Assembly (NCBI RefSeq): GCF_026805545.1
Contig: NZ_JAPRFR010000001.1
Coordinates: forward strand, 992,001 to 1,056,000
DNA length: 64,000 nt
Direction of reading: 5' to 3'
From: Aerococcus kribbianus
GTDB taxonomy: Bacteria; Bacillota; Bacilli; Lactobacillales; Aerococcaceae
Each line of letters begins with the position of its first letter. The first letter of the stretch is position 1. The notes beneath the pieces are model-generated. The model made no database searches, was not told the DNA's origin, and saw only the letters and a program-made list of their open reading frames with translations. A program made the position numbers and the translations under genes. Shown here in pieces: positions 1-64,000 of the stretch.

Positions 1-47
1 AAGACTAAATAAGTATTTTCTTAACTCTCAATAATACAGATCTAAAA

Positions 48-63
48 TGTTTCACGTGAAACA
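48..63. promoter_or_regulatory. parS: parS site 1 (ParB/Spo0J binding)
   Basis: TGTTTCACGTGAAACA is a perfect 16-bp palindrome and matches the Firmicutes parS consensus TGTTNCACGTGAAACA. The cognate ParB is encoded at 63234 in this window. It is the first of four such sites within 2.2 kb. Confidence 0.93.
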
Positions 64-739
64 TTTGTTGTTATTGTCTTGCATCATTTTATAATTAAAT
101 AAAAAACTGAAATATTATTTGTTTACCAATCATTTGCTGCACAAAATGGACTTCCACTAAAGATAGTGAATTGAGAGTAAATAGATAGAAGCGAAATTAA
201 CAACACAACAACACTATGAACAAGATAACATCATAAAATTAAACAATATCATAATTATAATCCTCCCCCTATAATAAATAAAGTAGACGACTCTTAATCA
301 TATTTTTCAATTCGTAAAATAAGAAGGCCCATTTATTAAATAGTATTAGATTTAACTATCCGAAAACACTTCACTTGCCTCATTAAAAGTAATTGAATTG
401 TTTATTTCATTCCATCACTATTAATAAGACTTTCATTAGCTAATAAAAAGTAAAGCAAATCAAAAAGTTCCCAAGAAAGACTTCATCCCAGGCATTATAT
501 TATTAAATCTACATACACGACAGAGATCTAAAGATAAATTTTTCTAATACTATAATTACCAACTTTTTTAGTCAAGATTACTATATTATAGCTTTACTTT
601 ATTTTTATAATTAGTTTAGCATGATGTGTGTGGTTTAATTAGTATTTTTATTTTTTTAGTCCAGTGAAATTTGAGGCAAAGTGCAAAAAAGTAATTGATT
701 GAAATAATTTACTTTATTAGTGACATATTTTTAAATAAT

Positions 740-755
740 TGTTTCACGTGAAACA
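740..755. promoter_or_regulatory. parS: parS site 2
   Basis: TGTTTCACGTGAAACA is identical to the site at 48 and perfectly palindromic. It lies 692 bp away, in AT-rich DNA without a gene. Confidence 0.93.
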
Positions 756-1566
756 TTTTTATTTTGATATTTACCATTTATAATTATATTACAAGTCGGC
801 ATTTTCATAAGTTTTCTCCAGACTCTCGATCTCGATTAAAATTACACCAATAATTACTAGCAAGAGTAAAGTTGTAAACATTTAATAAGTTGATAACAAG
901 AATGCCTACTTATTTTTTTATTAACGGTAATTTTCAAAATAACCTCGCTGTTAAGAATAAAAACATGTGCTGATACCTGTTCAAACAACTATAACTATAA
1001 CAAGCAAACCCCATTTTTAGTTTCACCGGGGTTAATCATGGAAAGGATTAACAAATATTTCTTTTCTTAATTACTAAGCCAAGCAAAAAAATTATAATTA
1101 AATAAGATAATACAATCTTCCTGCCGTCTTCTTTCTTCTCTAGTAGTTCTATAAAAGGAAAGAAATTAATAGACTTATATTGATTAATTAATTGGCCAAA
1201 TTTACTAAGTAAATATGAATAAGTGCTGGATAAATAACCATTCAATTCGATAGTTATCCAGGTCTTTAACTGCAAATAAAGGATTCCAACCTGCGAATTA
1301 ATCTAGTAAGAAGAATATTTCTATTAAAACACTACTTATTATTTATATAGAATGAGTTCTGTACAAACTTTATCCATCTATTTGTTAGATGAAATGCAAA
1401 TCTGCCTGAAAATAATACTTGTAAGGATCATTATTCACACCCACAACGAAGCAAGCAAAAATAATAAGAATAGAAGAGGAAGAGAGTATTGTTGTTATAT
1501 GTTTTTCTAACTAATTATTGGAAATAAAATTATAGCTCTTCTTTTCAAAGTTCAATTGGGAAAAAT

Positions 1567-1582
1567 TGTTACACGTGAAACA
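1567..1582. promoter_or_regulatory. parS: parS site 3
   Basis: TGTTACACGTGAAACA departs from the perfect palindrome at one base, in the variable position of the consensus, so ParB binding is expected. Confidence 0.88.
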
Positions 1583-2138
1583 TTTTTAAGGCTAATAACC
1601 AGCCTATTTATGAAATTTTTTCTAAATACAGCCAGTTATTCATTGCTTTTCATATATAATCAGTAAACTACTGCTCTTATTATAGGTTTCACCATTAGGA
1701 TTGGCATCTGTAATGAAGTCTACCTTATTATTATATTACCTTACTAGCATTCAAACACTGTTATCGATTAATGTCCTTAAAGCAACCTATGTATAATCTT
1801 TTTAATTTCACAAGCCTTGTGAAATTAAAATATAAATTAGGAATAAAAGTAGGGTAGAGAAGTAAAGAGTTTTTATAAAATTTCCTGAATTAATAGGCCA
1901 CTATATAAACTAAGTAAGTTCCATTCTCCCAGCTACTTCTTAACCACGTACGTACAACCAACAAATCAAATATAGCTTTTGCTTATCTCCTCTGGGATGA
2001 GATTACGTATTATACTTTTCAATACCAAATAAAACTTAGTAAGGAGAGTGACTCTCAAATGATGGGAAGTATCAATAAAAAATGTACACATGTGTAAATT
2101 CACGGTTAAACAGAACTAATGTTCTTATTTGACGAAAG

Positions 2139-2260
2139 TTATCAACAAAAAGAACACCTTTTCCCCAAACTTATCCACATATTCATGCCTGTGGACTGTT
2201 CCACGTGTAACATTTATCTTCTTTTCCACAAATACGAACACTTATTCACATTTGTGGAAA
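2139..2260. other. DnaA-box cluster next to parS 4
   Basis: Within about 120 bp there are TTATCCACA (2171-2179) and TTATTCACA (2242-2250), both exact matches to TTATNCACA. Near matches are TTATCAACA (2139-2147), TTTTCCACA (2222-2230) and the inverted TGTGGAAAA (2252-2260). The cluster lies about 11 kb from dnaA, so it is not the dnaA-proximal origin. Clusters of this kind outside oriC are known to titrate or regulate DnaA. Overlapping frames here give two short ORFs that I do not regard as genes. Confidence 0.65.
2197..2212. promoter_or_regulatory. parS: parS site 4
   Basis: TGTTCCACGTGTAACA keeps the CACGTG core and both TGTT/AACA ends. One arm base departs from consensus (T for A after CACGTG). 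It sits inside a cluster of DnaA boxes, 120 bp beyond the 3' end of rpsR. Confidence 0.82.
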
Positions 2261-2282
2261 ACTATATCACTATTTTACCCAC

Positions 2283-2312
2283 AAAAAAAGAGCCTACCTT
2301 ACGATAGACTCT
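2283..2312 (-). terminator. Intrinsic terminator of the rpsF-ssb-rpsR operon
   Basis: Read on the minus strand, an 8-bp stem AGAGTCTA / TAGGCTCT (one G-T pair) is followed by a run of seven T. It lies 22 bp beyond the rpsR stop codon. Confidence 0.8.
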
Positions 2313-2333
2313 ACGATATTTTTAATATTATAA

Positions 2334-2573
2334 TTAGTTTTCTTCAGTGGTGTAAGGTAACAAGCCCATGAACCGTGCCCGTTTAATTGCTTGAGTTAAT
2401 GGACGTTGGTTTTTAGCTGTTGTTCCTGTTACACGACGAGGTAAGATCTTACCTTTTTCAGAAACAAAACGTTTTAATAAGTCAGTGTCTTTGTAGTCGA
2501 TGTAGTCGATATGGTTAGCGTTAAAGAAATCGACTTTTTTACGTCTACGTCCACCGCGACGACGTGGTGCCAT
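2334..2573 (-). CDS. rpsR: 30S ribosomal protein bS18
   Basis: This 79-residue protein has the length and sequence of bacterial S18: a basic Arg/Lys-rich N-terminus ([17 protein letters not shown]), the central [23 protein letters not shown] segment and the ending [12 protein letters not shown]18 forms a heterodimer with S6 on the platform of the 30S subunit. It is the last gene of rpsF-ssb-rpsR, 26 bp behind ssb with its own strong GGAGG site, and an intrinsic terminator follows. The identification is secure. Confidence 0.97.
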
Positions 2574-2599
2574 AAGTGCAATCCTCCTTTGTTAGTCTA

Positions 2600-3154
2600 T
2601 TAGAATGGTAAGTCGTCATCTGCAATATCAATAGAATCATTGCCTGAATTAGAAGCAAATGGATTGTTAGCAGATGAGTCATTATTATTGTTGTTATTTG
2701 AGCTATCCGGCGTAAAACTACTTCCGAATGGGTCATCGCCACCGAATGATGGTTGTTGGTTATCATTGTTACCGCCAAAGCCGCCATAGTTTGACGACCC
2801 ATTATCTGATGAAGCAGGACGTTGTTCAGTCACAGATTTCGGTTCCAATAAACTAAAGTTATTGGCTAAGACTTCAGTGACATAAACACGTTGACCTTGT
2901 TGGTTCTCGTAATTACGCGTTTGGATAGAGCCTTCGATTCCGACTAGGGAGCCTTTACGCGTGAATTTAGAAAAGTTTTCCGCAGCTTTCCGCCACATGA
3001 CACAATTAATAAAATCTGTTTGACGTTCACCTTGAGCATTCTTGAATGAACGTTCAACTGCAACAGTAAATGAGCCGACAGCTGTACCATTTTGCGTATA
3101 ACGTAAATCGACATCTCTGGTTAAACGACCGACGAGTACGACATTATTAATCAT
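2600..3154 (-). CDS. ssb: Single-stranded DNA-binding protein
   Basis: The 184-residue protein starts with the canonical SSB OB fold ([20 protein letters not shown], residues 1 to about 110, including [15 protein letters not shown]). An Asn/Ser/Gly-rich low-complexity linker follows. The acidic tip ends in IADDDLPF, the conserved C-terminal tail that recruits replication and repair partners. It coats single-stranded DNA at forks and sits between rpsF (28 bp gap) and rpsR, the usual Firmicutes arrangement. Length and tail are normal for the replicative, not the competence-type, SSB. Confidence 0.97.
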
Positions 3155-3182
3155 GAAATAACTCCTCTCTCACGATTGGCTA

Positions 3183-3485
3183 TTAGTCTTCTAATTTAAT
3201 AATTAAATGACGTAAGATATTGTCATTAATTTTGGCTAAACGATCGAATTCGTTAAGTGAATCCGCAGTGTCCGCTTCAAACGTAACTAAGTGATAAATA
3301 CCTTCACGGTAATCCTTAATTTCGTATGCGAAACGGCGTTTTTGCCAGTCTTTTGATTCAGTGATTGTCGCACCATTATTTGTCAAAATATTGTCAAAAT
3401 AATCAACGACTTCTTTTTTACTTGCTTCATCGATATCAGGTTTGATAATGTATAAAGCTTCGTATTTTGTAGTTTGTTCACTCAT
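3183..3485 (-). CDS. rpsF: 30S ribosomal protein bS6
   Basis: The 100-residue protein ([19 protein letters not shown] onward) matches S6, which pairs with S18 in the 30S platform. I start it at the ATG at 3485 because a strong AAAGGAGG lies just upstream. A GTG four codons earlier (3497) would overlap that ribosome binding site and is rejected. It is the first gene of rpsF-ssb-rpsR, transcribed from the promoter at 3565-3593. A leader hairpin at 3515-3535 may mediate autoregulation, as known for the S6:S18 complex in several Firmicutes. Confidence 0.95.
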
Positions 3486-3514
3486 CAGACTTCGCACCTC
3501 CTTTTGGTCTTATG

Positions 3515-3535
3515 GTCCTCCCTCTCTGAGAGGAC
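3515..3535 (-). promoter_or_regulatory. Leader hairpin of rpsF, possible S6:S18 autoregulatory element
   Basis: On the minus strand GTCCTC and GAGGAC pair around a short pyrimidine/purine loop in the rpsF 5' leader, about 30 nt before the start codon. S6:S18-binding leaders are known ahead of rpsF in Firmicutes. I see only the hairpin and position and could not check the conserved bulge bases. Confidence 0.35.
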
Positions 3536-3564
3536 AAGGAGTATATACATACTCACAATTTATC

Positions 3565-3593
3565 ATTATAGCAATTTTTTCACCGAATTGCAA
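3565..3593 (-). promoter_or_regulatory. Promoter of rpsF-ssb-rpsR
   Basis: On the minus strand, TTGCAA (3593-3588) is followed by a 17-nt spacer and a perfect TATAAT (3570-3565). It is a housekeeping-type promoter 80 bp upstream of rpsF. Confidence 0.8.
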
Positions 3594-3626
3594 AAGTTTT
3601 TACCGCGAATTCAGTAATAAAAATAA

Positions 3627-3912
3627 GGGGATGACAAAAGTCGTTAAGAACAAAAACCTTGGACTAAAACGCGAAAAATGGTAAACAGCCATCAGAGAGT
3701 TTTAGGAAAGGAAGTCTGTTCTGACTCTTGGCGCCCGACTATAAAGGGTGTGATGAAAAGCGGTAGGACTGAATCGTTAGACCAAAAGACTGCAGATAGA
3801 GACTAGCTATCAAAGACTTTTGGGAAACGAACGTCAGTCCTGATTTTCAGAGCCCAACTAAAAGCAGTACGATGAAAAACGATGAGGCTAGGAATTTTAT
3901 CCCAGCCTCATC
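3627..3912. repeat. Modular hairpin repeat, locus R1
   Basis: This intergenic element holds two hairpin modules and a terminator hairpin. The first (about 3627-3730) is degenerate. The second (about 3750-3865) pairs AGGACTGA with TCAGTCCT, preceded by GAAAAGC and a GGT bulge. Inside, CCAAAAGACT and GATAG pair with CTATC and AGACTTTTGG. Related copies lie at 18199, 23524, 45313 (inverted), 52877 and 54003. Confidence 0.75.
3874..3912 (-). terminator. Intrinsic terminator downstream of gyrA
   Basis: The inverted repeat GATGAGGCTAGGA / TCCCAGCCTCATC (3881-3912, one mismatch) is followed on the minus strand by TTTTT. It sits 13 bp beyond the gyrA stop codon and forms the end module of repeat locus R1. 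Confidence 0.75.
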
Positions 3913-3924
3913 GCTAACTATTAT

Positions 3925-6537
3925 TTATTCTTCTGAGTCATTATCGTCTTCGACAATCAAATCATCCGCAAAGTTTTGCATTTTTTCAGCTAAATCTTCG
4001 CTATCTAAACGCGGATTAGCTTCCTGATCCGTACTTACTTGATCAGAATTTTTCTCGCCACTTACTTGACCAGGGGCTTGGTCAGTTTTGTCTACTTCAT
4101 CAACTTCTTCATCAGAAACTACCCGGGTCATAGTAGACACCTGAGCATCTTCATCTAAACGAATGAGACGGACACCTAATGTCACCCGACCTGTTTGTGA
4201 AATATCTTTGGCGTGGAAGCGAATAAGGACTCCCTTGTTGGTCATCAACATAATATCTTCATCACCGCGAACAGTGGTTAGCCCTACTAATTGGCCGTTT
4301 TTAGAGCTTATATTAGCGGTTTTTACCCCTACACCACCACGGCGCCGGATGCCATATTCAGAGGCAGGAGTCCGTTTACCATAACCATTTTCAGTAACCA
4401 CTAAAACATTAGAGTCAGGGTGGAGGATAGCCATACCCACGACGTATTCTTCGTCTTTAAGGCGAATTCCACGTACACCAGTAGCGGATCGTCCAGTTGC
4501 CCGCACGTCGGTTTCATTGAAGCTGACTGCATAACCTGAATTTGAACCGAGGATAAGGTTCTGCTCACCTGAAGTCAAAACGACCTTAACGAGTTGGTCA
4601 TCTTCACGCAGATTAATCGCAATTAAACCATTATTTCTAATATTGTAGTACTCACTCACCACTGTCCGCTTGATCGTTCCGTTTTTAGTGGCGAATACTA
4701 GGTGGGCATTGTCATTATCAATATCACCTAGACTAATGGCCGCTTGAACGCGTTCGTCATTTTCTAAATTCAATAGGTTGACAACTGGAATTCCTTTGGC
4801 AGCACGACTAAATTCAGGAATCTCATAACCCTTACTCTTATACACTTTTCCGCGGTCAGTGAAGAAGAGTAGGGTATCATGGGTGGACGTTGATAGGATA
4901 GATTCAATGGCGTCATCATCATGTACTCCCATGCCTTGAACACCACGACCACCACGATTTTGCGCCCTAAATTCATCATCGTCCAAGCGTTTAATGTAAC
5001 CATTCTTGGTAAGGGTAATGATGACATTCTTCTGTTCAATTAAGTCTTCGTCTTCTAGATTAGTGATTTCACCCACCATTAATTCTGTGCGACGATCATC
5101 ATCAAAACGGTCTTGAATTTCTAGAAGCTCTTGATAAATAATTTCATAGCGTTTGGCTTCAGAGTTTAAAATTTCATTTAAACGGGCGATTTCAGCCATC
5201 AAGTTAGCATGTTCGGTATCAATTTTTTCCCGTTCCAAGCCAGTTAAGCGCACCATCCGCATATCGAGGATGGCTTGAGATTGTTTATCCGACAAGCCAA
5301 ATTTTTCCATAAAAATGTTCTTGGCTTCATCCCCTGTTGCAGAAGAACGCAAGATATTTACAATTTCATCAATATGGTCAAGGGCAATTTGCAGACCTTC
5401 AAGAATATGGGCACGCGCTTGGGCCTTGTTTTTTTCGAAGATGGACCGACGCCGAATGACTTCTTCTTGATGAATTAAATAATATTGCAGGATTTCTTTT
5501 AGGCTTAGGGTATGGGGCACACCATTAACAATAGCCACCATATTAAAGGCAAAATTAGCCTGCATTTGGGTGTACTTGTAGAGATTATTAACGACCACAC
5601 CTGCAGACACATCTTTGCGGCATTCGATAACAATCCGCATCCCTTCACGGCCAGATTCATCACGGATGGCGGTAATTCCATCAATTCGTTTATCTCGGGC
5701 CATATCAGCAATCCGTTCCACTAATTTGGCCTTATTAACCATGTAAGGAATTTCATGAACAATAATCCGTTCCTTGCCAGAAGCCATGGTTTCAATATCT
5801 AATTTGGCGCGAACAATGATTGAGCCTTTCCCAGTTTCATAGGCCTTGCGAATACCGGATTTACCAATAACAATTCCACCAGTTGGGAAATCAGGCCCTG
5901 GTAAGGCTTCCATCAATTCAGAAGTTGTCGCATCAGGATTCTTCATCAAAACTTGGATAGCTGAAATCACTTCTCCCAAATTATGGGGGGGAATATTGGT
6001 GGTCATCCCAACCGCAATACCAGTCGCACCATTCACTAAAAGATTAGGAAAGCGAGAAGGTAAAACTTCTGGTTCTCGTTCTTCCCCGTCGTAGTTAGGA
6101 ATAAAGTCGACTGTTTCCTTGTTCATATCTCGGACCATTTCATGAGCAATTTTACTCATACGCGCTTCTGTATAACGCATAGCAGCCGCTTGGTCTCCAT
6201 CCACTGACCCAAAGTTACCGTGTCCATCAATTAACATATAACGGAAAGAAAAATCTTGGGCCATCCGTACCATGGATTCGTAGATAGCAGAGTCACCATG
6301 GGGATGATATTTCCCCATAACGTCCCCAACAATACGGGCAGATTTTTTATAAGGTTTATCGCTTGTTACCCCTAACTCATTCATCCCATAGAGAATGCGC
6401 CGGTGTACGGGCTTCAAACCATCCCGCACATCTGGTAGGGCACGTGAAACGATAACAGACATGGCATAATCCAGGAAGGATGTCCGCATTTCTTGTGATA
6501 TTTCACGCGAAGGCATTTTTTTATCATTTTCAGTCAT
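3925..6537 (-). CDS. gyrA: DNA gyrase subunit A
   Basis: This 870-residue type II topoisomerase subunit cleaves and reseals the G segment during negative supercoiling. The catalytic tyrosine is Tyr122 ([10 protein letters not shown]), and the quinolone-determining residues are Ser83 and Glu87 (HGDSAIYES), the usual susceptible pattern; numbering happens to match E. coli. A GyrA box ([11 protein letters not shown]) opens the C-terminal beta-pinwheel, which identifies GyrA rather than ParC. The last ~65 residues form a very acidic Asp/Glu/Ser/Gln tail beyond the pinwheel. It follows gyrB by 16 bp with a strong GAGGAGG site. Confidence 0.97.
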
Positions 6538-6553
6538 TTAACTTCCTCCTCGC

Positions 6554-9676
<3,123 letters not shown>

Positions 9677-9687
<11 letters not shown>

Positions 9688-9922
9688 GGGCATCATCCTG
9701 GCTGACAATTAGATAAGATCCTTCATCAGGAATGTCAATTCGTTGTCCAGGATATAATTTACGGCCGCGTCGTTCTTCTAATTCTCCATCTACATAAACA
9801 ATGTACTCACTCAAAAACCACTTAGCCTGGCCTCCAGTACCAATGATTCCGGCATATTTCAATAATTGGCTCAAAGTCATATAGTCGGTTTCGATGTATA
9901 CTTTTTCTGGCAAGTCGCTCAC
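9677..9922 (-). CDS. yaaA: S4-domain RNA-binding protein YaaA (RlbA type)
   Basis: This 81-residue protein is an S4 RNA-binding fold (TLSQLLKYAGIIGTGGQAK, then VYVDGELEERRGRKLYPGQRID). In Firmicutes it lies between dnaN and recF and has been linked to ribosome assembly; its exact role is not settled. The start is a GTG preceded by AAGGGG. Here it is the first gene of the recF-gyrB-gyrA block, with a promoter at 10016-10044. The rbs pair, not dnaN, is the upstream neighbour, unlike most relatives. Confidence 0.88.
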
Positions 9923-10015
9923 CCCTTAGCTAATCACATAAAAATAAATCGCTGTCTCTAGAAAAGCATCTCATTCTTCTAGATTGGCGATTTTCCCCTT
10001 CGTTTTTACCCCTTA

Positions 10016-10044
10016 ATTATACGCTAACTACCGAAAATAAGCAA
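10016..10044 (-). promoter_or_regulatory. Promoter of yaaA-recF-gyrB-gyrA
   Basis: On the minus strand TTGCTT (10044-10039), a 17-nt spacer and a perfect TATAAT (10021-10016) lie about 95 bp before the yaaA GTG. The rest of the 352-bp gap holds AT-rich DNA and the rbsR promoter on the other strand. Confidence 0.72.
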
Positions 10045-10233
10045 ATAAAGGCCTTATATTGGCTTTTTAGGTCTTTGGGGGTTTCTACTAGGCAAAAGGC
10101 TAAAAAGCAATCTTCCTTATTTGATTGTTAATTTAGTTTCTACATTGGTATTCTACTTAATAAAAAATTTGATTTAAGCAAAAAAATTTTCCTAATGTGA
10201 TGAATTTCTCATTTAGTTCTCTATAAATCCTGT

Positions 10234-10258
10234 TATACTATATAGGAAAACGGTTACA
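10234..10258 (+). promoter_or_regulatory. rbsR promoter -10 with overlapping cre/LacI-type operator
   Basis: TATACT (10234-10239) is followed by AGGAAAACGGTTACA (10244-10258), which differs from the catabolite-responsive element TGWAANCGNTNWCA at one position. It could bind CcpA or be the operator of RbsR itself, which belongs to the same family. No good -35 box is visible, so repression or activation cannot be deduced. Confidence 0.55.
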
Positions 10259-10274
10259 TTATAGGAGGATTGCC

Positions 10275-11240
10275 ATGACGACCATAAAAGATGTCGCACA
10301 ACATGCTAAAGTATCACCAGCGACAGTTTCACGCTATATCAATAATCGTGGCTATGTGGGTACTGATACCCGGCAACGAATTGCCAAGGCTATTGAAGAA
10401 CTCAATTATGTTCCCAATGAGGTAGCTCGGTCGCTCTTCCAGAAGAAATCTAAACTCATTGGTCTACTCTTACCTGATATCGCCAACCCTTTTTTCCCGC
10501 TATTGGCCCAAGGGGTGGAGGATTACTTCCACCAATATGGTTACCATGTTATTTTGGGAAATATCCAAGAAAATCCTGATAAAATTGCTGCCTATCTGAA
10601 AATGTTCCAACAAAATTTTGTGGCGGGTATCCTATCAGCCGTGCCTTTAAATAGCGATGAACTCAACAAGGCCACTGTCATTGTTGACCGTACAGACTGT
10701 CAATCAACTTATTCTATTTCTGCCAACAACCAACAGGGCGCTCAATTAATTGTCGATGCGATTACTGAGACATCTTATGAAAATATTGTGATCATTGCTG
10801 GCCCTCAAGATGTCGTGACAGCCAATACCCGCTTCCACTATGTTACTCGGGCTTTAGCAAATCAAGGAGTTAATTATCAAGTATTAGAAAACACGTCGTA
10901 TCGTTTCAATAATGCCTTAACTACAGCAGACCGTTTGTTTACAGAATTCCCTCAGGTAGATACAGTAATAGCGGCTAATGATGTCCAAGCCATTGCAATT
11001 ATCCAAAAAGCCCACCAGTTAAAACGTCGAGTCCCAAAAGACTTACAAATCATCGGCTATGATGATATCCCTATGAGCGAATTGACTATTCCTCGTCTTA
11101 CTACAATCCAGCAACCGGCTTTTGCTATGGGTTGGCAAGCTGCTGATATGCTCTATCAGTTAATTAATGAGGAGGAGCTTGTAGACAAACACCGCCTTCT
11201 CGACGTAAAATTAATAACAAGAGATACACTTAGAAAGTAG
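10275..11240 (+). CDS. rbsR: LacI-family regulator, probable ribose repressor
   Basis: The 321-residue protein has an N-terminal LacI helix-turn-helix (TIKDVAQHAKVSPATVSRYI, residues 3-22) with a hinge helix (VARSLFQKKSKLIGLLLPD). A periplasmic-binding-protein-like sugar domain follows to the end (DIANPFFPLLAQGV; VIAANDVQAIAII; IIGYDDIPMSELTIPRLTTI). The ribokinase gene 7 bp downstream suggests it senses ribose or a nucleoside-derived pentose. Ribose transport genes are absent here, so the regulon must include genes elsewhere or pentoses produced internally. Effector specificity is inferred from context only. Confidence 0.8.
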   Translation: MTTIKDVAQHAKVSPATVSRYINNRGYVGTDTRQRIAKAIEELNYVPNEVARSLFQKKSKLIGLLLPDIANPFFPLLAQGVEDYFHQYGYHVILGNIQENPDKIAAYLKMFQQNFVAGILSAVPLNSDELNKATVIVDRTDCQSTYSISANNQQGAQLIVDAITETSYENIVIIAGPQDVVTANTRFHYVTRALANQGVNYQVLENTSYRFNNALTTADRLFTEFPQVDTVIAANDVQAIAIIQKAHQLKRRVPKDLQIIGYDDIPMSELTIPRLTTIQQPAFAMGWQAADMLYQLINEEELVDKHRLLDVKLITRDTLRK

Positions 11241-11247
11241 GATAATT

Positions 11248-12150
11248 ATGGGAAAAATTGCTGTTATTGGATCTTGTTCTACTGATTTTACAGTGACTAC
11301 TGATAAATTAGCCCACATGGGAGAAACCGTTTTAGGACAAGATCTGCACACTGCCTTTGGAGGCAAAGGAGCAAACCAAGCTATCGCAGCGGCTCGTTTA
11401 GCTAGCCCAGTTAAGATGGTTGCTTGTGTAGGAGAAGATCATTTTGGTCAAGAAATCATTAATAACTTCACCAACAATCAAGTAGATGTCACTGATCTTC
11501 GTCAAGTTTCAGGGCCTTCTGGTACGGCCCATATCACCCTCTACCAAGGCGATAATAGTATCATTGTCGTTCCCTCTGCTAACAATAAGATGACCTTTAG
11601 CTCAACAGAAGAAATTGCTGCTGTTTTAAACGGAGTAGATATAGTGCTTCTTCAACATGAAATTCCGTTAGCCACTAATGAAACGGTCATTAATTATTGC
11701 TATGATCAGGGGATTACAACCATCCTTAATCCTGCGCCAGCCGCAGAAATTTCTACTGACTTATTAAATAAAGTAAACTATTTAACTCCTAATGAACATG
11801 AAGTACAAATTTTACTGGATAACAAAAACTGGCAAGACCAGCTAAGTGATTATCCCAACAAAGTGATTGTCACCCTAGGAAAAGAAGGAGCAGTTTTTCA
11901 TAACGGTAAAAACTTACACTATATCCCAGCTTATCCTAGTCAAGTTGTTGATAGCACTGGCGCTGGCGATACCTTCAATGGTGCCTTTGCCCATGGCTTA
12001 ATGATAGGATTAAAGCTAGAGGAAGCCATCAAATTAGCTAACCTAGCAGCTTCATTATCAATTCAAGCAGTAGGTGCCCAAGGAGGCATTCCAAGCCAAG
12101 AAGAATTAATGCAAAGTCCCCATTATGAACAGAAGTGGAAAAAAGAATAA
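11248..12150 (+). CDS. rbsK: Ribokinase
   Basis: This 300-residue PfkB-family sugar kinase phosphorylates ribose to ribose 5-phosphate. It shows the first PfkB signature GGKGANQAIAAARL near residues 39-52 and the second, DSTGAGDTFNGAFAHGL, with catalytic Asp near residue 241. Length is normal for RbsK. It is co-transcribed with the LacI regulator. The bidirectional terminator at 12155-12202 separates it from convergent dnaN. Confidence 0.9.
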   Translation: MGKIAVIGSCSTDFTVTTDKLAHMGETVLGQDLHTAFGGKGANQAIAAARLASPVKMVACVGEDHFGQEIINNFTNNQVDVTDLRQVSGPSGTAHITLYQGDNSIIVVPSANNKMTFSSTEEIAAVLNGVDIVLLQHEIPLATNETVINYCYDQGITTILNPAPAAEISTDLLNKVNYLTPNEHEVQILLDNKNWQDQLSDYPNKVIVTLGKEGAVFHNGKNLHYIPAYPSQVVDSTGAGDTFNGAFAHGLMIGLKLEEAIKLANLAASLSIQAVGAQGGIPSQEELMQSPHYEQKWKKE

Positions 12151-12154
12151 AACA

Positions 12155-12202
12155 AAAACATCCCGCTACCAAGCAATTAATCGCAAAGTAGCGGGATGTT
12201 TT
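12155..12202. terminator. Bidirectional terminator between rbsK and dnaN
   Basis: The 12-bp perfect stem ACATCCCGCTAC (12158-12169) / GTAGCGGGATGT (12188-12199) is flanked by A-rich and T-rich tracts, so it can terminate rbsK on the plus strand and dnaN on the minus strand. Confidence 0.85.
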
Positions 12203-12215
12203 CATTTTATATTGA

Positions 12216-13367
12216 TTAATTACCCGGAGTACGAATTGGCGTAATTAATTGCACCATATTGAAGTTATCAGCTTCTTGGCTAGGTAAGATAATAAATGGA
12301 TGAGAAGGTGATTGGAAGGTCAATTGGACATCTTGTTGGCCAAAAGTACGTAAAGCTTGGCGTAAGTAATCTGGGTTAAAGGAAATGTTTAGTCCTGACC
12401 CTTCTGCATTAATAATATTTAAAGTTTCTTCGACATTACCAATTTCAGCCGAATGTCCGGATAAAATAATATCATCAGAAGAAATACTCAATTTCACCAC
12501 ATTATTATGACCTTCGTTACTTAAGATCAAGGCCCGTTCGACTGCACCCAATAATTCACTAGCAGAAATTTCTAATAGGGTTTCATGGCTACTTGGCAAG
12601 AGGCGGTCTGTATCTGGATAATTTCCCTCTAACAAACGGGAGTAGAGATAAATATTATCAACTTTAAATAGAACTTGGTTGTCAGTCACCATCATTTCAA
12701 TATCTTCATTGTCATCAGCAATACGGACTAACTCGTTAAGACTGCGTCCAGGAATATTAAGTTGAATGCTCTCGTCTGCTAATTCTTTAGGACTATTAAG
12801 AGGAACAATCCGCTGACTGAGACGGTGAGAGTCTGTTGCCACTGCCTTCAACTTGTCATTCCCTAATACAAAGTGAATCCCAGTAAATAATGGACGAATT
12901 TCTTGGTCAGAAACCGAAATAATCGTTTGTTGGATCACTTGTTTAAAGAGATTAGCTGGTAAATTAAAGGTTGTTTGCGCATCAATTTCTGGTAAGCGTG
13001 GATAGTCATCAGGATTGATTCCATTTAAGGTAAATTCTGCTTGATCAGATTTAATAATAGTTTGGAAATTAACAGTTACTTCTAAGGACATGGAATCAGA
13101 AGGTAATTTTTTAACAATTTCACCTAAGAAACGTGCAGGTAAAACAATTTCACCGCGTTCAGCAATTTCTAATTGATGACTCTCATCTTCAGTAGAAATA
13201 AAGGCTTCAATAGAAATTGTTGAATCAGATCCTGTTAATAGTAAACCTGATTCAGTGGCTAAGATTTTAATTCCTGTTAATACAGGAATAGCTGTTTTAC
13301 TCGAAATGGCTCGTTGAACATGATTAAGATTTTTAACGAAGGTTGACCGATTAATGGTAAATTTCAT
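12216..13367 (-). CDS. dnaN: DNA polymerase III beta sliding clamp
   Basis: The 383-residue protein aligns along its length with DnaN, the ring-shaped processivity clamp made of three repeated domains per subunit. Recognisable parts are MKFTINRSTFVKNLNHVQRAIS at the start, KAVATDSHRLSQR in the middle and the C-terminal MVQLITPIRTPGN. The start has a GGAGGA site 10 nt upstream. It is transcribed in the dnaA direction, separated from dnaA by a 218-bp gap that is itself part of oriC. Confidence 0.97.
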   Translation of the reverse strand: MKFTINRSTFVKNLNHVQRAISSKTAIPVLTGIKILATESGLLLTGSDSTISIEAFISTEDESHQLEIAERGEIVLPARFLGEIVKKLPSDSMSLEVTVNFQTIIKSDQAEFTLNGINPDDYPRLPEIDAQTTFNLPANLFKQVIQQTIISVSDQEIRPLFTGIHFVLGNDKLKAVATDSHRLSQRIVPLNSPKELADESIQLNIPGRSLNELVRIADDNEDIEMMVTDNQVLFKVDNIYLYSRLLEGNYPDTDRLLPSSHETLLEISASELLGAVERALILSNEGHNNVVKLSISSDDIILSGHSAEIGNVEETLNIINAEGSGLNISFNPDYLRQALRTFGQQDVQLTFQSPSHPFIILPSQEADNFNMVQLITPIRTPGN

Positions 13368-13399
13368 GGATGAATGTTCCTCCTTGTCTTACTTATTTA

Positions 13400-13532
13400 T
13401 TAATAAATAAATAATAGTAGTAATAGGTCTTGTTAGTATTGTGGAAAACTATGGAAAAGTAACGGGATTAAAGCTTTTCCACATGTGGATAGCTTGTGCA
13501 TAAGTCTTGAAGTATTACTTTATTTGTCCACA
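13400..13532 (-). other. oriC: oriC, dnaA-dnaN side: DnaA boxes and DnaA-trio-like unwinding tract
   Basis: The gap between dnaA and dnaN contains TTGTCCACA (13524-13532), inverted TGTGCATAA (13495-13503, an exact TTATNCACA box read in reverse), TGTGGATAG (13484-13492), TTTTCCACA (13475-13483) and TGTGGAAAA (13440-13448). On the dnaA-sense strand the last box is followed by CCTATTACTACTATTATT and then AT-only DNA (13401-13430). This resembles the DnaA-trio plus AT-rich element of the Bacillus subtilis origin. I infer that strand opening starts here. Confidence 0.72.
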
Positions 13533-13585
13533 AGCTGATATGAGTCTATTTTAGCATAATTGTCATTAATCAACTGTTTTGATGA

Positions 13586-14923
13586 TTATTTTTGTAGTAA
13601 TTTTTTGATACTTTCGACATCGCGACTAACTTCACCATTTTCTTGGATAAGGTCAGCGATTTTTTCATGGGCATGAAGGACAGTTGTGTGGTCCTTACCC
13701 CCAAATTCTTGGCCAATTTTAGGTAGGGAAGATTCTGTGACTTCACGGGATAAATACATGGCAATTTGTCTAGGGACAACAATACTCCGAACCCGTTTCT
13801 TGCCTTTTAGGTCAGCAACTTCTAGGTTGAAATATTGCGCGACAGTATTTTGGATATCCGCAATAGATGGGGCTGATTTAGCTGCATTAGACCGGTAAGA
13901 GCGTAAGGCTTTGGCAGCCGTATTAGGGGTTAAATCTTCTTGATTCATCACAGCATAGGCTTGGACAGAAGTTAATGCCCCTTCTAGTTCACGAATATTG
14001 GAATCAATTTGTCCGGCAATATAGGATAGGGTGTCATCAGGAATTTGTAAGCCGTTGACATTGGCCTTATTCCGTAAAATAGCAATCCGTGTTTCTAGAT
14101 CAGGTGGTGTAATATCCGTTGATAGGCCTTGTTTAAAACGTGATACTAGCCGGTCTTCTAATTCAGGTATTTGACTGGCATCGCGATCAGAGGTCAATAC
14201 AATATGTTTATTGTTGTTATATAAGGCATTAAAGGTATGGAAAAACTCTTCCTGAGTGGATTGTTTGTTGCCTCCAATAAATTGGATATCATCGACTAAT
14301 AACATATCAACCGTACGGTAGTCTTTATGGAATTGGTCAGTGGTATTGGTTCGAATGGCATTGATAAAATCATTGGTAAAGGTTTCACTGGTTACATATT
14401 TGACTCTAGCATTAGGGTTGGTTCTCAATACTTCATGGCCTATTGCTTGCATGAGGTGCGTTTTTCCTAATCCTACACCCCCAAAGAAGAAGAGGGGATT
14501 ATAATCCCGACCAGGTCCCTCAGCAACAGCTAAGGCGGCAGCATGGGCCATTTTATTGCCTTCTCCAACAATAAAATTATCAAAAGTATATTTTGGATTT
14601 AACAAGTCTTTTGATGGGTTAGTGATGATTTCTGTGTCTGCTTGCCCTTGATTACCCATTTGAATGCGATTGTTAGGTTGGTCCAGATGCAAGAGCACAT
14701 CCACTTCTTGGTTAAGAAATTCATAGATTACTTGTTTAATCGTTAATAAATAGTAATTTTCAATATGTTTTTTATGTAATTCACTGGGAACACGAATATG
14801 CAACACTTGACCAGAGAATTCAATGGGGTCTAGGGCTTGAATCCAGGTTTCATAAGACCCTTTGGAAAGTTCTTGGCGAAAATGTTGTTTGACATAATCC
14901 CAGAGTCGCTCCATTTCATTCAT
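13586..14923 (-). CDS. dnaA: Chromosomal replication initiator DnaA
   Basis: The 445-residue initiator has domain I (MERLWDYVKQHFRQELSKGS), a linker, an AAA+ core with Walker A (GGVGLGKTHLMQAIG) and Walker B (MLLVDDIQFI), and the C-terminal DNA-binding domain with the signature (SREVTESSLPKIGQEFGGKDHTTVLHA). It binds TTATNCACA boxes found on both sides of the gene and opens the origin. AAGGAGAT lies 6 nt before the ATG. The flanking boxes make autoregulation likely, as in relatives. Confidence 0.98.
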   Translation of the reverse strand: MNEMERLWDYVKQHFRQELSKGSYETWIQALDPIEFSGQVLHIRVPSELHKKHIENYYLLTIKQVIYEFLNQEVDVLLHLDQPNNRIQMGNQGQADTEIITNPSKDLLNPKYTFDNFIVGEGNKMAHAAALAVAEGPGRDYNPLFFFGGVGLGKTHLMQAIGHEVLRTNPNARVKYVTSETFTNDFINAIRTNTTDQFHKDYRTVDMLLVDDIQFIGGNKQSTQEEFFHTFNALYNNNKHIVLTSDRDASQIPELEDRLVSRFKQGLSTDITPPDLETRIAILRNKANVNGLQIPDDTLSYIAGQIDSNIRELEGALTSVQAYAVMNQEDLTPNTAAKALRSYRSNAAKSAPSIADIQNTVAQYFNLEVADLKGKKRVRSIVVPRQIAMYLSREVTESSLPKIGQEFGGKDHTTVLHAHEKIADLIQENGEVSRDVESIKKLLQK

Positions 14924-14998
14924 ATTTCTATCTCCTTAAATCCTTACTGATTTCATAAAATCATTTATGCCTATCCATTTTAACATGGTCATAATAAC

Positions 14999-15196
14999 TT
15001 TTCCACAGATTTTAAAGACTTTGGAAAAAGTTTTCCCAAACAAGGGATAAAGATATCCACAATCTGTGCATATCTGTTCACTTATCTTGGATAACTCCTT
15101 ATCTTGTGTATAAAAATAAGGTCTAAAAGACTGATATCATAAGATTTGTAGATACTTATGCACAGATGTGGATAAGTTATCAAAAACTGTGGATTT
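14999..15196. other. oriC: oriC, upstream DnaA-box array
   Basis: The dnaA-rpmH gap holds at least seven DnaA boxes in about 200 bp. Exact matches to TTATNCACA are TTATGCACA (15156-15164), inverted TGTGGATAA (15167-15175) and inverted TGTGTATAA (15105-15113). Near matches are TTTTCCACA (14999-15007), ATATCCACA (15053-15061), inverted TGTGCATAT (15065-15073) and inverted TGTGGATTT (15188-15196). With the boxes downstream of dnaA this makes a bipartite origin. The remainder up to 15412 shows nothing else that I recognise. Confidence 0.85.
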
Positions 15197-15412
15197 GTTT
15201 ACAACTTTGTGTTTAAGGCTGGGGATATTTATGTTTAAAGCAGTCAAATCAACAGCCCTGTGAGTCGATTATCCCCAATTGTGGTTAAAAATTGCAGATA
15301 TAGATACTGATGAGCGGTTAGTAATGTTAGGAGATGAATCGGCAGAATGCGTTGTCAAATAAACAGAATTATGCTAAGATGGTCGGTATGAGTGAAAAAA
15401 ATTAAAAAAGAA

Positions 15413-15441
15413 TTGAAACGAGACTATTTTTTCAGTATAAT
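15413..15441 (+). promoter_or_regulatory. rpmH promoter
   Basis: TTGAAA (15413-15418), a 17-nt spacer and TATAAT (15436-15441) form a near-consensus housekeeping promoter. The leader contains a small GCGTTA/TAACGC hairpin (15452-15467) before the ribosome binding site. Confidence 0.85.
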
Positions 15442-15496
15442 AGTTAAGGTCGCGTTATTAGTAACGCATTTCAAGAACTTAGGAGGTGCATTTCCC

Positions 15497-15631
15497 GTGA
15501 AAAGAACATATCAACCAAAGAAACGGACGCGTAGCAAAGTTCATGGCTTCCGTAAACGTATGCAAACTAAAAATGGACGCCGCGTTCTAAAATCTCGTCG
15601 TCGTAAAGGAAGAAAAGTTATTTCAAGATAA
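15497..15631 (+). CDS. rpmH: 50S ribosomal protein bL34
   Basis: The 44-residue, highly basic protein [20 protein letters not shown]... ending KGRKVISR is unmistakably L34. It begins at a GTG (15497) directly after AGGAGGTG. A longer frame reaching back to 15392 would start upstream of the promoter -10 and is rejected. It is the first gene of rpmH-rnpA-yidC-jag. A terminator immediately downstream probably makes rpmH transcripts far more abundant than those of rnpA. Confidence 0.96.
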
Positions 15632-15658
15632 GATCACAGAGCGCTGTGGTCTTTTTTT
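15632..15658 (+). terminator. Terminator between rpmH and rnpA
   Basis: The stem GATCACAG (15632-15639) / CTGTGGTC (15644-15651) with an AGCG loop is followed by seven T. It ends right before the rnpA ribosome binding site. Partial termination would let ribosomal protein L34 be made in excess of the RNase P protein. Confidence 0.85.
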
Positions 15659-15683
15659 GCATGTAAAGGAGGTTTTTGAGCTG

Positions 15684-16088
15684 ATGCGCAAGTCCTTTCG
15701 CGTAAAATCGGAACAGGATTTTTCTGCTGTTTTTCATCGTGGGGCTTCTAAGGCTAACCGTCAATTTGTGGTTTACCAGTTGGAGAAACAACAAAATCAT
15801 TTTCGTGTTGGCATTTCTGTAGGTAAGAAAATTGGCAATGCTGTAGAACGTAATGCGGTGAAGCGGAAGATTCGTCAGGCGATTTTTGAATTAAAACCTT
15901 TTTTACAATCTAATGTTGACTTCATTATTATTGCTCGCAAACCTACTGCACAAATGTCAACTGCTGAGGTAAAGAAATCGTTAATCCATGTGTTGCGGTT
16001 AAGTGATTTATTTGTCACTGATCCGCAAAATGGGACAAAATCTGCTAGAACATCGGAGGAAAACCCTAGTGAAACTCATCAAAAATAA
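15684..16088 (+). CDS. rnpA: Ribonuclease P protein component
   Basis: The 134-residue basic protein assists the RNase P RNA in removing tRNA 5' leaders. It carries the family motif RNAVKRKIRQAIFE (around residues 55-68) and starts MRKSFRVKSEQDFSAVF. The ATG at 15684 follows AAAGGAGG. A start at 15657 would place codons inside the rpmH terminator and is rejected. The C-terminal ~20 residues overlap the first codons of yidC (20-bp overlap). Confidence 0.95.
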   Translation: MRKSFRVKSEQDFSAVFHRGASKANRQFVVYQLEKQQNHFRVGISVGKKIGNAVERNAVKRKIRQAIFELKPFLQSNVDFIIIARKPTAQMSTAEVKKSLIHVLRLSDLFVTDPQNGTKSARTSEENPSETHQK

Positions 16089-16911
16089 AAAAATGGGGCG
16101 TTTACTGACCCTAATTATGCCCATAATCTTGTTTTTAGCGGCGTGTGGTCGCTCAGTTCGTGAACCCATTACGGAAAATTCTACTGGTCTTTGGGATCGC
16201 GGTATTGTTTATAACTTATCACGTATTATCATCTGGTTCTCAGACCTTTTTGGCGGGAATTATGGTTTAGGTATTATTGCCGTTACCTTAATTATTCGGA
16301 TTTTACTGATTCCTTTGACCATGTATCAAATGAAATCCACCGAAAAAATGCAAGCTGTGCAACCAGAAATGCAAGCCTTACAGAAAAAGTATTCATCTAA
16401 AGACCCAGAAACTCAACGAAAACTTCAAGAAGAGATGGGTAAATTAAATGAGAAGTATGACTATAATCCGTTTGCTGCCTTTATTCCTTTATTGATTCAA
16501 TTGCCTATTCTAATGGCACTTTACCAATCGATTTCACGGACTGAAGCCATTGCGACTGGTAATTTCTTGTGGGCACAGTTGGGAACCCCTGATCCTTATC
16601 TTATTTTCCCAATTATTGCTGCTATCTTAACTTGGTATAATTCAAAACTAATGATGATTGGCTCACCCACTCAAAATGGATCGACAGCTGTGATGCAATG
16701 GGTTATGCCTTTAATGATTTTGTTTATGGGAATTTCCCTTCCAGCAGCTATTGCTTTATACTGGGTAACAAGTACTGGTGTGACTATTATCCAAACTTTG
16801 GTGCTCAATAATCCTTATAAAAAACGGCAAGAGCGACAAGCCCAAGCCGCTAAAGAAAAAGACTTGGCCCGGCGTTTGGAGAAGGCCAAACGTAATCCAC
16901 GTAAGAAATAA
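16069..16911 (+). CDS. yidC: Membrane protein insertase YidC (Oxa1 family), lipoprotein form
   Basis: This 280-residue YidC/SpoIIIJ-type insertase helps insert and fold membrane proteins with or without SecYEG. The N-terminus is a lipoprotein signal (LLTLIMPIILFLAAC, lipidated Cys26), followed by the 60KD_IMP core (YGLGIIAVTLIIRILLIPLTMYQMKSTEKMQ; FAAFIPLLIQLPILMALYQSI) with five predicted membrane segments and a basic tail (KRQERQAQAAKEKD) that can touch ribosomes. I chose the GTG at 16069, 9 nt after GGAGG, because upstream codons belong to the rnpA-overlapping frame. Confidence 0.94.
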   Translation: MKLIKNKKMGRLLTLIMPIILFLAACGRSVREPITENSTGLWDRGIVYNLSRIIIWFSDLFGGNYGLGIIAVTLIIRILLIPLTMYQMKSTEKMQAVQPEMQALQKKYSSKDPETQRKLQEEMGKLNEKYDYNPFAAFIPLLIQLPILMALYQSISRTEAIATGNFLWAQLGTPDPYLIFPIIAAILTWYNSKLMMIGSPTQNGSTAVMQWVMPLMILFMGISLPAAIALYWVTSTGVTIIQTLVLNNPYKKRQERQAQAAKEKDLARRLEKAKRNPRKK

Positions 16912-16961
16912 GTGATTTGCTTGACTGATATCAGTTAAAGCATGAATAAGGAGGAGTCTAG

Positions 16962-18200
16962 ATGACGACAGAAAAATTTCAAGCAACCACTATTGATGCA
17001 GCTATTCAAAAAGGCTTAGATAAATATCAAGTGGAACGGTCAATGGTAGAAATTGAAATTATCCAACGTGACCGTAAAGGTTTTATGGGAATTGGTGCCA
17101 AAGATGCCATAGTAGCAATGCGTTTAGTAGAAACCCCTGAGAGTAGTGACTCAAGCCAAGCCAGTCATACAGCAGGTGAAGTGAATCGGATTCCTGTAGA
17201 AGACTCACTAGGTGGCGATACTGCCGTTGAGGAAACAGAACTTGATAAATCAGCCCATGCAGATGACAAAATTATTAGTAAAATTGATGAAAATTCTGAT
17301 AGTCAAACAGAAACTGAGGGCGTAGACTTTGTCGCAGCTAAAGAACTTGAATCAGTGTCCAGTGACGAATTAACTAAAGAGGAAAGTGACTCGCAAACTG
17401 ACCAAGTGTCTGAAGCTGCTGAAGGAGTAGTTGCTCCTGAAGAAGGTCAATTAAAAGAAACTAAGGCAGATACTGGTTTGCCAGTATCAAATGCGGTTCC
17501 TGGAGAATTAGATGGCCCAGATAAAGCAGCTAGTGGCTTGGAAGCCAATCCTGCTGAGTCAACAGTGGCTACTCAAAACGACTTGAATTCAGAAGTCCAA
17601 GCAGAAACGATAACTAGCCAAAGTGCGACTGGGTTAGCAAGTAATGTCGCTAACAACGAGACGACAGATTTGGCGAGTCAAGAAGCTGATGACTTAGACT
17701 CTTCACAAAATAATGAAGAGGAAGAAGAAATGGCAACACCAGATTCTGAAGTTGAAAATATTGAAAAAGTAGCTCGCTATCTAATGGATGTTTGCGATGC
17801 CTATTTGGCGCCAATTACAGTAGACGTGGAAGACTATGGTAATGAAATTATCTATCATTTAAATACAGATAAACCCGGTTTAGTGATTGGTAAGCATGGT
17901 AAGATCATTAATTCTTTAGAAACTTTAGCTAAAGTATTGACCCACCGTCATGTCCGTAATCGTGTAATTGTGAGCGTTAATGTTGGTGACTACCGTGAAC
18001 GTCGGCAAGAAACCTTGGAACACTTAGCCCAACGTACGGCAGATGAAGTTACAGAAACCCAACAATCAATCGCTCTTGATCCATTACCAGCTTCTGAACG
18101 TAAAATTATTCATTCCCAACTCGCTAAATACCCACACATCAAAACCTCATCCCAGGGCCGTGAACCGCATAGATACCTGGTCGTTAAATATAAAGGTTAG
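16962..18200 (+). CDS. jag: RNA-binding protein Jag/KhpB (EloR)
   Basis: The 412-residue protein has an N-terminal Jag_N domain (residues 1-55, with KGFMGIGAKDA), an unusually long acidic Asp/Glu/Ser/Thr-rich linker (about residues 60-255), a KH domain (YHLNTDKPGLVIGKHGKIINSLETL) and a C-terminal R3H domain (YRERRQETLEHLAQRTADEV). KhpB homologues bind RNA with KhpA and affect cell elongation and division in streptococci. Position behind yidC is conserved. The linker makes it longer than many homologues. Confidence 0.92.
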   Translation: MTTEKFQATTIDAAIQKGLDKYQVERSMVEIEIIQRDRKGFMGIGAKDAIVAMRLVETPESSDSSQASHTAGEVNRIPVEDSLGGDTAVEETELDKSAHADDKIISKIDENSDSQTETEGVDFVAAKELESVSSDELTKEESDSQTDQVSEAAEGVVAPEEGQLKETKADTGLPVSNAVPGELDGPDKAASGLEANPAESTVATQNDLNSEVQAETITSQSATGLASNVANNETTDLASQEADDLDSSQNNEEEEEMATPDSEVENIEKVARYLMDVCDAYLAPITVDVEDYGNEIIYHLNTDKPGLVIGKHGKIINSLETLAKVLTHRHVRNRVIVSVNVGDYRERRQETLEHLAQRTADEVTETQQSIALDPLPASERKIIHSQLAKYPHIKTSSQGREPHRYLVVKYKG

Positions 18201-18440
18201 GATGTGAGCAAAAGCGGTAAGAGCGAGAGATTTGAGCCAATAGGCAAAAGAGACGAACTTGAATCTTTTAGCCTATTGGACAAATATCCGAAGCTCTTGC
18301 TTTTGCGAACTCGACTAAAAAGGGTGCGATGAAAAGCGGTAGGACGGAATCGTTGGACCAAAAGGCTGCAGATAGCGACTAGCTATCAAAGTCTTTTGGG
18401 AAACGCATGTCAGTCCTGCTTTTCAGAACCCGACTATAAG
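18199..18440 (+). repeat. Modular hairpin repeat, locus R2 (two modules)
   Basis: Immediately after jag there are two consecutive hairpin modules. Module A (about 18203-18314) pairs GCAAAAGC-GGT-AAGAGC with GCTCTT-GCTTTTGC and has an inner stem around CCAATAGGC / GCCTATTGG. Module B (about 18327-18435) pairs GAAAAGC-GGT-AGGAC with GTCCT-GCTTTTC and has an inner stem CCAAAAG.. / ..CTTTTGG. Both helices keep a three-base GGT bulge although the paired sequences differ. Confidence 0.78.
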
Positions 18441-18476
18441 GATGTGATGAAAATTCATCCTTATAAGTCACTAAAC

Positions 18477-18525
18477 AAAGAGCCAATTCCTGCAAATTCG
18501 TTTTGCAGTGAGTTGGCTCTTTTTA
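18477..18525 (+). terminator. Terminator after jag and repeat R2
   Basis: AAAGAGCCAA and CTGCAAA pair with TTTGCAG and TTGGCTCTTT across a short loop, followed by T5. A smaller hairpin TAAGGATG / CATCCTTA lies just before it (18437-18463). Confidence 0.8.
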
Positions 18526-18672
18526 TTATGAAATTCCCCTTTACATACATTATTGTATTCTTATTTTAACCTGTCTTCTCGATATTTAGAACAGAAAGAT
18601 TTCTTTTGTGTCTGATTTCCATTAGAATTCCTCTAATTTTTAACTTATAAGTTGAATTTTAAGGCAAAACTG

Positions 18673-18701
18673 TTGTAAATGTCTTAAGTTTTCTTTAATA
18701 T
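18673..18701 (+). promoter_or_regulatory. Promoter of the mechanosensitive channel gene
   Basis: TTGTAA (18673-18678), a 17-nt spacer and TAATAT (18696-18701) lie about 60 bp before the start codon at 18761. Confidence 0.6.
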
Positions 18702-18760
18702 ATGGTTCATAGGAAGAAAATTTATTGTCAAAATTTTATAAAGAAAGAAGGAGAATAACT

Positions 18761-19987
18761 ATGGATTTTTCAACTTTAGGAGAAAACCTGTTGGCAGCAA
18801 TTCCAACAGTACTCTATGGTATTGTTTTAATAATTGCGGCTTGGATTATCGCTAAATTAGTGAAGAAAGCCGTTGTCAAAGGAGCCGAAGCGGCTAACCT
18901 AGACAGCAAGTTAGTGCAATGGAATGTTGCTAACACAAATGATCAAGCACAAAGTACATTGTCATCAATTGCACAAGTACTTTACTACCTAGTATGGGTA
19001 TTATTCTTACCAGGTATTTTTGAAACATTTGGTTTAACTTCAATTGCCCAACCAATTCGTGATATGACAGCTGGCGCTCTAGAATTTATTCCAGCCTTGG
19101 CTATGGCTATCATTATCTTCGTGATTGGCTTTATCGTAGCTCGCCTAGTGAAGAACTTAGTGGTTAACTTAGCTGAAACGGTAAATATTGACCACTATGT
19201 TAACAAATTTACTGGTTCAGATGACGAAGGTGGCAACACCTTAGCTAATGCCCTTGGTTACATTGCTTTTGCCTTAGTCATTATCCCAATTGCCATTGTT
19301 GGTTTAGAAACATTAGGAATCCAATCAATTACTGTTCCAATTGTTGGTGTGTTTAATTCTGTTTTAGCAGCAATTCCTAATATTTTAGTCGCTGCTATTT
19401 TAGTGGCTGTTGGATTAGTCATTGCTCGTGTTGTTGGTCAATTAGTTTCTTCATTACTTGAAGGAACTGGCATCAATTCCCTATCAAAATATGTTGAAGA
19501 TAAAACAGAAAACAGCAAACCAATTAACTTTGCCAACATTATTGGTCAAGTAGTGGCTGTTGTTATCGGCCTATTCTTTGTGGTTGAAGCCTTAAATGCC
19601 TTAAATCTAGAAGTATTAAATGAGGTTGGGGTAGCAATTATTGCTTACATTCCTAACGTTCTTGTAGCCTTGATTATTCTTGGCCTTGGAATTTTTGGTG
19701 GTCGTTTCTTAGGAAACTTTGTGGCTGACAACACTAACTCTAAATGGATTGCTGAAATCGTTAAGGCGATCTTCGCAGTATTTGCTGTGTTTATGGCGCT
19801 TGACCAATTAAACTTTGCCAATAATATTGTTAATCTTGCCTTCCTATTTATCATTGGTGGTCTATCTGTAGCCTTTGCCTTATCATTTGGTTTAGGTGGC
19901 CGCGACTTCGCTGCTAAACAATTAGACAAATTAGACCGTAAAATCAATGACGAAAACAAAGACAATAATAACAACCAACAATTCTAA
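18761..19987 (+). CDS. Mechanosensitive-channel-like membrane protein with TM_helix repeats
   Basis: The 408-residue integral membrane protein contains repeated blocks of the pattern AIPxxLxxxILxxxGxxIAR (for example FIPALAMAIIIFVIGFIVARLVKNL, IPNILVAAILVAVGLVIARVVGQL, YIPNVLVALIILGLGIFGGRFLG). This is typical of the conserved TM_helix repeat family related to MscS/CmpX channels. About eight to ten membrane spans are expected, with a soluble acidic/Asn-rich C-terminus. I take the ATG at 18761 after AGAAGGAG; an upstream in-frame start at 18725 lacks one. A role in osmotic or envelope stress is inferred. Confidence 0.75.
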   Translation: MDFSTLGENLLAAIPTVLYGIVLIIAAWIIAKLVKKAVVKGAEAANLDSKLVQWNVANTNDQAQSTLSSIAQVLYYLVWVLFLPGIFETFGLTSIAQPIRDMTAGALEFIPALAMAIIIFVIGFIVARLVKNLVVNLAETVNIDHYVNKFTGSDDEGGNTLANALGYIAFALVIIPIAIVGLETLGIQSITVPIVGVFNSVLAAIPNILVAAILVAVGLVIARVVGQLVSSLLEGTGINSLSKYVEDKTENSKPINFANIIGQVVAVVIGLFFVVEALNALNLEVLNEVGVAIIAYIPNVLVALIILGLGIFGGRFLGNFVADNTNSKWIAEIVKAIFAVFAVFMALDQLNFANNIVNLAFLFIIGGLSVAFALSFGLGGRDFAAKQLDKLDRKINDENKDNNNNQQF

Positions 19988-20014
19988 TGCTATCAAGTGA
20001 ATTGTTAGTGAAGG

Positions 20015-20042
20015 GTCCGGGATAAAATCTCGGACTTTTTTG
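20015..20042 (+). terminator. Terminator of the mechanosensitive channel gene
   Basis: The stem GTCCGGGAT / ATCTCGGAC (20015-20035, one G-T pair) is followed by T7. Confidence 0.85.
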
Positions 20043-20064
20043 ATGGCATCTTTGGGCAAAGGAG

Positions 20065-20093
20065 TTTACAAAGGCCAGTAAATGCTCTATAAT
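20065..20093 (+). promoter_or_regulatory. mnmE-mnmG promoter
   Basis: TTTACA (20065-20070), a 17-nt spacer and TATAAT (20088-20093) form a near-consensus promoter. It would start transcripts near 20100, giving a leader of about 100 nt before mnmE. Confidence 0.85.
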
Positions 20094-20109
20094 ACGATGG
20101 AATATGAAT

Positions 20110-20181
20110 AAGTTTGACAGTCAAAGTGTCTACTATTTCGCCGACTTGGGGAGGGGGATAGTCTAGACACTTTTTATTTTT
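20110..20181 (+). promoter_or_regulatory. Possible transcription attenuator in the mnmE leader
   Basis: Between the promoter and mnmE the stem AAAGTGTCTA (20123-20132) / TAGACACTTT (20164-20173) is followed by TTTTTATTTTT, which looks like an intrinsic terminator inside the leader. The 5' arm overlaps a small alternative hairpin TTTGA/TCAAA (20113-20125), which could compete. The ligand, if any, is unknown. A short regulatory RNA ending here is the alternative. Confidence 0.5.
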
Positions 20182-20203
20182 AAATAATAGAGAGGAGTTT
20201 GTC

Positions 20204-21595
20204 ATGATTACGGCAGGTTTTGATACAATTGCAGCAATTTCAAGTGCACCAGGTGAAGGCGCCATCGGGATTGTCCGTTTATCCGGAGACCAAGCAGTGG
20301 ACATAGCGGATACGGTTTACCAAATGGGGAAGAAAAAATTAGCCAACCAAGACAGCCATACCATCCATTATGGTCATATCGTTGATCCAAATAATGGTCA
20401 GGAAATTGATGAAGTTATGGTGTCTGTGATGCGGTCGCCTAAAACCTTTACGCGGGAAGATATCGTAGAAATTAATTGCCATGGAGGAATGGTAGCGACC
20501 AATCGTATCTTAGAATTAGTTTTACGCCAAGGGGCTCACCTGGCTGAACCAGGTGAATTTACTAAACGAGCCTTTTTAAATGGGCGAATTGATTTGACCC
20601 AGGCCGAAGCTGTTATGGATTTAATCCGTGCCAAAACTGATAAATCTATGGATATGGCCGTTAAACAATTAGATGGTAACCTGTCGCAATTAGTAGCAAA
20701 CCTACGCCAAGATATCTTAGATACCCTGGCTCAGGTGGAAGTTAATATTGACTATCCAGAGTATGATGACGTCGAAGAAATGACCTTGCAACTCTTATCC
20801 GAAAAAACCGACCAGGTCAAAGGACGGATTGATGGTCTATTAGCCACTGCCAAGCAAGGAAAAATTCTCCGTGATGGGATTCAAACCGCCATTATTGGCC
20901 GACCTAATGTAGGAAAATCAAGTCTCCTTAATGCCTTATTGCATGAAGAAAAAGCCATCGTCACTGATATTGAAGGGACTACCCGTGACACGATTGAAGA
21001 ATATATCAGTATTCGAGGTGTCCCTTTGAAATTAGTAGATACAGCTGGTATTCGTGACACTGAAGATACCGTCGAAAAAATTGGGGTGGAACGGTCACGT
21101 CAAGCCATTCAACAAGCTGACTTAGTGATTTTAATTCTTAATCAGAGTGAAGCCCTAACGGCAATGGATCAGGAATTATTAGCTATGACCCAGGACCAAC
21201 AACGGATTATTCTCTTAAATAAGTCTGACTTACCAAGTCAATTGGACCAAGAGCAATTAGTTGATTTGATTAATTACCAAGAAATCATTACCACTTCAAT
21301 TCTCAAAGAAGAAGGCATGGACAAGTTAGAAGCGCGAATAGCTGACCTCTTCTTTTCAGGGCAAACCGGAGAACGTGATGCTACTTATGTCTCAAATGCC
21401 CGCCATATTGACTTGCTCCAAAAAGCCTCTCAAGCTTTGGATGATGTCAAAACAGGAGTTGAAGCAGAAATGCCAGTGGACTTAATTCAAATTGACTTTA
21501 CCCGGGCTTGGGAACTCCTAGGAGAAATTGTTGGTGAAGGCGCCCCTGATGAACTGTTAAATCAACTATTTAGCCAATTCTGTTTAGGAAAATAA
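20204..21595 (+). CDS. mnmE: tRNA modification GTPase MnmE
   Basis: This 463-residue GTPase works with MnmG to place the cmnm5/nm5 group on U34 of certain tRNAs. An N-terminal formyl-tetrahydrofolate-binding domain ([21 protein letters not shown]) precedes a helical region with an embedded G domain (G1 [13 protein letters not shown]2 GTTRDT, G3 DTAG, G4 NKSD). The C-terminus has the catalytic FCLGK ending. It is 19 bp ahead of mnmG in the origin-proximal order usual for Firmicutes. Confidence 0.97.
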
Positions 21596-21614
21596 CAAAG
21601 GAGAAAGGAAAAGT

Positions 21615-23519
21615 ATGCAAAGATACGAAGCTGGAAATTATGATGTCATTGTCGTGGGTGCCGGTCATGCTGGTTCTGAAGCCGCCCTAGCTGCCGCTCG
21701 TTTAGGACAAGAGACCCTATTAATTACGATAAATTTAGATATGGTTGCCTTTATGCCCTGCAATCCGTCACTGGGTGGGCCTGCCAAAGGGGTCGTCGTT
21801 AGAGAAATCGATGCCTTGGGTGGTCAAATGGGGAAAAACATTGACCAGACCTATATTCAAATGCGGATGCTAAACACTGGTAAGGGCCCTGCAGTACGTG
21901 CTCTACGTGCCCAAGCAGACAAAGATGATTATTCACGACAAATGCGTCATACCATTGAAAACCAAGACCACCTTACCTTGCGCCAAGGGATTGCTGAAGA
22001 TCTAATTATTGAAGATGGCCTTTGTAAAGGGATTGTCACTCAAACCGGTGCCATTTATCGGAGCCAAGCAGTTATCTTGACCACTGGGACTGCAGCGCGC
22101 GGAGAAATTATCATTGGAGAATTGAAATATTCTTCTGGGCCTAATAATTCGCAAGCAGCTGAAAAATTAACTGCCAACTTGGAAGATAAGTACGGCTTTG
22201 ATATTACGCGTTTCAAAACTGGTACCCCACCACGGGTTGATAAGCGAACCATCAACTATGAAGCCACCGAAATTCAACCAGGTGATGAGGCAGCTAATCA
22301 TTTTTCATTTATGTCTAATGACGAAAACTACTTGCCCTTAGACAAACAAATTCCATGTTACCTAACCTATACCAACGAAAATACCCATACTGTAATCCGG
22401 GAAAACTTAGAACGGGCTCCAATGTTTACAGGGATCGTTGAAGGGGTAGGGGCGCGTTATTGTCCATCCATTGAAGACAAGATTGTCCGCTTTGCTGATA
22501 AACCTAAGCACCAACTCTTCCTGGAACCAGAAGGCCGTCACAACGAAGAAATTTATGTCCAAGGCTTCTCAACCTCTCTACCAGAAGATGTGCAAGTCGC
22601 TATGCTCCAAACGGTTAAAGGGCTTGAAAATGCTCGTATCATGCGAACTGGTTATGCCATCGAATACGATGTTGTTCGTCCCAACCAATTGAAGATGACC
22701 CTAGAAACCAAGCAAGTGGAAAACCTCTATACTGCTGGCCAAAGTAACGGCACATCTGGTTATGAAGAAGCAGCTGGTCAAGGCCTAATCGCCGGTATTA
22801 ACGCTGCCCTAAAAATTAAAGGTGAAGAGCCCTTTATCCTGGGACGTGATGAAGCCTATATTGGTGTAATGATTGATGACTTAGTGACGAAAGGAACCAC
22901 CGAACCATACCGTCTACTCACCTCGCGGGCAGAATACCGTCTACTTCTCCGTCATGATAACGCCGACTTACGGCTAACCGAACGTGGTCATGCCATCGGT
23001 TTGGTAGAAGATGACCGTTATCAACGCTATCTCCAAGACAAAGCAGAAGTTGAAAACGAAATGGCTCGTTTACAAAGCACACGGCTGAAACCAAGTGACG
23101 ACCTTCAAGATTACCTTGCCAACCATCAATCCGCACGTTTGAAGGATGGTATCTTAGCCGCTGACCTGTTGCGGCGACCAGAACTTAAAATTGATGATAT
23201 TTTGGTCTTTGCCCCTAGCGACCATGAACTCTCACGTCGAGTGAAAGAACAAATTGAAATTCAAATTAAATATGATGGCTATATCAAAAAAGCCCAAGCC
23301 AAAGTCGATAAGCTCCACCGGATGGAAGAAAAAGCCATCCCAGAAGACATCGATTGGTCAGCTATCGATGGTTTAGCTACCGAAGCCAAACAACGTCTGG
23401 CAGAAATCAATCCACGTACCTTAGCTCAAGCTAGTCGCGTGTCAGGGGTTAACCCAGCTGACGTTTCTATATTAATGGTTTACCTTCAAGCTGGTAAAAT
23501 TGCCCGGGTCAAGAAATAA
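21615..23519 (+). CDS. mnmG: tRNA uridine-5-carboxymethylaminomethyl modification enzyme MnmG
   Basis: The 634-residue FAD-binding partner of MnmE begins with a Rossmann dinucleotide-binding motif ([21 protein letters not shown]). Family motifs are [31 protein letters not shown] and [21 protein letters not shown]. The C-terminal helical domain that docks MnmE and tRNA ends in [20 protein letters not shown]. Length is normal. It has its own GGAGAAAGGAAA site and is followed by repeat R3 with a terminator. Confidence 0.97.
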
Positions 23520-23523
23520 AAAA

Positions 23524-23696
23524 GGTATGACAAAAGGCGCTAAGAACAGAAGCCTTGGACCAAAAGACTGAAGATAGCAATTAGCTATCAAAGACTTTTG
23601 GTAAACGTATATCAGTCCTGCTTTTGTGAGCCTAACTAGGAGATAAATGGTCATATATTATGAAGAGGCTAGGACTTTTGCTCCTAGCCTCTTTTT
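23524..23696 (+). repeat. Modular hairpin repeat, locus R3, with terminator
   Basis: One hairpin module (about 23527-23640) has CAAAAGG/CTTTTG outer pairing and the inner stem CCAAAAGACTGAAGATAG / CTATCAAAGACTTTTGG. A terminator hairpin follows, AAGAGGCTAGGA (23663-23674) / TCCTAGCCTCTT (23682-23693) and T5. The inner stem is nearly identical to those in R1 and R2. The remaining bases to 23812 are AT-rich and presumably carry the metQ promoter. Confidence 0.78.
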
Positions 23697-23812
23697 GATC
23701 GTTTCTGTTAGAGAAGTATCGGTATAAACGATCAAGAGTGGTCATATATTGGTATAAGCAAGAAGCAGCTGAGAATGATATATTATACTTAATATGATTA
23801 GGGGGAAATATT

Positions 23813-24667
23813 ATGAAACGAATTTTACAGGTAATCACGCTAAGTTTATTGGCCTTATTTTTAGTGGCTTGTGGCAATAAAAACGGTGAAGAGGACAAGC
23901 AAAGTGCTGAGAAAGTAAAAGTGGCTGTTGTTGGTTCCAAGGAAAAAGAATTGTGGGAGTATGTAGCTGAAAAAGCCAAAAAAGAAAATATTGATTTAGA
24001 AGTGGTTGAACTTAATGACTATAACCAACCCAACCAGGCCTTAGTGAATGGGTCAGTGGACATGAATGCGTTTCAACATTACGCCTTCCTCAAACAATGG
24101 AACGAGGAGAGTGGGGAAAATGTTGTTCCTATCGGATTAACCTTTATCACACCGCTCTATATCTTCTCTGATAAAATTGACAGCCTAGATGATTTACCTG
24201 AAAATGGCCAAGTCATTGTTCCAATCGAAACGGCCATCCAAGGGCGTGCCTTATTAGCCTTACAAACTGCTGGGGTCATTAAATTAAAAGATGGTGGTTC
24301 TACCCAATCAAGCTTGGCCGATATCACCGAAAACCCTAAAAATATTGAATTTGTCGAAGTTGAGTCTGCCCAAGCCCCACGGATGATTCAAGACGTGGAC
24401 GCTGCTGTTTTAAACGGTGGCTTTGCTGAAGATGCTGGTTTAGCGATTGAAGACAACATCTTCACCGATGCTGATTATTTAGATACCATTCCAGCTGATC
24501 GTTATAATCTTATTGCTGTCCGTGAAGAAGATAAAGACAACGAAACCTACCGCAAAATTGTCGACCTCTATAATTCAGATGACGTTGCCGAAAAAATGGA
24601 TGAAATCTCACCAGGACAATATTATCCTGTATGGGAACGGGCAGATGAAGTTGATTTTTTGGAGTAG
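23813..24667 (+). CDS. metQ: MetQ/NlpA-family substrate-binding lipoprotein
   Basis: The 284-residue protein has a lipoprotein signal (LSLLALFLVAC, lipidated Cys21) and the NlpA/MetQ fold: VKVAVVGSKEKELWEYVAEKAKKENIDLEVVELNDYNQPNQALVNGSVDMNAFQHYAFL is cut here only as description of the first half, which matches the family closely. MetQ proteins deliver methionine or related amino acids to the MetNI ABC transporter. No metN or metI gene is nearby, so this is an orphan binding protein relying on a transporter elsewhere. Substrate is inferred only. A clear terminator follows. Confidence 0.82.
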   Translation: MKRILQVITLSLLALFLVACGNKNGEEDKQSAEKVKVAVVGSKEKELWEYVAEKAKKENIDLEVVELNDYNQPNQALVNGSVDMNAFQHYAFLKQWNEESGENVVPIGLTFITPLYIFSDKIDSLDDLPENGQVIVPIETAIQGRALLALQTAGVIKLKDGGSTQSSLADITENPKNIEFVEVESAQAPRMIQDVDAAVLNGGFAEDAGLAIEDNIFTDADYLDTIPADRYNLIAVREEDKDNETYRKIVDLYNSDDVAEKMDEISPGQYYPVWERADEVDFLE

Positions 24668-24680
24668 AGGGATAGAAAGA

Positions 24681-24718
24681 AACCAAAGAATGAGTGGAAG
24701 TTCATTCTTTGGTTTTTT
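24681..24718 (+). terminator. Terminator of metQ
   Basis: The 13-bp stem AACCAAAGAATGA (24681-24693) / TCATTCTTTGGTT (24702-24714) with an 8-nt loop runs into T6. Confidence 0.9.
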
Positions 24719-24741
24719 GTTAGCTAAATTTTAAATATTAC

Positions 24742-24756
24742 TTGTAACCCTTTTCA
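24742..24756 (+). promoter_or_regulatory. cre-like site ahead of licT-bglP-bglA
   Basis: TTGTAACCCTTTTCA matches the catabolite-responsive element TGWAANCGNTNWCA at 13 of 14 positions (the central CG reads CC). It lies 23 bp before the RAT sequence, in the promoter region, so CcpA repression is likely. Confidence 0.5.
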
Positions 24757-24778
24757 AAATATGATAGTCTATGTGTAT

Positions 24779-24866
24779 GGATTGTTACTGTTCGGCAGGC
24801 AAAACCTAAATAAATGTTCTTTTGATGACTCTAGCGTTATTGTAAGAAGATTTATTTAGGTTTTTT
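24779..24866 (+). promoter_or_regulatory. RAT antiterminator site and overlapping terminator upstream of licT
   Basis: A 28-nt ribonucleic antiterminator sequence (24779-24806, beginning GGATTGTTACTG and ending GCAGGCAAAACC) matches the BglG/LicT target. Its 3' end overlaps the 5' arm of a terminator, AAACCTAAATAAAT (24802-24815) with TTTATTTAGGTTT (24851-24863), followed by a T-run. Binding of the LicT protein would block termination and switch on its own gene and bglP-bglA. Confidence 0.93.
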
Positions 24867-24887
24867 CTTTAATGGAAGGTGGGACTA

Positions 24888-25715
24888 ATGCATATTGTAA
24901 AAGTTTTAAATAACAATGCGGTCCACGCCCAAAATCAACAGGTCGAGCATATATTAATGGGCAAAGGCATTGGTTTCCAAAAAAAGACTGGTGATGAAGT
25001 CGATATGGACAAAGTTGAAAAAACTTTTGTCTTACAAGGTGATCAAATTGATATTTTAAACGATATTTCCCACCATATTGCTAGTGAAGAAACAGATGTT
25101 ATTATAAAAATCATTGATTTGGCAGAAAAAACACTAAATGTTGAGTTCTATACTAATCTTTTTGTTACTTTAACCGATCACTTACATTTTGCCTATCAAC
25201 GCGTCAGAGAAAATACACCAATTAGAAACCCATTAACCTGGGAAATTCGAAAATTTTATCAAAAAGAATATAGTATTGGTAAACAAGCATTAGATATTAT
25301 CGAACAAGACGTTGGTATTCGATTACCAGAAGACGAAGCCGCAGCTATTGCCCTCCATTTGGTGAATGCGCAAAAAGAAGGCGGTCTAATGGAAGAAACA
25401 GTTAAGATGGTTACTATTGTTCAAGATATTCTTAATATAGTACAAATTCATTTTCAAACGACATTTGATGAAACTAGTATTTCTTATAATCGCTTTATTA
25501 CTCATTTACAATATTTTGCTCAACGGATTATTAATGGGGAATTGCCCAATTCGGGAGATACCTTTTTATATGAACAAGTACAGCGAGATTATCCAGAAGC
25601 CTATCAATGTAGCTTGCGTATAAAAAAATATGTTGAAAATAATTACAAGTTCGAATTAAGTATTGATGAATTGGTTTATCTTACCATTCATATTAAACGT
25701 ATCACAGCAAAATAA
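24888..25715 (+). CDS. licT: PRD-containing transcription antiterminator (LicT/BglG family)
   Basis: The 275-residue protein has an N-terminal co-antiterminator RNA-binding domain (MHIVKVLNNNAVHAQNQQ, residues 1 to ~55) and two PTS regulation domains with conserved histidines (SHHIASEE; HLHFAYQRV; ALHLVNAQ; TIHIKRI). Phosphorylation of the PRDs by HPr and the EII tunes its activity to sugar supply. RAT sites lie both upstream of this gene and between it and bglP, so it controls both segments. The ATG at 24888 follows GGAAGGTGG; a GTG at 24879 is an alternative. Confidence 0.93.
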   Translation: MHIVKVLNNNAVHAQNQQVEHILMGKGIGFQKKTGDEVDMDKVEKTFVLQGDQIDILNDISHHIASEETDVIIKIIDLAEKTLNVEFYTNLFVTLTDHLHFAYQRVRENTPIRNPLTWEIRKFYQKEYSIGKQALDIIEQDVGIRLPEDEAAAIALHLVNAQKEGGLMEETVKMVTIVQDILNIVQIHFQTTFDETSISYNRFITHLQYFAQRIINGELPNSGDTFLYEQVQRDYPEAYQCSLRIKKYVENNYKFELSIDELVYLTIHIKRITAK

Positions 25716-25726
25716 AATTCATAACA

Positions 25727-25813
25727 GGATTGTTACTGTTTGGCAGGCAAAACCTAAATGAAATGCAGAGGGAACTAAGTATTAGCTCCTTGTGTTTTTC
25801 ATTTAGGTTTTTT
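25727..25813 (+). promoter_or_regulatory. Second RAT site and terminator, between licT and bglP
   Basis: The RAT at 25727-25754 differs from the first at a single base. It overlaps the stem AAACCTAAATGAAA (25750-25763) / TTTCATTTAGGTTT (25797-25810), which ends in T6. It gives LicT a second checkpoint over bglP-bglA. Confidence 0.92.
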
Positions 25814-25881
25814 CTTTTGAAAGGAGACGCGAAATTATTTATTTAGAATAACTAACAATTAAATAGAAAGAAGGAGAAAAA

Positions 25882-29261
<3,380 letters not shown>

Positions 29262-29270
29262 AATTAAAAG

Positions 29271-29296
29271 GACGCTGGAAGTGATATTCCAGCGTC
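29271..29296. terminator. Hairpin between bglA and the RpiR regulator
   Basis: GACGCTGGAA (29271-29280) / TTCCAGCGTC (29287-29296) is a perfect 10-bp stem between convergent genes. The minus strand ends in CTTTT, while the plus strand has only TATAAAT. It probably serves the minus-strand regulator best. Confidence 0.65.
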
Positions 29297-29310
29297 TATA
29301 AATAAAACAA

Positions 29311-30186
29311 CTAAGACTCTTGCAATAAATTTGTGTCGGAGTGGCGTCTTTCTAAAGTTTTGTTCATTGATTGCAGATAATGGAAATTATAATCATAATC
29401 TATAGCAAATAAGATGGAATAAATAACATTGAGGAGAAAATTTAATGAGGTCGTTGAATTGAAGCTTCCAATTTTTGAATATAGTTTCTCATGGGTGCTC
29501 ATACATAAATGATACGTGCTTTCTTTAGAAAGAGTATTCTCTCCAACATTGGTAATACTGATGGTTTTGACTCCTTGTTCCTTTGCAAACTTAAAAAAGC
29601 GAAGGATTTCTGGGTTTTCACCAGAATAAGATATAAATAAAGCCACAGTATGTTGAGATAAATTATAGGCTTCAAATTCAGGATAATCGAAGGTATCAGC
29701 TACTTGGACATCATATTGGATTCGGCGTAGATAAGAAACAAAAACATTAACGGCATTTAAATTATTTTTTCCGGAGAAAATCATTATCTTTTTGCTATTT
29801 GATAATAAGCGACAAATATATTTGATTTCGTCATAATCAATTAATGAAAGGGTGTCATCAATTGATTCCTTCATTACGATACCTATTTTATTAGCAATTG
29901 TTCGACTAGAATCTTTCGCTTGAAAGGGTTTATTTGCGTCTTGGACTTCTAAATTTGCGTTTAAATAGTCACGCTCATGGATCAGTTCATTCTTTAAGTC
30001 TTTCCAACCATTTAAATCTAATTTTTTTGCTATACGAATAAGGCTCGTCGTATTGGTGTGAGTAGCAGCAGCAATTGAAGAAGTCGTTAAATTTTCGATA
30101 CTATCAATATTACCTATAAGATAATTTATAATGATTCGTTCAGAAAATGAAAAGATATCTTGATCTAACTTTTCTTTGAGTAACAC
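29311..30186 (-). CDS. RpiR/MurR-family transcriptional regulator
   Basis: The 291-residue protein has the N-terminal RpiR helix-turn-helix (TTSSIAAATHTNTTSLIRIAKKLDLNGWKDLKNEL) and a C-terminal SIS sugar-phosphate-binding domain (KKIMIFSGKNNLNAVNVF ... ALFISYSGENPEILRFFKFAKEQGVKTISIT). It starts at a GTG preceded by AAGGGGG. It is divergent from the cellobiose-type PTS operon at 30349 and probably controls it in response to a phosphorylated sugar. That link rests on position only. Confidence 0.85.
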   Translation of the reverse strand: MLLKEKLDQDIFSFSERIIINYLIGNIDSIENLTTSSIAAATHTNTTSLIRIAKKLDLNGWKDLKNELIHERDYLNANLEVQDANKPFQAKDSSRTIANKIGIVMKESIDDTLSLIDYDEIKYICRLLSNSKKIMIFSGKNNLNAVNVFVSYLRRIQYDVQVADTFDYPEFEAYNLSQHTVALFISYSGENPEILRFFKFAKEQGVKTISITNVGENTLSKESTYHLCMSTHEKLYSKIGSFNSTTSLNFLLNVIYSILFAIDYDYNFHYLQSMNKTLERRHSDTNLLQES

Positions 30187-30268
30187 GAGATTACCCCCTT
30201 CTATGTGTATTATATTAGCAAATCTATGGATAAAAATGGTAGTTTTATGTAAAGTTTTTTTCTAATTA

Positions 30269-30307
30269 ATGAAAGCGCTTGAATTGTATTGAGGGTATAG
30301 TTAATAT
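30269..30307 (+). promoter_or_regulatory. Promoter of the cellobiose-type operon with cre-like site
   Basis: TTGAAT (30279-30284), a 17-nt spacer and TAATAT (30302-30307) form a promoter. ATGAAAGCGCTTGAA (30269-30283) overlaps the -35 box and matches the catabolite-responsive element at 12 of 14 positions. CcpA binding there would block RNA polymerase. Confidence 0.6.
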
Positions 30308-30348
30308 AAGGTGTTGTAAGCGGTTTATTTATAAAAGACAGGTGATTT

Positions 30349-30684
30349 ATGAAACGCGTAGTAATTATATGTATGGGAGGTATGTCATCTTCATATATAT
30401 CTAGTGAATTAAATAAGTATTTTGATGAAAAAAATCTAGCAATTGAAACAGTATCGGTTTCCTTAGGTAAGGGTAAAAAATTATTGAATGAGGGAGATTT
30501 TGATATCTATTTAATTAGTCCACAAGCTAAATATGCTAGTGAGTGGCTAAAAGAAATCGCAATTAAAAATCATAATGATTTATTTGATATCGCTCCACAT
30601 TTATATGTGCCGATACCTCAAAAAATTGAAGAACTAAGTCACTATATAATCAATTTAATTAAGATAAAGGATGGTACTCTATGA
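30349..30684 (+). CDS. PTS lactose/cellobiose-family EIIB, first copy
   Basis: The 111-residue phosphocarrier has the N-terminal EIIB loop with phospho-cysteine Cys8 (VVIICMGGMSSSYIS). The pattern LISPQAKYASEWL matches cellobiose EIIB (usually LLGPQVRY). It takes phosphate from the EIIA at 31037 and passes it to sugar at the EIIC. It overlaps the next gene, another EIIB, by four bases (ATGA), so the two are translationally coupled. Confidence 0.87.
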   Translation: MKRVVIICMGGMSSSYISSELNKYFDEKNLAIETVSVSLGKGKKLLNEGDFDIYLISPQAKYASEWLKEIAIKNHNDLFDIAPHLYVPIPQKIEELSHYIINLIKIKDGTL

Positions 30685-31037
30685 AAAAAGGTTTAATTAT
30701 TTGTAATGCAGGAATGTCTTCATCAATGATTGCCCAAAAAGTAACGAAGTTTTTTGAAGGACGAGATTTACCAATAGAAATCGAAGCGACTACTGTTACT
30801 AAGGGAAAGGAAATTATTGAAAAAGATCAATATGATTTATATTTGCTTAGTCCCCAAGTAAAAATGGCTAGTGAAGGTTTAACAAAAGCTGCGGAAGCAA
30901 AAAATAAACCATTAATTAATATTGAGCCTGATGCTTATCTTCCTACTGAAGAAAGTACAGTAAAACTAGCGATGCAAATTTTTCCAATTTTTAAAGAAGA
31001 TTTGAAAAAAGAAAAAGCTGAGAAAGAAGGTAAATAA
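30681..31037 (+). CDS. PTS lactose/cellobiose-family EIIB, second copy
   Basis: The 118-residue EIIB is paralogous to the preceding gene and keeps the phospho-cysteine Cys8 (GLIICNAGMSSSMIAQKV) and LLSPQVKMASEGL. It has an additional Lys/Glu-rich C-terminus. Two intact EIIB genes in tandem with one EIIA and one EIIC are unusual. They may serve different EIIC partners or sugars. It overlaps EIIA by one base. Confidence 0.87.
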   Translation: MKKGLIICNAGMSSSMIAQKVTKFFEGRDLPIEIEATTVTKGKEIIEKDQYDLYLLSPQVKMASEGLTKAAEAKNKPLINIEPDAYLPTEESTVKLAMQIFPIFKEDLKKEKAEKEGK

Positions 31038-31360
31038 TGGACTCTTCACAAGTACAACAAATGGCTTTTCAGATTATTCTAGCTGCTGGTAATGGAAAAA
31101 CCATTGCTCATGAAGCAATTCAACTAATGAAAGAGTATAAATTTGAAGAAGCCGAGCAAAAATTAGAAGAATCAAATGAGGCTTTTATTGAGGCACATAA
31201 TGCACAAACAGAATTATTACAAGCTTACGCAGGTGGAGAAGAAATCATTATGGAAATCATAATGGTCCATGCTCAAGATCATTTGATGACAGGGATGACT
31301 TATAGAGATATGGCGATAGAATTACTTGATGTTTATAAGAAATTAGCGGAAAAGGACTGA
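31037..31360 (+). CDS. PTS lactose/cellobiose-family EIIA
   Basis: The 107-residue all-helical EIIA(Lac) protein carries the phospho-histidine in MVHAQDHLMT and the typical start (QVQQMAFQIILAAGNGKTIAHEAI). It moves phosphate from HPr to the EIIBs encoded immediately upstream. Length and motifs are normal for the family. Confidence 0.92.
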   Translation: MDSSQVQQMAFQIILAAGNGKTIAHEAIQLMKEYKFEEAEQKLEESNEAFIEAHNAQTELLQAYAGGEEIIMEIIMVHAQDHLMTGMTYRDMAIELLDVYKKLAEKD

Positions 31361-31365
31361 TAGTA

Positions 31366-31851
31366 ATGGCTAATACGGATAAAAAGGAGCTTATTGAAAA
31401 ACAAAGTAAACAAGTATTATTGTTTAATCGTTTTTTATGGCTGCGTTATAGCTTAGCTTTACTATTTTTTATCAATTTTTACTGGTTTATTTTCTTGATT
31501 GGTATGAAATCATATGGTGCAATCTTACCGTTAATACTATTATTTTTAAATATACCTTCATTGGCTGAACAAATTAAATTGTATAGTCATCATAAAAATA
31601 ATTTAACTTATGCAAGATATTTTTTTGTCTTTCAAGTAATCATTTTAGGAATTTTAGGAATAATTATTAATTTAGAAATCTTTTTTAATTTGTTTTTTCC
31701 GTTTTTAATATTTAATTCACTATCTTTAGGATTAATTTATATAGTTATGTTTATTATTTTAGGTATTTCTTTATTAAATTTACATGCTTTGAAGAGTATA
31801 CGGCATAATACTGATACTTTTTACCAAAAATTAAGTAAAGAATATAATTAA
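31366..31851 (+). CDS. Unknown membrane protein in a PTS operon
   Basis: I do not recognise this 161-residue protein. It has a charged N-terminus, then about four hydrophobic segments (near residues 25-50, 51-70, 80-105 and 110-140) rich in Phe/Ile/Leu, and a polar C-terminal tail. It starts 6 bp after EIIA and ends 19 bp before EIIC, so it is part of the operon. A role as an accessory or regulator of the permease is possible, but nothing in the sequence shows it. Codon use is very AT-rich, like its neighbours. Confidence 0.8.
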   Translation: MANTDKKELIEKQSKQVLLFNRFLWLRYSLALLFFINFYWFIFLIGMKSYGAILPLILLFLNIPSLAEQIKLYSHHKNNLTYARYFFVFQVIILGILGIIINLEIFFNLFFPFLIFNSLSLGLIYIVMFIILGISLLNLHALKSIRHNTDTFYQKLSKEYN

Positions 31852-31869
31852 AGAATTGAGGAGAAAAAT

Positions 31870-33291
31870 ATGTCTCAAAATCAGAATAATGGTATGTTTG
31901 GAGTAATGGAAAAATATTTAATGACACCATTAACTAAGCTATCTCAGACTAAACTTGTAAGAGCGATTCAATCTACAGGGGTTACAACTATTCCATTTAC
32001 AATTGTAGGATCAATGTTTTTGGTATTTAATATATTACCTACAGCAATTCCAGGATTAACGAATATATTTGAAGCCACTTTTTTTAGATTTAGCGAACTA
32101 TATATGATTGCTAATAAAGCAACAATGGGTGTTTTAGCTTTATACTTTACTATTGCTTTAGGATATCACTATACACGAATAATGATAGAAGATGATCCAG
32201 ATTTGGATTTAGATCCTATTTATGGTGCTACTTTAGCTTTGTTTGGTTTTGTAATGACCATTCCACAAATTATTTGGGAAGATGGTTATATGAAAATTGT
32301 TCATGTAATCGAAGAAGAAACTATGATAATTAATGGATGGTCAATTGGTGCTGATGGGGTATCTCGCTTTGGTTCAATTGGAGTTTTTGTAGGTATTATT
32401 ATGGCTATTATAGCCGTACATATTTATAAATTTTGTGTAGAAAAAAATATTATTATTAAGATGCCTGCTGCAGTTCCGTCAGGAGTCGCTAATTCTTTTA
32501 CAGCATTAATACCTACTTTTATAGTAGCGTTTTCTGTATTAATTATTAATGCGTTATTTGTCTTTTTAGGAACAGATATTTTCCAAGTCATTCAATTACC
32601 CTTTGCTTTTGTTACTAATTTAACAGGATCTTGGCTTGGATTTATGGTTATTTTATTTTTAATACATGCATTATGGAGTGTCGGTGTACATGGAGCAACT
32701 ATTATTACCAGTATTATTAATCCTATACTTATAAATAATATGGCTCTCAATGCTTCAGGACAAGCAACAGAAACTTTAGCTGGAGAATTTTGGAATGCCT
32801 ATACTTACCCAGGAGGATCAGGTTCAACATTATTATTAACATTTATTATGGCAACGCTATGTCGTTCACAGCAATTAAAGATTTTAGGACGTAGTTCTTC
32901 AGTTCCTGCGATTTTTAATATAAATGAGCCTGTTATTTTTGGAGTGCCAATGATCTATAACCCTGATATGTTAATTCCATTTATTTTAGCACCAATGGTA
33001 GCAGGTTCAATTGCCTATTGGGCTACTGAACTAGGTTTTGTTCAACCAATCATTGCTTTGATGCCTTGGCCAACTCCAGTAGGTATTGGCGCATTTATTA
33101 GTACAGGTGATTGGAGAGCAATTATTGTCGCGTTAATATGTGTTTTGGCAGCTGGATTAGTTTATTATCCATTTATTATGCGTTTTGATAAGAAATTATA
33201 TGCAGAAGAACTCGAAAAAGCAGCTAAATTAGCAGCTGAAGGGTCAGATGAAGGTGAACAAGCATTAGATGATTTCTTTAGCTTAGATTAA
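31870..33291 (+). CDS. PTS lactose/cellobiose-family EIIC
   Basis: The 473-residue integral membrane permease has the EIIC(Lac/Cel) signature PAIFNINEPVIFGVPMIYNP, the GVHGATIITSIINP segment and about ten membrane spans. It ends in an acidic tail (EGSDEGEQALDDFFSLD). It transports a beta-glucoside or cellobiose-type sugar phosphorylated by the EIIBs upstream. Its ribosome binding site GAGGAGAAAAATATG matches 14 of 15 bases of the sequence complementary to the small RNAs at 53816, 56058 and 58757. Confidence 0.92.
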   Translation: MSQNQNNGMFGVMEKYLMTPLTKLSQTKLVRAIQSTGVTTIPFTIVGSMFLVFNILPTAIPGLTNIFEATFFRFSELYMIANKATMGVLALYFTIALGYHYTRIMIEDDPDLDLDPIYGATLALFGFVMTIPQIIWEDGYMKIVHVIEEETMIINGWSIGADGVSRFGSIGVFVGIIMAIIAVHIYKFCVEKNIIIKMPAAVPSGVANSFTALIPTFIVAFSVLIINALFVFLGTDIFQVIQLPFAFVTNLTGSWLGFMVILFLIHALWSVGVHGATIITSIINPILINNMALNASGQATETLAGEFWNAYTYPGGSGSTLLLTFIMATLCRSQQLKILGRSSSVPAIFNINEPVIFGVPMIYNPDMLIPFILAPMVAGSIAYWATELGFVQPIIALMPWPTPVGIGAFISTGDWRAIIVALICVLAAGLVYYPFIMRFDKKLYAEELEKAAKLAAEGSDEGEQALDDFFSLD

Positions 33292-33313
33292 GCTATGTCA
33301 TTTGTGTATTTAA

Positions 33314-34762
<1,449 letters not shown>

Positions 34763-34768
34763 AACTTG

Positions 34769-34800
34769 AGGCAGGTGATTTTCACCTGCCTTTAAATTTT
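34769..34800 (+). terminator. Hairpin between two GH1 genes
   Basis: The stem AGGCAGGTGA (34769-34778) / TCACCTGCCT (34782-34791) is followed by TTAAATTTT. It may reduce transcription into the downstream genes or stabilise the upstream mRNA. Confidence 0.7.
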
Positions 34801-34802
34801 AA

Positions 34803-36299
<1,497 letters not shown>

Positions 36300-36319
36300 C
36301 TATAATAAGTGGAGTTGTT

Positions 36320-36878
36320 ATGAAAGAATTATTGAATTTAAATAAAGGGCATCCTTGGTTAGCCAATGGACCTTATGAAGAAACGATGCAAAAAAATCGC
36401 AAGTCAGACATGGATAGCTGTTTCTAAAATGAATACAGAGTCACTGGAAGATCCTGATGATATGCGTCTCAGAGTAGAATTTTTAATTAAAGAAATGATT
36501 CCTGAATCGACTCGTATTCGACAACCATTTTATACTGACTTTGGCAAGAATATAAAAATTGGTGCTGGAGTATTTATTAATGCAGGAGTCCATATGCAAG
36601 ACCAAGGAGGCATAAGAATTGGTAACAATGTTCTTATTGACCATCAAGTAGTATTTGCTAGTTTAGATTATGATTTAGCGCTAGACAAACGTGCTAATCT
36701 GTATCCTAAACGTATTGTTGTTGAAGATGATATTTGAATTGGACCAAATGCAACAATTACTAAAGGTAACGCAATTGGTCGTGGTTCTGTAGTTGCAGCA
36801 GGAGCTATGGTTAACCAAAATGTACCTAAAAATACTATCGTGGCTGAAGTACCAGCCAAAGTAATTAAGAAGTTATAG
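36320..36878 (+). pseudogene. Broken hexapeptide-repeat (maltose O-acetyltransferase-like) gene
   Basis: Similarity to maltose/galactoside O-acetyltransferases runs through two frames. The start at 36320 (MKELLNLNKGHPWLANGPYE) reaches a stop at 36425. The continuation (VSKMNTESLEDPDDMRLRVEFL, then hexapeptide repeats GKNIKIGAGVFINAG) is in the +1 frame. That frame meets TGA at 36735 in VEDDI-stop-IGPNATI, where the family has Trp, so TGG to TGA is the simplest reading. It then runs to 36878 (NTIVAEVPAKVIKKL). Two separate lesions argue for a true pseudogene. Read errors are the alternative. Confidence 0.85.
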
Positions 36879-36894
36879 CGTAGAGGAGATTATT

Positions 36895-37488
36895 ATGACG
36901 ACTGATATTTATCTCGTCCGTCATGGACAAACGCTCTTTAATAAATTAAAGAAAACCCAAGGATTTTGTGATTCACCACTAACGGATTTAGGCATTCGCC
37001 AAGCTCAAGCAGCGGGGCAATTCTTTATTAATCAAGCGATTCATTTTGATGCTGCTTATTGTTCGACACAGGAACGTGCAGAAGATACCTTATTAGCTAT
37101 GTATGAGGGGTCATATCAACGCTCTAAATTACTTAAAGAATGGAACTTTGGTTTATTTGAAGGTAGCCCCACTTACCTAGAACCTCCTCATAAGGCAGGA
37201 GAAGAATCACATGGAGACAACTTTGTGCCTTATGGTGGCGAAGGAGTTGATCAAGTACAAGAGAGAATGACACAAGTTATGACACAAATTGCTAAAGAAA
37301 ATGACGATAAAACGATACTGGCTGTTTCTCATGCCGGATCACTTTACGCATTTTATTTAAAATGGCGTCGTGCAGAAGACAAGCGCCCTAAATTTTCTAA
37401 TTGTTGCATTCTACATTATCGTTACAAAGATGGGAAATTTGAATTAATTGAAACTTTTGACCCTGCTATAGCTATTAAGGAGAATTAG
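36895..37488 (+). CDS. Histidine phosphatase (phosphoglycerate mutase-like) family protein
   Basis: The 197-residue protein carries the phospho-histidine motif LVRHGQTLFN near residue 10 and a second catalytic His in VSHAGSLYAF. This fits the small histidine phosphatases annotated as GpmB-like. It lies 16 bp after the acetyltransferase remnant and 1 bp before the HAD gene, so it is probably part of the PTS operon. A role in dephosphorylating sugar phosphates would suit the context but is inferred. Confidence 0.82.
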   Translation: MTTDIYLVRHGQTLFNKLKKTQGFCDSPLTDLGIRQAQAAGQFFINQAIHFDAAYCSTQERAEDTLLAMYEGSYQRSKLLKEWNFGLFEGSPTYLEPPHKAGEESHGDNFVPYGGEGVDQVQERMTQVMTQIAKENDDKTILAVSHAGSLYAFYLKWRRAEDKRPKFSNCCILHYRYKDGKFELIETFDPAIAIKEN

Positions 37489-37489
37489 C

Positions 37490-38326
37490 ATGACAGAAAA
37501 ATTAATTTTTATTGATATTGATGGGACTTTAGTGGATTATGAAAATAATTTACCATCTTCAGCTGTTGATGCTATTCATCAAGCTCAAGATAATGGACAC
37601 TTAGTAATTCCAGTAACCGGACGTTCTAAGGCAGAAATGTATGAAAATATACTCGCTATTGGTTTTGATGGTTATATTGGTGGAAATGGTAATTACGTTG
37701 AATTAAATGATCAAGAAATTTTCCATAAACATCTAACAGCTGAGGATACTAAGGCAATTGTCGATTGGTTACATCAACGAGGTTTAGAGTATTATTTAGA
37801 ATCCAACTCTGGACTCTATGGGTCTAAAAAATTTGCTGAACGAGGCAAGGAAACAATTCAAGCCTATTCTGCCTATAAAGGGAAAGCTGATGCTAAGCAA
37901 ATGGATGTAAAAAAAGTATTCCCGGATATGATATTTGGTTCAGATCCTTACCGTGATGACATTAATAAAATAAGTTTTATCCTCGATGATTACCAGGATT
38001 ACCTTGATGCTAAGAAAGAATTTTCGAATTATAAAGTAGGCACTTGGGGTGGTGTTGGTGAAAAAGCCCTCTTTGGTGATGTTGCGCTTGATAATATTGA
38101 CAAGAGTGTAGGAATTGGATTTTTATTACAGTATCTAGGTAAGAGTAAGGAAGATGCCTTTGCCTTTGGAGATGCTAAGGTAGATATCCCTATGATTGAA
38201 TATTGCGGAACTGGTATTGCTATGGGTAATGCTGGTCCTGAAACCAAAGAAGCTGCAGACTATATTACCGCTGATGTTGATCAAGATGGGATGTGGAAAG
38301 CGTTTCAACATTTTGGATTAATATAG
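37490..38326 (+). CDS. HAD-superfamily IIB (Cof-type) hydrolase
   Basis: The 278-residue phosphatase has motif I FIDIDGTLVD near residue 8, motif II PVTGRSKAEM, the Cof-type cap, and motif IV (FAFGDAKVDIPMIEYCGTGIAMGNA). Members dephosphorylate sugar phosphates or related small molecules. It is the last gene of the cellobiose-type operon, followed by a strong terminator at 38347. Substrate is unknown. Confidence 0.86.
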   Translation: MTEKLIFIDIDGTLVDYENNLPSSAVDAIHQAQDNGHLVIPVTGRSKAEMYENILAIGFDGYIGGNGNYVELNDQEIFHKHLTAEDTKAIVDWLHQRGLEYYLESNSGLYGSKKFAERGKETIQAYSAYKGKADAKQMDVKKVFPDMIFGSDPYRDDINKISFILDDYQDYLDAKKEFSNYKVGTWGGVGEKALFGDVALDNIDKSVGIGFLLQYLGKSKEDAFAFGDAKVDIPMIEYCGTGIAMGNAGPETKEAADYITADVDQDGMWKAFQHFGLI

Positions 38327-38346
38327 ATAATAATAGCTACATATCA

Positions 38347-38380
38347 AACAAGTCAGTAAATAGAGTACTGACTTGTTTTT
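38347..38380 (+). terminator. Terminator of the cellobiose-type operon
   Basis: The 12-bp stem AACAAGTCAGTA (38347-38358) / TACTGACTTGTT (38366-38377) is followed by a T-run. Confidence 0.88.
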
Positions 38381-38625
38381 GATTGTAGATAACTTTTAAT
38401 TAAAATGTGTACTATTAAGCGGTTAAATATGCGAATGATAATCTAATTAAATTTATATATTCTATTAATATCATTTATCTCTAAATTTTATTCCACAGAA
38501 GAAGGACTTATAAATTACCAGATAATTAATAAATAGAAATTAAAATAAAATTGAAGGAATATATTTTCGATTGGTTAAACAACTTTAACAATTTAAAAAT
38601 GCGTAAAAACCAAAATTATCTTATA

Positions 38626-38676
38626 CCCCCTCAAGAATCCTTATTCTCATTGATTCTTGAGGGGGTTTCGAATTTT
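38626..38676 (+). terminator. Free-standing terminator upstream of the sorbitol operon
   Basis: The 14-bp perfect stem CCCCCTCAAGAATC (38626-38639) / GATTCTTGAGGGGG (38652-38665) is followed by TTTCGAATTTTTT. It lies about 250 bp after the previous terminator and 160 bp before srlD, with no ORF in front of it. It may end a small RNA or act as a leader attenuator. The rest of 38384-38835 is AT-rich; a possible -10 TATACT (38799-38804) overlaps a weak cre-like site. Confidence 0.75.
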
Positions 38677-38835
38677 TTGCTATATTAAGTAGCAAATTAA
38701 ACGATAAAAAATTATAATTTATATATTAATAATAATTAGTATAATAAATTTTAGTATTCGGGAAAAAATGATGAATTAAATTTTAACCATGAAAACGCTA
38801 TACTTATAAGTGAACAAGAAAAGGAGGAATTATAA

Positions 38836-39639
38836 ATGCAAAATTCATGGTTAAATATTGAGGATAAAGTCTATGTCGTTACAGGTGGTTCTTCTGGAAT
38901 TGGGGCAGCAGTTATTGAAGAATTATTAGCCAATGGTTCTAAAGTCGCTAATTTCGATATTAATGAGGGAGACAAAAAACATGATAATCTGTTATTTGTC
39001 AAAACTGATGTGAGTTCGCGAAAAAATGTTGAAGATAGCGTAGAAGCAGTTATTGATAAATTTGGAACGATTGATGGTGTTGTAAATAATGCTGGGATAA
39101 ATATTCCACGTTTATTGGTGGATCCAAAAAACCCTAAAGGTGAATATGAATTAGCAGATGATGTATTTGACAAGATGTTACAGATTAATCAAAAAGGGGT
39201 ATTTTTAGTTGCTCAAACAGTTGGAAGAATTTTAGTAGAAAAGGGCGAAGGCGTTATTTTAAATATGGGGTCAGAATCTGGTCTTGAAGGTTCTGAAGGC
39301 CAAAGTCCTTATGCAGCAACAAAAGCAGCAGTATATAGTTACACTCGTTCATGGGCAAAAGAACTAGGGAAACATAATGTACGTGTCGTTGGTGTGGCAC
39401 CCGGTATATTGGAAGAAACTGGTTTAAGAACAATTCAATATGAAGAGTCGTTAGCATATACTCGAAATATTACAGTTGAAAAATTACGCGAAGGGTATTC
39501 AAGTACAAGTACTACACCTTTAGGACGTTCTGGAAAATTAGATGAAGTGGCTGATTTTGTTAGCTATTTATTATCTGATCGAGCAAGTTATATTACAGGT
39601 GTAACGTTGAATATAGCCGGAGGAAAAACAAGGGGCTAG
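38836..39639 (+). CDS. srlD: Sorbitol-6-phosphate 2-dehydrogenase (SDR family)
   Basis: The 267-residue short-chain dehydrogenase has the cofactor motif VTGGSSGIGAAVIEEL near residue 16, NNAG at the end of beta-4 and catalytic Ser/Tyr/Lys (MGSESG, YAATKAAVYSYTRSW). It matches lactic acid bacterial sorbitol-6-phosphate dehydrogenases that make fructose 6-phosphate with NAD. Its place as first gene of a glucitol PTS operon supports this. A strong AAAGGAGG site precedes the ATG. Confidence 0.9.
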   Translation: MQNSWLNIEDKVYVVTGGSSGIGAAVIEELLANGSKVANFDINEGDKKHDNLLFVKTDVSSRKNVEDSVEAVIDKFGTIDGVVNNAGINIPRLLVDPKNPKGEYELADDVFDKMLQINQKGVFLVAQTVGRILVEKGEGVILNMGSESGLEGSEGQSPYAATKAAVYSYTRSWAKELGKHNVRVVGVAPGILEETGLRTIQYEESLAYTRNITVEKLREGYSSTSTTPLGRSGKLDEVADFVSYLLSDRASYITGVTLNIAGGKTRG

Positions 39640-39650
39640 GAGTGAGCTGA

Positions 39651-41486
39651 GTGGCTCTCATTAATCGATGGTACAAGATATTATCTATATTAGAAAAAAA
39701 GCATCAAGTTTCCCAAAATGAGCTTGAAAACTATTTAGGGACTAGTCGAATAACAGTAAAGAATAATATAAAAATGCTCAATAATGAATTAGAAGATACT
39801 GCCCGTATTGATTTAATCGATGCATACTATCAGCTAACGATTTTAGATTATGTTGCGTATTCATCAATTTTGTCAGGACAGTTACGTAAAGAAAGTGATT
39901 TTAATTCAAGTAGTAAACGTAAAGCTTATATTATTAAAAAACTGGCTGAAATAGACGAGTCTATAACAATTGCTGATTTGACAGAGAAATTAAATGTCAG
40001 TCGCGGAACAGTAAATAAGGATATTAATAGTTTAAGAAAACAGCTAAAAGATTATGGAATCGATTTAATTGGAACGACTAATAAAGGAATCCAATTAAGT
40101 GGTGAAGAGTATCAAATAAGATTACTATACATAAATTATGTTTTAGAATATTTTGATTTTTCATTTATCGATTTAGATTTTATAAAAATAATTGATCCAA
40201 CGTTTACAGATATTAATATTAGTGATGAAGTTAAGCATATATTTTTGAAAGCTGTGGAGACAACACTAGTAAGAAAAGATAATGGATTATCTAAGAATAG
40301 TAACTTGTATACGAATTATATACAGAATGATCTTAATTTCGATAGTATATTAACCACTGTTGAGCAGTATTTTCAAATTAATTTAAACGCTTATGAGAGA
40401 GAATTTTTATCCTATCCATTTAATATCTATAATCAAGGAGATTATCTTAATAAGAAATATGAAAGTCATTTTATACCAGTTTTATTTGATGATATAATCA
40501 CGGCTATTCAACGTGAGTTTGCTATAGATATTAACCAAGAAAAATTATTTGAAGACATTAATATCCATCTTCATTATCTTGTCAATCGATTAGTTACACA
40601 TACACCATTGGATGATATATTATTTGATAAATTATCATCTAAATATCCTTTATCTTATGAATTATCTCAACTTGCTATTACAGTAATTGAAAATAAACTA
40701 GGAGAAAAATCCTATCCAGCAGAAAAGAACTATTTAGCCATTTATATAGAAATGGCGATGAATTTAAATGAAAGTGCTCAAAAGAAGAAAATTGCTGTTG
40801 TATGTCATACCGGGAGAGGGACTGCAAAGATTATTGAACGAAGATTTGCCCAAGTTCTTGGATCCGAGGTAGAAATTGTTTCATTAGCGATTCATGAAAT
40901 TTCCCAAGAAAAATTAAATCACTTTTTTGCTGTTTTTTCTACGGTACCTCTTAGATATCCGGATTTAAACATTCCTGTCGTTCAAATAAACACCTTATTT
41001 GAAGATTCACAAATTCGGAAAGAATGGGAAAAAATTGAGAGACTCGAATTTATTGAAAGTGAGACACTTGAAGTCAGTCAATCCGTATTAACTTCTGAAG
41101 ATAATTATTATAAGTATTTAGTCAAGATGGCCTCCGATTTACAAGAGAAGAATTTTGTAGATAACGAATTTTGTTTTCGAATCATCGAACGTGAAAGATT
41201 AAAATCGACAATTTTTGAAAATGGTATAGCGATGCCTCATGCAATAAATCATAAATCGGATCGTGTCGTCCTTAATATTGGTTACTTAGAAAATAATTAT
41301 TCAAATGAAAAAATAGAAATTATTTTTATGATTGGGATTCCAGAAAATAATACTAAACAAATAGAAAATACATTAATTGAACTATATGATTTTATTTTTT
41401 TAGTGGCTCAAGATCATAATTTGAGAAAGCAAATTAAAAAGGCTAAATCTAAACAAGACATTCTAAATATTGTTAGAAGGAAGTGA
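39651..41486 (+). CDS. gutR: PRD-containing transcriptional regulator of the sorbitol operon (GutR type)
   Basis: The 611-residue activator has two N-terminal helix-turn-helix units (VSQNELENYLGTSRITVKNNI; ITIADLTEKLNVSRGTVNKDI), two PTS regulation domains, an EIIB-like domain with a cysteine loop (IAVVCHTGRGTAKIIERRF) and a C-terminal EIIA-like domain with His (GIAMPHAINHKSD). Such proteins activate sugar operons according to PTS phosphorylation. It starts with GTG 11 bp after srlD and is followed by gutM. Confidence 0.86.
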   Translation: MALINRWYKILSILEKKHQVSQNELENYLGTSRITVKNNIKMLNNELEDTARIDLIDAYYQLTILDYVAYSSILSGQLRKESDFNSSSKRKAYIIKKLAEIDESITIADLTEKLNVSRGTVNKDINSLRKQLKDYGIDLIGTTNKGIQLSGEEYQIRLLYINYVLEYFDFSFIDLDFIKIIDPTFTDINISDEVKHIFLKAVETTLVRKDNGLSKNSNLYTNYIQNDLNFDSILTTVEQYFQINLNAYEREFLSYPFNIYNQGDYLNKKYESHFIPVLFDDIITAIQREFAIDINQEKLFEDINIHLHYLVNRLVTHTPLDDILFDKLSSKYPLSYELSQLAITVIENKLGEKSYPAEKNYLAIYIEMAMNLNESAQKKKIAVVCHTGRGTAKIIERRFAQVLGSEVEIVSLAIHEISQEKLNHFFAVFSTVPLRYPDLNIPVVQINTLFEDSQIRKEWEKIERLEFIESETLEVSQSVLTSEDNYYKYLVKMASDLQEKNFVDNEFCFRIIERERLKSTIFENGIAMPHAINHKSDRVVLNIGYLENNYSNEKIEIIFMIGIPENNTKQIENTLIELYDFIFLVAQDHNLRKQIKKAKSKQDILNIVRRK

Positions 41487-41490
41487 TAAG

Positions 41491-41976
41491 ATGAGTTTTC
41501 TAATGTTATTTGGAATTATTGCAGTATCTGCATATGGAATTCAAATATTGTTAGGGTATCAACAAATTAAAGAATTTAACAAAGTGTATTTGGAAGTTAG
41601 AAATAAAGGTAGAGTGGTTATTGGTAGAAATCCTGGGCGTTTAAAAGCTGGAACCCTTATCTTATTTGGAATAGATGATAAGGATATTATATTTGCAGCT
41701 TATAAAATGCAAGGAGTGACTGTTTTTTCTAAATTCAAAGCTCTAGAACAATTTATTGGGCAGGACATACACTTTATTGATCAAAAACATCCGTTAGTGC
41801 AAAAAGAAAATCGTTTAACACAAATTGCAATGGAAGATGCGAGAAATTTATTTATCAATTACCAATTAGGTATTCATGTCGAAGAAGAAAAACCTTCGCC
41901 ATTACGTAAATTAGGGCAAGTGACTAGTCACTTGTTCGACGATTTAAAATCAAAAGTTAAGGGGAGTGTACAATAA
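41491..41976 (+). CDS. gutM: Glucitol operon activator GutM
   Basis: The 161-residue protein has a single N-terminal membrane segment (MSFLMLFGIIAVSAYGIQILLG) followed by a soluble region with VRNKGRVVIGRNPGRLKAGTL, the GutM family pattern. GutM proteins act with GutR in controlling sorbitol genes. I use the ATG at 41491; an in-frame TTG at 41470 lies inside gutR. It overlaps the EIIC gene by one base. Confidence 0.88.
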   Translation: MSFLMLFGIIAVSAYGIQILLGYQQIKEFNKVYLEVRNKGRVVIGRNPGRLKAGTLILFGIDDKDIIFAAYKMQGVTVFSKFKALEQFIGQDIHFIDQKHPLVQKENRLTQIAMEDARNLFINYQLGIHVEEEKPSPLRKLGQVTSHLFDDLKSKVKGSVQ

Positions 41977-42530
41977 TGCAATGGATAATAAACTTTGCTG
42001 AAGGCTTTATGAACTTATTCCAATTAGGAGCAGATACCTTCATTGAGTGGATGGGTTCAATCGTTCCTTTAGTGTTAATGCTATTGATAGCGATGAATGC
42101 AATTATTAATTTACTAGGAGAAGAAAGGGTGCAAAAGTTAGCAGCGGTATCTTCTTCTAATCCATTTACTCGCTATATGATTTTACCTTTTGTTTCAGCA
42201 TTTATGTTGGGTAATCCGATGTCAATGACTATGGGTCGCTTTTTACCTGAATACTATAAACCTGGATATATCGCTGCCCAAATGCAATTTTGTCATACAA
42301 GCAACGGTGTGTTTCCTCATATCAACCCAGGTGAATTATTTGTTTGGATGGGGATTGCTCAAGGGATTATGACATTAGGTTTAAATGAAATGGAACTAGC
42401 CATTCGTTACTTACTAGTAGGTTTAGTGATGAACTTTATTGGTGGATGGACGACAGATTTCTTTACTGAACGTGTTAGCCGTCAACAAGGCATAAAATTA
42501 AGTAAATCTGTGGAAACAGTGACTGATTAG
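41976..42530 (+). CDS. srlA: PTS glucitol/sorbitol-specific EIIC
   Basis: The 184-residue membrane protein matches the EIIC2 component of the glucitol PTS ([79 protein letters not shown]), with about four spans. It forms the channel together with the N-terminal part encoded by the next gene. Length equals the family norm. It starts on the last base of the gutM stop codon. Confidence 0.94.
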
Positions 42531-42549
42531 AGAGCGGGGTTGTAATAAA

Positions 42550-43563
42550 ATGACTGAATACAAAAGTATAAAAATAAATAAGGGTTCTGGTGGATTTGGC
42601 GGTCCCTTAGTGATTACTCCAACTGAAAAGAAAAATAAATTCATTTATGTGGTTGGTGGTGGTGATCGCCCAGAAATCGTTGACTATATTGAAGAATTAA
42701 CTGGCATGGAAGGAGTTAATGGCTTTAAAACATCTATTCCTGATGACGAAATTGCCTTAGCTATTATCGACTGTGGTGGAACCCTAAGATGTGGTCTATA
42801 TCCTAAGAAAGGGATTCCTACGGTAAATATTATTGCCACTGGGAAAGCTGGCCCATTAGCCCAATATATTACTGAAGATATTTATGTATCTAATGTTGGA
42901 AAAAAACAAATTAGTTTGACAGAAGAAACCGTAGCTGAGCAATCTCAAGCTGATACAGCAACCCATGAGCCAGAATCAGCAGAAGAAGATAAACCTAAGT
43001 ATGATACCTCTAAAAAGATTACTGAGCAACAAAAGGGTGGAATTATTGCCAAAATAGGAATGGGCGCCGGAAAGTTTGTGTCTGTTTTTAATCAAGCTGC
43101 GCGTGAAGCTGTACAGACAATGTTAAACACAGTGATTCCATTCATGGCTTTTGTTTCCTTGATTATTGGTGTAATACAAGGTTCTGGTGTTGGTGATTGG
43201 ATTGCCAATACTTTAGCGCCTTTAGCTGGTAATATTTGGGGACTAGTTATCATTGGTTTTGTGTGCTCTTTACCATTCTTATCTCCCTTATTAGGACCAG
43301 GTGCGGTAATAAGTCAAGTCGTAGGAACGTTAATCGGTGTAGAGATTGGCCGTGGAAATATTCCACCAAATCTTGCTTTGCCAGCATTATTTGCAATTAA
43401 TACTCAAAATGGATGTGACTTTATTCCCGTTGGATTAGGGTTAGCTGAAGCAAAATCAGAAACAGTAGAAGTTGGGGTACCAGCAGTACTTTATTCACGT
43501 TTCTTAAATGGTGTCCCACGTGTGGTTGTCGCATGGTTAGCAAGTTTTGGATTATATAGTTAA
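42550..43563 (+). CDS. srlE: PTS glucitol/sorbitol-specific EIIB (EIIBC)
   Basis: The 337-residue protein joins an N-terminal EIIB domain with the phospho-cysteine in [19 protein letters not shown] to a charged linker (residues ~130-165). The C-terminal membrane domain carries the conserved [24 protein letters not shown] and [20 protein letters not shown]. Together with srlA it makes the complete sorbitol permease. Length is normal. Confidence 0.94.
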
Positions 43564-43573
43564 GGAGTTAATT

Positions 43574-43930
43574 ATGTCTGTATTTGAAACAAATGTTATT
43601 AATATTGGTAATGAAGCAGAATTATTTCAATCAGAAAATATGATTATTTTATTTGGATCAGATGCACCTGATGATTTAGCCGATTATTGTTATAATATTG
43701 AGCTTAATGAGGTTAAGGAATCTATTCAAGAAGGACAAACCTTGTCTGTAGGTAATGAACAGTATAAAATTACAGCAGTGGGTAATGTCGTTGAGAAAAA
43801 TCTAAGAGACCTAGGTCATATCACCATAAAATTTGATGGTTCTAATGAAGCAGCATTGGCCGGTACTTTATATGTTGAAGAAAAAAAACTACCAGAAATT
43901 AGTGTCGGCACAGAAATTACAATTAAATAA
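43574..43930 (+). CDS. srlB: PTS glucitol/sorbitol-specific EIIA, phospho-histidine not conserved
   Basis: The 118-residue protein aligns with EIIA(Gut): ILFGSDAPDDLADYCYNIE resembles E. coli EGAPADLEEYCFIHCHGEL, and ITAVGNVVEKNLRDLGHITIKFDG is well conserved. The family phosphorylates His43 in YCFIHCH. Here the same place reads YCYNIEL and has no histidine, so the phosphotransfer residue appears to be missing. The only nearby conserved histidine is in DLGHIT. It starts at ATG 43574 after AAGGAG. Confidence 0.85.
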   Translation: MSVFETNVINIGNEAELFQSENMIILFGSDAPDDLADYCYNIELNEVKESIQEGQTLSVGNEQYKITAVGNVVEKNLRDLGHITIKFDGSNEAALAGTLYVEEKKLPEISVGTEITIK

Positions 43931-43937
43931 TAATAAC

Positions 43938-43966
43938 TATGCCGTTCAAATTGAGCGGCATATTTT
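43938..43966 (+). terminator. Hairpin between srlB and the HAD phosphatase gene
   Basis: TATGCCG (43938-43944) / CGGCATA (43956-43962), extended by TCAA/TTGA, forms an almost loop-free hairpin followed by TTTT. The next ribosome binding site begins four bases later, so it may be a partial terminator. Confidence 0.5.
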
Positions 43967-43980
43967 ATCAGGAGGCATAT

Positions 43981-44646
43981 ATGAATACAATTATTTTTGA
44001 TATGGATGGCGTAATTGTTGATTCTGAATATACTTATTTACAATCTAAAACCAAAATTTTAAATCAGCTAGGCTATGATAAGGATATCAGTTATCAATAT
44101 CAATTTATGGGAACAACCTATCAATATATGTGGGAAAAAATGAAAGAAGAGTTAAATCTAGAAGAATCGGTTGATTATTACATTAATTTGATGAATCAAG
44201 AAAGACAAAATATGATTAACGAAGATGGGGTAAAGGCAATAAAAGGAGTCCAAACTTTCATCGCTGAAGCCTATCGAATGGGCTTTAAATTAGGTGTCGC
44301 ATCTAGCTCGCCAATAGTTGAAATTAAACGTAATTTAACGGAATTGGAACTAATTAATTATTTTGATGTTTATGTTTCTGGCGAAGAAGTAAATAATTCA
44401 AAACCTTTTCCAGATATTTATCAATATGCAATGGAAAAACTAGATAAAAAGCCTTATGAATGTATAGCAATTGAAGACACACTGAATGGGGCCACATCTG
44501 CAAATAGGGCGGATTTATATTGTGTTGGGTTTAAAAACCCAGATTATCCAGCACAAGATTTATCATTAGCAGATAAGGTAGTCACATCTTTTAAAGATCT
44601 CGATTTGCAAGCACTAAAGCATTTAAATAGAGAGGGAAGAGAATGA
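43981..44646 (+). CDS. HAD-family phosphatase, beta-phosphoglucomutase-like
   Basis: The 221-residue HAD subfamily IA protein has motif I IIFDMDGVIVDSE (nucleophile near residue 8), a helical cap, motif II GVASSSP and motif III with IEDTLNGATSA. Relatives include beta-phosphoglucomutases and sugar-phosphate phosphatases. I start it at ATG 43981 after CAGGAGG. It overlaps the aldolase gene by four bases (ATGA), which places it in the sorbitol operon. Its substrate may be a hexitol or hexose phosphate. Confidence 0.84.
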   Translation: MNTIIFDMDGVIVDSEYTYLQSKTKILNQLGYDKDISYQYQFMGTTYQYMWEKMKEELNLEESVDYYINLMNQERQNMINEDGVKAIKGVQTFIAEAYRMGFKLGVASSSPIVEIKRNLTELELINYFDVYVSGEEVNNSKPFPDIYQYAMEKLDKKPYECIAIEDTLNGATSANRADLYCVGFKNPDYPAQDLSLADKVVTSFKDLDLQALKHLNREGRE

Positions 44647-45311
44647 ATTTAATTATAGACTCAGCCAATACTTGTAAAATCAAAGACTATTTAACGTATT
44701 TACCAGTCGTTGGGGTGACAACAAATCCATCAATATTAAAAAAAGAAGGTAATATTGATGTAATCGAACATTTAACAGAAATAAGAAATATAATTGGAAA
44801 AAATCGAACCCTACATGTACAAACAATTGCTTCAGATTATACAGGAATGATGGAAGATGCTAAAAAAATAGCGGAGTCAATTGGCAAAGATGTTTATATA
44901 AAAATTCCTTGTTCAAAAACGGGTCTAAAAGTTATTAAGGAATTGAAAAATGAAGGGTATAATATCACCGCAACTGCCATTTATTCTGAAATCCAAGCGT
45001 TACTAGCACTTGCAAATGGAGCAGATTATTTAGCTCCCTATGTCAATCGGATGGAAAATCTGAATACCAATCCATATACAGTAATTTCTAATATTAGAAA
45101 TTATATTGATCATAATAATCATGATACGAAGATACTTGCGGCGAGTTTTAAAAATGTTAATCAGGTATTAGAATCTTTGCATAAGGGTGCACATACTGTG
45201 ACAGTAGGAGCAGAGGTAGTAGATAAATTCTTAGATGATGCAAATATCAATAAAGCTATCACCGATTTTTCAAATGATTGGGAAGAAATACACGGTAACT
45301 TGAATATATAA
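44643..45311 (+). CDS. Fructose-6-phosphate aldolase-like protein (transaldolase family)
   Basis: The 222-residue protein aligns with E. coli FSA/TalC: GVTTNPSIL, Schiff-base lysine in VYIKIP, ATAIYSEIQALLALANGADYLAPYVNRM and ILAASFKN. A Gln in HVQTIAS at the place of the FSA Gln59, where true transaldolases have Glu, favours aldolase chemistry (fructose 6-phosphate to dihydroxyacetone and glyceraldehyde 3-phosphate). Its place after the sorbitol genes, whose product is fructose 6-phosphate, fits. Activity is inferred. Confidence 0.84.
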   Translation: MNLIIDSANTCKIKDYLTYLPVVGVTTNPSILKKEGNIDVIEHLTEIRNIIGKNRTLHVQTIASDYTGMMEDAKKIAESIGKDVYIKIPCSKTGLKVIKELKNEGYNITATAIYSEIQALLALANGADYLAPYVNRMENLNTNPYTVISNIRNYIDHNNHDTKILAASFKNVNQVLESLHKGAHTVTVGAEVVDKFLDDANINKAITDFSNDWEEIHGNLNI

Positions 45312-45312
45312 A

Positions 45313-45611
45313 AGAGACAAAATGAGGCTGGGCAAAAATCCCAGCCTCTTTGTAATATATGAACATTAATCTCTTAGTTGGGCTCGCCAAAGCAAGAGCT
45401 TCGGATATTTGTCCAATAGACTAAAAGATTTAAGTTCAAATCTTTTGTCTATTGGATCAAATCACTCGCTCTTACCACTTTTGCTCACAGTCTTTTAATC
45501 GAGTTCTGAAATGCAGCTCCTTCGACTGTTTCCTAAAGTGTGCAGGATAGGTTTCTCCTGTCCTGCACACTTTAATCCAAGGATTCTGTTCTTAGTGACT
45601 TTTGTTCCAGC
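45313..45611 (-). repeat. Modular hairpin repeat, locus R4 (inverted orientation)
   Basis: Read on the minus strand the element begins near 45611 with a degenerate module containing the strong inner stem AAAGTGTGCAGGA / TCCTGCACACTTT. It continues with a type-A module (AAGAGC / GCTCTT; CCAATAGAC / GTCTATTGG, about 45370-45495). It ends in the hairpin GAGGCTGGG / CCCAGCCTC (45324-45348). It lies between convergent talC-like and nagB genes and can terminate both. Confidence 0.75.
45321..45350. terminator. Terminator hairpin after the aldolase gene (end of repeat R4)
   Basis: GAGGCTGGG (45324-45332) / CCCAGCCTC (45340-45348) lies 12 bp beyond the aldolase-like stop codon. Short T-runs occur on both sides. 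Confidence 0.7.
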
Positions 45612-45642
45612 CTCATTTCGTATTATTTTTTATAATAATGCA

Positions 45643-46350
45643 TTACTTCTCCAACAATTTTGCGGCTTCTTTATCTAATAAAACAGTCACATTGGGATGA
45701 TTTTGTAAAATAGAGGCCGGTACTTCAGATGTAACAGGTCCTTCAATCATGGCTTTGATGGCTTCGGCTTTATTTTCTCCAAAGGCGAGTAAAAGGATTT
45801 GTGAAGCAGACATGATTGAAGCCAATCCCATGGAATAAGCTTGAGTAGGGACTTCTGATTGGTCAGAGAAGAATCTCGAATTTGCCATAATGGTTTCTTG
45901 AGTAAGATCAACTAACCGTGTTTTTTCAGTGCTGGAAGAGCCTGGTTCGTTGAAACCGATGTGGCCATTTTGACCAATTCCTAGTAGTTGTAAGTCAATG
46001 GGATTCTCTGCCAAAACGGTATTATAACGGTCGATTTCTTCGGATACATTAGTATTCTCTCCATTGGGAATATAGGTTTTCTTGAAGGGTTTAGCGTTGA
46101 AAAGATGTTCTTCCATAAAATAAGCATAAGATTGTGGATGATTTGCTGGTAAGCCGTAGTATTCATCAAGATTAATAGCTATTGCATCGGAAAAATCGAG
46201 TGAAGAGTCAATTAATTGTTCGTATAATGCTTCGGGAGTTGATCCTGTTGCTAAGCCAAATACGTTCTGATTTTTTTCTAAAGCTTTTTCAAAAAAGTCT
46301 ACTGCTTTTTTCGAAGCCTCGTGTGCATTTTCAAAAATTTGGATATCCAT
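45643..46350 (-). CDS. nagB: Glucosamine-6-phosphate deaminase
   Basis: The 235-residue enzyme converts glucosamine 6-phosphate to fructose 6-phosphate and ammonia. It shows GLATGSTPEALYEQLI, the active-site NLDEYYGLP, and GIGQNGHIGFNEPGS with the catalytic His. It is the short form typical of Firmicutes. I use the ATG at 46350 after AAGGAGG; the longer frame to 46389 has no such site. It is divergent from mtlA and feeds amino sugars, for example those handled by nanE, into glycolysis. Confidence 0.94.
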   Translation of the reverse strand: MDIQIFENAHEASKKAVDFFEKALEKNQNVFGLATGSTPEALYEQLIDSSLDFSDAIAINLDEYYGLPANHPQSYAYFMEEHLFNAKPFKKTYIPNGENTNVSEEIDRYNTVLAENPIDLQLLGIGQNGHIGFNEPGSSSTEKTRLVDLTQETIMANSRFFSDQSEVPTQAYSMGLASIMSASQILLLAFGENKAEAIKAMIEGPVTSEVPASILQNHPNVTVLLDKEAAKLLEK

Positions 46351-46461
46351 TATAATTCCTCCTTGTAATCGGTTTGATAACAACATCATTATAACACATG
46401 CCGTTTATTTCCTCAGAAAGTGCTGGCACATTGTTTGTGCCAAATTTGCGTTCGCTCACTA

Positions 46462-46501
46462 TTGTAACCGTTTGTTAAAGCATTTACTATAGAAGTAGTA
46501 T
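46462..46501 (+). promoter_or_regulatory. Putative mtlA promoter with weak cre-like site
   Basis: TTGTTA (46472-46477), an 18-nt spacer and TAGTAT (46496-46501) form a plausible promoter. TTGTAACCGTTTGTT (46462-46476) overlaps the -35 and resembles a catabolite-responsive element at 11 of 14 positions. Both assignments are tentative. Confidence 0.4.
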
Positions 46502-46522
46502 TGAAATAAAGGAGAGAGAACA

Positions 46523-48322
46523 ATGTCGCAAGAAAAATCAAATGCAGGGTTTAAATCTGCTATACAGAAATTAGGCTCCTACTTATCAAGTATGGTAATG
46601 CCTAATATTGGATCATTTATTGCTTGGGGGATTATCACGGCCCTATTTATTTCTGATGGTTGGTTGCCTAATGAGGCTTTAGCTAACTTGGTTGGCCCAA
46701 TGCGGGATTACTTATTACCAATTCTAATTGGTTATACAGGGGGCTCGATGGTATATGAGCAACGAGGCGCTGTAACTGGTGCAATCGCTACAATGGGGGC
46801 TATTGTAGGTGCTTCAGAAATTATAACCGGACAACCTACTGTGCCAATGTTTATTGGTGCCATGGTTTTAGGTCCGCTAGGTGGATGGGTCATCAAGAAA
46901 TTTGATGAACACTTTAGTGACAAGATTCCATCTGGTTTTGAAATGTTAGTTAATAACTTTTCAGTCGGTATAATTGGTTTCTTACTGGTATTAGTTGGTT
47001 TTTATGCGGTGGGACCATTTGTGTCTGGAATGACAACCTTATTTGAGACTGGTGTAGACTGGATTATTAGCCAAAGATTATTACCATTGGCAAATGTTTT
47101 TATTGAGCCAGCTAAGATTCTATTCTTAAATAACGCGATTAATCATGGTATTTTGACACCATTAGGCTCTCAACAAGTGGCTGAAATGGGCCGTTCTGTA
47201 CTTTATCTATTAGAGGCAAACCCTGGTCCAGGACTAGGTGTTTTATTAGCATTTAGTGTATTTGGTAAAGGGTCTGCAAAAGCTTCTTCACCAGGAGCTA
47301 TTATTATTCACTTCCTTGGTGGTATCCATGAGATTTACTTCCCATACGTGATGATGAAACCTTTATTGTTCCTAGCCGTTATTTTAGGTGGTATCTCTGG
47401 AACCTTTACTTTCCAACTGTTGAATGCTGCGTTGACAGGACCTGCTTCACCAGGATCAATAATTGCGATTATTGGAATGACTGCACCTGGTACTTATATT
47501 GGAGTCATTGCAGGTGTTTTAGTGGCTACTTTAGTTTCCTTCTTAGTGGCTGCGGCTATCATCAAAATGGATAAAAATACTGAAGAAGGCGATTTTGAAG
47601 CAGCACAACGGTCAACACAATCTGCCAAAGCAGAATCCAAAGGGCAAACGACTGAGCTAAATGCTAGTGAACAAAATGAGGTTCCAGCACCAGAAGATAT
47701 TAATCAAATTATTTTTGCTTGTGATGCTGGTATGGGCTCTAGTGCAATGGGTGCTTCTTTATTACGGAAGAAAGCGAAAACTATTGGTTATGATATTCCG
47801 ATTACCAATATGGCAATTAGTAAGTTGAAGGATGAATCGGGAACATTAATTATTACGCAGGAAGAATTGACTAATCGTGCCATGAAACAAGCACCTCATG
47901 GGTCTCATGTATCGGTGGGGAATTTCTTAGATGGTGATCGTTATGATGATATCTTAAATGAAATGCAAAATAAATCGGAAGAAGATGTTGCTACAAGTAA
48001 TGACTCAAATGTAGCATCTGGCCATTCAAGTCTGGATATGTCAACGATTAATGAAATTATTTTCCCTTACCATGCTGATTATCCAGCTAGTCCAGTAATG
48101 GGGGCATCCTTATTACGAAATGAATTACGCAATGAAGGCAAAGAAATTACTGTACACGCGGTAGAAGAAAATGAAATCGAATTAAGTGCCAATGCCTTAT
48201 TAATTAGTGATAAGGAAACATTAGCGCAATTACAAACAATTGAGCAGTCACAGGTTTATGAAGTGTCTCACTTATATGAGGAATCAGCTTATAAGGAACT
48301 GCTTGAAACAGTCACTCAATAA
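46523..48322 (+). CDS. mtlA: PTS mannitol-specific EIICB with a second degenerate EIIB domain
   Basis: The 599-residue permease imports mannitol as mannitol 1-phosphate. Residues 1-340 are the EIIC membrane domain (LVNNFSVGIIGFLLVLVGF; GSAKASSPGAIIIHFLGGIHEIYFPYVMMKP). An EIIB with phospho-cysteine Cys400 (FACDAGMGSSAMGASLLRKK) follows. A second EIIB-like stretch (FPYHADYPASPVMGASLLRNE, about residues 510-599) has Tyr516 where the cysteine belongs. No EIIA is fused; mtlF supplies it. Confidence 0.93.
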   Translation: MSQEKSNAGFKSAIQKLGSYLSSMVMPNIGSFIAWGIITALFISDGWLPNEALANLVGPMRDYLLPILIGYTGGSMVYEQRGAVTGAIATMGAIVGASEIITGQPTVPMFIGAMVLGPLGGWVIKKFDEHFSDKIPSGFEMLVNNFSVGIIGFLLVLVGFYAVGPFVSGMTTLFETGVDWIISQRLLPLANVFIEPAKILFLNNAINHGILTPLGSQQVAEMGRSVLYLLEANPGPGLGVLLAFSVFGKGSAKASSPGAIIIHFLGGIHEIYFPYVMMKPLLFLAVILGGISGTFTFQLLNAALTGPASPGSIIAIIGMTAPGTYIGVIAGVLVATLVSFLVAAAIIKMDKNTEEGDFEAAQRSTQSAKAESKGQTTELNASEQNEVPAPEDINQIIFACDAGMGSSAMGASLLRKKAKTIGYDIPITNMAISKLKDESGTLIITQEELTNRAMKQAPHGSHVSVGNFLDGDRYDDILNEMQNKSEEDVATSNDSNVASGHSSLDMSTINEIIFPYHADYPASPVMGASLLRNELRNEGKEITVHAVEENEIELSANALLISDKETLAQLQTIEQSQVYEVSHLYEESAYKELLETVTQ

Positions 48323-48365
48323 GGTCATACTATAATAGAGTAAAGACTAATGAGGGGCGATAGGG

Positions 48366-50432
48366 ATGTTTTTTTCAGAAAGGGAGAAACAGATTATAAA
48401 ATTACTTTGTTCTAAGTCGCAAGGGGTGGCCTTGGCGGACTTAGAGCAAGTATTGAAGGTGAGTCGACGAACGGTTTATCGCGAAATTGCAAATCTAGAA
48501 AAAAGTTTGGATTCACTAGGAATGAAATTAAAGAAATCGCGTCATCAAGGGTATTATCTTGTCGCCACTGAGTCAGAAAAACATGCATTGTGGCAGCAAA
48601 TAACCCAACAGAATTTTGTCAATTTCTCTAAACAAGAAAGACAAGATGCAATTGCCCTAGTTTTATTAACCAAGGAGCAGCGCGATAGTATTGAGAGTTT
48701 AGCGATTGATTTTCAAGTGAGTACCAGAACGATTCAAAATGATTTAAATAGTATAAAGACGATTTTTGACTATTATCAAGTAGAATTAAAGAATTTAAAT
48801 GAGATTAAAGTTCAAATCGTTGGTAATGAAATTAAAATCAGACAACTGATTGTTTACTTACTAGATCGTAATATAAAAGCCTTTGAACTCTTTCACTTTT
48901 TGCGGGAGCTAACTAGTGAAAAGGAGACTTCAAATTATAATCATTTTTTCCTCTCTGTTTTTCCGCAAGTGATTTATGAACAAGTAAGTGCTCTTGTTGA
49001 CTCTAATTTATATCACGAAAATATCGTTCAACTGCCAGATAATCAATTGAAAAAAACATTACTTAATCTTTTAGTGAATGTTTATCGCATGCGTTTGTCG
49101 CATTCTATTCACATGAATAGTTTGGAAAAAGGCTTATCTGCTCACTATTTACGCTTGGCTTATAAAATTTATACTATAATTTTTTCAGACACTGTGAATA
49201 CGAGTATCAGTATGGGAGAAAGGGTTTATTTTGCTCACCAACTAGAGGGAATGAATTTTAATCGGTCCCAAGATATTTTCTCAAATGACTTTGATGCGAC
49301 ACTCACTTATCAAGTAACGGAACTGATCCGGCAAGTGTCTCATTTAACAGGGTATAATTTTAGGGAAGACCGCGTTTTATCGATCGATTTGTTGGCTCAC
49401 ATGGAAGCTGCTGTTAATCGTTCAGATCATCTGACCTTAAATGAACCGGATGTCTTATCGAAGATGACTGCACGTTATCCCTATATTCTTGAAAGTGTCA
49501 AAAAAAGCATTAAAACCGTCTTCCCTGACTTAGTATTTAATTCAGAGGAAATTGCGTATATTGTTTTACATTTTGCTTCTGCGATTGAACGTCAACCGCT
49601 TACCAAATCAGTTAAAGTGGCGATTGTTAGTTCAGGAGGCATTGGTTCGAGTCGTGTGTTAGAAAGCCGTTTTAAAAATAAAATCCCAGAAGTTCATTCT
49701 GTGACCATTTATAAGACGTCACAAATTAATGAATTAAACTCTGAAGATTACCATTTAATTTTGGCGACTGAATATCTACCAAATGTTGGTTTCGATTATC
49801 AAATGATTTCGCCCTTATTATTGGATAATGAAGCAATAAAAATAAGAGAAGAAATTAAAACACTCTCACACAATAGCCCTACAGAAGAAAATAAGGGTTA
49901 TCCGGCCAAAGATGAAAGTAATCGCTTCAAAGAAATGTATCATTTAGTTAATGCTGGTAATCAACTATTAGAACAATTCCAGGTAAGAAACGAACAAGCG
50001 GAAGCGAGCTTATCTGGTACTTTATATAATATTATTGCAAAATTAGATGAGACAATTATTATTAATCCAGCCAATATCACACAAGAAATCGTTAAACGCT
50101 ATCAAGAAGCGCCCATAGGTATTCCAAATTCCAATATTGCCTTATTTCACATCTCTAGTAGCCATGTGAAGGCCGCTTATTTTGCAGTCATCGATTTAGA
50201 TAAGCAATTTGAAATTATGGGAATGGATCAAAAATATATTCAATTACAACGAATTCTCTTAATGTTAGCGCCAATTGATATTAGCAATGAAGAAGAACGA
50301 TTACTAGGTAGTATTTCATCATCAATTATTGATAGTGATTTAAATACTGAGATTTATAAGTATGGCAATGAACAACTCATTTCCCAACTATTAAGTCATT
50401 TATTTGTACAAGCAACCCTCACAAAAGAGTAA
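48366..50432 (+). CDS. mtlR: Mannitol operon activator MtlR (PRD-containing)
   Basis: The 688-residue regulator has N-terminal helix-turn-helix units (ALADLEQVLKVSRRTVYREI; SLAIDFQVSTRTIQNDL), two PRDs, an EIIB(Gat)-like domain and a C-terminal EIIA(Mtl)-like domain (APIGIPNSNIALFHIS). In characterised MtlR proteins the EIIB-like domain has a cysteine. Here the loop reads VAIVSSGGIGSSRVL, with no cysteine. It sits between mtlA and mtlF, the usual Firmicutes place. Confidence 0.92.
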   Translation: MFFSEREKQIIKLLCSKSQGVALADLEQVLKVSRRTVYREIANLEKSLDSLGMKLKKSRHQGYYLVATESEKHALWQQITQQNFVNFSKQERQDAIALVLLTKEQRDSIESLAIDFQVSTRTIQNDLNSIKTIFDYYQVELKNLNEIKVQIVGNEIKIRQLIVYLLDRNIKAFELFHFLRELTSEKETSNYNHFFLSVFPQVIYEQVSALVDSNLYHENIVQLPDNQLKKTLLNLLVNVYRMRLSHSIHMNSLEKGLSAHYLRLAYKIYTIIFSDTVNTSISMGERVYFAHQLEGMNFNRSQDIFSNDFDATLTYQVTELIRQVSHLTGYNFREDRVLSIDLLAHMEAAVNRSDHLTLNEPDVLSKMTARYPYILESVKKSIKTVFPDLVFNSEEIAYIVLHFASAIERQPLTKSVKVAIVSSGGIGSSRVLESRFKNKIPEVHSVTIYKTSQINELNSEDYHLILATEYLPNVGFDYQMISPLLLDNEAIKIREEIKTLSHNSPTEENKGYPAKDESNRFKEMYHLVNAGNQLLEQFQVRNEQAEASLSGTLYNIIAKLDETIIINPANITQEIVKRYQEAPIGIPNSNIALFHISSSHVKAAYFAVIDLDKQFEIMGMDQKYIQLQRILLMLAPIDISNEEERLLGSISSSIIDSDLNTEIYKYGNEQLISQLLSHLFVQATLTKE

Positions 50433-50455
50433 CGAGTAAAGAAAAGGAGTATGAA

Positions 50456-50896
50456 ATGGAATTAAAGGAAACGTTAATTCAACTAAACCAGCAATTCTCT
50501 AATAAGGAGGACGCGATTCGAGCAGCTGGCGAATTATTATTGGCTGATGATGCTATTAAGCCAGAATATGTCGAGTCGATGCTAGAGCGTGAACAAATTG
50601 TTTCAACTTACATGGGGAATTTTGTCGCGATACCTCATGGCACAGATGATGCCAAGGAAGCCGTCAAGCACACAGCAATTTCTTTGGTGCAAGTTCCCCA
50701 TGGCGTTGATTTTTCTACGTCTGAAGAAGAAAATCTGGCCCTATTAGTATTTGGGATTGCAGGGGTAGGCGATGAACACCTTGACTTACTCTCTAAGATA
50801 GCTGTCATCTGTTCGGACAAAGAAAATGTTGTCAAATTAGCAAATGCAAAATCACAATCAGAAATTACTGCAATTATTAAGGAGGCGGAAGTATAG
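50456..50896 (+). CDS. mtlF: PTS mannitol-specific EIIA
   Basis: The 146-residue phosphocarrier holds the phospho-histidine in NFVAIPHGTDDAKE and the family pattern AIRAAGELLLADDAIKPEYVESMLEREQIVSTYMG. It passes phosphate from HPr to Cys400 of MtlA. It ends by overlapping mtlD by one base (TAGTG). Confidence 0.95.
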   Translation: MELKETLIQLNQQFSNKEDAIRAAGELLLADDAIKPEYVESMLEREQIVSTYMGNFVAIPHGTDDAKEAVKHTAISLVQVPHGVDFSTSEEENLALLVFGIAGVGDEHLDLLSKIAVICSDKENVVKLANAKSQSEITAIIKEAEV

Positions 50897-52044
50897 TGAA
50901 ACAAGCTGTACACTTTGGAGCTGGCAATATTGGTCGTGGATTTATCGGTGAAATTCTACATAAGAATGGTTTTCATATTACATTTGTAGACATCAATGAT
51001 GAATTGATTGATGCTTTGAATGAACGGGACCATTATACTGTTGCTTTTGCTGATGAAAAAATGGATAAAACTCAAATCACTGATTTTTCAGGAATTAATA
51101 ACGGAAAAAATCCCGACGCAGTAATTGAAGCCGTGAAAAATGCGGATATTGTAACGACAGCCATTGGACCTAATGTCTTACCTTTTATTGCAGAATTAAT
51201 TGCTAAAGGATTGCAGGCACGCCAAGCAGCGAATAACACCAACGCCCTTGATGTGATTGCATGTGAAAATATGATTGGTGGGTCAGATTATTTATACCAA
51301 GAAGTCATTAAACACTTGGACAATGACACTATTGATTACCTTGCTCAATATGTTGGATTTCCTAATGCAGCCGTTGACCGGATTGTTCCTATCCAATCGC
51401 ATGAAGATCCATTATATGTTTCAGTTGAGCCGTTTAGTGAATGGGTTGTTGATGAAACACATATGAAAGCGACTGATTTGAAGCTATCGGATGTCCTATA
51501 TGTGGATGATTTAGAGCCATATATCGAAAGAAAGTTATTCTCAGTGAACACTGGCCATGCGACCACAGCCTACACTGGACGGTACTATGGTTATGAAACA
51601 ATTGATCAAGCCTTAGAAGACGACCGAATCTTGAATCAACTTAAAGGTGTTTTACAAGAAACCGGTGCCTTATTGGTTGATAAATGGGGATTTGACCCTG
51701 ACCAACACCAAGACTATGCCAATAAAATCGTTCAACGTTTTCAAAATAAATATATTTCAGATGCCATTACCCGAGTGGCCCGGACCCCAATCCGTAAGTT
51801 AGGTTATAACGAACGCTTTATTGGCCCTTTGCGTGAATGCCAAGAGCGTGGCTTAAACTATGATCGATTAAAAGAAACCGTTGCGATGATTTTTAAATAT
51901 GACGATCCAAATGATGCCCAAAGCCAAGAACTTCAAGAAAAATTGACTGATTCTGATTTGGATAGTGTCATTAAAGAAGTGACCGGCTTAACAGATACGC
52001 AATTGATTGCTGAAATCAGTCAAGAAATTGAAAAACTAGCTTAA
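50896..52044 (+). CDS. mtlD: Mannitol-1-phosphate 5-dehydrogenase
   Basis: The 382-residue enzyme oxidises mannitol 1-phosphate to fructose 6-phosphate with NAD. It has an N-terminal Rossmann motif (VHFGAGNIGRGFIGEIL), CENMIGGSDYL and VGFPNAAVDRIVP, and the catalytic Lys in RKLFSVNTGHATTAY. It starts with GTG overlapping the mtlF stop, so translation is coupled. Length is normal. Confidence 0.96.
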   Translation: MKQAVHFGAGNIGRGFIGEILHKNGFHITFVDINDELIDALNERDHYTVAFADEKMDKTQITDFSGINNGKNPDAVIEAVKNADIVTTAIGPNVLPFIAELIAKGLQARQAANNTNALDVIACENMIGGSDYLYQEVIKHLDNDTIDYLAQYVGFPNAAVDRIVPIQSHEDPLYVSVEPFSEWVVDETHMKATDLKLSDVLYVDDLEPYIERKLFSVNTGHATTAYTGRYYGYETIDQALEDDRILNQLKGVLQETGALLVDKWGFDPDQHQDYANKIVQRFQNKYISDAITRVARTPIRKLGYNERFIGPLRECQERGLNYDRLKETVAMIFKYDDPNDAQSQELQEKLTDSDLDSVIKEVTGLTDTQLIAEISQEIEKLA

Positions 52045-52157
52045 TAACTTATGTCATTACTATTTAGTGAGCGTTGTCATATAAAATCGTCAGTTGAATA
52101 CCACGCTCGTTTCCCCTCCTATGTTATACTTAATAAAAACTTGGAAGGAGCAATAGC

Positions 52158-52871
52158 ATGAATCCAGACCAGTTTCAAGCGGCTTTGGCTGACCAAGGCA
52201 TTAACTTATCAGATCATCAGATGGCGCAATTCGCTCGTTATTATGACTTATTGCTAGAATGGAATGAGAAGATTAATCTCACCGCTATCACCGAGCAAGA
52301 AGACGTCTATCTCAAGCATTTTTATGATTCATTGACCTTGGCTTTTTATGAAGACTTTACCAACGATAAAAAATTAGTCGATGTGGGTGCTGGAGCAGGA
52401 TTTCCTAGCATTCCTTTAAAGATTGCTTTTCCTAATCTTGACGTGACGATTGTGGATAGTCTCAATAAGCGAGTAAATTTCTTGAATACGGTAATTTCTG
52501 ACTTAGACTTATCTGGCGTGTCTGCCTACCATGATCGTGCCGAAACTTTTGGCCAAAATCCGGATTTTCGCGGTCAATTTGATGTGGCTACTGCCCGTGC
52601 TGTGGCGCGTCTGAATCTCTTAGCGGAATTTTGTATCCCTTTGTTGAAGAAGGGTGGTCAGTTTTTAGCCATGAAGGCGGCTCAAACCCATGATGAACGC
52701 GAAGAAGCCAATCAGGCCATCGCTACTTTGGGTGGGAAATTTATTGAAGACATTGCTTTTGACCTACCCAATGAGACTGGGGAGCGGCATATTGTGCGGA
52801 TTGAAAAAAGGAAAGAAACCCCTAATAAATATCCACGTCGCCCCGGTAAACCAGCAAAAAATCCTTTGTAA
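52158..52871 (+). CDS. rsmG: 16S rRNA (guanine527-N7)-methyltransferase
   Basis: The 237-residue SAM-dependent methyltransferase modifies G527 in the 530 loop of 16S rRNA. It shows the SAM-binding motif [36 protein letters not shown] and the C-terminal [20 protein letters not shown] seen in homologues. In Firmicutes it follows mnmG and precedes noc/parA. Here a large sugar-uptake block separates it from mnmG and a 9.6-kb accessory block from parA. Confidence 0.96.
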
Positions 52872-52876
52872 ATAAA

Positions 52877-53087
52877 AGGGTGTGAGCAAAAGCGGTAAGA
52901 GCGAGAGATTTGACCCAATAGGCAAAAGATATGAACTTAAATCTTTTAGCCTATTGGACAAATATCCGAAGCGCTTGCTTTTGCGAGCTCGCTATAAGAA
53001 TGAGATGAAAAGCGGTTAGAGCTAAAGATACTTGTTCATATAAAACAAAGCGACTGGGACATAAATCCCAGTCGCTTTGCTTTTTTT
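52877..53087 (+). repeat. Modular hairpin repeat, locus R5, with terminator
   Basis: A type-A module (52884-52998) nearly identical to that in R2 (GCAAAAGC-GGT-AAGAGC with GCGCTT-GCTTTTGC; inner CCAATAGGC / GCCTATTGG) is followed by a truncated module start. The terminator CAAAGCGACTGGGA (53046-53059) / TCCCAGTCGCTTTG (53066-53079) ends in T7 and serves rsmG, and possibly the minus-strand yaaA. Confidence 0.8.
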
Positions 53088-53096
53088 ATCATTAAT

Positions 53097-53738
53097 TCAG
53101 TCTTTAGGGCGAACGAATACCCAATGAGCGTCATTAGATAAGTCGTCACGATAGCTGTATGCCATATCGGTGAAGTTTTTGATTGCATTGATGTCAGTTA
53201 TTCGCTCCCTGGCGATAAAATTAACCATTTGTCCGCGGCCTTTTTTAGAAATTGTTGAGTGAGTTTTCAATTCACCATCAGCACTTGCTTCTTTAAAGTC
53301 GACAGTAATGAAACGGTCATTAGTGTTTAAATAAGGAGTGATGGTTTTGGAAAATTCCTTACTCGCGAGGTTGAGAATAGGGCTCTCTTGTTGGGACAAC
53401 ACTTTGTAGAGGGTGTCTCCCCAAGCTTTATAGAGGCCCTTGCTTTTGAAATCTTTACGGTAGGGACGGATGCCATCCAGTGGGCGTACAAGTCCATAAA
53501 GGGCGGAGATGATATAAAGCCTTTGATCTAAGAAGGCCAGATCATCACTGTTTAAGTCCTTTTTTAGATAACGGTACTGTAAACCGTTGTATAGATTTAG
53601 GGCTTGGTAATGGGCCTTGTCCCCTAAAAAATCACTGGCTTGGCTCAATTCTTTGGCCTTGTCTAGAAGTATAACTGGACGTTGGCTTTTTTCAGTTTGT
53701 TTGGTCATTTCTTTGGATGGGGATAGGAGAATAATCAT
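53097..53738 (-). CDS. yaaA: Peroxide stress protein YaaA (DUF328/UPF0246)
   Basis: The 213-residue protein has the YaaA pattern IILLSPSKEM at the start, YIISALYGLVRPLDGIRPYR in the middle and FKEASADGELKTHSTISKKGRGQMVNFI near the end. In E. coli YaaA is induced by peroxide and limits free iron and DNA damage. This is a different family from the S4-domain YaaA at 9677. It is a single gene reading into the end of repeat R5. The ribosome binding site (GTGAGG) is weak. Confidence 0.88.
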   Translation of the reverse strand: MIILLSPSKEMTKQTEKSQRPVILLDKAKELSQASDFLGDKAHYQALNLYNGLQYRYLKKDLNSDDLAFLDQRLYIISALYGLVRPLDGIRPYRKDFKSKGLYKAWGDTLYKVLSQQESPILNLASKEFSKTITPYLNTNDRFITVDFKEASADGELKTHSTISKKGRGQMVNFIARERITDINAIKNFTDMAYSYRDDLSNDAHWVFVRPKD

Positions 53739-53815
53739 TGTCTTGGCCTCACTTTCTTCCTTAGTTTAGCAATATTGAAAGTGACAGGCAAATCAGTGGA
53801 AGTCTGACTAAGTTA

Positions 53816-53908
53816 AAAGCAAAACGGCGCTAGGGGGACCTAGCGCCGTTTGCTTATCTTTCATTTTGGGAGGAGAAAGATATGAAGAAAAGTTTTTCTA
53901 TTGGGTAT
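53816..53908 (-). ncRNA. Putative anti-Shine-Dalgarno small RNA, copy 1
   Basis: The minus-strand transcript (about 90 nt) would start near 53908. It contains the hairpin ATCTTTC / GAAAGAT (53856-53881) whose 12-nt loop reads UCCUCCCAAAAU, complementary to GGGAGGA. It ends in a 13-bp terminator stem (53822-53834 / 53839-53851) followed by TTTTGCTTTT. The segment before the loop is complementary to an idealised GGAGGAGAAAGAT-AUGAAG start region. Two further copies share every element. It resembles CiaR-controlled csRNAs of streptococci in plan, not proven by homology. Confidence 0.68.
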
Positions 53909-53914
53909 GTTTAT

Positions 53915-53946
53915 ATAATAGTGGCTAGATGTGAATTTCCTGTGAC
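53915..53946 (-). promoter_or_regulatory. Response-regulator-type promoter of small RNA copy 1
   Basis: On the minus strand GTCACA (53946-53941), 5 nt, TTCACA (53935-53930), 9 nt, and -10 TATTAT (53920-53915). A direct repeat with an 11-bp period just upstream of the -10 is the layout of OmpR-family regulator targets such as CiaR, WalR or PhoP. Confidence 0.6.
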
Positions 53947-54002
53947 TAATTTGTCAAAAAACGATAGATTTTTTGTTGTGATTTTATCACTATTAATAAA
54001 AC

Positions 54003-54176
54003 AGGATGAGATGAAAAACGATTAGCCTCAAAGAATTTGTCTGAAAATGGGAAGTATTCGCAGAATACTGACTCATTTGCAGAAAATACTGATGGGGCTG
54101 TTTTTCAGAACTAAACTAAGAGATAAATGTCCGTATATCCTAATGAGGCTGGGACTTTTGTCCCAGCCTCATTAGA
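54003..54176. repeat. Modular hairpin repeat, locus R6, with terminator
   Basis: The module pairs GAAAAAC-GAT-TAGCCTC with GGGGCT-GTTTTTC, the same plan as other loci but with different helix sequence and a GAT bulge. Inner stems involve AGTATTC / GAATACT. The final hairpin TAATGAGGCTGGGA (54141-54154) / TCCCAGCCTCATTA (54161-54174) is a 14-bp perfect stem that probably terminates the minus-strand gene at 54187. Confidence 0.75.
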
Positions 54177-54186
54177 TTAATAGGAT

Positions 54187-54705
54187 TTATTTTTCTAAAA
54201 CGTCTACGATTGCTTTGTCAAAGGCAGGTAAGTCATCTGGTGTACGGCTTGAAACGAAACGACCGATTTCATCGATGACAACTTCTTCATCAAAGAAGTT
54301 ACCGCCTGCATTGATGACATCAATTGCCACTTGTTTCACAGCGGTTAGGTTCTTGCCGTTTAAGACACCAGCATTTACTAAGAGTTGTGGGCCGTGGCAA
54401 ATAGTGAAAATCCATTTGCGTTGCATGGCAAAATGACGGACAAAGTCTAACACTTGGTCATCTTTTCTTAATTTGTCTGGTGAATAGCCACCAGGGATAA
54501 GTAGGGCATCATAATCAGCCGGATCTTCATCGGCGACTGCTTTTTCAATTGTTGCTTCAACGCCATCTGTTTTACCAGTCACAGTTTGGCCGGCTTCTAA
54601 GCCTAGGGTAACCACTTCATGACCAGCGGCTTCGAGTGCTTTTTTAGGTTCAGTGTATTCAGAGTCTTCGAATAATTCGGTGAGAACTGTTGCAATTTTT
54701 ACCAT
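54187..54705 (-). CDS. DJ-1/PfpI family protein (general stress protein 18-like)
   Basis: The 172-residue protein shows the PfpI pattern: a beta strand with DYDALLIPGGYSPDKLR, the nucleophile elbow cysteine in FTICHGPQLLVNAG, and the family C-terminus RTPDDLPAFDKAIVDVL. Members act as proteases, glyoxalases or deglycases, and the function is usually stress-related. It is a single-gene unit with the R6 terminator downstream. Confidence 0.9.
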   Translation of the reverse strand: MVKIATVLTELFEDSEYTEPKKALEAAGHEVVTLGLEAGQTVTGKTDGVEATIEKAVADEDPADYDALLIPGGYSPDKLRKDDQVLDFVRHFAMQRKWIFTICHGPQLLVNAGVLNGKNLTAVKQVAIDVINAGGNFFDEEVVIDEIGRFVSSRTPDDLPAFDKAIVDVLEK

Positions 54706-54806
54706 AATTAGCCTCCTTTAAGCTTACTAAGTCCATCATAACGAATAAGCCAATCCAGTGTAAAGAAAAGCGACTCAGTCTGAGCTGAATCGCTGTTAGG
54801 GAACTA

Positions 54807-55364
54807 TTACAGAATTAAATAAATCATTCCACCCACCAGTCCCGTAGAGAGCATGATGAGAATGGGATCGAATTTAGTTTTACGCAGGCAGATAAAGGCT
54901 AGGATAAAGAGGACTAAAGCCACATAATCGAAGGGGGCTCCTGGGAGCTGACTAGTATCTACCAAGGCTGTTTGCAAGATTGAAATCCCAGCCGAAGCGA
55001 TAAAGGCCACGATAGCAGGTTTCAAACTATTTAGTAGGGCTTGGACTGCATCGAGTTGTTTATGGCGGTTATAGATGTAAGCTAAAGTCATGACTAAAAT
55101 AACAGATGGCGTGATGAAGGCTAGGGTGGCGACCACAGCACCAGCAAAGCCTGCTAAACGAATTCCGATAAAGGTGGCGGAGTTAATGGCAATCGGTCCT
55201 GGGGTCATTTGCGCAATGGTAATCAAGTCAGTGAATTCACTAATGGATAACCAGGCATGGGTGTCCACAATCTGTTCTTGTATTAACGGAATCGCTGCTA
55301 AGCCGCCCCCAATAGAGAAGAGTCCAATTTGAAAAAATACGATAAATAATTGTAGGTAAATCAC
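54807..55364 (-). CDS. chrA: Chromate transporter, ChrA short form, second subunit
   Basis: The 185-residue membrane protein begins with GTG at 55364 after GAGGAGG. It holds the ChrA domain once (FFQIGLFSIGGGLAAIPLIQEQIV; TIAQMTPGPIAINSATFIGIRLAGF), with about six spans. Short ChrA proteins come in pairs and work together. Chromate export is the named function of the family, but the natural substrate here is unknown. It overlaps the first subunit by one base. Confidence 0.88.
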   Translation of the reverse strand: MIYLQLFIVFFQIGLFSIGGGLAAIPLIQEQIVDTHAWLSISEFTDLITIAQMTPGPIAINSATFIGIRLAGFAGAVVATLAFITPSVILVMTLAYIYNRHKQLDAVQALLNSLKPAIVAFIASAGISILQTALVDTSQLPGAPFDYVALVLFILAFICLRKTKFDPILIMLSTGLVGGMIYLIL

Positions 55365-55936
55365 TATTTTTGCACCTCCTCTTTGTTTTTGCGCCAATAA
55401 TAGAAGGCCATACCGGCGATAGCACAAATAAAAATAATATAGATAATATTAATATCTAAGAAATAAACAGCGATGAAGGCAAAAATCATCGTCAGTAGGG
55501 AAAAGCTGCGTTGAAAACTTAAGGCATTATGAGCAAGATCTAAAACGACATCGATAATAACGGCAGCCACACCAGCCTGCATGGCCTTCAAAATAGCGGC
55601 CACAACCAGGTTGTCACGAAAAGCTTCATAGAAGAAGGAAATCACCGAAATAACGATAAAGGGAGGGAGAATGGTACCCAAAACAGTAATGGCTGCACCC
55701 ACCCAACCTGCCATTCGGTAGCCCACCAAGATTGACGCATTAATGGCGACGGCCCCTGGTGTGGATTGGGCAATAGTAGTGTAGTCGAGAATTTCATTTT
55801 CTTCTAACCAACCGAGTTCATCGACGAATTTATTTTTCATTAGGGAAATAATAACGAACCCTCCGCCAAAGGTAAATGCCGATAAGACGAAGGTGGAAGT
55901 AAATAACTTCCAATATAAGTGTTTACGGTCTTCCAT
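55364..55936 (-). CDS. chrA: Chromate transporter, ChrA short form, first subunit
   Basis: The 190-residue protein has the same single ChrA domain (FTFGGGFVIISLMKNKFVDELGWL; TIAQSTPGAVAINASILVGYRMAGW). The paired motifs FGGG and QSTPGAVA correspond to those of the following gene, so both descend from one half-size ancestor. The last codon (TAG) shares its G with the GTG of the partner. No chromate or sulphate regulator is near. Confidence 0.88.
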   Translation of the reverse strand: MEDRKHLYWKLFTSTFVLSAFTFGGGFVIISLMKNKFVDELGWLEENEILDYTTIAQSTPGAVAINASILVGYRMAGWVGAAITVLGTILPPFIVISVISFFYEAFRDNLVVAAILKAMQAGVAAVIIDVVLDLAHNALSFQRSFSLLTMIFAFIAVYFLDINIIYIIFICAIAGMAFYYWRKNKEEVQK

Positions 55937-56057
55937 AAGAGCATCCTCTCTTCATTTTCTCTAGTATAAGTCTATCATTTACCAGAGCAATGAGCGATAT
56001 CAAAAATCGGCAAATTTCTAATTAAAGTGCATTAAACTCACCTAGACTTCCATTAAA

Positions 56058-56151
56058 GCAAAAAAACAGCCAGGTGGGAGACCTGACTGCCTTTTATAAA
56101 TCTTTCATATTGGAGGAGAAAGATTATATGAAGAAAAGTTATATTTGGTAT
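56058..56151 (-). ncRNA. Putative anti-Shine-Dalgarno small RNA, copy 2
   Basis: The minus-strand RNA of about 95 nt has the hairpin AATCTTTC / GAAAGATT (56099-56125) with loop UCCUCCAAUAU. Its terminator stem (56067-56075 / 56081-56089, one mismatch) runs into TTTTTTT. The terminator sequence differs entirely from copies 1 and 3, while the hairpin and the region complementary to an initiation site are conserved. Confidence 0.68.
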
Positions 56152-56157
56152 GTTTTT

Positions 56158-56189
56158 ATGGTAGCGAGTAGTTGTGAATTTTTTGTGAA
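56158..56189 (-). promoter_or_regulatory. Response-regulator-type promoter of small RNA copy 2
   Basis: On the minus strand TTCACA (56189-56184), 5 nt, TTCACA (56178-56173), 9 nt, and TACCAT (56163-56158). The direct repeat is perfect. The -10 is poor, which fits dependence on an activator. Confidence 0.6.
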
Positions 56190-56312
56190 GATATTGGTAA
56201 AGAAATATGTTTTTTCTTGCTGTAATTAGTAGCAAAGGAAACAAAAAACTGAACTAGCGTTGAAGCACACTCCTAAATGAACTATAATAATCATATTATA
56301 TAATAGCGTTTT

Positions 56313-56327
56313 TAGAAAGCGGTTTAT
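56313..56327 (+). promoter_or_regulatory. Weak cre-like site upstream of nanE
   Basis: TAGAAAGCGGTTTAT keeps the GAAAGCG core of the catabolite-responsive element and departs at two or three outer positions. It lies about 110 bp before nanE, close to an AT-rich possible promoter (TATAATAG at 56300). Otherwise the 500-bp gap holds only small RNA copy 2. Confidence 0.3.
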
Positions 56328-56435
56328 CTGATGGGAAGTGAAGAGCCACAAGCATTTAGACCACTAATAAGATTTAATTATGAAAATGACTAATAGAGTC
56401 ACAAGTTTAATGAGTAAAGAAAAGGAGTTATTGAA

Positions 56436-57134
56436 ATGGAAAAACAAGCATTGCTCAAACAAATCAATAATGGATTAATTGTCTCTTGCCAAGCCCTACC
56501 TGGGGAACCACTCTATACGGAAACAGGTGGTGTGATGCCCCTACTCGCCAAAGCAGCCCAAGAAGCCGGTGCAGTTGGTATTCGAGCCAACTCAGTTAGA
56601 GACATTGAGGAGATAAAAGCCGCAGTTGACCTACCAATTATTGGAATTATTAAGAAAGATTATCCACCAGAAGAACCCTTTATTACCGCAACCATGCAAG
56701 AAGTCGATGAATTGGTTGCTACTGGGGTTGAAGTTATTGCACTCGATCTGACTGATCGCAAACGTCATGATGGGTTAACGGTAAATGAATTTATTGCGAA
56801 AGTTCTCAATAAATATCCTGACCAATTATTTATGGCTGATATTTCAACTTATGAAGAAGGCTTGAATGCCTTTGAACAGGGAATTCATTTCGTGGGAACA
56901 ACTTTAGCTGGTTACACCGATTATAGTGAAAACATTGATGGCCCTAATTATGATCTTATTGAGCGTTTAGTGACGAGTGGGGTGGATGTCATAGCAGAAG
57001 GTAAAATTCATACCCCACAACAAGCCAAGAAAATCCAAACTTTAGGTGTCGCTGGAATTGTTGTTGGTGGAGCGATTACTCGTCCCAAAGAAATTGCCGC
57101 ACGATTTATCGCGGCCTTAAATGAGGAGGGCTAA
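56436..57134 (+). CDS. nanE: N-acetylmannosamine-6-phosphate 2-epimerase
   Basis: The 232-residue TIM-barrel enzyme converts N-acetylmannosamine 6-phosphate to N-acetylglucosamine 6-phosphate. It shows [55 protein letters not shown] and [16 protein letters not shown], all NanE hallmarks. The PTS permease gene starts one base after its stop, so the permease likely imports the matching amino sugar. The product would need a NagA deacetylase, not in this window, before NagB. Confidence 0.93.
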
Positions 57135-57135
57135 T

Positions 57136-58638
57136 ATGTTTAAGAAATTTTCTCAATTAGGCCAGGCTTTCATGCTTCCCATCGCTATTCTTCCAGTGGC
57201 CGGATTGTTATTGGGTCTAGGGAGTGCCTTATCTAATGAAGCAGCAATCAGCCAGTTCCCATTTTTAGCTCAGTCTTGGTTACAGGCCACCTTGACTATT
57301 ATGACAATGGCAGGGAACACAGTGTTTACCAACTTACCTTTGATTTTCTCTATTGGTGTTGCAGTGGGTCTTGCCGATGCGGATAAAGGGACAGCCGGTT
57401 TATCAGGAGGAGTGGCCTACCTCGTTTTTACTGGAACAATTTCTGCCTTCTTGGAACTGTTTGCCGATGCGGATGCTAGCATTGATACTGGTGTGTTAGG
57501 CGCCTTAGTGATTGGGTTAACTGTAACCTTCTTACATAATCGCTACCGTAAGATTGAATTACCACAATTCTTAGGCTTTTTTGGGGGCAATCGTTTTATC
57601 CCGATTATTTCTGCCTTAGTAGCTATTGTTTTAGGTGGGATATTCTTCGCAATATGGCCACCGATTCAAAATCTGCTAGTGGTTTTAGGTGAGCACATTG
57701 CACAAATGGGTAGTATTGGTTCCTTTTTCTACGGCTTTTTCTTACGCCTGACAGGAGCAGTTGGTTTGCATCACACGATTTACCCACTGTTTTGGTATAC
57801 CTCTTTAGGAGGGGTAGAAACCGTAGCTGGTCAAAGTATCGATGGGGCGCAAAATATTTATTTTGCTCAATTAGCTGACCCTAATTATACTGGTCTCTTT
57901 ACTTATGGAACACGGTTTTTCGCTGGTCGATTTGCCACAATGATGTTTGGCTTGCCAGCAGCAACATTAGGGATGTACCATGCCATTCCCAAGGAAAATC
58001 GTAAGGAAAATGCAGGTTTTTATTTCAGTAGTGCTTTGACTTCCTTTTTAACAGGGATTACTGAGCCTATTGAGTTCTCATTTTTATTTGCAGCGCCTTG
58101 GTTGTATGTGATTCATGCCTTTTTAGATGGGGTATCCTTCTTTGTCGCTGATATCTTGTCTATCCGTATTGGGAATACCTTTTCTGGTGGGTTGATTGAT
58201 TTTCTATTATTTGGTCCTTTTCAAGGGAATGCACAAACGAATTGGATTCGAGTGATCCCAGTGGGAATTTTATGGGCATTGGTTTATTACTTTATTTTTA
58301 AAATCTTGGTCAAAAAATTCCAAGTTGCCGTACCAGGTATGGAAGTGGTGACTGATAAAGCTAAAGTGAATCAAAAATCACAGGCTAGTAATTTACATGA
58401 TAATGCCTTAGACATTATTAACCGTCTGGGTAGCGAAAATAACATTAACAATGTAACCGCCTGTGCCACTCGGTTAAGAGTCACGGTTAAGGACAAATCA
58501 AAAGTAGACAAGGATGGCTTAAAAGCAATGGGTGCCACTGCCGTCCTAGAAGTACAAGACGGTGTACAAGCTGTGTTTGGTGGTAAATCAAATATCTATA
58601 GTGCTGAGATTAATGAAATTTTAGAAGATGATCAATAA
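57136..58638 (+). CDS. PTS glucose-superfamily EIICB, probably for an amino sugar
   Basis: The ~500-residue permease starts MFKKFSQLGQAFMLPIAILPVAGLLLG. It has the EIIC of the glucose/N-acetylglucosamine group (GGVAYLVFTGTISA; LTGAVGLHHTIYPLFW; FLTGITEPIEFSFLF) and a C-terminal EIIB with phospho-cysteine in NNVTACATRLRVTVKD. No EIIA is fused, so it must borrow one. Tight coupling to nanE suggests N-acetylmannosamine as substrate; this is inference from context. A strong terminator follows. Confidence 0.86.
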   Translation: MFKKFSQLGQAFMLPIAILPVAGLLLGLGSALSNEAAISQFPFLAQSWLQATLTIMTMAGNTVFTNLPLIFSIGVAVGLADADKGTAGLSGGVAYLVFTGTISAFLELFADADASIDTGVLGALVIGLTVTFLHNRYRKIELPQFLGFFGGNRFIPIISALVAIVLGGIFFAIWPPIQNLLVVLGEHIAQMGSIGSFFYGFFLRLTGAVGLHHTIYPLFWYTSLGGVETVAGQSIDGAQNIYFAQLADPNYTGLFTYGTRFFAGRFATMMFGLPAATLGMYHAIPKENRKENAGFYFSSALTSFLTGITEPIEFSFLFAAPWLYVIHAFLDGVSFFVADILSIRIGNTFSGGLIDFLLFGPFQGNAQTNWIRVIPVGILWALVYYFIFKILVKKFQVAVPGMEVVTDKAKVNQKSQASNLHDNALDIINRLGSENNINNVTACATRLRVTVKDKSKVDKDGLKAMGATAVLEVQDGVQAVFGGKSNIYSAEINEILEDDQ

Positions 58639-58652
58639 AAGGATAGAAAAAG

Positions 58653-58698
58653 AAACGATTCATTTCGACTTTGAGATGTTTGAAATGAATCGTTTTTT
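58653..58698 (+). terminator. Terminator of nanE-EIICB
   Basis: The 14-bp perfect stem AAACGATTCATTTC (58653-58666) / GAAATGAATCGTTT (58682-58695) is followed by T6. Confidence 0.9.
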
Positions 58699-58756
58699 AG
58701 TCATAAAGATTATTGGGTGGAGTTGAAATAACACTTCTATAGTTATAAATCATAAA

Positions 58757-58843
58757 CAAAAACACCAGCTTCCATACTGGTGTTTTCGCTAGTTATCTTT
58801 CATTTGGGAGGAGAAAGATATGAAGAAAAGTTATATTTGGTAT
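58757..58843 (-). ncRNA. Putative anti-Shine-Dalgarno small RNA, copy 3
   Basis: The minus-strand RNA of about 87 nt has the hairpin ATCTTTC / GAAAGAT (58795-58819) with loop UCCUCCCAAAU. The terminator stem AAAACACCAG / CTGGTGTTTT (58759-58768 / 58777-58786) continues into TTTGTTT. The 25 nt around the loop are almost identical to copy 1. It is divergent from the NUDIX-helicase pair, about 90 bp from the NUDIX start. Confidence 0.68.
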
Positions 58844-58849
58844 GCTTGT

Positions 58850-58881
58850 ATAATAGGTGATAGAATTGAAGAAACTGTGAA
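58850..58881 (-). promoter_or_regulatory. Response-regulator-type promoter of small RNA copy 3
   Basis: On the minus strand TTCACA (58881-58876), 5 nt, TTCAAT (58870-58865), 9 nt, and TATTAT (58855-58850). The second half-site is degenerate, but the spacing is the same as in copies 1 and 2. Confidence 0.58.
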
Positions 58882-58934
58882 GTGAATGTAGCGAAAATGT
58901 TAAATCGTGAAAAAATCTACTGAAGGATGATTCG

Positions 58935-59333
58935 ATGAGAAAAGAAGTCAAAGTGGTAGGGGCGATTATTGTTCAGGATGAGAAAATCTTATGCGCTCAG
59001 CGTGGCCCAGGTCGGTCATTGGCTAATTATTGGGAATTTCCAGGAGGAAAGATTGAGCAAGGTGAAAGTCCACGCCAAGCCTTGTTACGTGAACTAGACG
59101 AAGAGCTTAAGATTAAAGTATCGGTCTCACCATCAGCTTTTGATACAACAGTTTACGACTATGATTTTGCTCGAATTAATTTAACGACATTTGTATGTGA
59201 ATTAGAAACAGGTGTGCCTACGCTAACCGAACATGTGGCGATTAAATGGTTACCTGCTCACTCCTTAGATCAATTAGAGTGGGCACCTGCTGATCGTCCG
59301 GCTGTGAAGAAATTAATGCATGAGTCCTTATAA
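58935..59333 (+). CDS. NUDIX hydrolase, MutT-like
   Basis: The 132-residue protein has the NUDIX box GGKIEQGESPRQALLRELDEEL (Gly-x5-Glu-x7-Arg-Glu-x2-Glu-Glu) and the MutT-type start VVGAIIVQDEKILCAQRG. It may clear 8-oxo-dGTP or another nucleotide. It ends 11 bp before the PLD-helicase gene, and the two are almost certainly one operon, so a joint role in DNA damage or defence is possible. Confidence 0.87.
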   Translation: MRKEVKVVGAIIVQDEKILCAQRGPGRSLANYWEFPGGKIEQGESPRQALLRELDEELKIKVSVSPSAFDTTVYDYDFARINLTTFVCELETGVPTLTEHVAIKWLPAHSLDQLEWAPADRPAVKKLMHESL

Positions 59334-59344
59334 TAGGTGATAAA

Positions 59345-62194
59345 ATGGAAAGATTAGAAGCGTCTTTAAAGAAAGCCTTTATTGATGAAAAAGTAATGGG
59401 ATCAGAATTGGACCCTAGTTTGATTATCAATCAACCGCATAAAAAAGAGAATTTGTTGAATATTCTCCAAGATGACCTTGATCAATGCCAAAGCTTTATT
59501 TTCTCAATTGCCTTTCTGACAACAGATGGTTTAGATGCTATCAAAGTTCAGTTGGCTGATTTAGCTCGTCGTGGGATTAAAGGGAAATTAATTACCTCTA
59601 ATTATTTATCCTTCAATCACCCACATGTCTTTTTAGAATTATTGAAGATTCCTAACTTAGAAGTAAGAATTTCTAATAAAGAAGGTTTTCATTCAAAAGG
59701 TTATTTATTTCAGCATGACGATTATCGATCCTTTATTATTGGGTCGTCGAATTTAACAATGTCAGCTTTAAAAATGAACTATGAGTGGAATATCCGTTTG
59801 ACTTCTAATGACCATGGAGAAATTATTCGACAAATGGAGAACCATTTAGCGGAAGAGTGGCAGGCAGCACAGCCGCTAAATAAGGAATGGATTATTGCTT
59901 ATCAAAATAATTACCAACCTTTATTAAGGCAGGAACTGGTTAAAGAAGAGAAAATAAATAATAGAACAGAAGTGAAGCCCAATCGCATGCAAAGGGCTGC
60001 TTTAAAAGAATTACAAGCCTTAAGAACCAGTGGACACAATAAGGGATTAGTGGTATCAGCAACAGGAACTGGAAAAACCTATTTATCAGCATTTGATGTG
60101 AAACAAGCCCAACCCAAACGAATGTTATTCGTAGTGCATAGGGAACAGATTTTAGAAGCTGCGTTGACATCCTTTCGTCGGGTGCTGGGAGGTCCAAGTG
60201 AAGATTATGGCATACTATCTGGGCATCTTAAACAAGGTGATCGCAAGTATGTTTTTGCGACCATTCAAACGATTTCTAAGCCTGATTATTATGAGCGTTT
60301 TAGTCCGGATAATTTTGATTATATTTTAATTGATGAGGTTCATAAGGCAGGTGCCAAGTCCTATCAGGAAATTATTGATTATTTTACTCCTAACTTTCTT
60401 TTAGGAATGACAGCCACGCCAGAACGGACAGATAATTTTAATATTTTTGAACTTTTTGATTATAATGTGGCTTATGAGATTCGTTTGCAAGAAGCCTTGA
60501 ACCAAGATTTACTTTGTCCCTTCCACTACTTTGGTGTCACTGATTATGAAAAGGATGGTCAAGTCATTGATGAAGCCAGTGATTTGAGTCAGTTGGTGGT
60601 TCCAGAACGGGTTGATTTTTTGTTGGAAAAAATCAATTACTATGGCGTTAGTGGACTTAGCGCTAAGGGTTTAGTTTTTTGTAGTCGCAAAGACGAGTGT
60701 AAACTTTTAGCCAGCGCCTTTAACCAACGTGGCATTAAAAGTATCGCCTTAACGGGAGACGATTCGATCGATGCGCGTGAACAAGCCGTTAAGGCCCTAG
60801 AAAAGGGTGAAGTGAGTTATTTGTTTACGGTAGATATTTTTAATGAAGGGATTGATATTCCTACGATTAACCAGGTAGTGATGTTGCGTAATACGAAGTC
60901 AAGTATTATTTTTACCCAACAATTAGGGCGTGGTTTGCGGAAACATCCTTCTAAAGACTTTGTCACGGTGATAGATTTTATTGGTAATTATAGCAATAAT
61001 TATATGATTCCCATGGCACTTATGGGAGATAACAGCCATAACAGGGATAATTTGCGTCGTGAAACCCAAGAAAGTCAATTTATTTCTGGTTTATCAGCCA
61101 TTAATTTTGAAAGCATCGCCAAAGAGAGAGTGTTTGCAGCGATTGATCATTTTGTTCCTGATAGTATGGAAGAATTGCGAAAAGCTTATAAGCAATTGAA
61201 AAACCGTTTGAATCGGGTGCCTCGATTAGTCGATTTTAAAGAACAACACTCATTGGACCCTTATTTGATTGCCAATAAATTTAATACCTATCATGATTTC
61301 TTGGTGAAAGTGAAAGATAATCCTGGGTCACTCACTGAATGGGAGAATCGACAATTGCAGTTTTTAAGCGTTGAAATTCTCCCCGGTAAGAGGCCACATG
61401 AAAGTTTGCTTCTCCAGTATTTACTGGCAAATCAAACAATTAGCAAGGAAGATTTGATGGACTACTACCGTGAAGCGGGTGTAGTGGCTTCTATGGCTAT
61501 AGTTGAATCAGTGATTAATACCTTAACCATTGATTATTATGCGGGGACCATGAGACAACGCTATGAATCAGTACCGTTTATTACGGTTAATAATGAAGAA
61601 CTTATCTCTTTGACTGATCAAACGCAAATGGCTTTAAGTAAGTCATATTATCGTGAGTTGTTTGTAGATGTTCTAAAAACCAGTGATTATAATAACCAAG
61701 ATTACCAATCAGACCACTTACTTAGCTTATACCAGAAATATCGTCGTCGAGATGTCTTGCGCCTCTTAGGTTGGGATAAACAAATGGTCGACCAAAATAT
61801 CGGTGGCTATGCACGCGATGAACGCTTAAAACGTTTTGTTATTTTTGTGACCTTAGAAAAAGGAGAAGACTTCACCGGCGCACAAATTGCTTATGAGGAT
61901 GCGCTCATAAATCCAGTCACCATGCATTGGTATTCTAAGGCTAAACGGAAGGTGACTTCTCCTGAAATTAAAGTATTAGCTAATAGTGAAGACTGGGAAG
62001 TATTATTATTTGTGAAAAAATCAGATAATGAATCCAATGATTTTTACTATTTAGGACAAGTTTTCCCTGACCAGCAAAGTATTCAAGAGGAGACTAAGCC
62101 TTTAGGTGAAGGTAAAACTGCCTCGATTGTTAGTATGAATCTTAAATTGAAATTGCCACTGCCAACACGTTTATATAAATATCTAACGCATTAA
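59345..62194 (+). CDS. DEAD/DEAH-box helicase with PLD nuclease-like domain (DUF3427 type)
   Basis: The 949-residue protein has an N-terminal phospholipase-D-like domain with a single HKD half-site (HSKGY at 116-120, GSSN at 133-136). A superfamily 2 helicase follows with Walker A SATGTGKT (238-245), DEVH (330-333), a TATPERT motif and QQLGRGLRKH as motif VI. A long C-terminal region of DUF3427 type ends the protein. Such proteins are widespread in Firmicutes, are thought to act on nucleic acid, and sometimes occur in defence islands. No other defence gene is visible here. Confidence 0.86.
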   Translation: MERLEASLKKAFIDEKVMGSELDPSLIINQPHKKENLLNILQDDLDQCQSFIFSIAFLTTDGLDAIKVQLADLARRGIKGKLITSNYLSFNHPHVFLELLKIPNLEVRISNKEGFHSKGYLFQHDDYRSFIIGSSNLTMSALKMNYEWNIRLTSNDHGEIIRQMENHLAEEWQAAQPLNKEWIIAYQNNYQPLLRQELVKEEKINNRTEVKPNRMQRAALKELQALRTSGHNKGLVVSATGTGKTYLSAFDVKQAQPKRMLFVVHREQILEAALTSFRRVLGGPSEDYGILSGHLKQGDRKYVFATIQTISKPDYYERFSPDNFDYILIDEVHKAGAKSYQEIIDYFTPNFLLGMTATPERTDNFNIFELFDYNVAYEIRLQEALNQDLLCPFHYFGVTDYEKDGQVIDEASDLSQLVVPERVDFLLEKINYYGVSGLSAKGLVFCSRKDECKLLASAFNQRGIKSIALTGDDSIDAREQAVKALEKGEVSYLFTVDIFNEGIDIPTINQVVMLRNTKSSIIFTQQLGRGLRKHPSKDFVTVIDFIGNYSNNYMIPMALMGDNSHNRDNLRRETQESQFISGLSAINFESIAKERVFAAIDHFVPDSMEELRKAYKQLKNRLNRVPRLVDFKEQHSLDPYLIANKFNTYHDFLVKVKDNPGSLTEWENRQLQFLSVEILPGKRPHESLLLQYLLANQTISKEDLMDYYREAGVVASMAIVESVINTLTIDYYAGTMRQRYESVPFITVNNEELISLTDQTQMALSKSYYRELFVDVLKTSDYNNQDYQSDHLLSLYQKYRRRDVLRLLGWDKQMVDQNIGGYARDERLKRFVIFVTLEKGEDFTGAQIAYEDALINPVTMHWYSKAKRKVTSPEIKVLANSEDWEVLLFVKKSDNESNDFYYLGQVFPDQQSIQEETKPLGEGKTASIVSMNLKLKLPLPTRLYKYLTH

Positions 62195-62276
62195 TTTCAT
62201 TGCAGCCAAATTTCTGTTTCTATACTCTCACTTCCTGTTTAAAGACTAGCTATTTATACCTATTCTTTGATACAAT

Positions 62277-62366
62277 AGCTATGAGACTTTTTGAATAAGA
62301 GCGAATGGTAGGAGATAGCCCTACTTTTTAATGCGGAGGGCTGTGGCAGGAGTCATAGCTCTTTTC
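62277..62366 (+). promoter_or_regulatory. Structured leader upstream of parA, possible attenuator
   Basis: A long-range helix AGCTATGA (62277-62284) / TCATAGCT (62353-62360), extended by two pairs past a bulge, encloses two mutually exclusive hairpins. One is GTAGG / CCTAC (62308-62312 / 62320-62324) followed by T5. The other is AGCCCT / AGGGCT (62317-62322 / 62337-62342). The closing helix is itself followed by CTTTT. No known riboswitch class is recognised. The rest of 62195-62479 contains a possible -10 TACAAT (62271-62276). Confidence 0.4.
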
Positions 62367-62479
62367 ATATTTACCGCGCGAGGGCATTAAATGAGTGCTA
62401 ATATTTTTAGGCCGAGTGTGGATGCCTTGTTGGCTAGCAGATGTTTAGATAAGCAGAGGAATTAATTGGAGGTTTGATC

Positions 62480-63247
62480 ATGGGAAGAATTATTGCGGTT
62501 GCCAATCAAAAGGGTGGTGTAGGTAAGACGACCACTACTGTCAATTTAGCGGCGGCCTTGGCTTATAATGATAAGAAGGTGCTACTCATTGATTCCGATG
62601 CCCAAGGGAATGCGACATCTGGTTTAGGTATTCCTAAGGCAGAGGTGGCCTATGACATTTATGATGTTTTGGTGAATGAGGTGCCCATCCGTGATGCGAT
62701 TGTGGCGTCTTCTCGTGAAAACTTGTCTGTAGTACCAGCGACGATTCAGTTGGCTGGGGCAGAGGTGGAATTAACGTCATTGCCACGGCGGGAGGCGCGC
62801 TTAAAGGCAGCCTTGCAACCCTTGATTCAAGATTATGATTATATCTTTGTGGACTGTCCGCCTTCTTTAGGTCATTTAACCATTAATGCCTTTACCGCAG
62901 CGGATTCGGTCTTGATTCCTGTGCAGAGTGAATACTATGCCTTGGAAGGTTTGAGTCAATTACTGAATACAATCCAATTAGTTCAGAAACATTTCAATTC
63001 GACCCTTAAGATTGAAGGGGTCTTGATGACCATGTATGATGCTCGAACGAATTTAAGTAATGAAGTGGTGGAAGAAGTTCGTAAATACTTTGGAGACAAG
63101 GTTTACCAAACGTTAATTCCACGTAACGTTCGCTTGTCAGAGGCGCCGTCTTATGGCCAATCAATTATTGATTATGATATTCGGTCACGGGGTGCGGAGG
63201 TGTACCTGGAACTTGCAAAGGAAGTGTTAGCTAATGGCCAATCATAA
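62480..63247 (+). CDS. parA: Chromosome partitioning ATPase ParA (Soj)
   Basis: The 255-residue protein has the deviant Walker A motif of ParA/MinD proteins (NQKGGVGKTTTTVNLAAAL), the A' region LLIDSDAQGNATSGLG, Walker B VDCPPSLGHLTINAF and YALEGLSQLLNTI. With ParB it organises origins and regulates DnaA. I start at the ATG at 62480 after GGAGG; an in-frame TTG two codons earlier is possible. It overlaps parB by 14 bp. Confidence 0.96.
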   Translation: MGRIIAVANQKGGVGKTTTTVNLAAALAYNDKKVLLIDSDAQGNATSGLGIPKAEVAYDIYDVLVNEVPIRDAIVASSRENLSVVPATIQLAGAEVELTSLPRREARLKAALQPLIQDYDYIFVDCPPSLGHLTINAFTAADSVLIPVQSEYYALEGLSQLLNTIQLVQKHFNSTLKIEGVLMTMYDARTNLSNEVVEEVRKYFGDKVYQTLIPRNVRLSEAPSYGQSIIDYDIRSRGAEVYLELAKEVLANGQS

Positions 63248-64000
63248 GAAAGGACTCGGGCGTGGAATTGATGCCTTGTTTGCGCCCAGTGAAGATGTAT
63301 TTGATGAAACCAAGGAAGTTGTGGCCGATAACGAGGCTAGCCTAGATGATCAGCGGGTGCAAGAGGTAAACTTATCAGAAATTCGTCCCAATCCTTACCA
63401 GCCACGGACACATTTTTCTGAGGAAGCCATGGAAGAGCTGACTGCTTCAATCAAGGAGCAAGGCGTCTTCCAACCGATTATTTTGCGCCAATCGGCCATC
63501 AAGGGTTATGAGATCATTGCTGGTGAACGCCGTTTTCGGGCCGCTAAACGGGCGGATTTAGAAACCATACCAGCTATCGTTCGCGACATGTCGGATGAAG
63601 CTATGGTTGAAGTGGCCATTATTGAAAACTTGCAACGGGAAGATTTGACCCCTTTGGAAGAGGCGACCGCCTATAAAAATATGATGGACCAACTCGATTT
63701 AACCCAGGCTGAAGTCAGCCAACGTTTAGGGAAGAGTCGGACCCATGTGGCGAATTTTGTGCGCTTACTGGGCTTAAACCAAGATGTCAAGGATATGGTT
63801 CAATCCGGCGACTTATCTATGGGCCAAGCCCGTACCTTGCTTGGTTTGAAAAATAAAAAAGACCAATCCCGCTTAGCTAAAAAGGTGATTAACGAGGGCA
63901 TGACAGTGCGTCAATTAGAGAAAATGGTCCAAGCCCTCAATGAACCAGCCGAAAAGGTCAAAACGCCACCTAAAAAGCTAGAAAAACCGGCTTATATTAG
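63234..64000 (+). CDS. parB: Chromosome partitioning protein ParB (Spo0J), 3' end beyond the window
   Basis: The reading frame is open from ATG 63234 (MANHKKGLGRGIDALFAP) to the window end, 255 complete codons. It shows the CTPase/ParB box (IRPNPYQPRTHFSEEAMEEL; IIAGERRFRAAKRA; ENLQREDLTPLEEA) and the parS-binding helix-turn-helix (LTQAEVSQRLGKSRTHVANFVRLL). It is the protein expected to load at the four parS sites at 48-2212. It is co-translated with parA. The C-terminal dimer domain is missing only because the window ends. Confidence 0.96.
   Translation, partial: MANHKKGLGRGIDALFAPSEDVFDETKEVVADNEASLDDQRVQEVNLSEIRPNPYQPRTHFSEEAMEELTASIKEQGVFQPIILRQSAIKGYEIIAGERRFRAAKRADLETIPAIVRDMSDEAMVEVAIIENLQREDLTPLEEATAYKNMMDQLDLTQAEVSQRLGKSRTHVANFVRLLGLNQDVKDMVQSGDLSMGQARTLLGLKNKKDQSRLAKKVINEGMTVRQLEKMVQALNEPAEKVKTPPKKLEKPAYI

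Follow-up and report, generated by a model that had tools for sequence, protein, structure and literature searches.

Three intergenic loci on the minus strand of a 64,000-nucleotide stretch of the Aerococcus kribbianus genome (the window, in which all positions below are counted unless a contig is named) raise the question of whether they encode a family of regulatory RNAs, what such RNAs might recognize and what might switch them on. The initial annotation had attributed one plan to the loci (53816-53946, 56058-56189 and 58757-58881, all on the minus strand; copies A, B and C), and each of its elements was found where that annotation had placed it: a TTCA-N7-TTCA-N11-TATTAT promoter, a C/U-rich leader of approx. 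30 nt, a hairpin of 7-8 bp and a terminator. The predicted promoters share an identical geometry, (T/G)TCA-N7-TTCA-N11-TA(T/C)(T/C)AT, and the predicted RNAs start with AUACC(C/A)AAU, their start sites being deduced (for copy A, from the −10 hexamer and the conserved AUACC).

In copy A (predicted RNA of 88 nt, 53821..53908; 76 bits with the R1 model), the direct repeat GTCACAGGAAATTCA (53932..53946), which has an 11-nt period and is a likely response-regulator site, precedes a −10 hexamer TATTAT (53915..53920) placed 11 nt past the second TTCA; the hairpin ATCTTTC-TCCTCCCAAAAT-GAAAGAT (53856..53881), with UCCUCC exposed in its loop, and a predicted intrinsic terminator (53822..53851) follow. 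Copy B (92 nt, 56060..56151; 68 bits) comprises the repeat TTCACAAAAAATTCA (56175..56189), a −10 TACCAT (56158..56163), a hairpin with the UCCUCC loop (56100..56124) and a predicted terminator (56061..56095), the loop of which carries a second C-rich motif, UCUCCC. The corresponding elements of copy C (86 nt, 58758..58843; 72 bits) are the repeat TTCACAGTTTCTTCA (58867..58881), a −10 TATTAT (58850..58855), a hairpin with the same loop (58795..58819) and a predicted terminator (58758..58787). All of these features lie on the minus strand; the repeats and −10 hexamers were located with a promoter matrix (and, for the repeats of copies B and C, also by pattern search), and the hairpins by an exact-hairpin search and predicted pairing. 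The hairpins of the window copies have the form ATCTTTC-TCCTCC...-GAAAGAT, and the predicted probability that UCCUCC is unpaired is at least 0.98 in each. The terminator sequences of the three copies are unrelated, as had been claimed, while the loop and hairpin are kept. The proposed complementarity to an initiation site, GGAGGAGAAAGAT-AUG-AAGAAAAG, is exact in copies A and C, but in copy B three additional bases (TAT) stand ahead of the ATG complement.

This three-locus pattern exceeds what chance would give. A search of the whole genome (1.58 Mb) for the exact hairpin returned three copies, all within the window (control, 0), and only 4 of the 527 genomic TCCTCC sites sit within a loop closed by a stem of at least 7 bp, three of them being copies A, B and C. 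When a weight matrix for this promoter, built from Aerococcus genomes, was run across the genome, the three copies scored highest (27.0, 25.8 and 23.7; next, 18.1), although the matrix alone is not specific, since a reversed-genome control gave one chance match at 24.7. The same scan of the A. kribbianus genome revealed no convincing further member of the regulon: the match scoring 18.1 was rejected as an ordinary promoter-like site, and another (16.2), at the start of a regulator, lacked a good −10. Comparison of the window with Rfam at the gathering threshold gave no match.

The initial annotation had suggested a covariance search of related genomes, and a model of the RNA body alone did find the copies (E down to 1e-14), accompanied by the promoter and terminator, even though neither is part of that model. 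Within Aerococcus, 11 of the 15 genomes carry 1-5 copies each, 29 in total (control, 0). The combined pattern of promoter and loop is present in 33 of 76 Aerococcaceae genomes, versus 4 with the pattern reversed; in its full form it also occurs in three Aerococcaceae genera other than Aerococcus and, outside this family, in four further Lactobacillales families (about 15 genomes). TTCA-N7-TTCA is found in the promoters of all lineages with the small RNA, and the C of TTCA is constant across genera. Compensatory changes affect 6 of the 8 hairpin pairs around the constant loop; the covariation score was 0.605, versus 0.205±0.034 for shuffled and at most 0.19 for slid alignments, computed with loops trimmed and with the 3′ arm picked by best complementarity, a choice that leans towards pairing. 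Several family members repeat UCCUCC in the terminator loop. A literature search found no study of small RNAs in Aerococcus.

The plus strand offers a different reading, in which the loci are leaders or short genes with an ideal ribosome binding site and a short MKKS... peptide. A perfect Shine-Dalgarno (SD) sequence, the spacing and an ATG with MKKS are indeed present at 53882, 56128 and 58820, and ATG-AAG-AAA is retained in most copies. However, the plus-strand frame varies from 8 to 36 codons among the 29 copies, three of which have no ATG, and between copies the sequence past MKKS goes out of frame; in addition, the promoters and terminators are oriented to the minus strand and the compensatory changes keep the minus-strand hairpin. 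The short ORFs, which the initial annotation had named as the refuting alternative, were rejected as genes because the frame is not conserved, and this reading is largely refuted and very improbable. Together, the conservation, the hairpin covariation, the minus-strand promoters and terminators and the loss of the plus-strand frame support the view that the loci represent a family of small RNAs, predicted to be transcribed, with an exposed anti-SD loop.

What these RNAs may pair with is suggested by the leader, which is the antisense of SD-AUG-AAGAAA and, in the majority of species, also of AUUGGGU within the signal-peptide codons of lipoprotein genes. The 12 weak non-family matches of the model that were retrieved, by genome-wide search, from five Aerococcus genomes are all antisense to start codons, and nine lie at lipoprotein genes, whose products include OppA-, SBP_3- and NlpA-type proteins. 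In A. kribbianus, with crude gene calls and signal-peptide classes, ATGAAGAAA opens 6 of 26 lipoprotein genes versus 7 of 1057 cytosolic ones (p=1.6e-7); the lipoprotein bias weakened when a longer stretch of mRNA was considered (p=0.019), and the leader of another species gave 0.068. In genome-wide target prediction, also suggested in the initial annotation, half of the top 60 targets in A. kribbianus were cytosolic, so that prediction from the SD part alone is unspecific. Pairing of the leader alone favoured lipoprotein starts over 60 of 60 shuffled leaders. Judged by its sequence, the leader would matter as much as the loop, being antisense both to the start codon and to lipoprotein signal-peptide codons, and we infer that the RNAs act in trans by blocking translation initiation. 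They could instead be decoys for the ribosome or for an RNA-binding protein, with the UCCUCC loop standing in for 16S rRNA at its 3′ end; UCCUCC is the anti-SD itself, is constant, and recurs in the terminator loop of several copies. A decoy, however, does not need the conservation that is seen outside the loop, in a leader specifically antisense to start and signal-peptide codons, and we consider this reading improbable.

The family probably owes its activation to an envelope-sensing two-component system of the PieR type, and its regulator is probably a PieR-like response regulator and not CiaR, which was rejected since its box differs from TTCA-N7-TTCA. The candidate (encoded at C1:889269-889994) is closest to NCBIfam PieR, with 291 bits, below the curated cut-off of 450 bits. 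Upstream of the PieR-like gene, TTCA-N7-TTCA is present in 22 of 25 genomes of the three Aerococcaceae genera that carry the small RNA besides Aerococcus (other spacings, used as a control, gave 0.75 on average), and in none of 43 genomes elsewhere, which include those of Aerococcus itself. Autoregulation was not seen in Aerococcus or in the small RNA-bearing families outside Aerococcaceae, where the gene lacks the repeat. The Aerococcaceae genomes with the promoter and loop pattern have a PieR-like gene, as do 15 of 15 tested from other families, a co-occurrence examined for this regulator gene. The gene prsA, a PieR target in Listeria, was rejected as co-regulated because the element is absent upstream of it in all 25 genomes checked.

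Another OmpR-class protein (LisR/CovR-like, PhoP-like or VanR-like) might activate the same kind of RNA, the repeat at the PieR-like gene then reflecting cross-regulation. This would fit the missing repeat at the PieR-like gene of Aerococcus, the control of LhrC by LisR in Listeria (PMC4132741), a LisR/CovR-like regulator being encoded in this genome too, and the recognition of a related repeat by the PhoP-like regulator (TTTACA-N5-TTTACA-N5-TTTACA upstream of pstS). The pst box, however, has TTTACA, not the TTCA whose C is constant across genera; the exact spaced element was not found upstream of the PhoP-like, LisR/CovR-like and WalR genes of this genome, and among the regulator genes examined only the PieR-like gene carries it. 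We regard a different activator as unlikely.

The reading that we favour, and consider fairly probable, is that of a family of trans-acting RNAs of approx. 90 nt, activated through the TTCA repeat by an OmpR-class, likely PieR-like, regulator and blocking lipoprotein start sites. The regulator, most likely PieR-like, would bind the direct repeat adjoining the −10 and activate transcription; a −35 is missing at its usual distance, a trait shared with other promoters that depend on an activator. The loop would offer UCCUCC to the SD sequence of target mRNAs, after which the unpaired leader UUUCUUCAU could zip onto AUG-AAG-AAA, joined in most species by the 5′ end ACCCAAU, which would zip onto AUUGGGU of the signal-peptide codons. 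With ribosome binding blocked, less would be made of the exported lipoproteins (substrate-binding proteins) and of some other membrane-associated proteins, which might reduce the export load during envelope or secretion stress. Candidate targets in A. kribbianus would be the lipoprotein genes of OppA type at C1:327455 and of NMT1 type at C1:207362, and the glucose PTS gene at C1:218965.

The three copies of A. kribbianus, nearly identical to one another, belong to a family of several lactic acid bacteria lineages, seemingly built to pair with mRNA start sites, especially those of lipoproteins. A broader proposal, which we put forward tentatively as possible but doubtful, is that a PieR-type secretion-stress system in Lactobacillales drives multicopy RNAs with a leader antisense to lipoprotein starts and thereby eases the export load when the envelope is under stress, and that LhrC, Ref84 and the family described here form one ancient superfamily. 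If true, this would parallel, in Gram-positive bacteria, the way in which sigma-E small RNAs shut down outer-membrane proteins, and would give the envelope-sensing system of Aerococcus and several lactic acid bacteria lineages a post-transcriptional arm with a ready target set. Separately known small RNAs (Ref84, LhrC and perhaps the csRNAs) would be connected through one design, and a leader mimicking the antisense of lipoprotein starts would be an unusually direct means of targeting an entire class of exported proteins.

The nearest known systems are the streptococcal csRNAs, Listeria LhrC and enterococcal Ref84 (Rfam); the window copies fall under none of these three definitions. The CiaR-dependent csRNAs comprise several short RNAs from intergenic regions, with anti-SD and anti-AUG sequences, a terminator and an 11-nt-period direct repeat just upstream of the −10 (PMC3091779). 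The likeness drawn in the initial annotation extends to the repeat period, the terminator and the unpaired anti-SD and anti-AUG (UCCUCC, at least 0.98 unpaired, and CAU in the leader), but the CiaR box is TTTAAG-N5-TTTAAG, in contrast to TTCA-N7-TTCA in all lineages of the present family, the anti-SD lies between stems in csRNAs and in a loop here, and the csRNA nonamer [A/C]UCCUAAA[A/C] is absent from all three window copies. One Aerococcus copy elsewhere (L018) has CUCCUAAAA in this comparison. CiaRH is reported in streptococci only (PMC3091779). The likeness to the PieRS regulon of Listeria lies in the candidate regulator; the regulon members named in the available part of the source are protein-coding only, and prsA lacks the element here.

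LhrC (RF00616), whose targets include oppA and surface proteins, resembles the family in being multicopy, in its control by an envelope-stress two-component system (putative here) and in having the C-rich motif in loop A, the linker and often the terminator loop (PMC4132741, PMC8079631). It differs in being LisR-controlled, and the available part of its description mentions no start-codon antisense leader. The LhrC model did not match the window copies and aligned weakly but colinearly with their relatives (25.9-29.0 bits; cut-off, 110), so that homology is not established.

Ref84 (RF02846, Enterococcus sRNA 84), for which a literature search found no paper on function, is multicopy and shares a leader starting UACCAA-ACAACC, a U-rich stretch ending UUUUUCAUU, a (U)UUAC/GUAA hairpin, an ACUCCUU linker and a terminator. 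Its loop is CUUAU, as opposed to CUCCUCC; the TTCA promoter was found at none of the 20 top Ref84 loci, and the window copies gave no match to its model at E 5. The layout of Ref84 (UACC-AAC leader, hairpin, CUCC linker, terminator) recurs in the members from other genera, the Aerococcus copies lacking the CUCC linker, and members from one related genus align with the model over its full length at 45-51 bits (cut-off, 52). By these model scores the family does not stand alone, since its intermediate members, from nearby genera, come close to Ref84.

The three small RNA loci lie on the minus strand of the window (contig positions 992001-1056000 within the 1.58-Mb assembly), in intergenic gaps of the Aerococcus genome, the predicted RNAs occupying window positions 53908-53821 (copy A), 56151-56060 (copy B) and 58843-58758 (copy C). 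Their promoters carry a direct repeat, (T/G)TCA-N7-TTCA, with a period of 11 nt, and at all three loci exactly 11 nt separate the second TTCA from the −10 element (TATTAT, TACCAT and TATTAT, respectively). The predicted RNAs begin with AUACC(C/A)AAU, and a leader that includes CUUUUCUUCAU is followed by a hairpin (AUCUUUC-UCCUCC...-GAAAGAU) and a terminator; in the folded RNAs the UCCUCC motif is predicted to be unpaired with a probability of at least 0.98. The three terminators have no sequence relationship. The terminator loop of copy B carries UCUCCC. A dispersed repeat of approx. 170 bp (window positions 54005-54175) starts with GATGAGATGAAAAACG(N)TTAGCC, and this copy ends with a perfect hairpin (TGAGGCTGGGAC...GTCCCAGCCTCA); the 16-mer is present at 14 genomic sites, at a dozen of which the longer sequence is also found.

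The exact hairpin pattern has three matches in the genome, all at these loci, while the backwards pattern used as a control has none, and TCCTCC lies in the loop of a stem of at least 7 bp at only 4 of 527 genomic sites, three of which are the window copies. An exact match to a 24-mer of the small RNA family was found in Aerococcus sp. HMSC062A02, and the hairpin pattern occurs 29 times in 11 of 15 Aerococcus genomes (control, 0), in several of which some copies lie close together. The copies recovered with a body model built from leader and hairpin only come with a promoter and a terminator, both outside the model, which also revealed a divergent candidate with identical promoter spacing (L136) in a genome where the pattern had no match (Aerococcus G007). 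Another Aerococcus genome (G004; loci L011, L020, L175 and L176) contains two copies in which 45-55 extra nt separate the conserved 5′ end from the leader core, one of these segments including a predicted hairpin; these long copies are a variant form of the RNA. In many Aerococcus copies (L017, L018, L023, L032 and others) CUCCC or UCCUCCC is repeated in the terminator loop, a possible second site for binding the Shine-Dalgarno (SD) sequence.

A plus-strand gene with a perfect start site and MKKS was considered and rejected, because its frame is not conserved: among the 29 copies it spans 8 to 36 codons and shifts, and the ATG is absent in three. The opposite strand resembles a start site because the RNA is antisense to such sites.

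A wider pattern (TTCA-N7-TTCA-N11-TANNNT-N(20-50)-TCCTCC) has matches in 33 of the 76 Aerococcaceae genomes, essentially all within four genera (backwards control, 4). Four other Lactobacillales families contribute about 15 further genomes in which it occurs with full leader and hairpin, and nearly always a terminator; some additional matches there are due to chance. The UCCUCC loop is constant while the stem varies (UAUCUUUC/GAAAGAUA, UUCUUUAC/GUAAAGAA, UUAUUUAC/GUAAAUAA, AAUAUUUA/UAAAUAUU). Compensatory changes are present in 6 of 8 hairpin pairs, with a covariation score of 0.605 versus 0.205 (SD 0.034) for shuffles and no more than 0.19 when the pairings were slid; the count is biased towards structure, since the 3′ arm was chosen by complementarity, but the changes are still visible by eye.

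The genome encodes five OmpR-class regulators, i.e. WalR, PhoP-like, VanR-like and LisR/CovR-like proteins and one closest to PieR, all labels except WalR being based on neighbours and resemblance. The last of these (contig positions 889269-889994) scores 291 bits against the PieR model (curated cut-off, 450). Its orthologues (at least 59% identity, a few 57%) are present in most of the Aerococcaceae, and in the sRNA-bearing genomes tested; two genomes of one further family, which we take to be Streptococcus, gave none. In the three other Aerococcaceae genera that carry the sRNA, TTCA-N7-TTCA lies upstream of the PieR-like gene in 22 of 25 genomes; among 43 other genomes it does so in 0 (other spacings, 0.75 matches on average), although these genomes are related and independent support therefore amounts to about three genera. 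In 18 of the upstream regions a −10-like sequence also follows at the distance seen in the RNA promoters. The element was found neither upstream of the PieR-like gene in Aerococcus itself or in the other sRNA-bearing families, nor, in any of the 25 genomes checked, at prsA, a PieR target in Listeria (PMC12234432); activation of the small RNAs by the PieR-like protein is therefore likely but not secure. Three TTTACA boxes with an 11-nt period are located upstream of pstS (contig positions 914200-914700); this is a PhoP-type box, and phoPR-like genes adjoin.

A genus-wide run of the body model gave weak matches outside the family; all 12 of those fetched, from five Aerococcus genomes, are antisense to translation starts, 9 of them of lipoprotein genes (one example starts MKKFKLLGIGLTSALVLVACG), some being orthologous to each other, so that there are fewer independent cases. 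Those assignable by Pfam comprise OppA-type, family-3 and NlpA-type binding proteins and one DUF4352 protein. The RNA 5′ segment AUACCCAAU would pair with the AUUGGGU codons of such lipoprotein signal peptides. In the genome that contains the window, ATGAAGAAA is found at the opening of 6 of 26 lipoprotein genes versus 7 of 1057 cytosolic genes. When pairing energy is computed for the leader alone, lipoprotein starts are favoured more strongly than with any of 60 shuffled leaders. Long duplexes are predicted with a glucose-type PTS gene (contig position 218965; no other site outside the family nearly matches the 24-mer), an alpha/beta hydrolase (848497), an OppA-type binding protein (327455) and an NMT1-type binding protein (207362). 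Half of the top 60 predicted targets are cytosolic, as the SD part by itself would lead one to expect, and single target predictions are therefore weak.

The system probably works as follows, the sequence-level steps being those that rest on data. Envelope or secretion stress would activate the kinase adjoining the PieR-like regulator gene, and the activated regulator would switch on the small RNA promoters. The hairpin loop would then seed on the target SD, and the RNA would zip across the AUG and the codons of the signal peptide, so that initiation is blocked. Some copies carry UCCUCCC or CUCCC in the terminator loop as well, which suggests multiple binding sites within a single RNA; LhrC has been described in this way (PMC8079631).

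The window copies reach the cut-off of neither Ref84 (RF02846) nor LhrC (RF00616). Ref84 of Enterococcus is the best database relation of the family: family members from one related genus reach 45-51 bits across the entire model (cut-off, 52) and share the leader, the hairpin and the ACUCCUU linker with Ref84, whereas the Ref84 loop differs. The TTCA promoter is absent from 20 of 20 top Ref84 loci. Enterococcus-like Ref84 loci (L347-L376) occur in multiple copies (in one genus, several genomes have 4-8) and have a common upstream element of another kind (GTTATTTTTA); they may therefore be driven by a different regulator. LhrC aligns colinearly with the family, far below its cut-off. The csRNAs have their logic in common with the family, but the box and the nonamer differ and, as far as reported (PMC3091779), the regulator is not common to both either. 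We would class the family with the multicopy small RNAs under two-component control whose targets are translation starts; its promoter code, probable link to PieR, spread across Lactobacillales and leader antisense to lipoprotein starts seem to be new.
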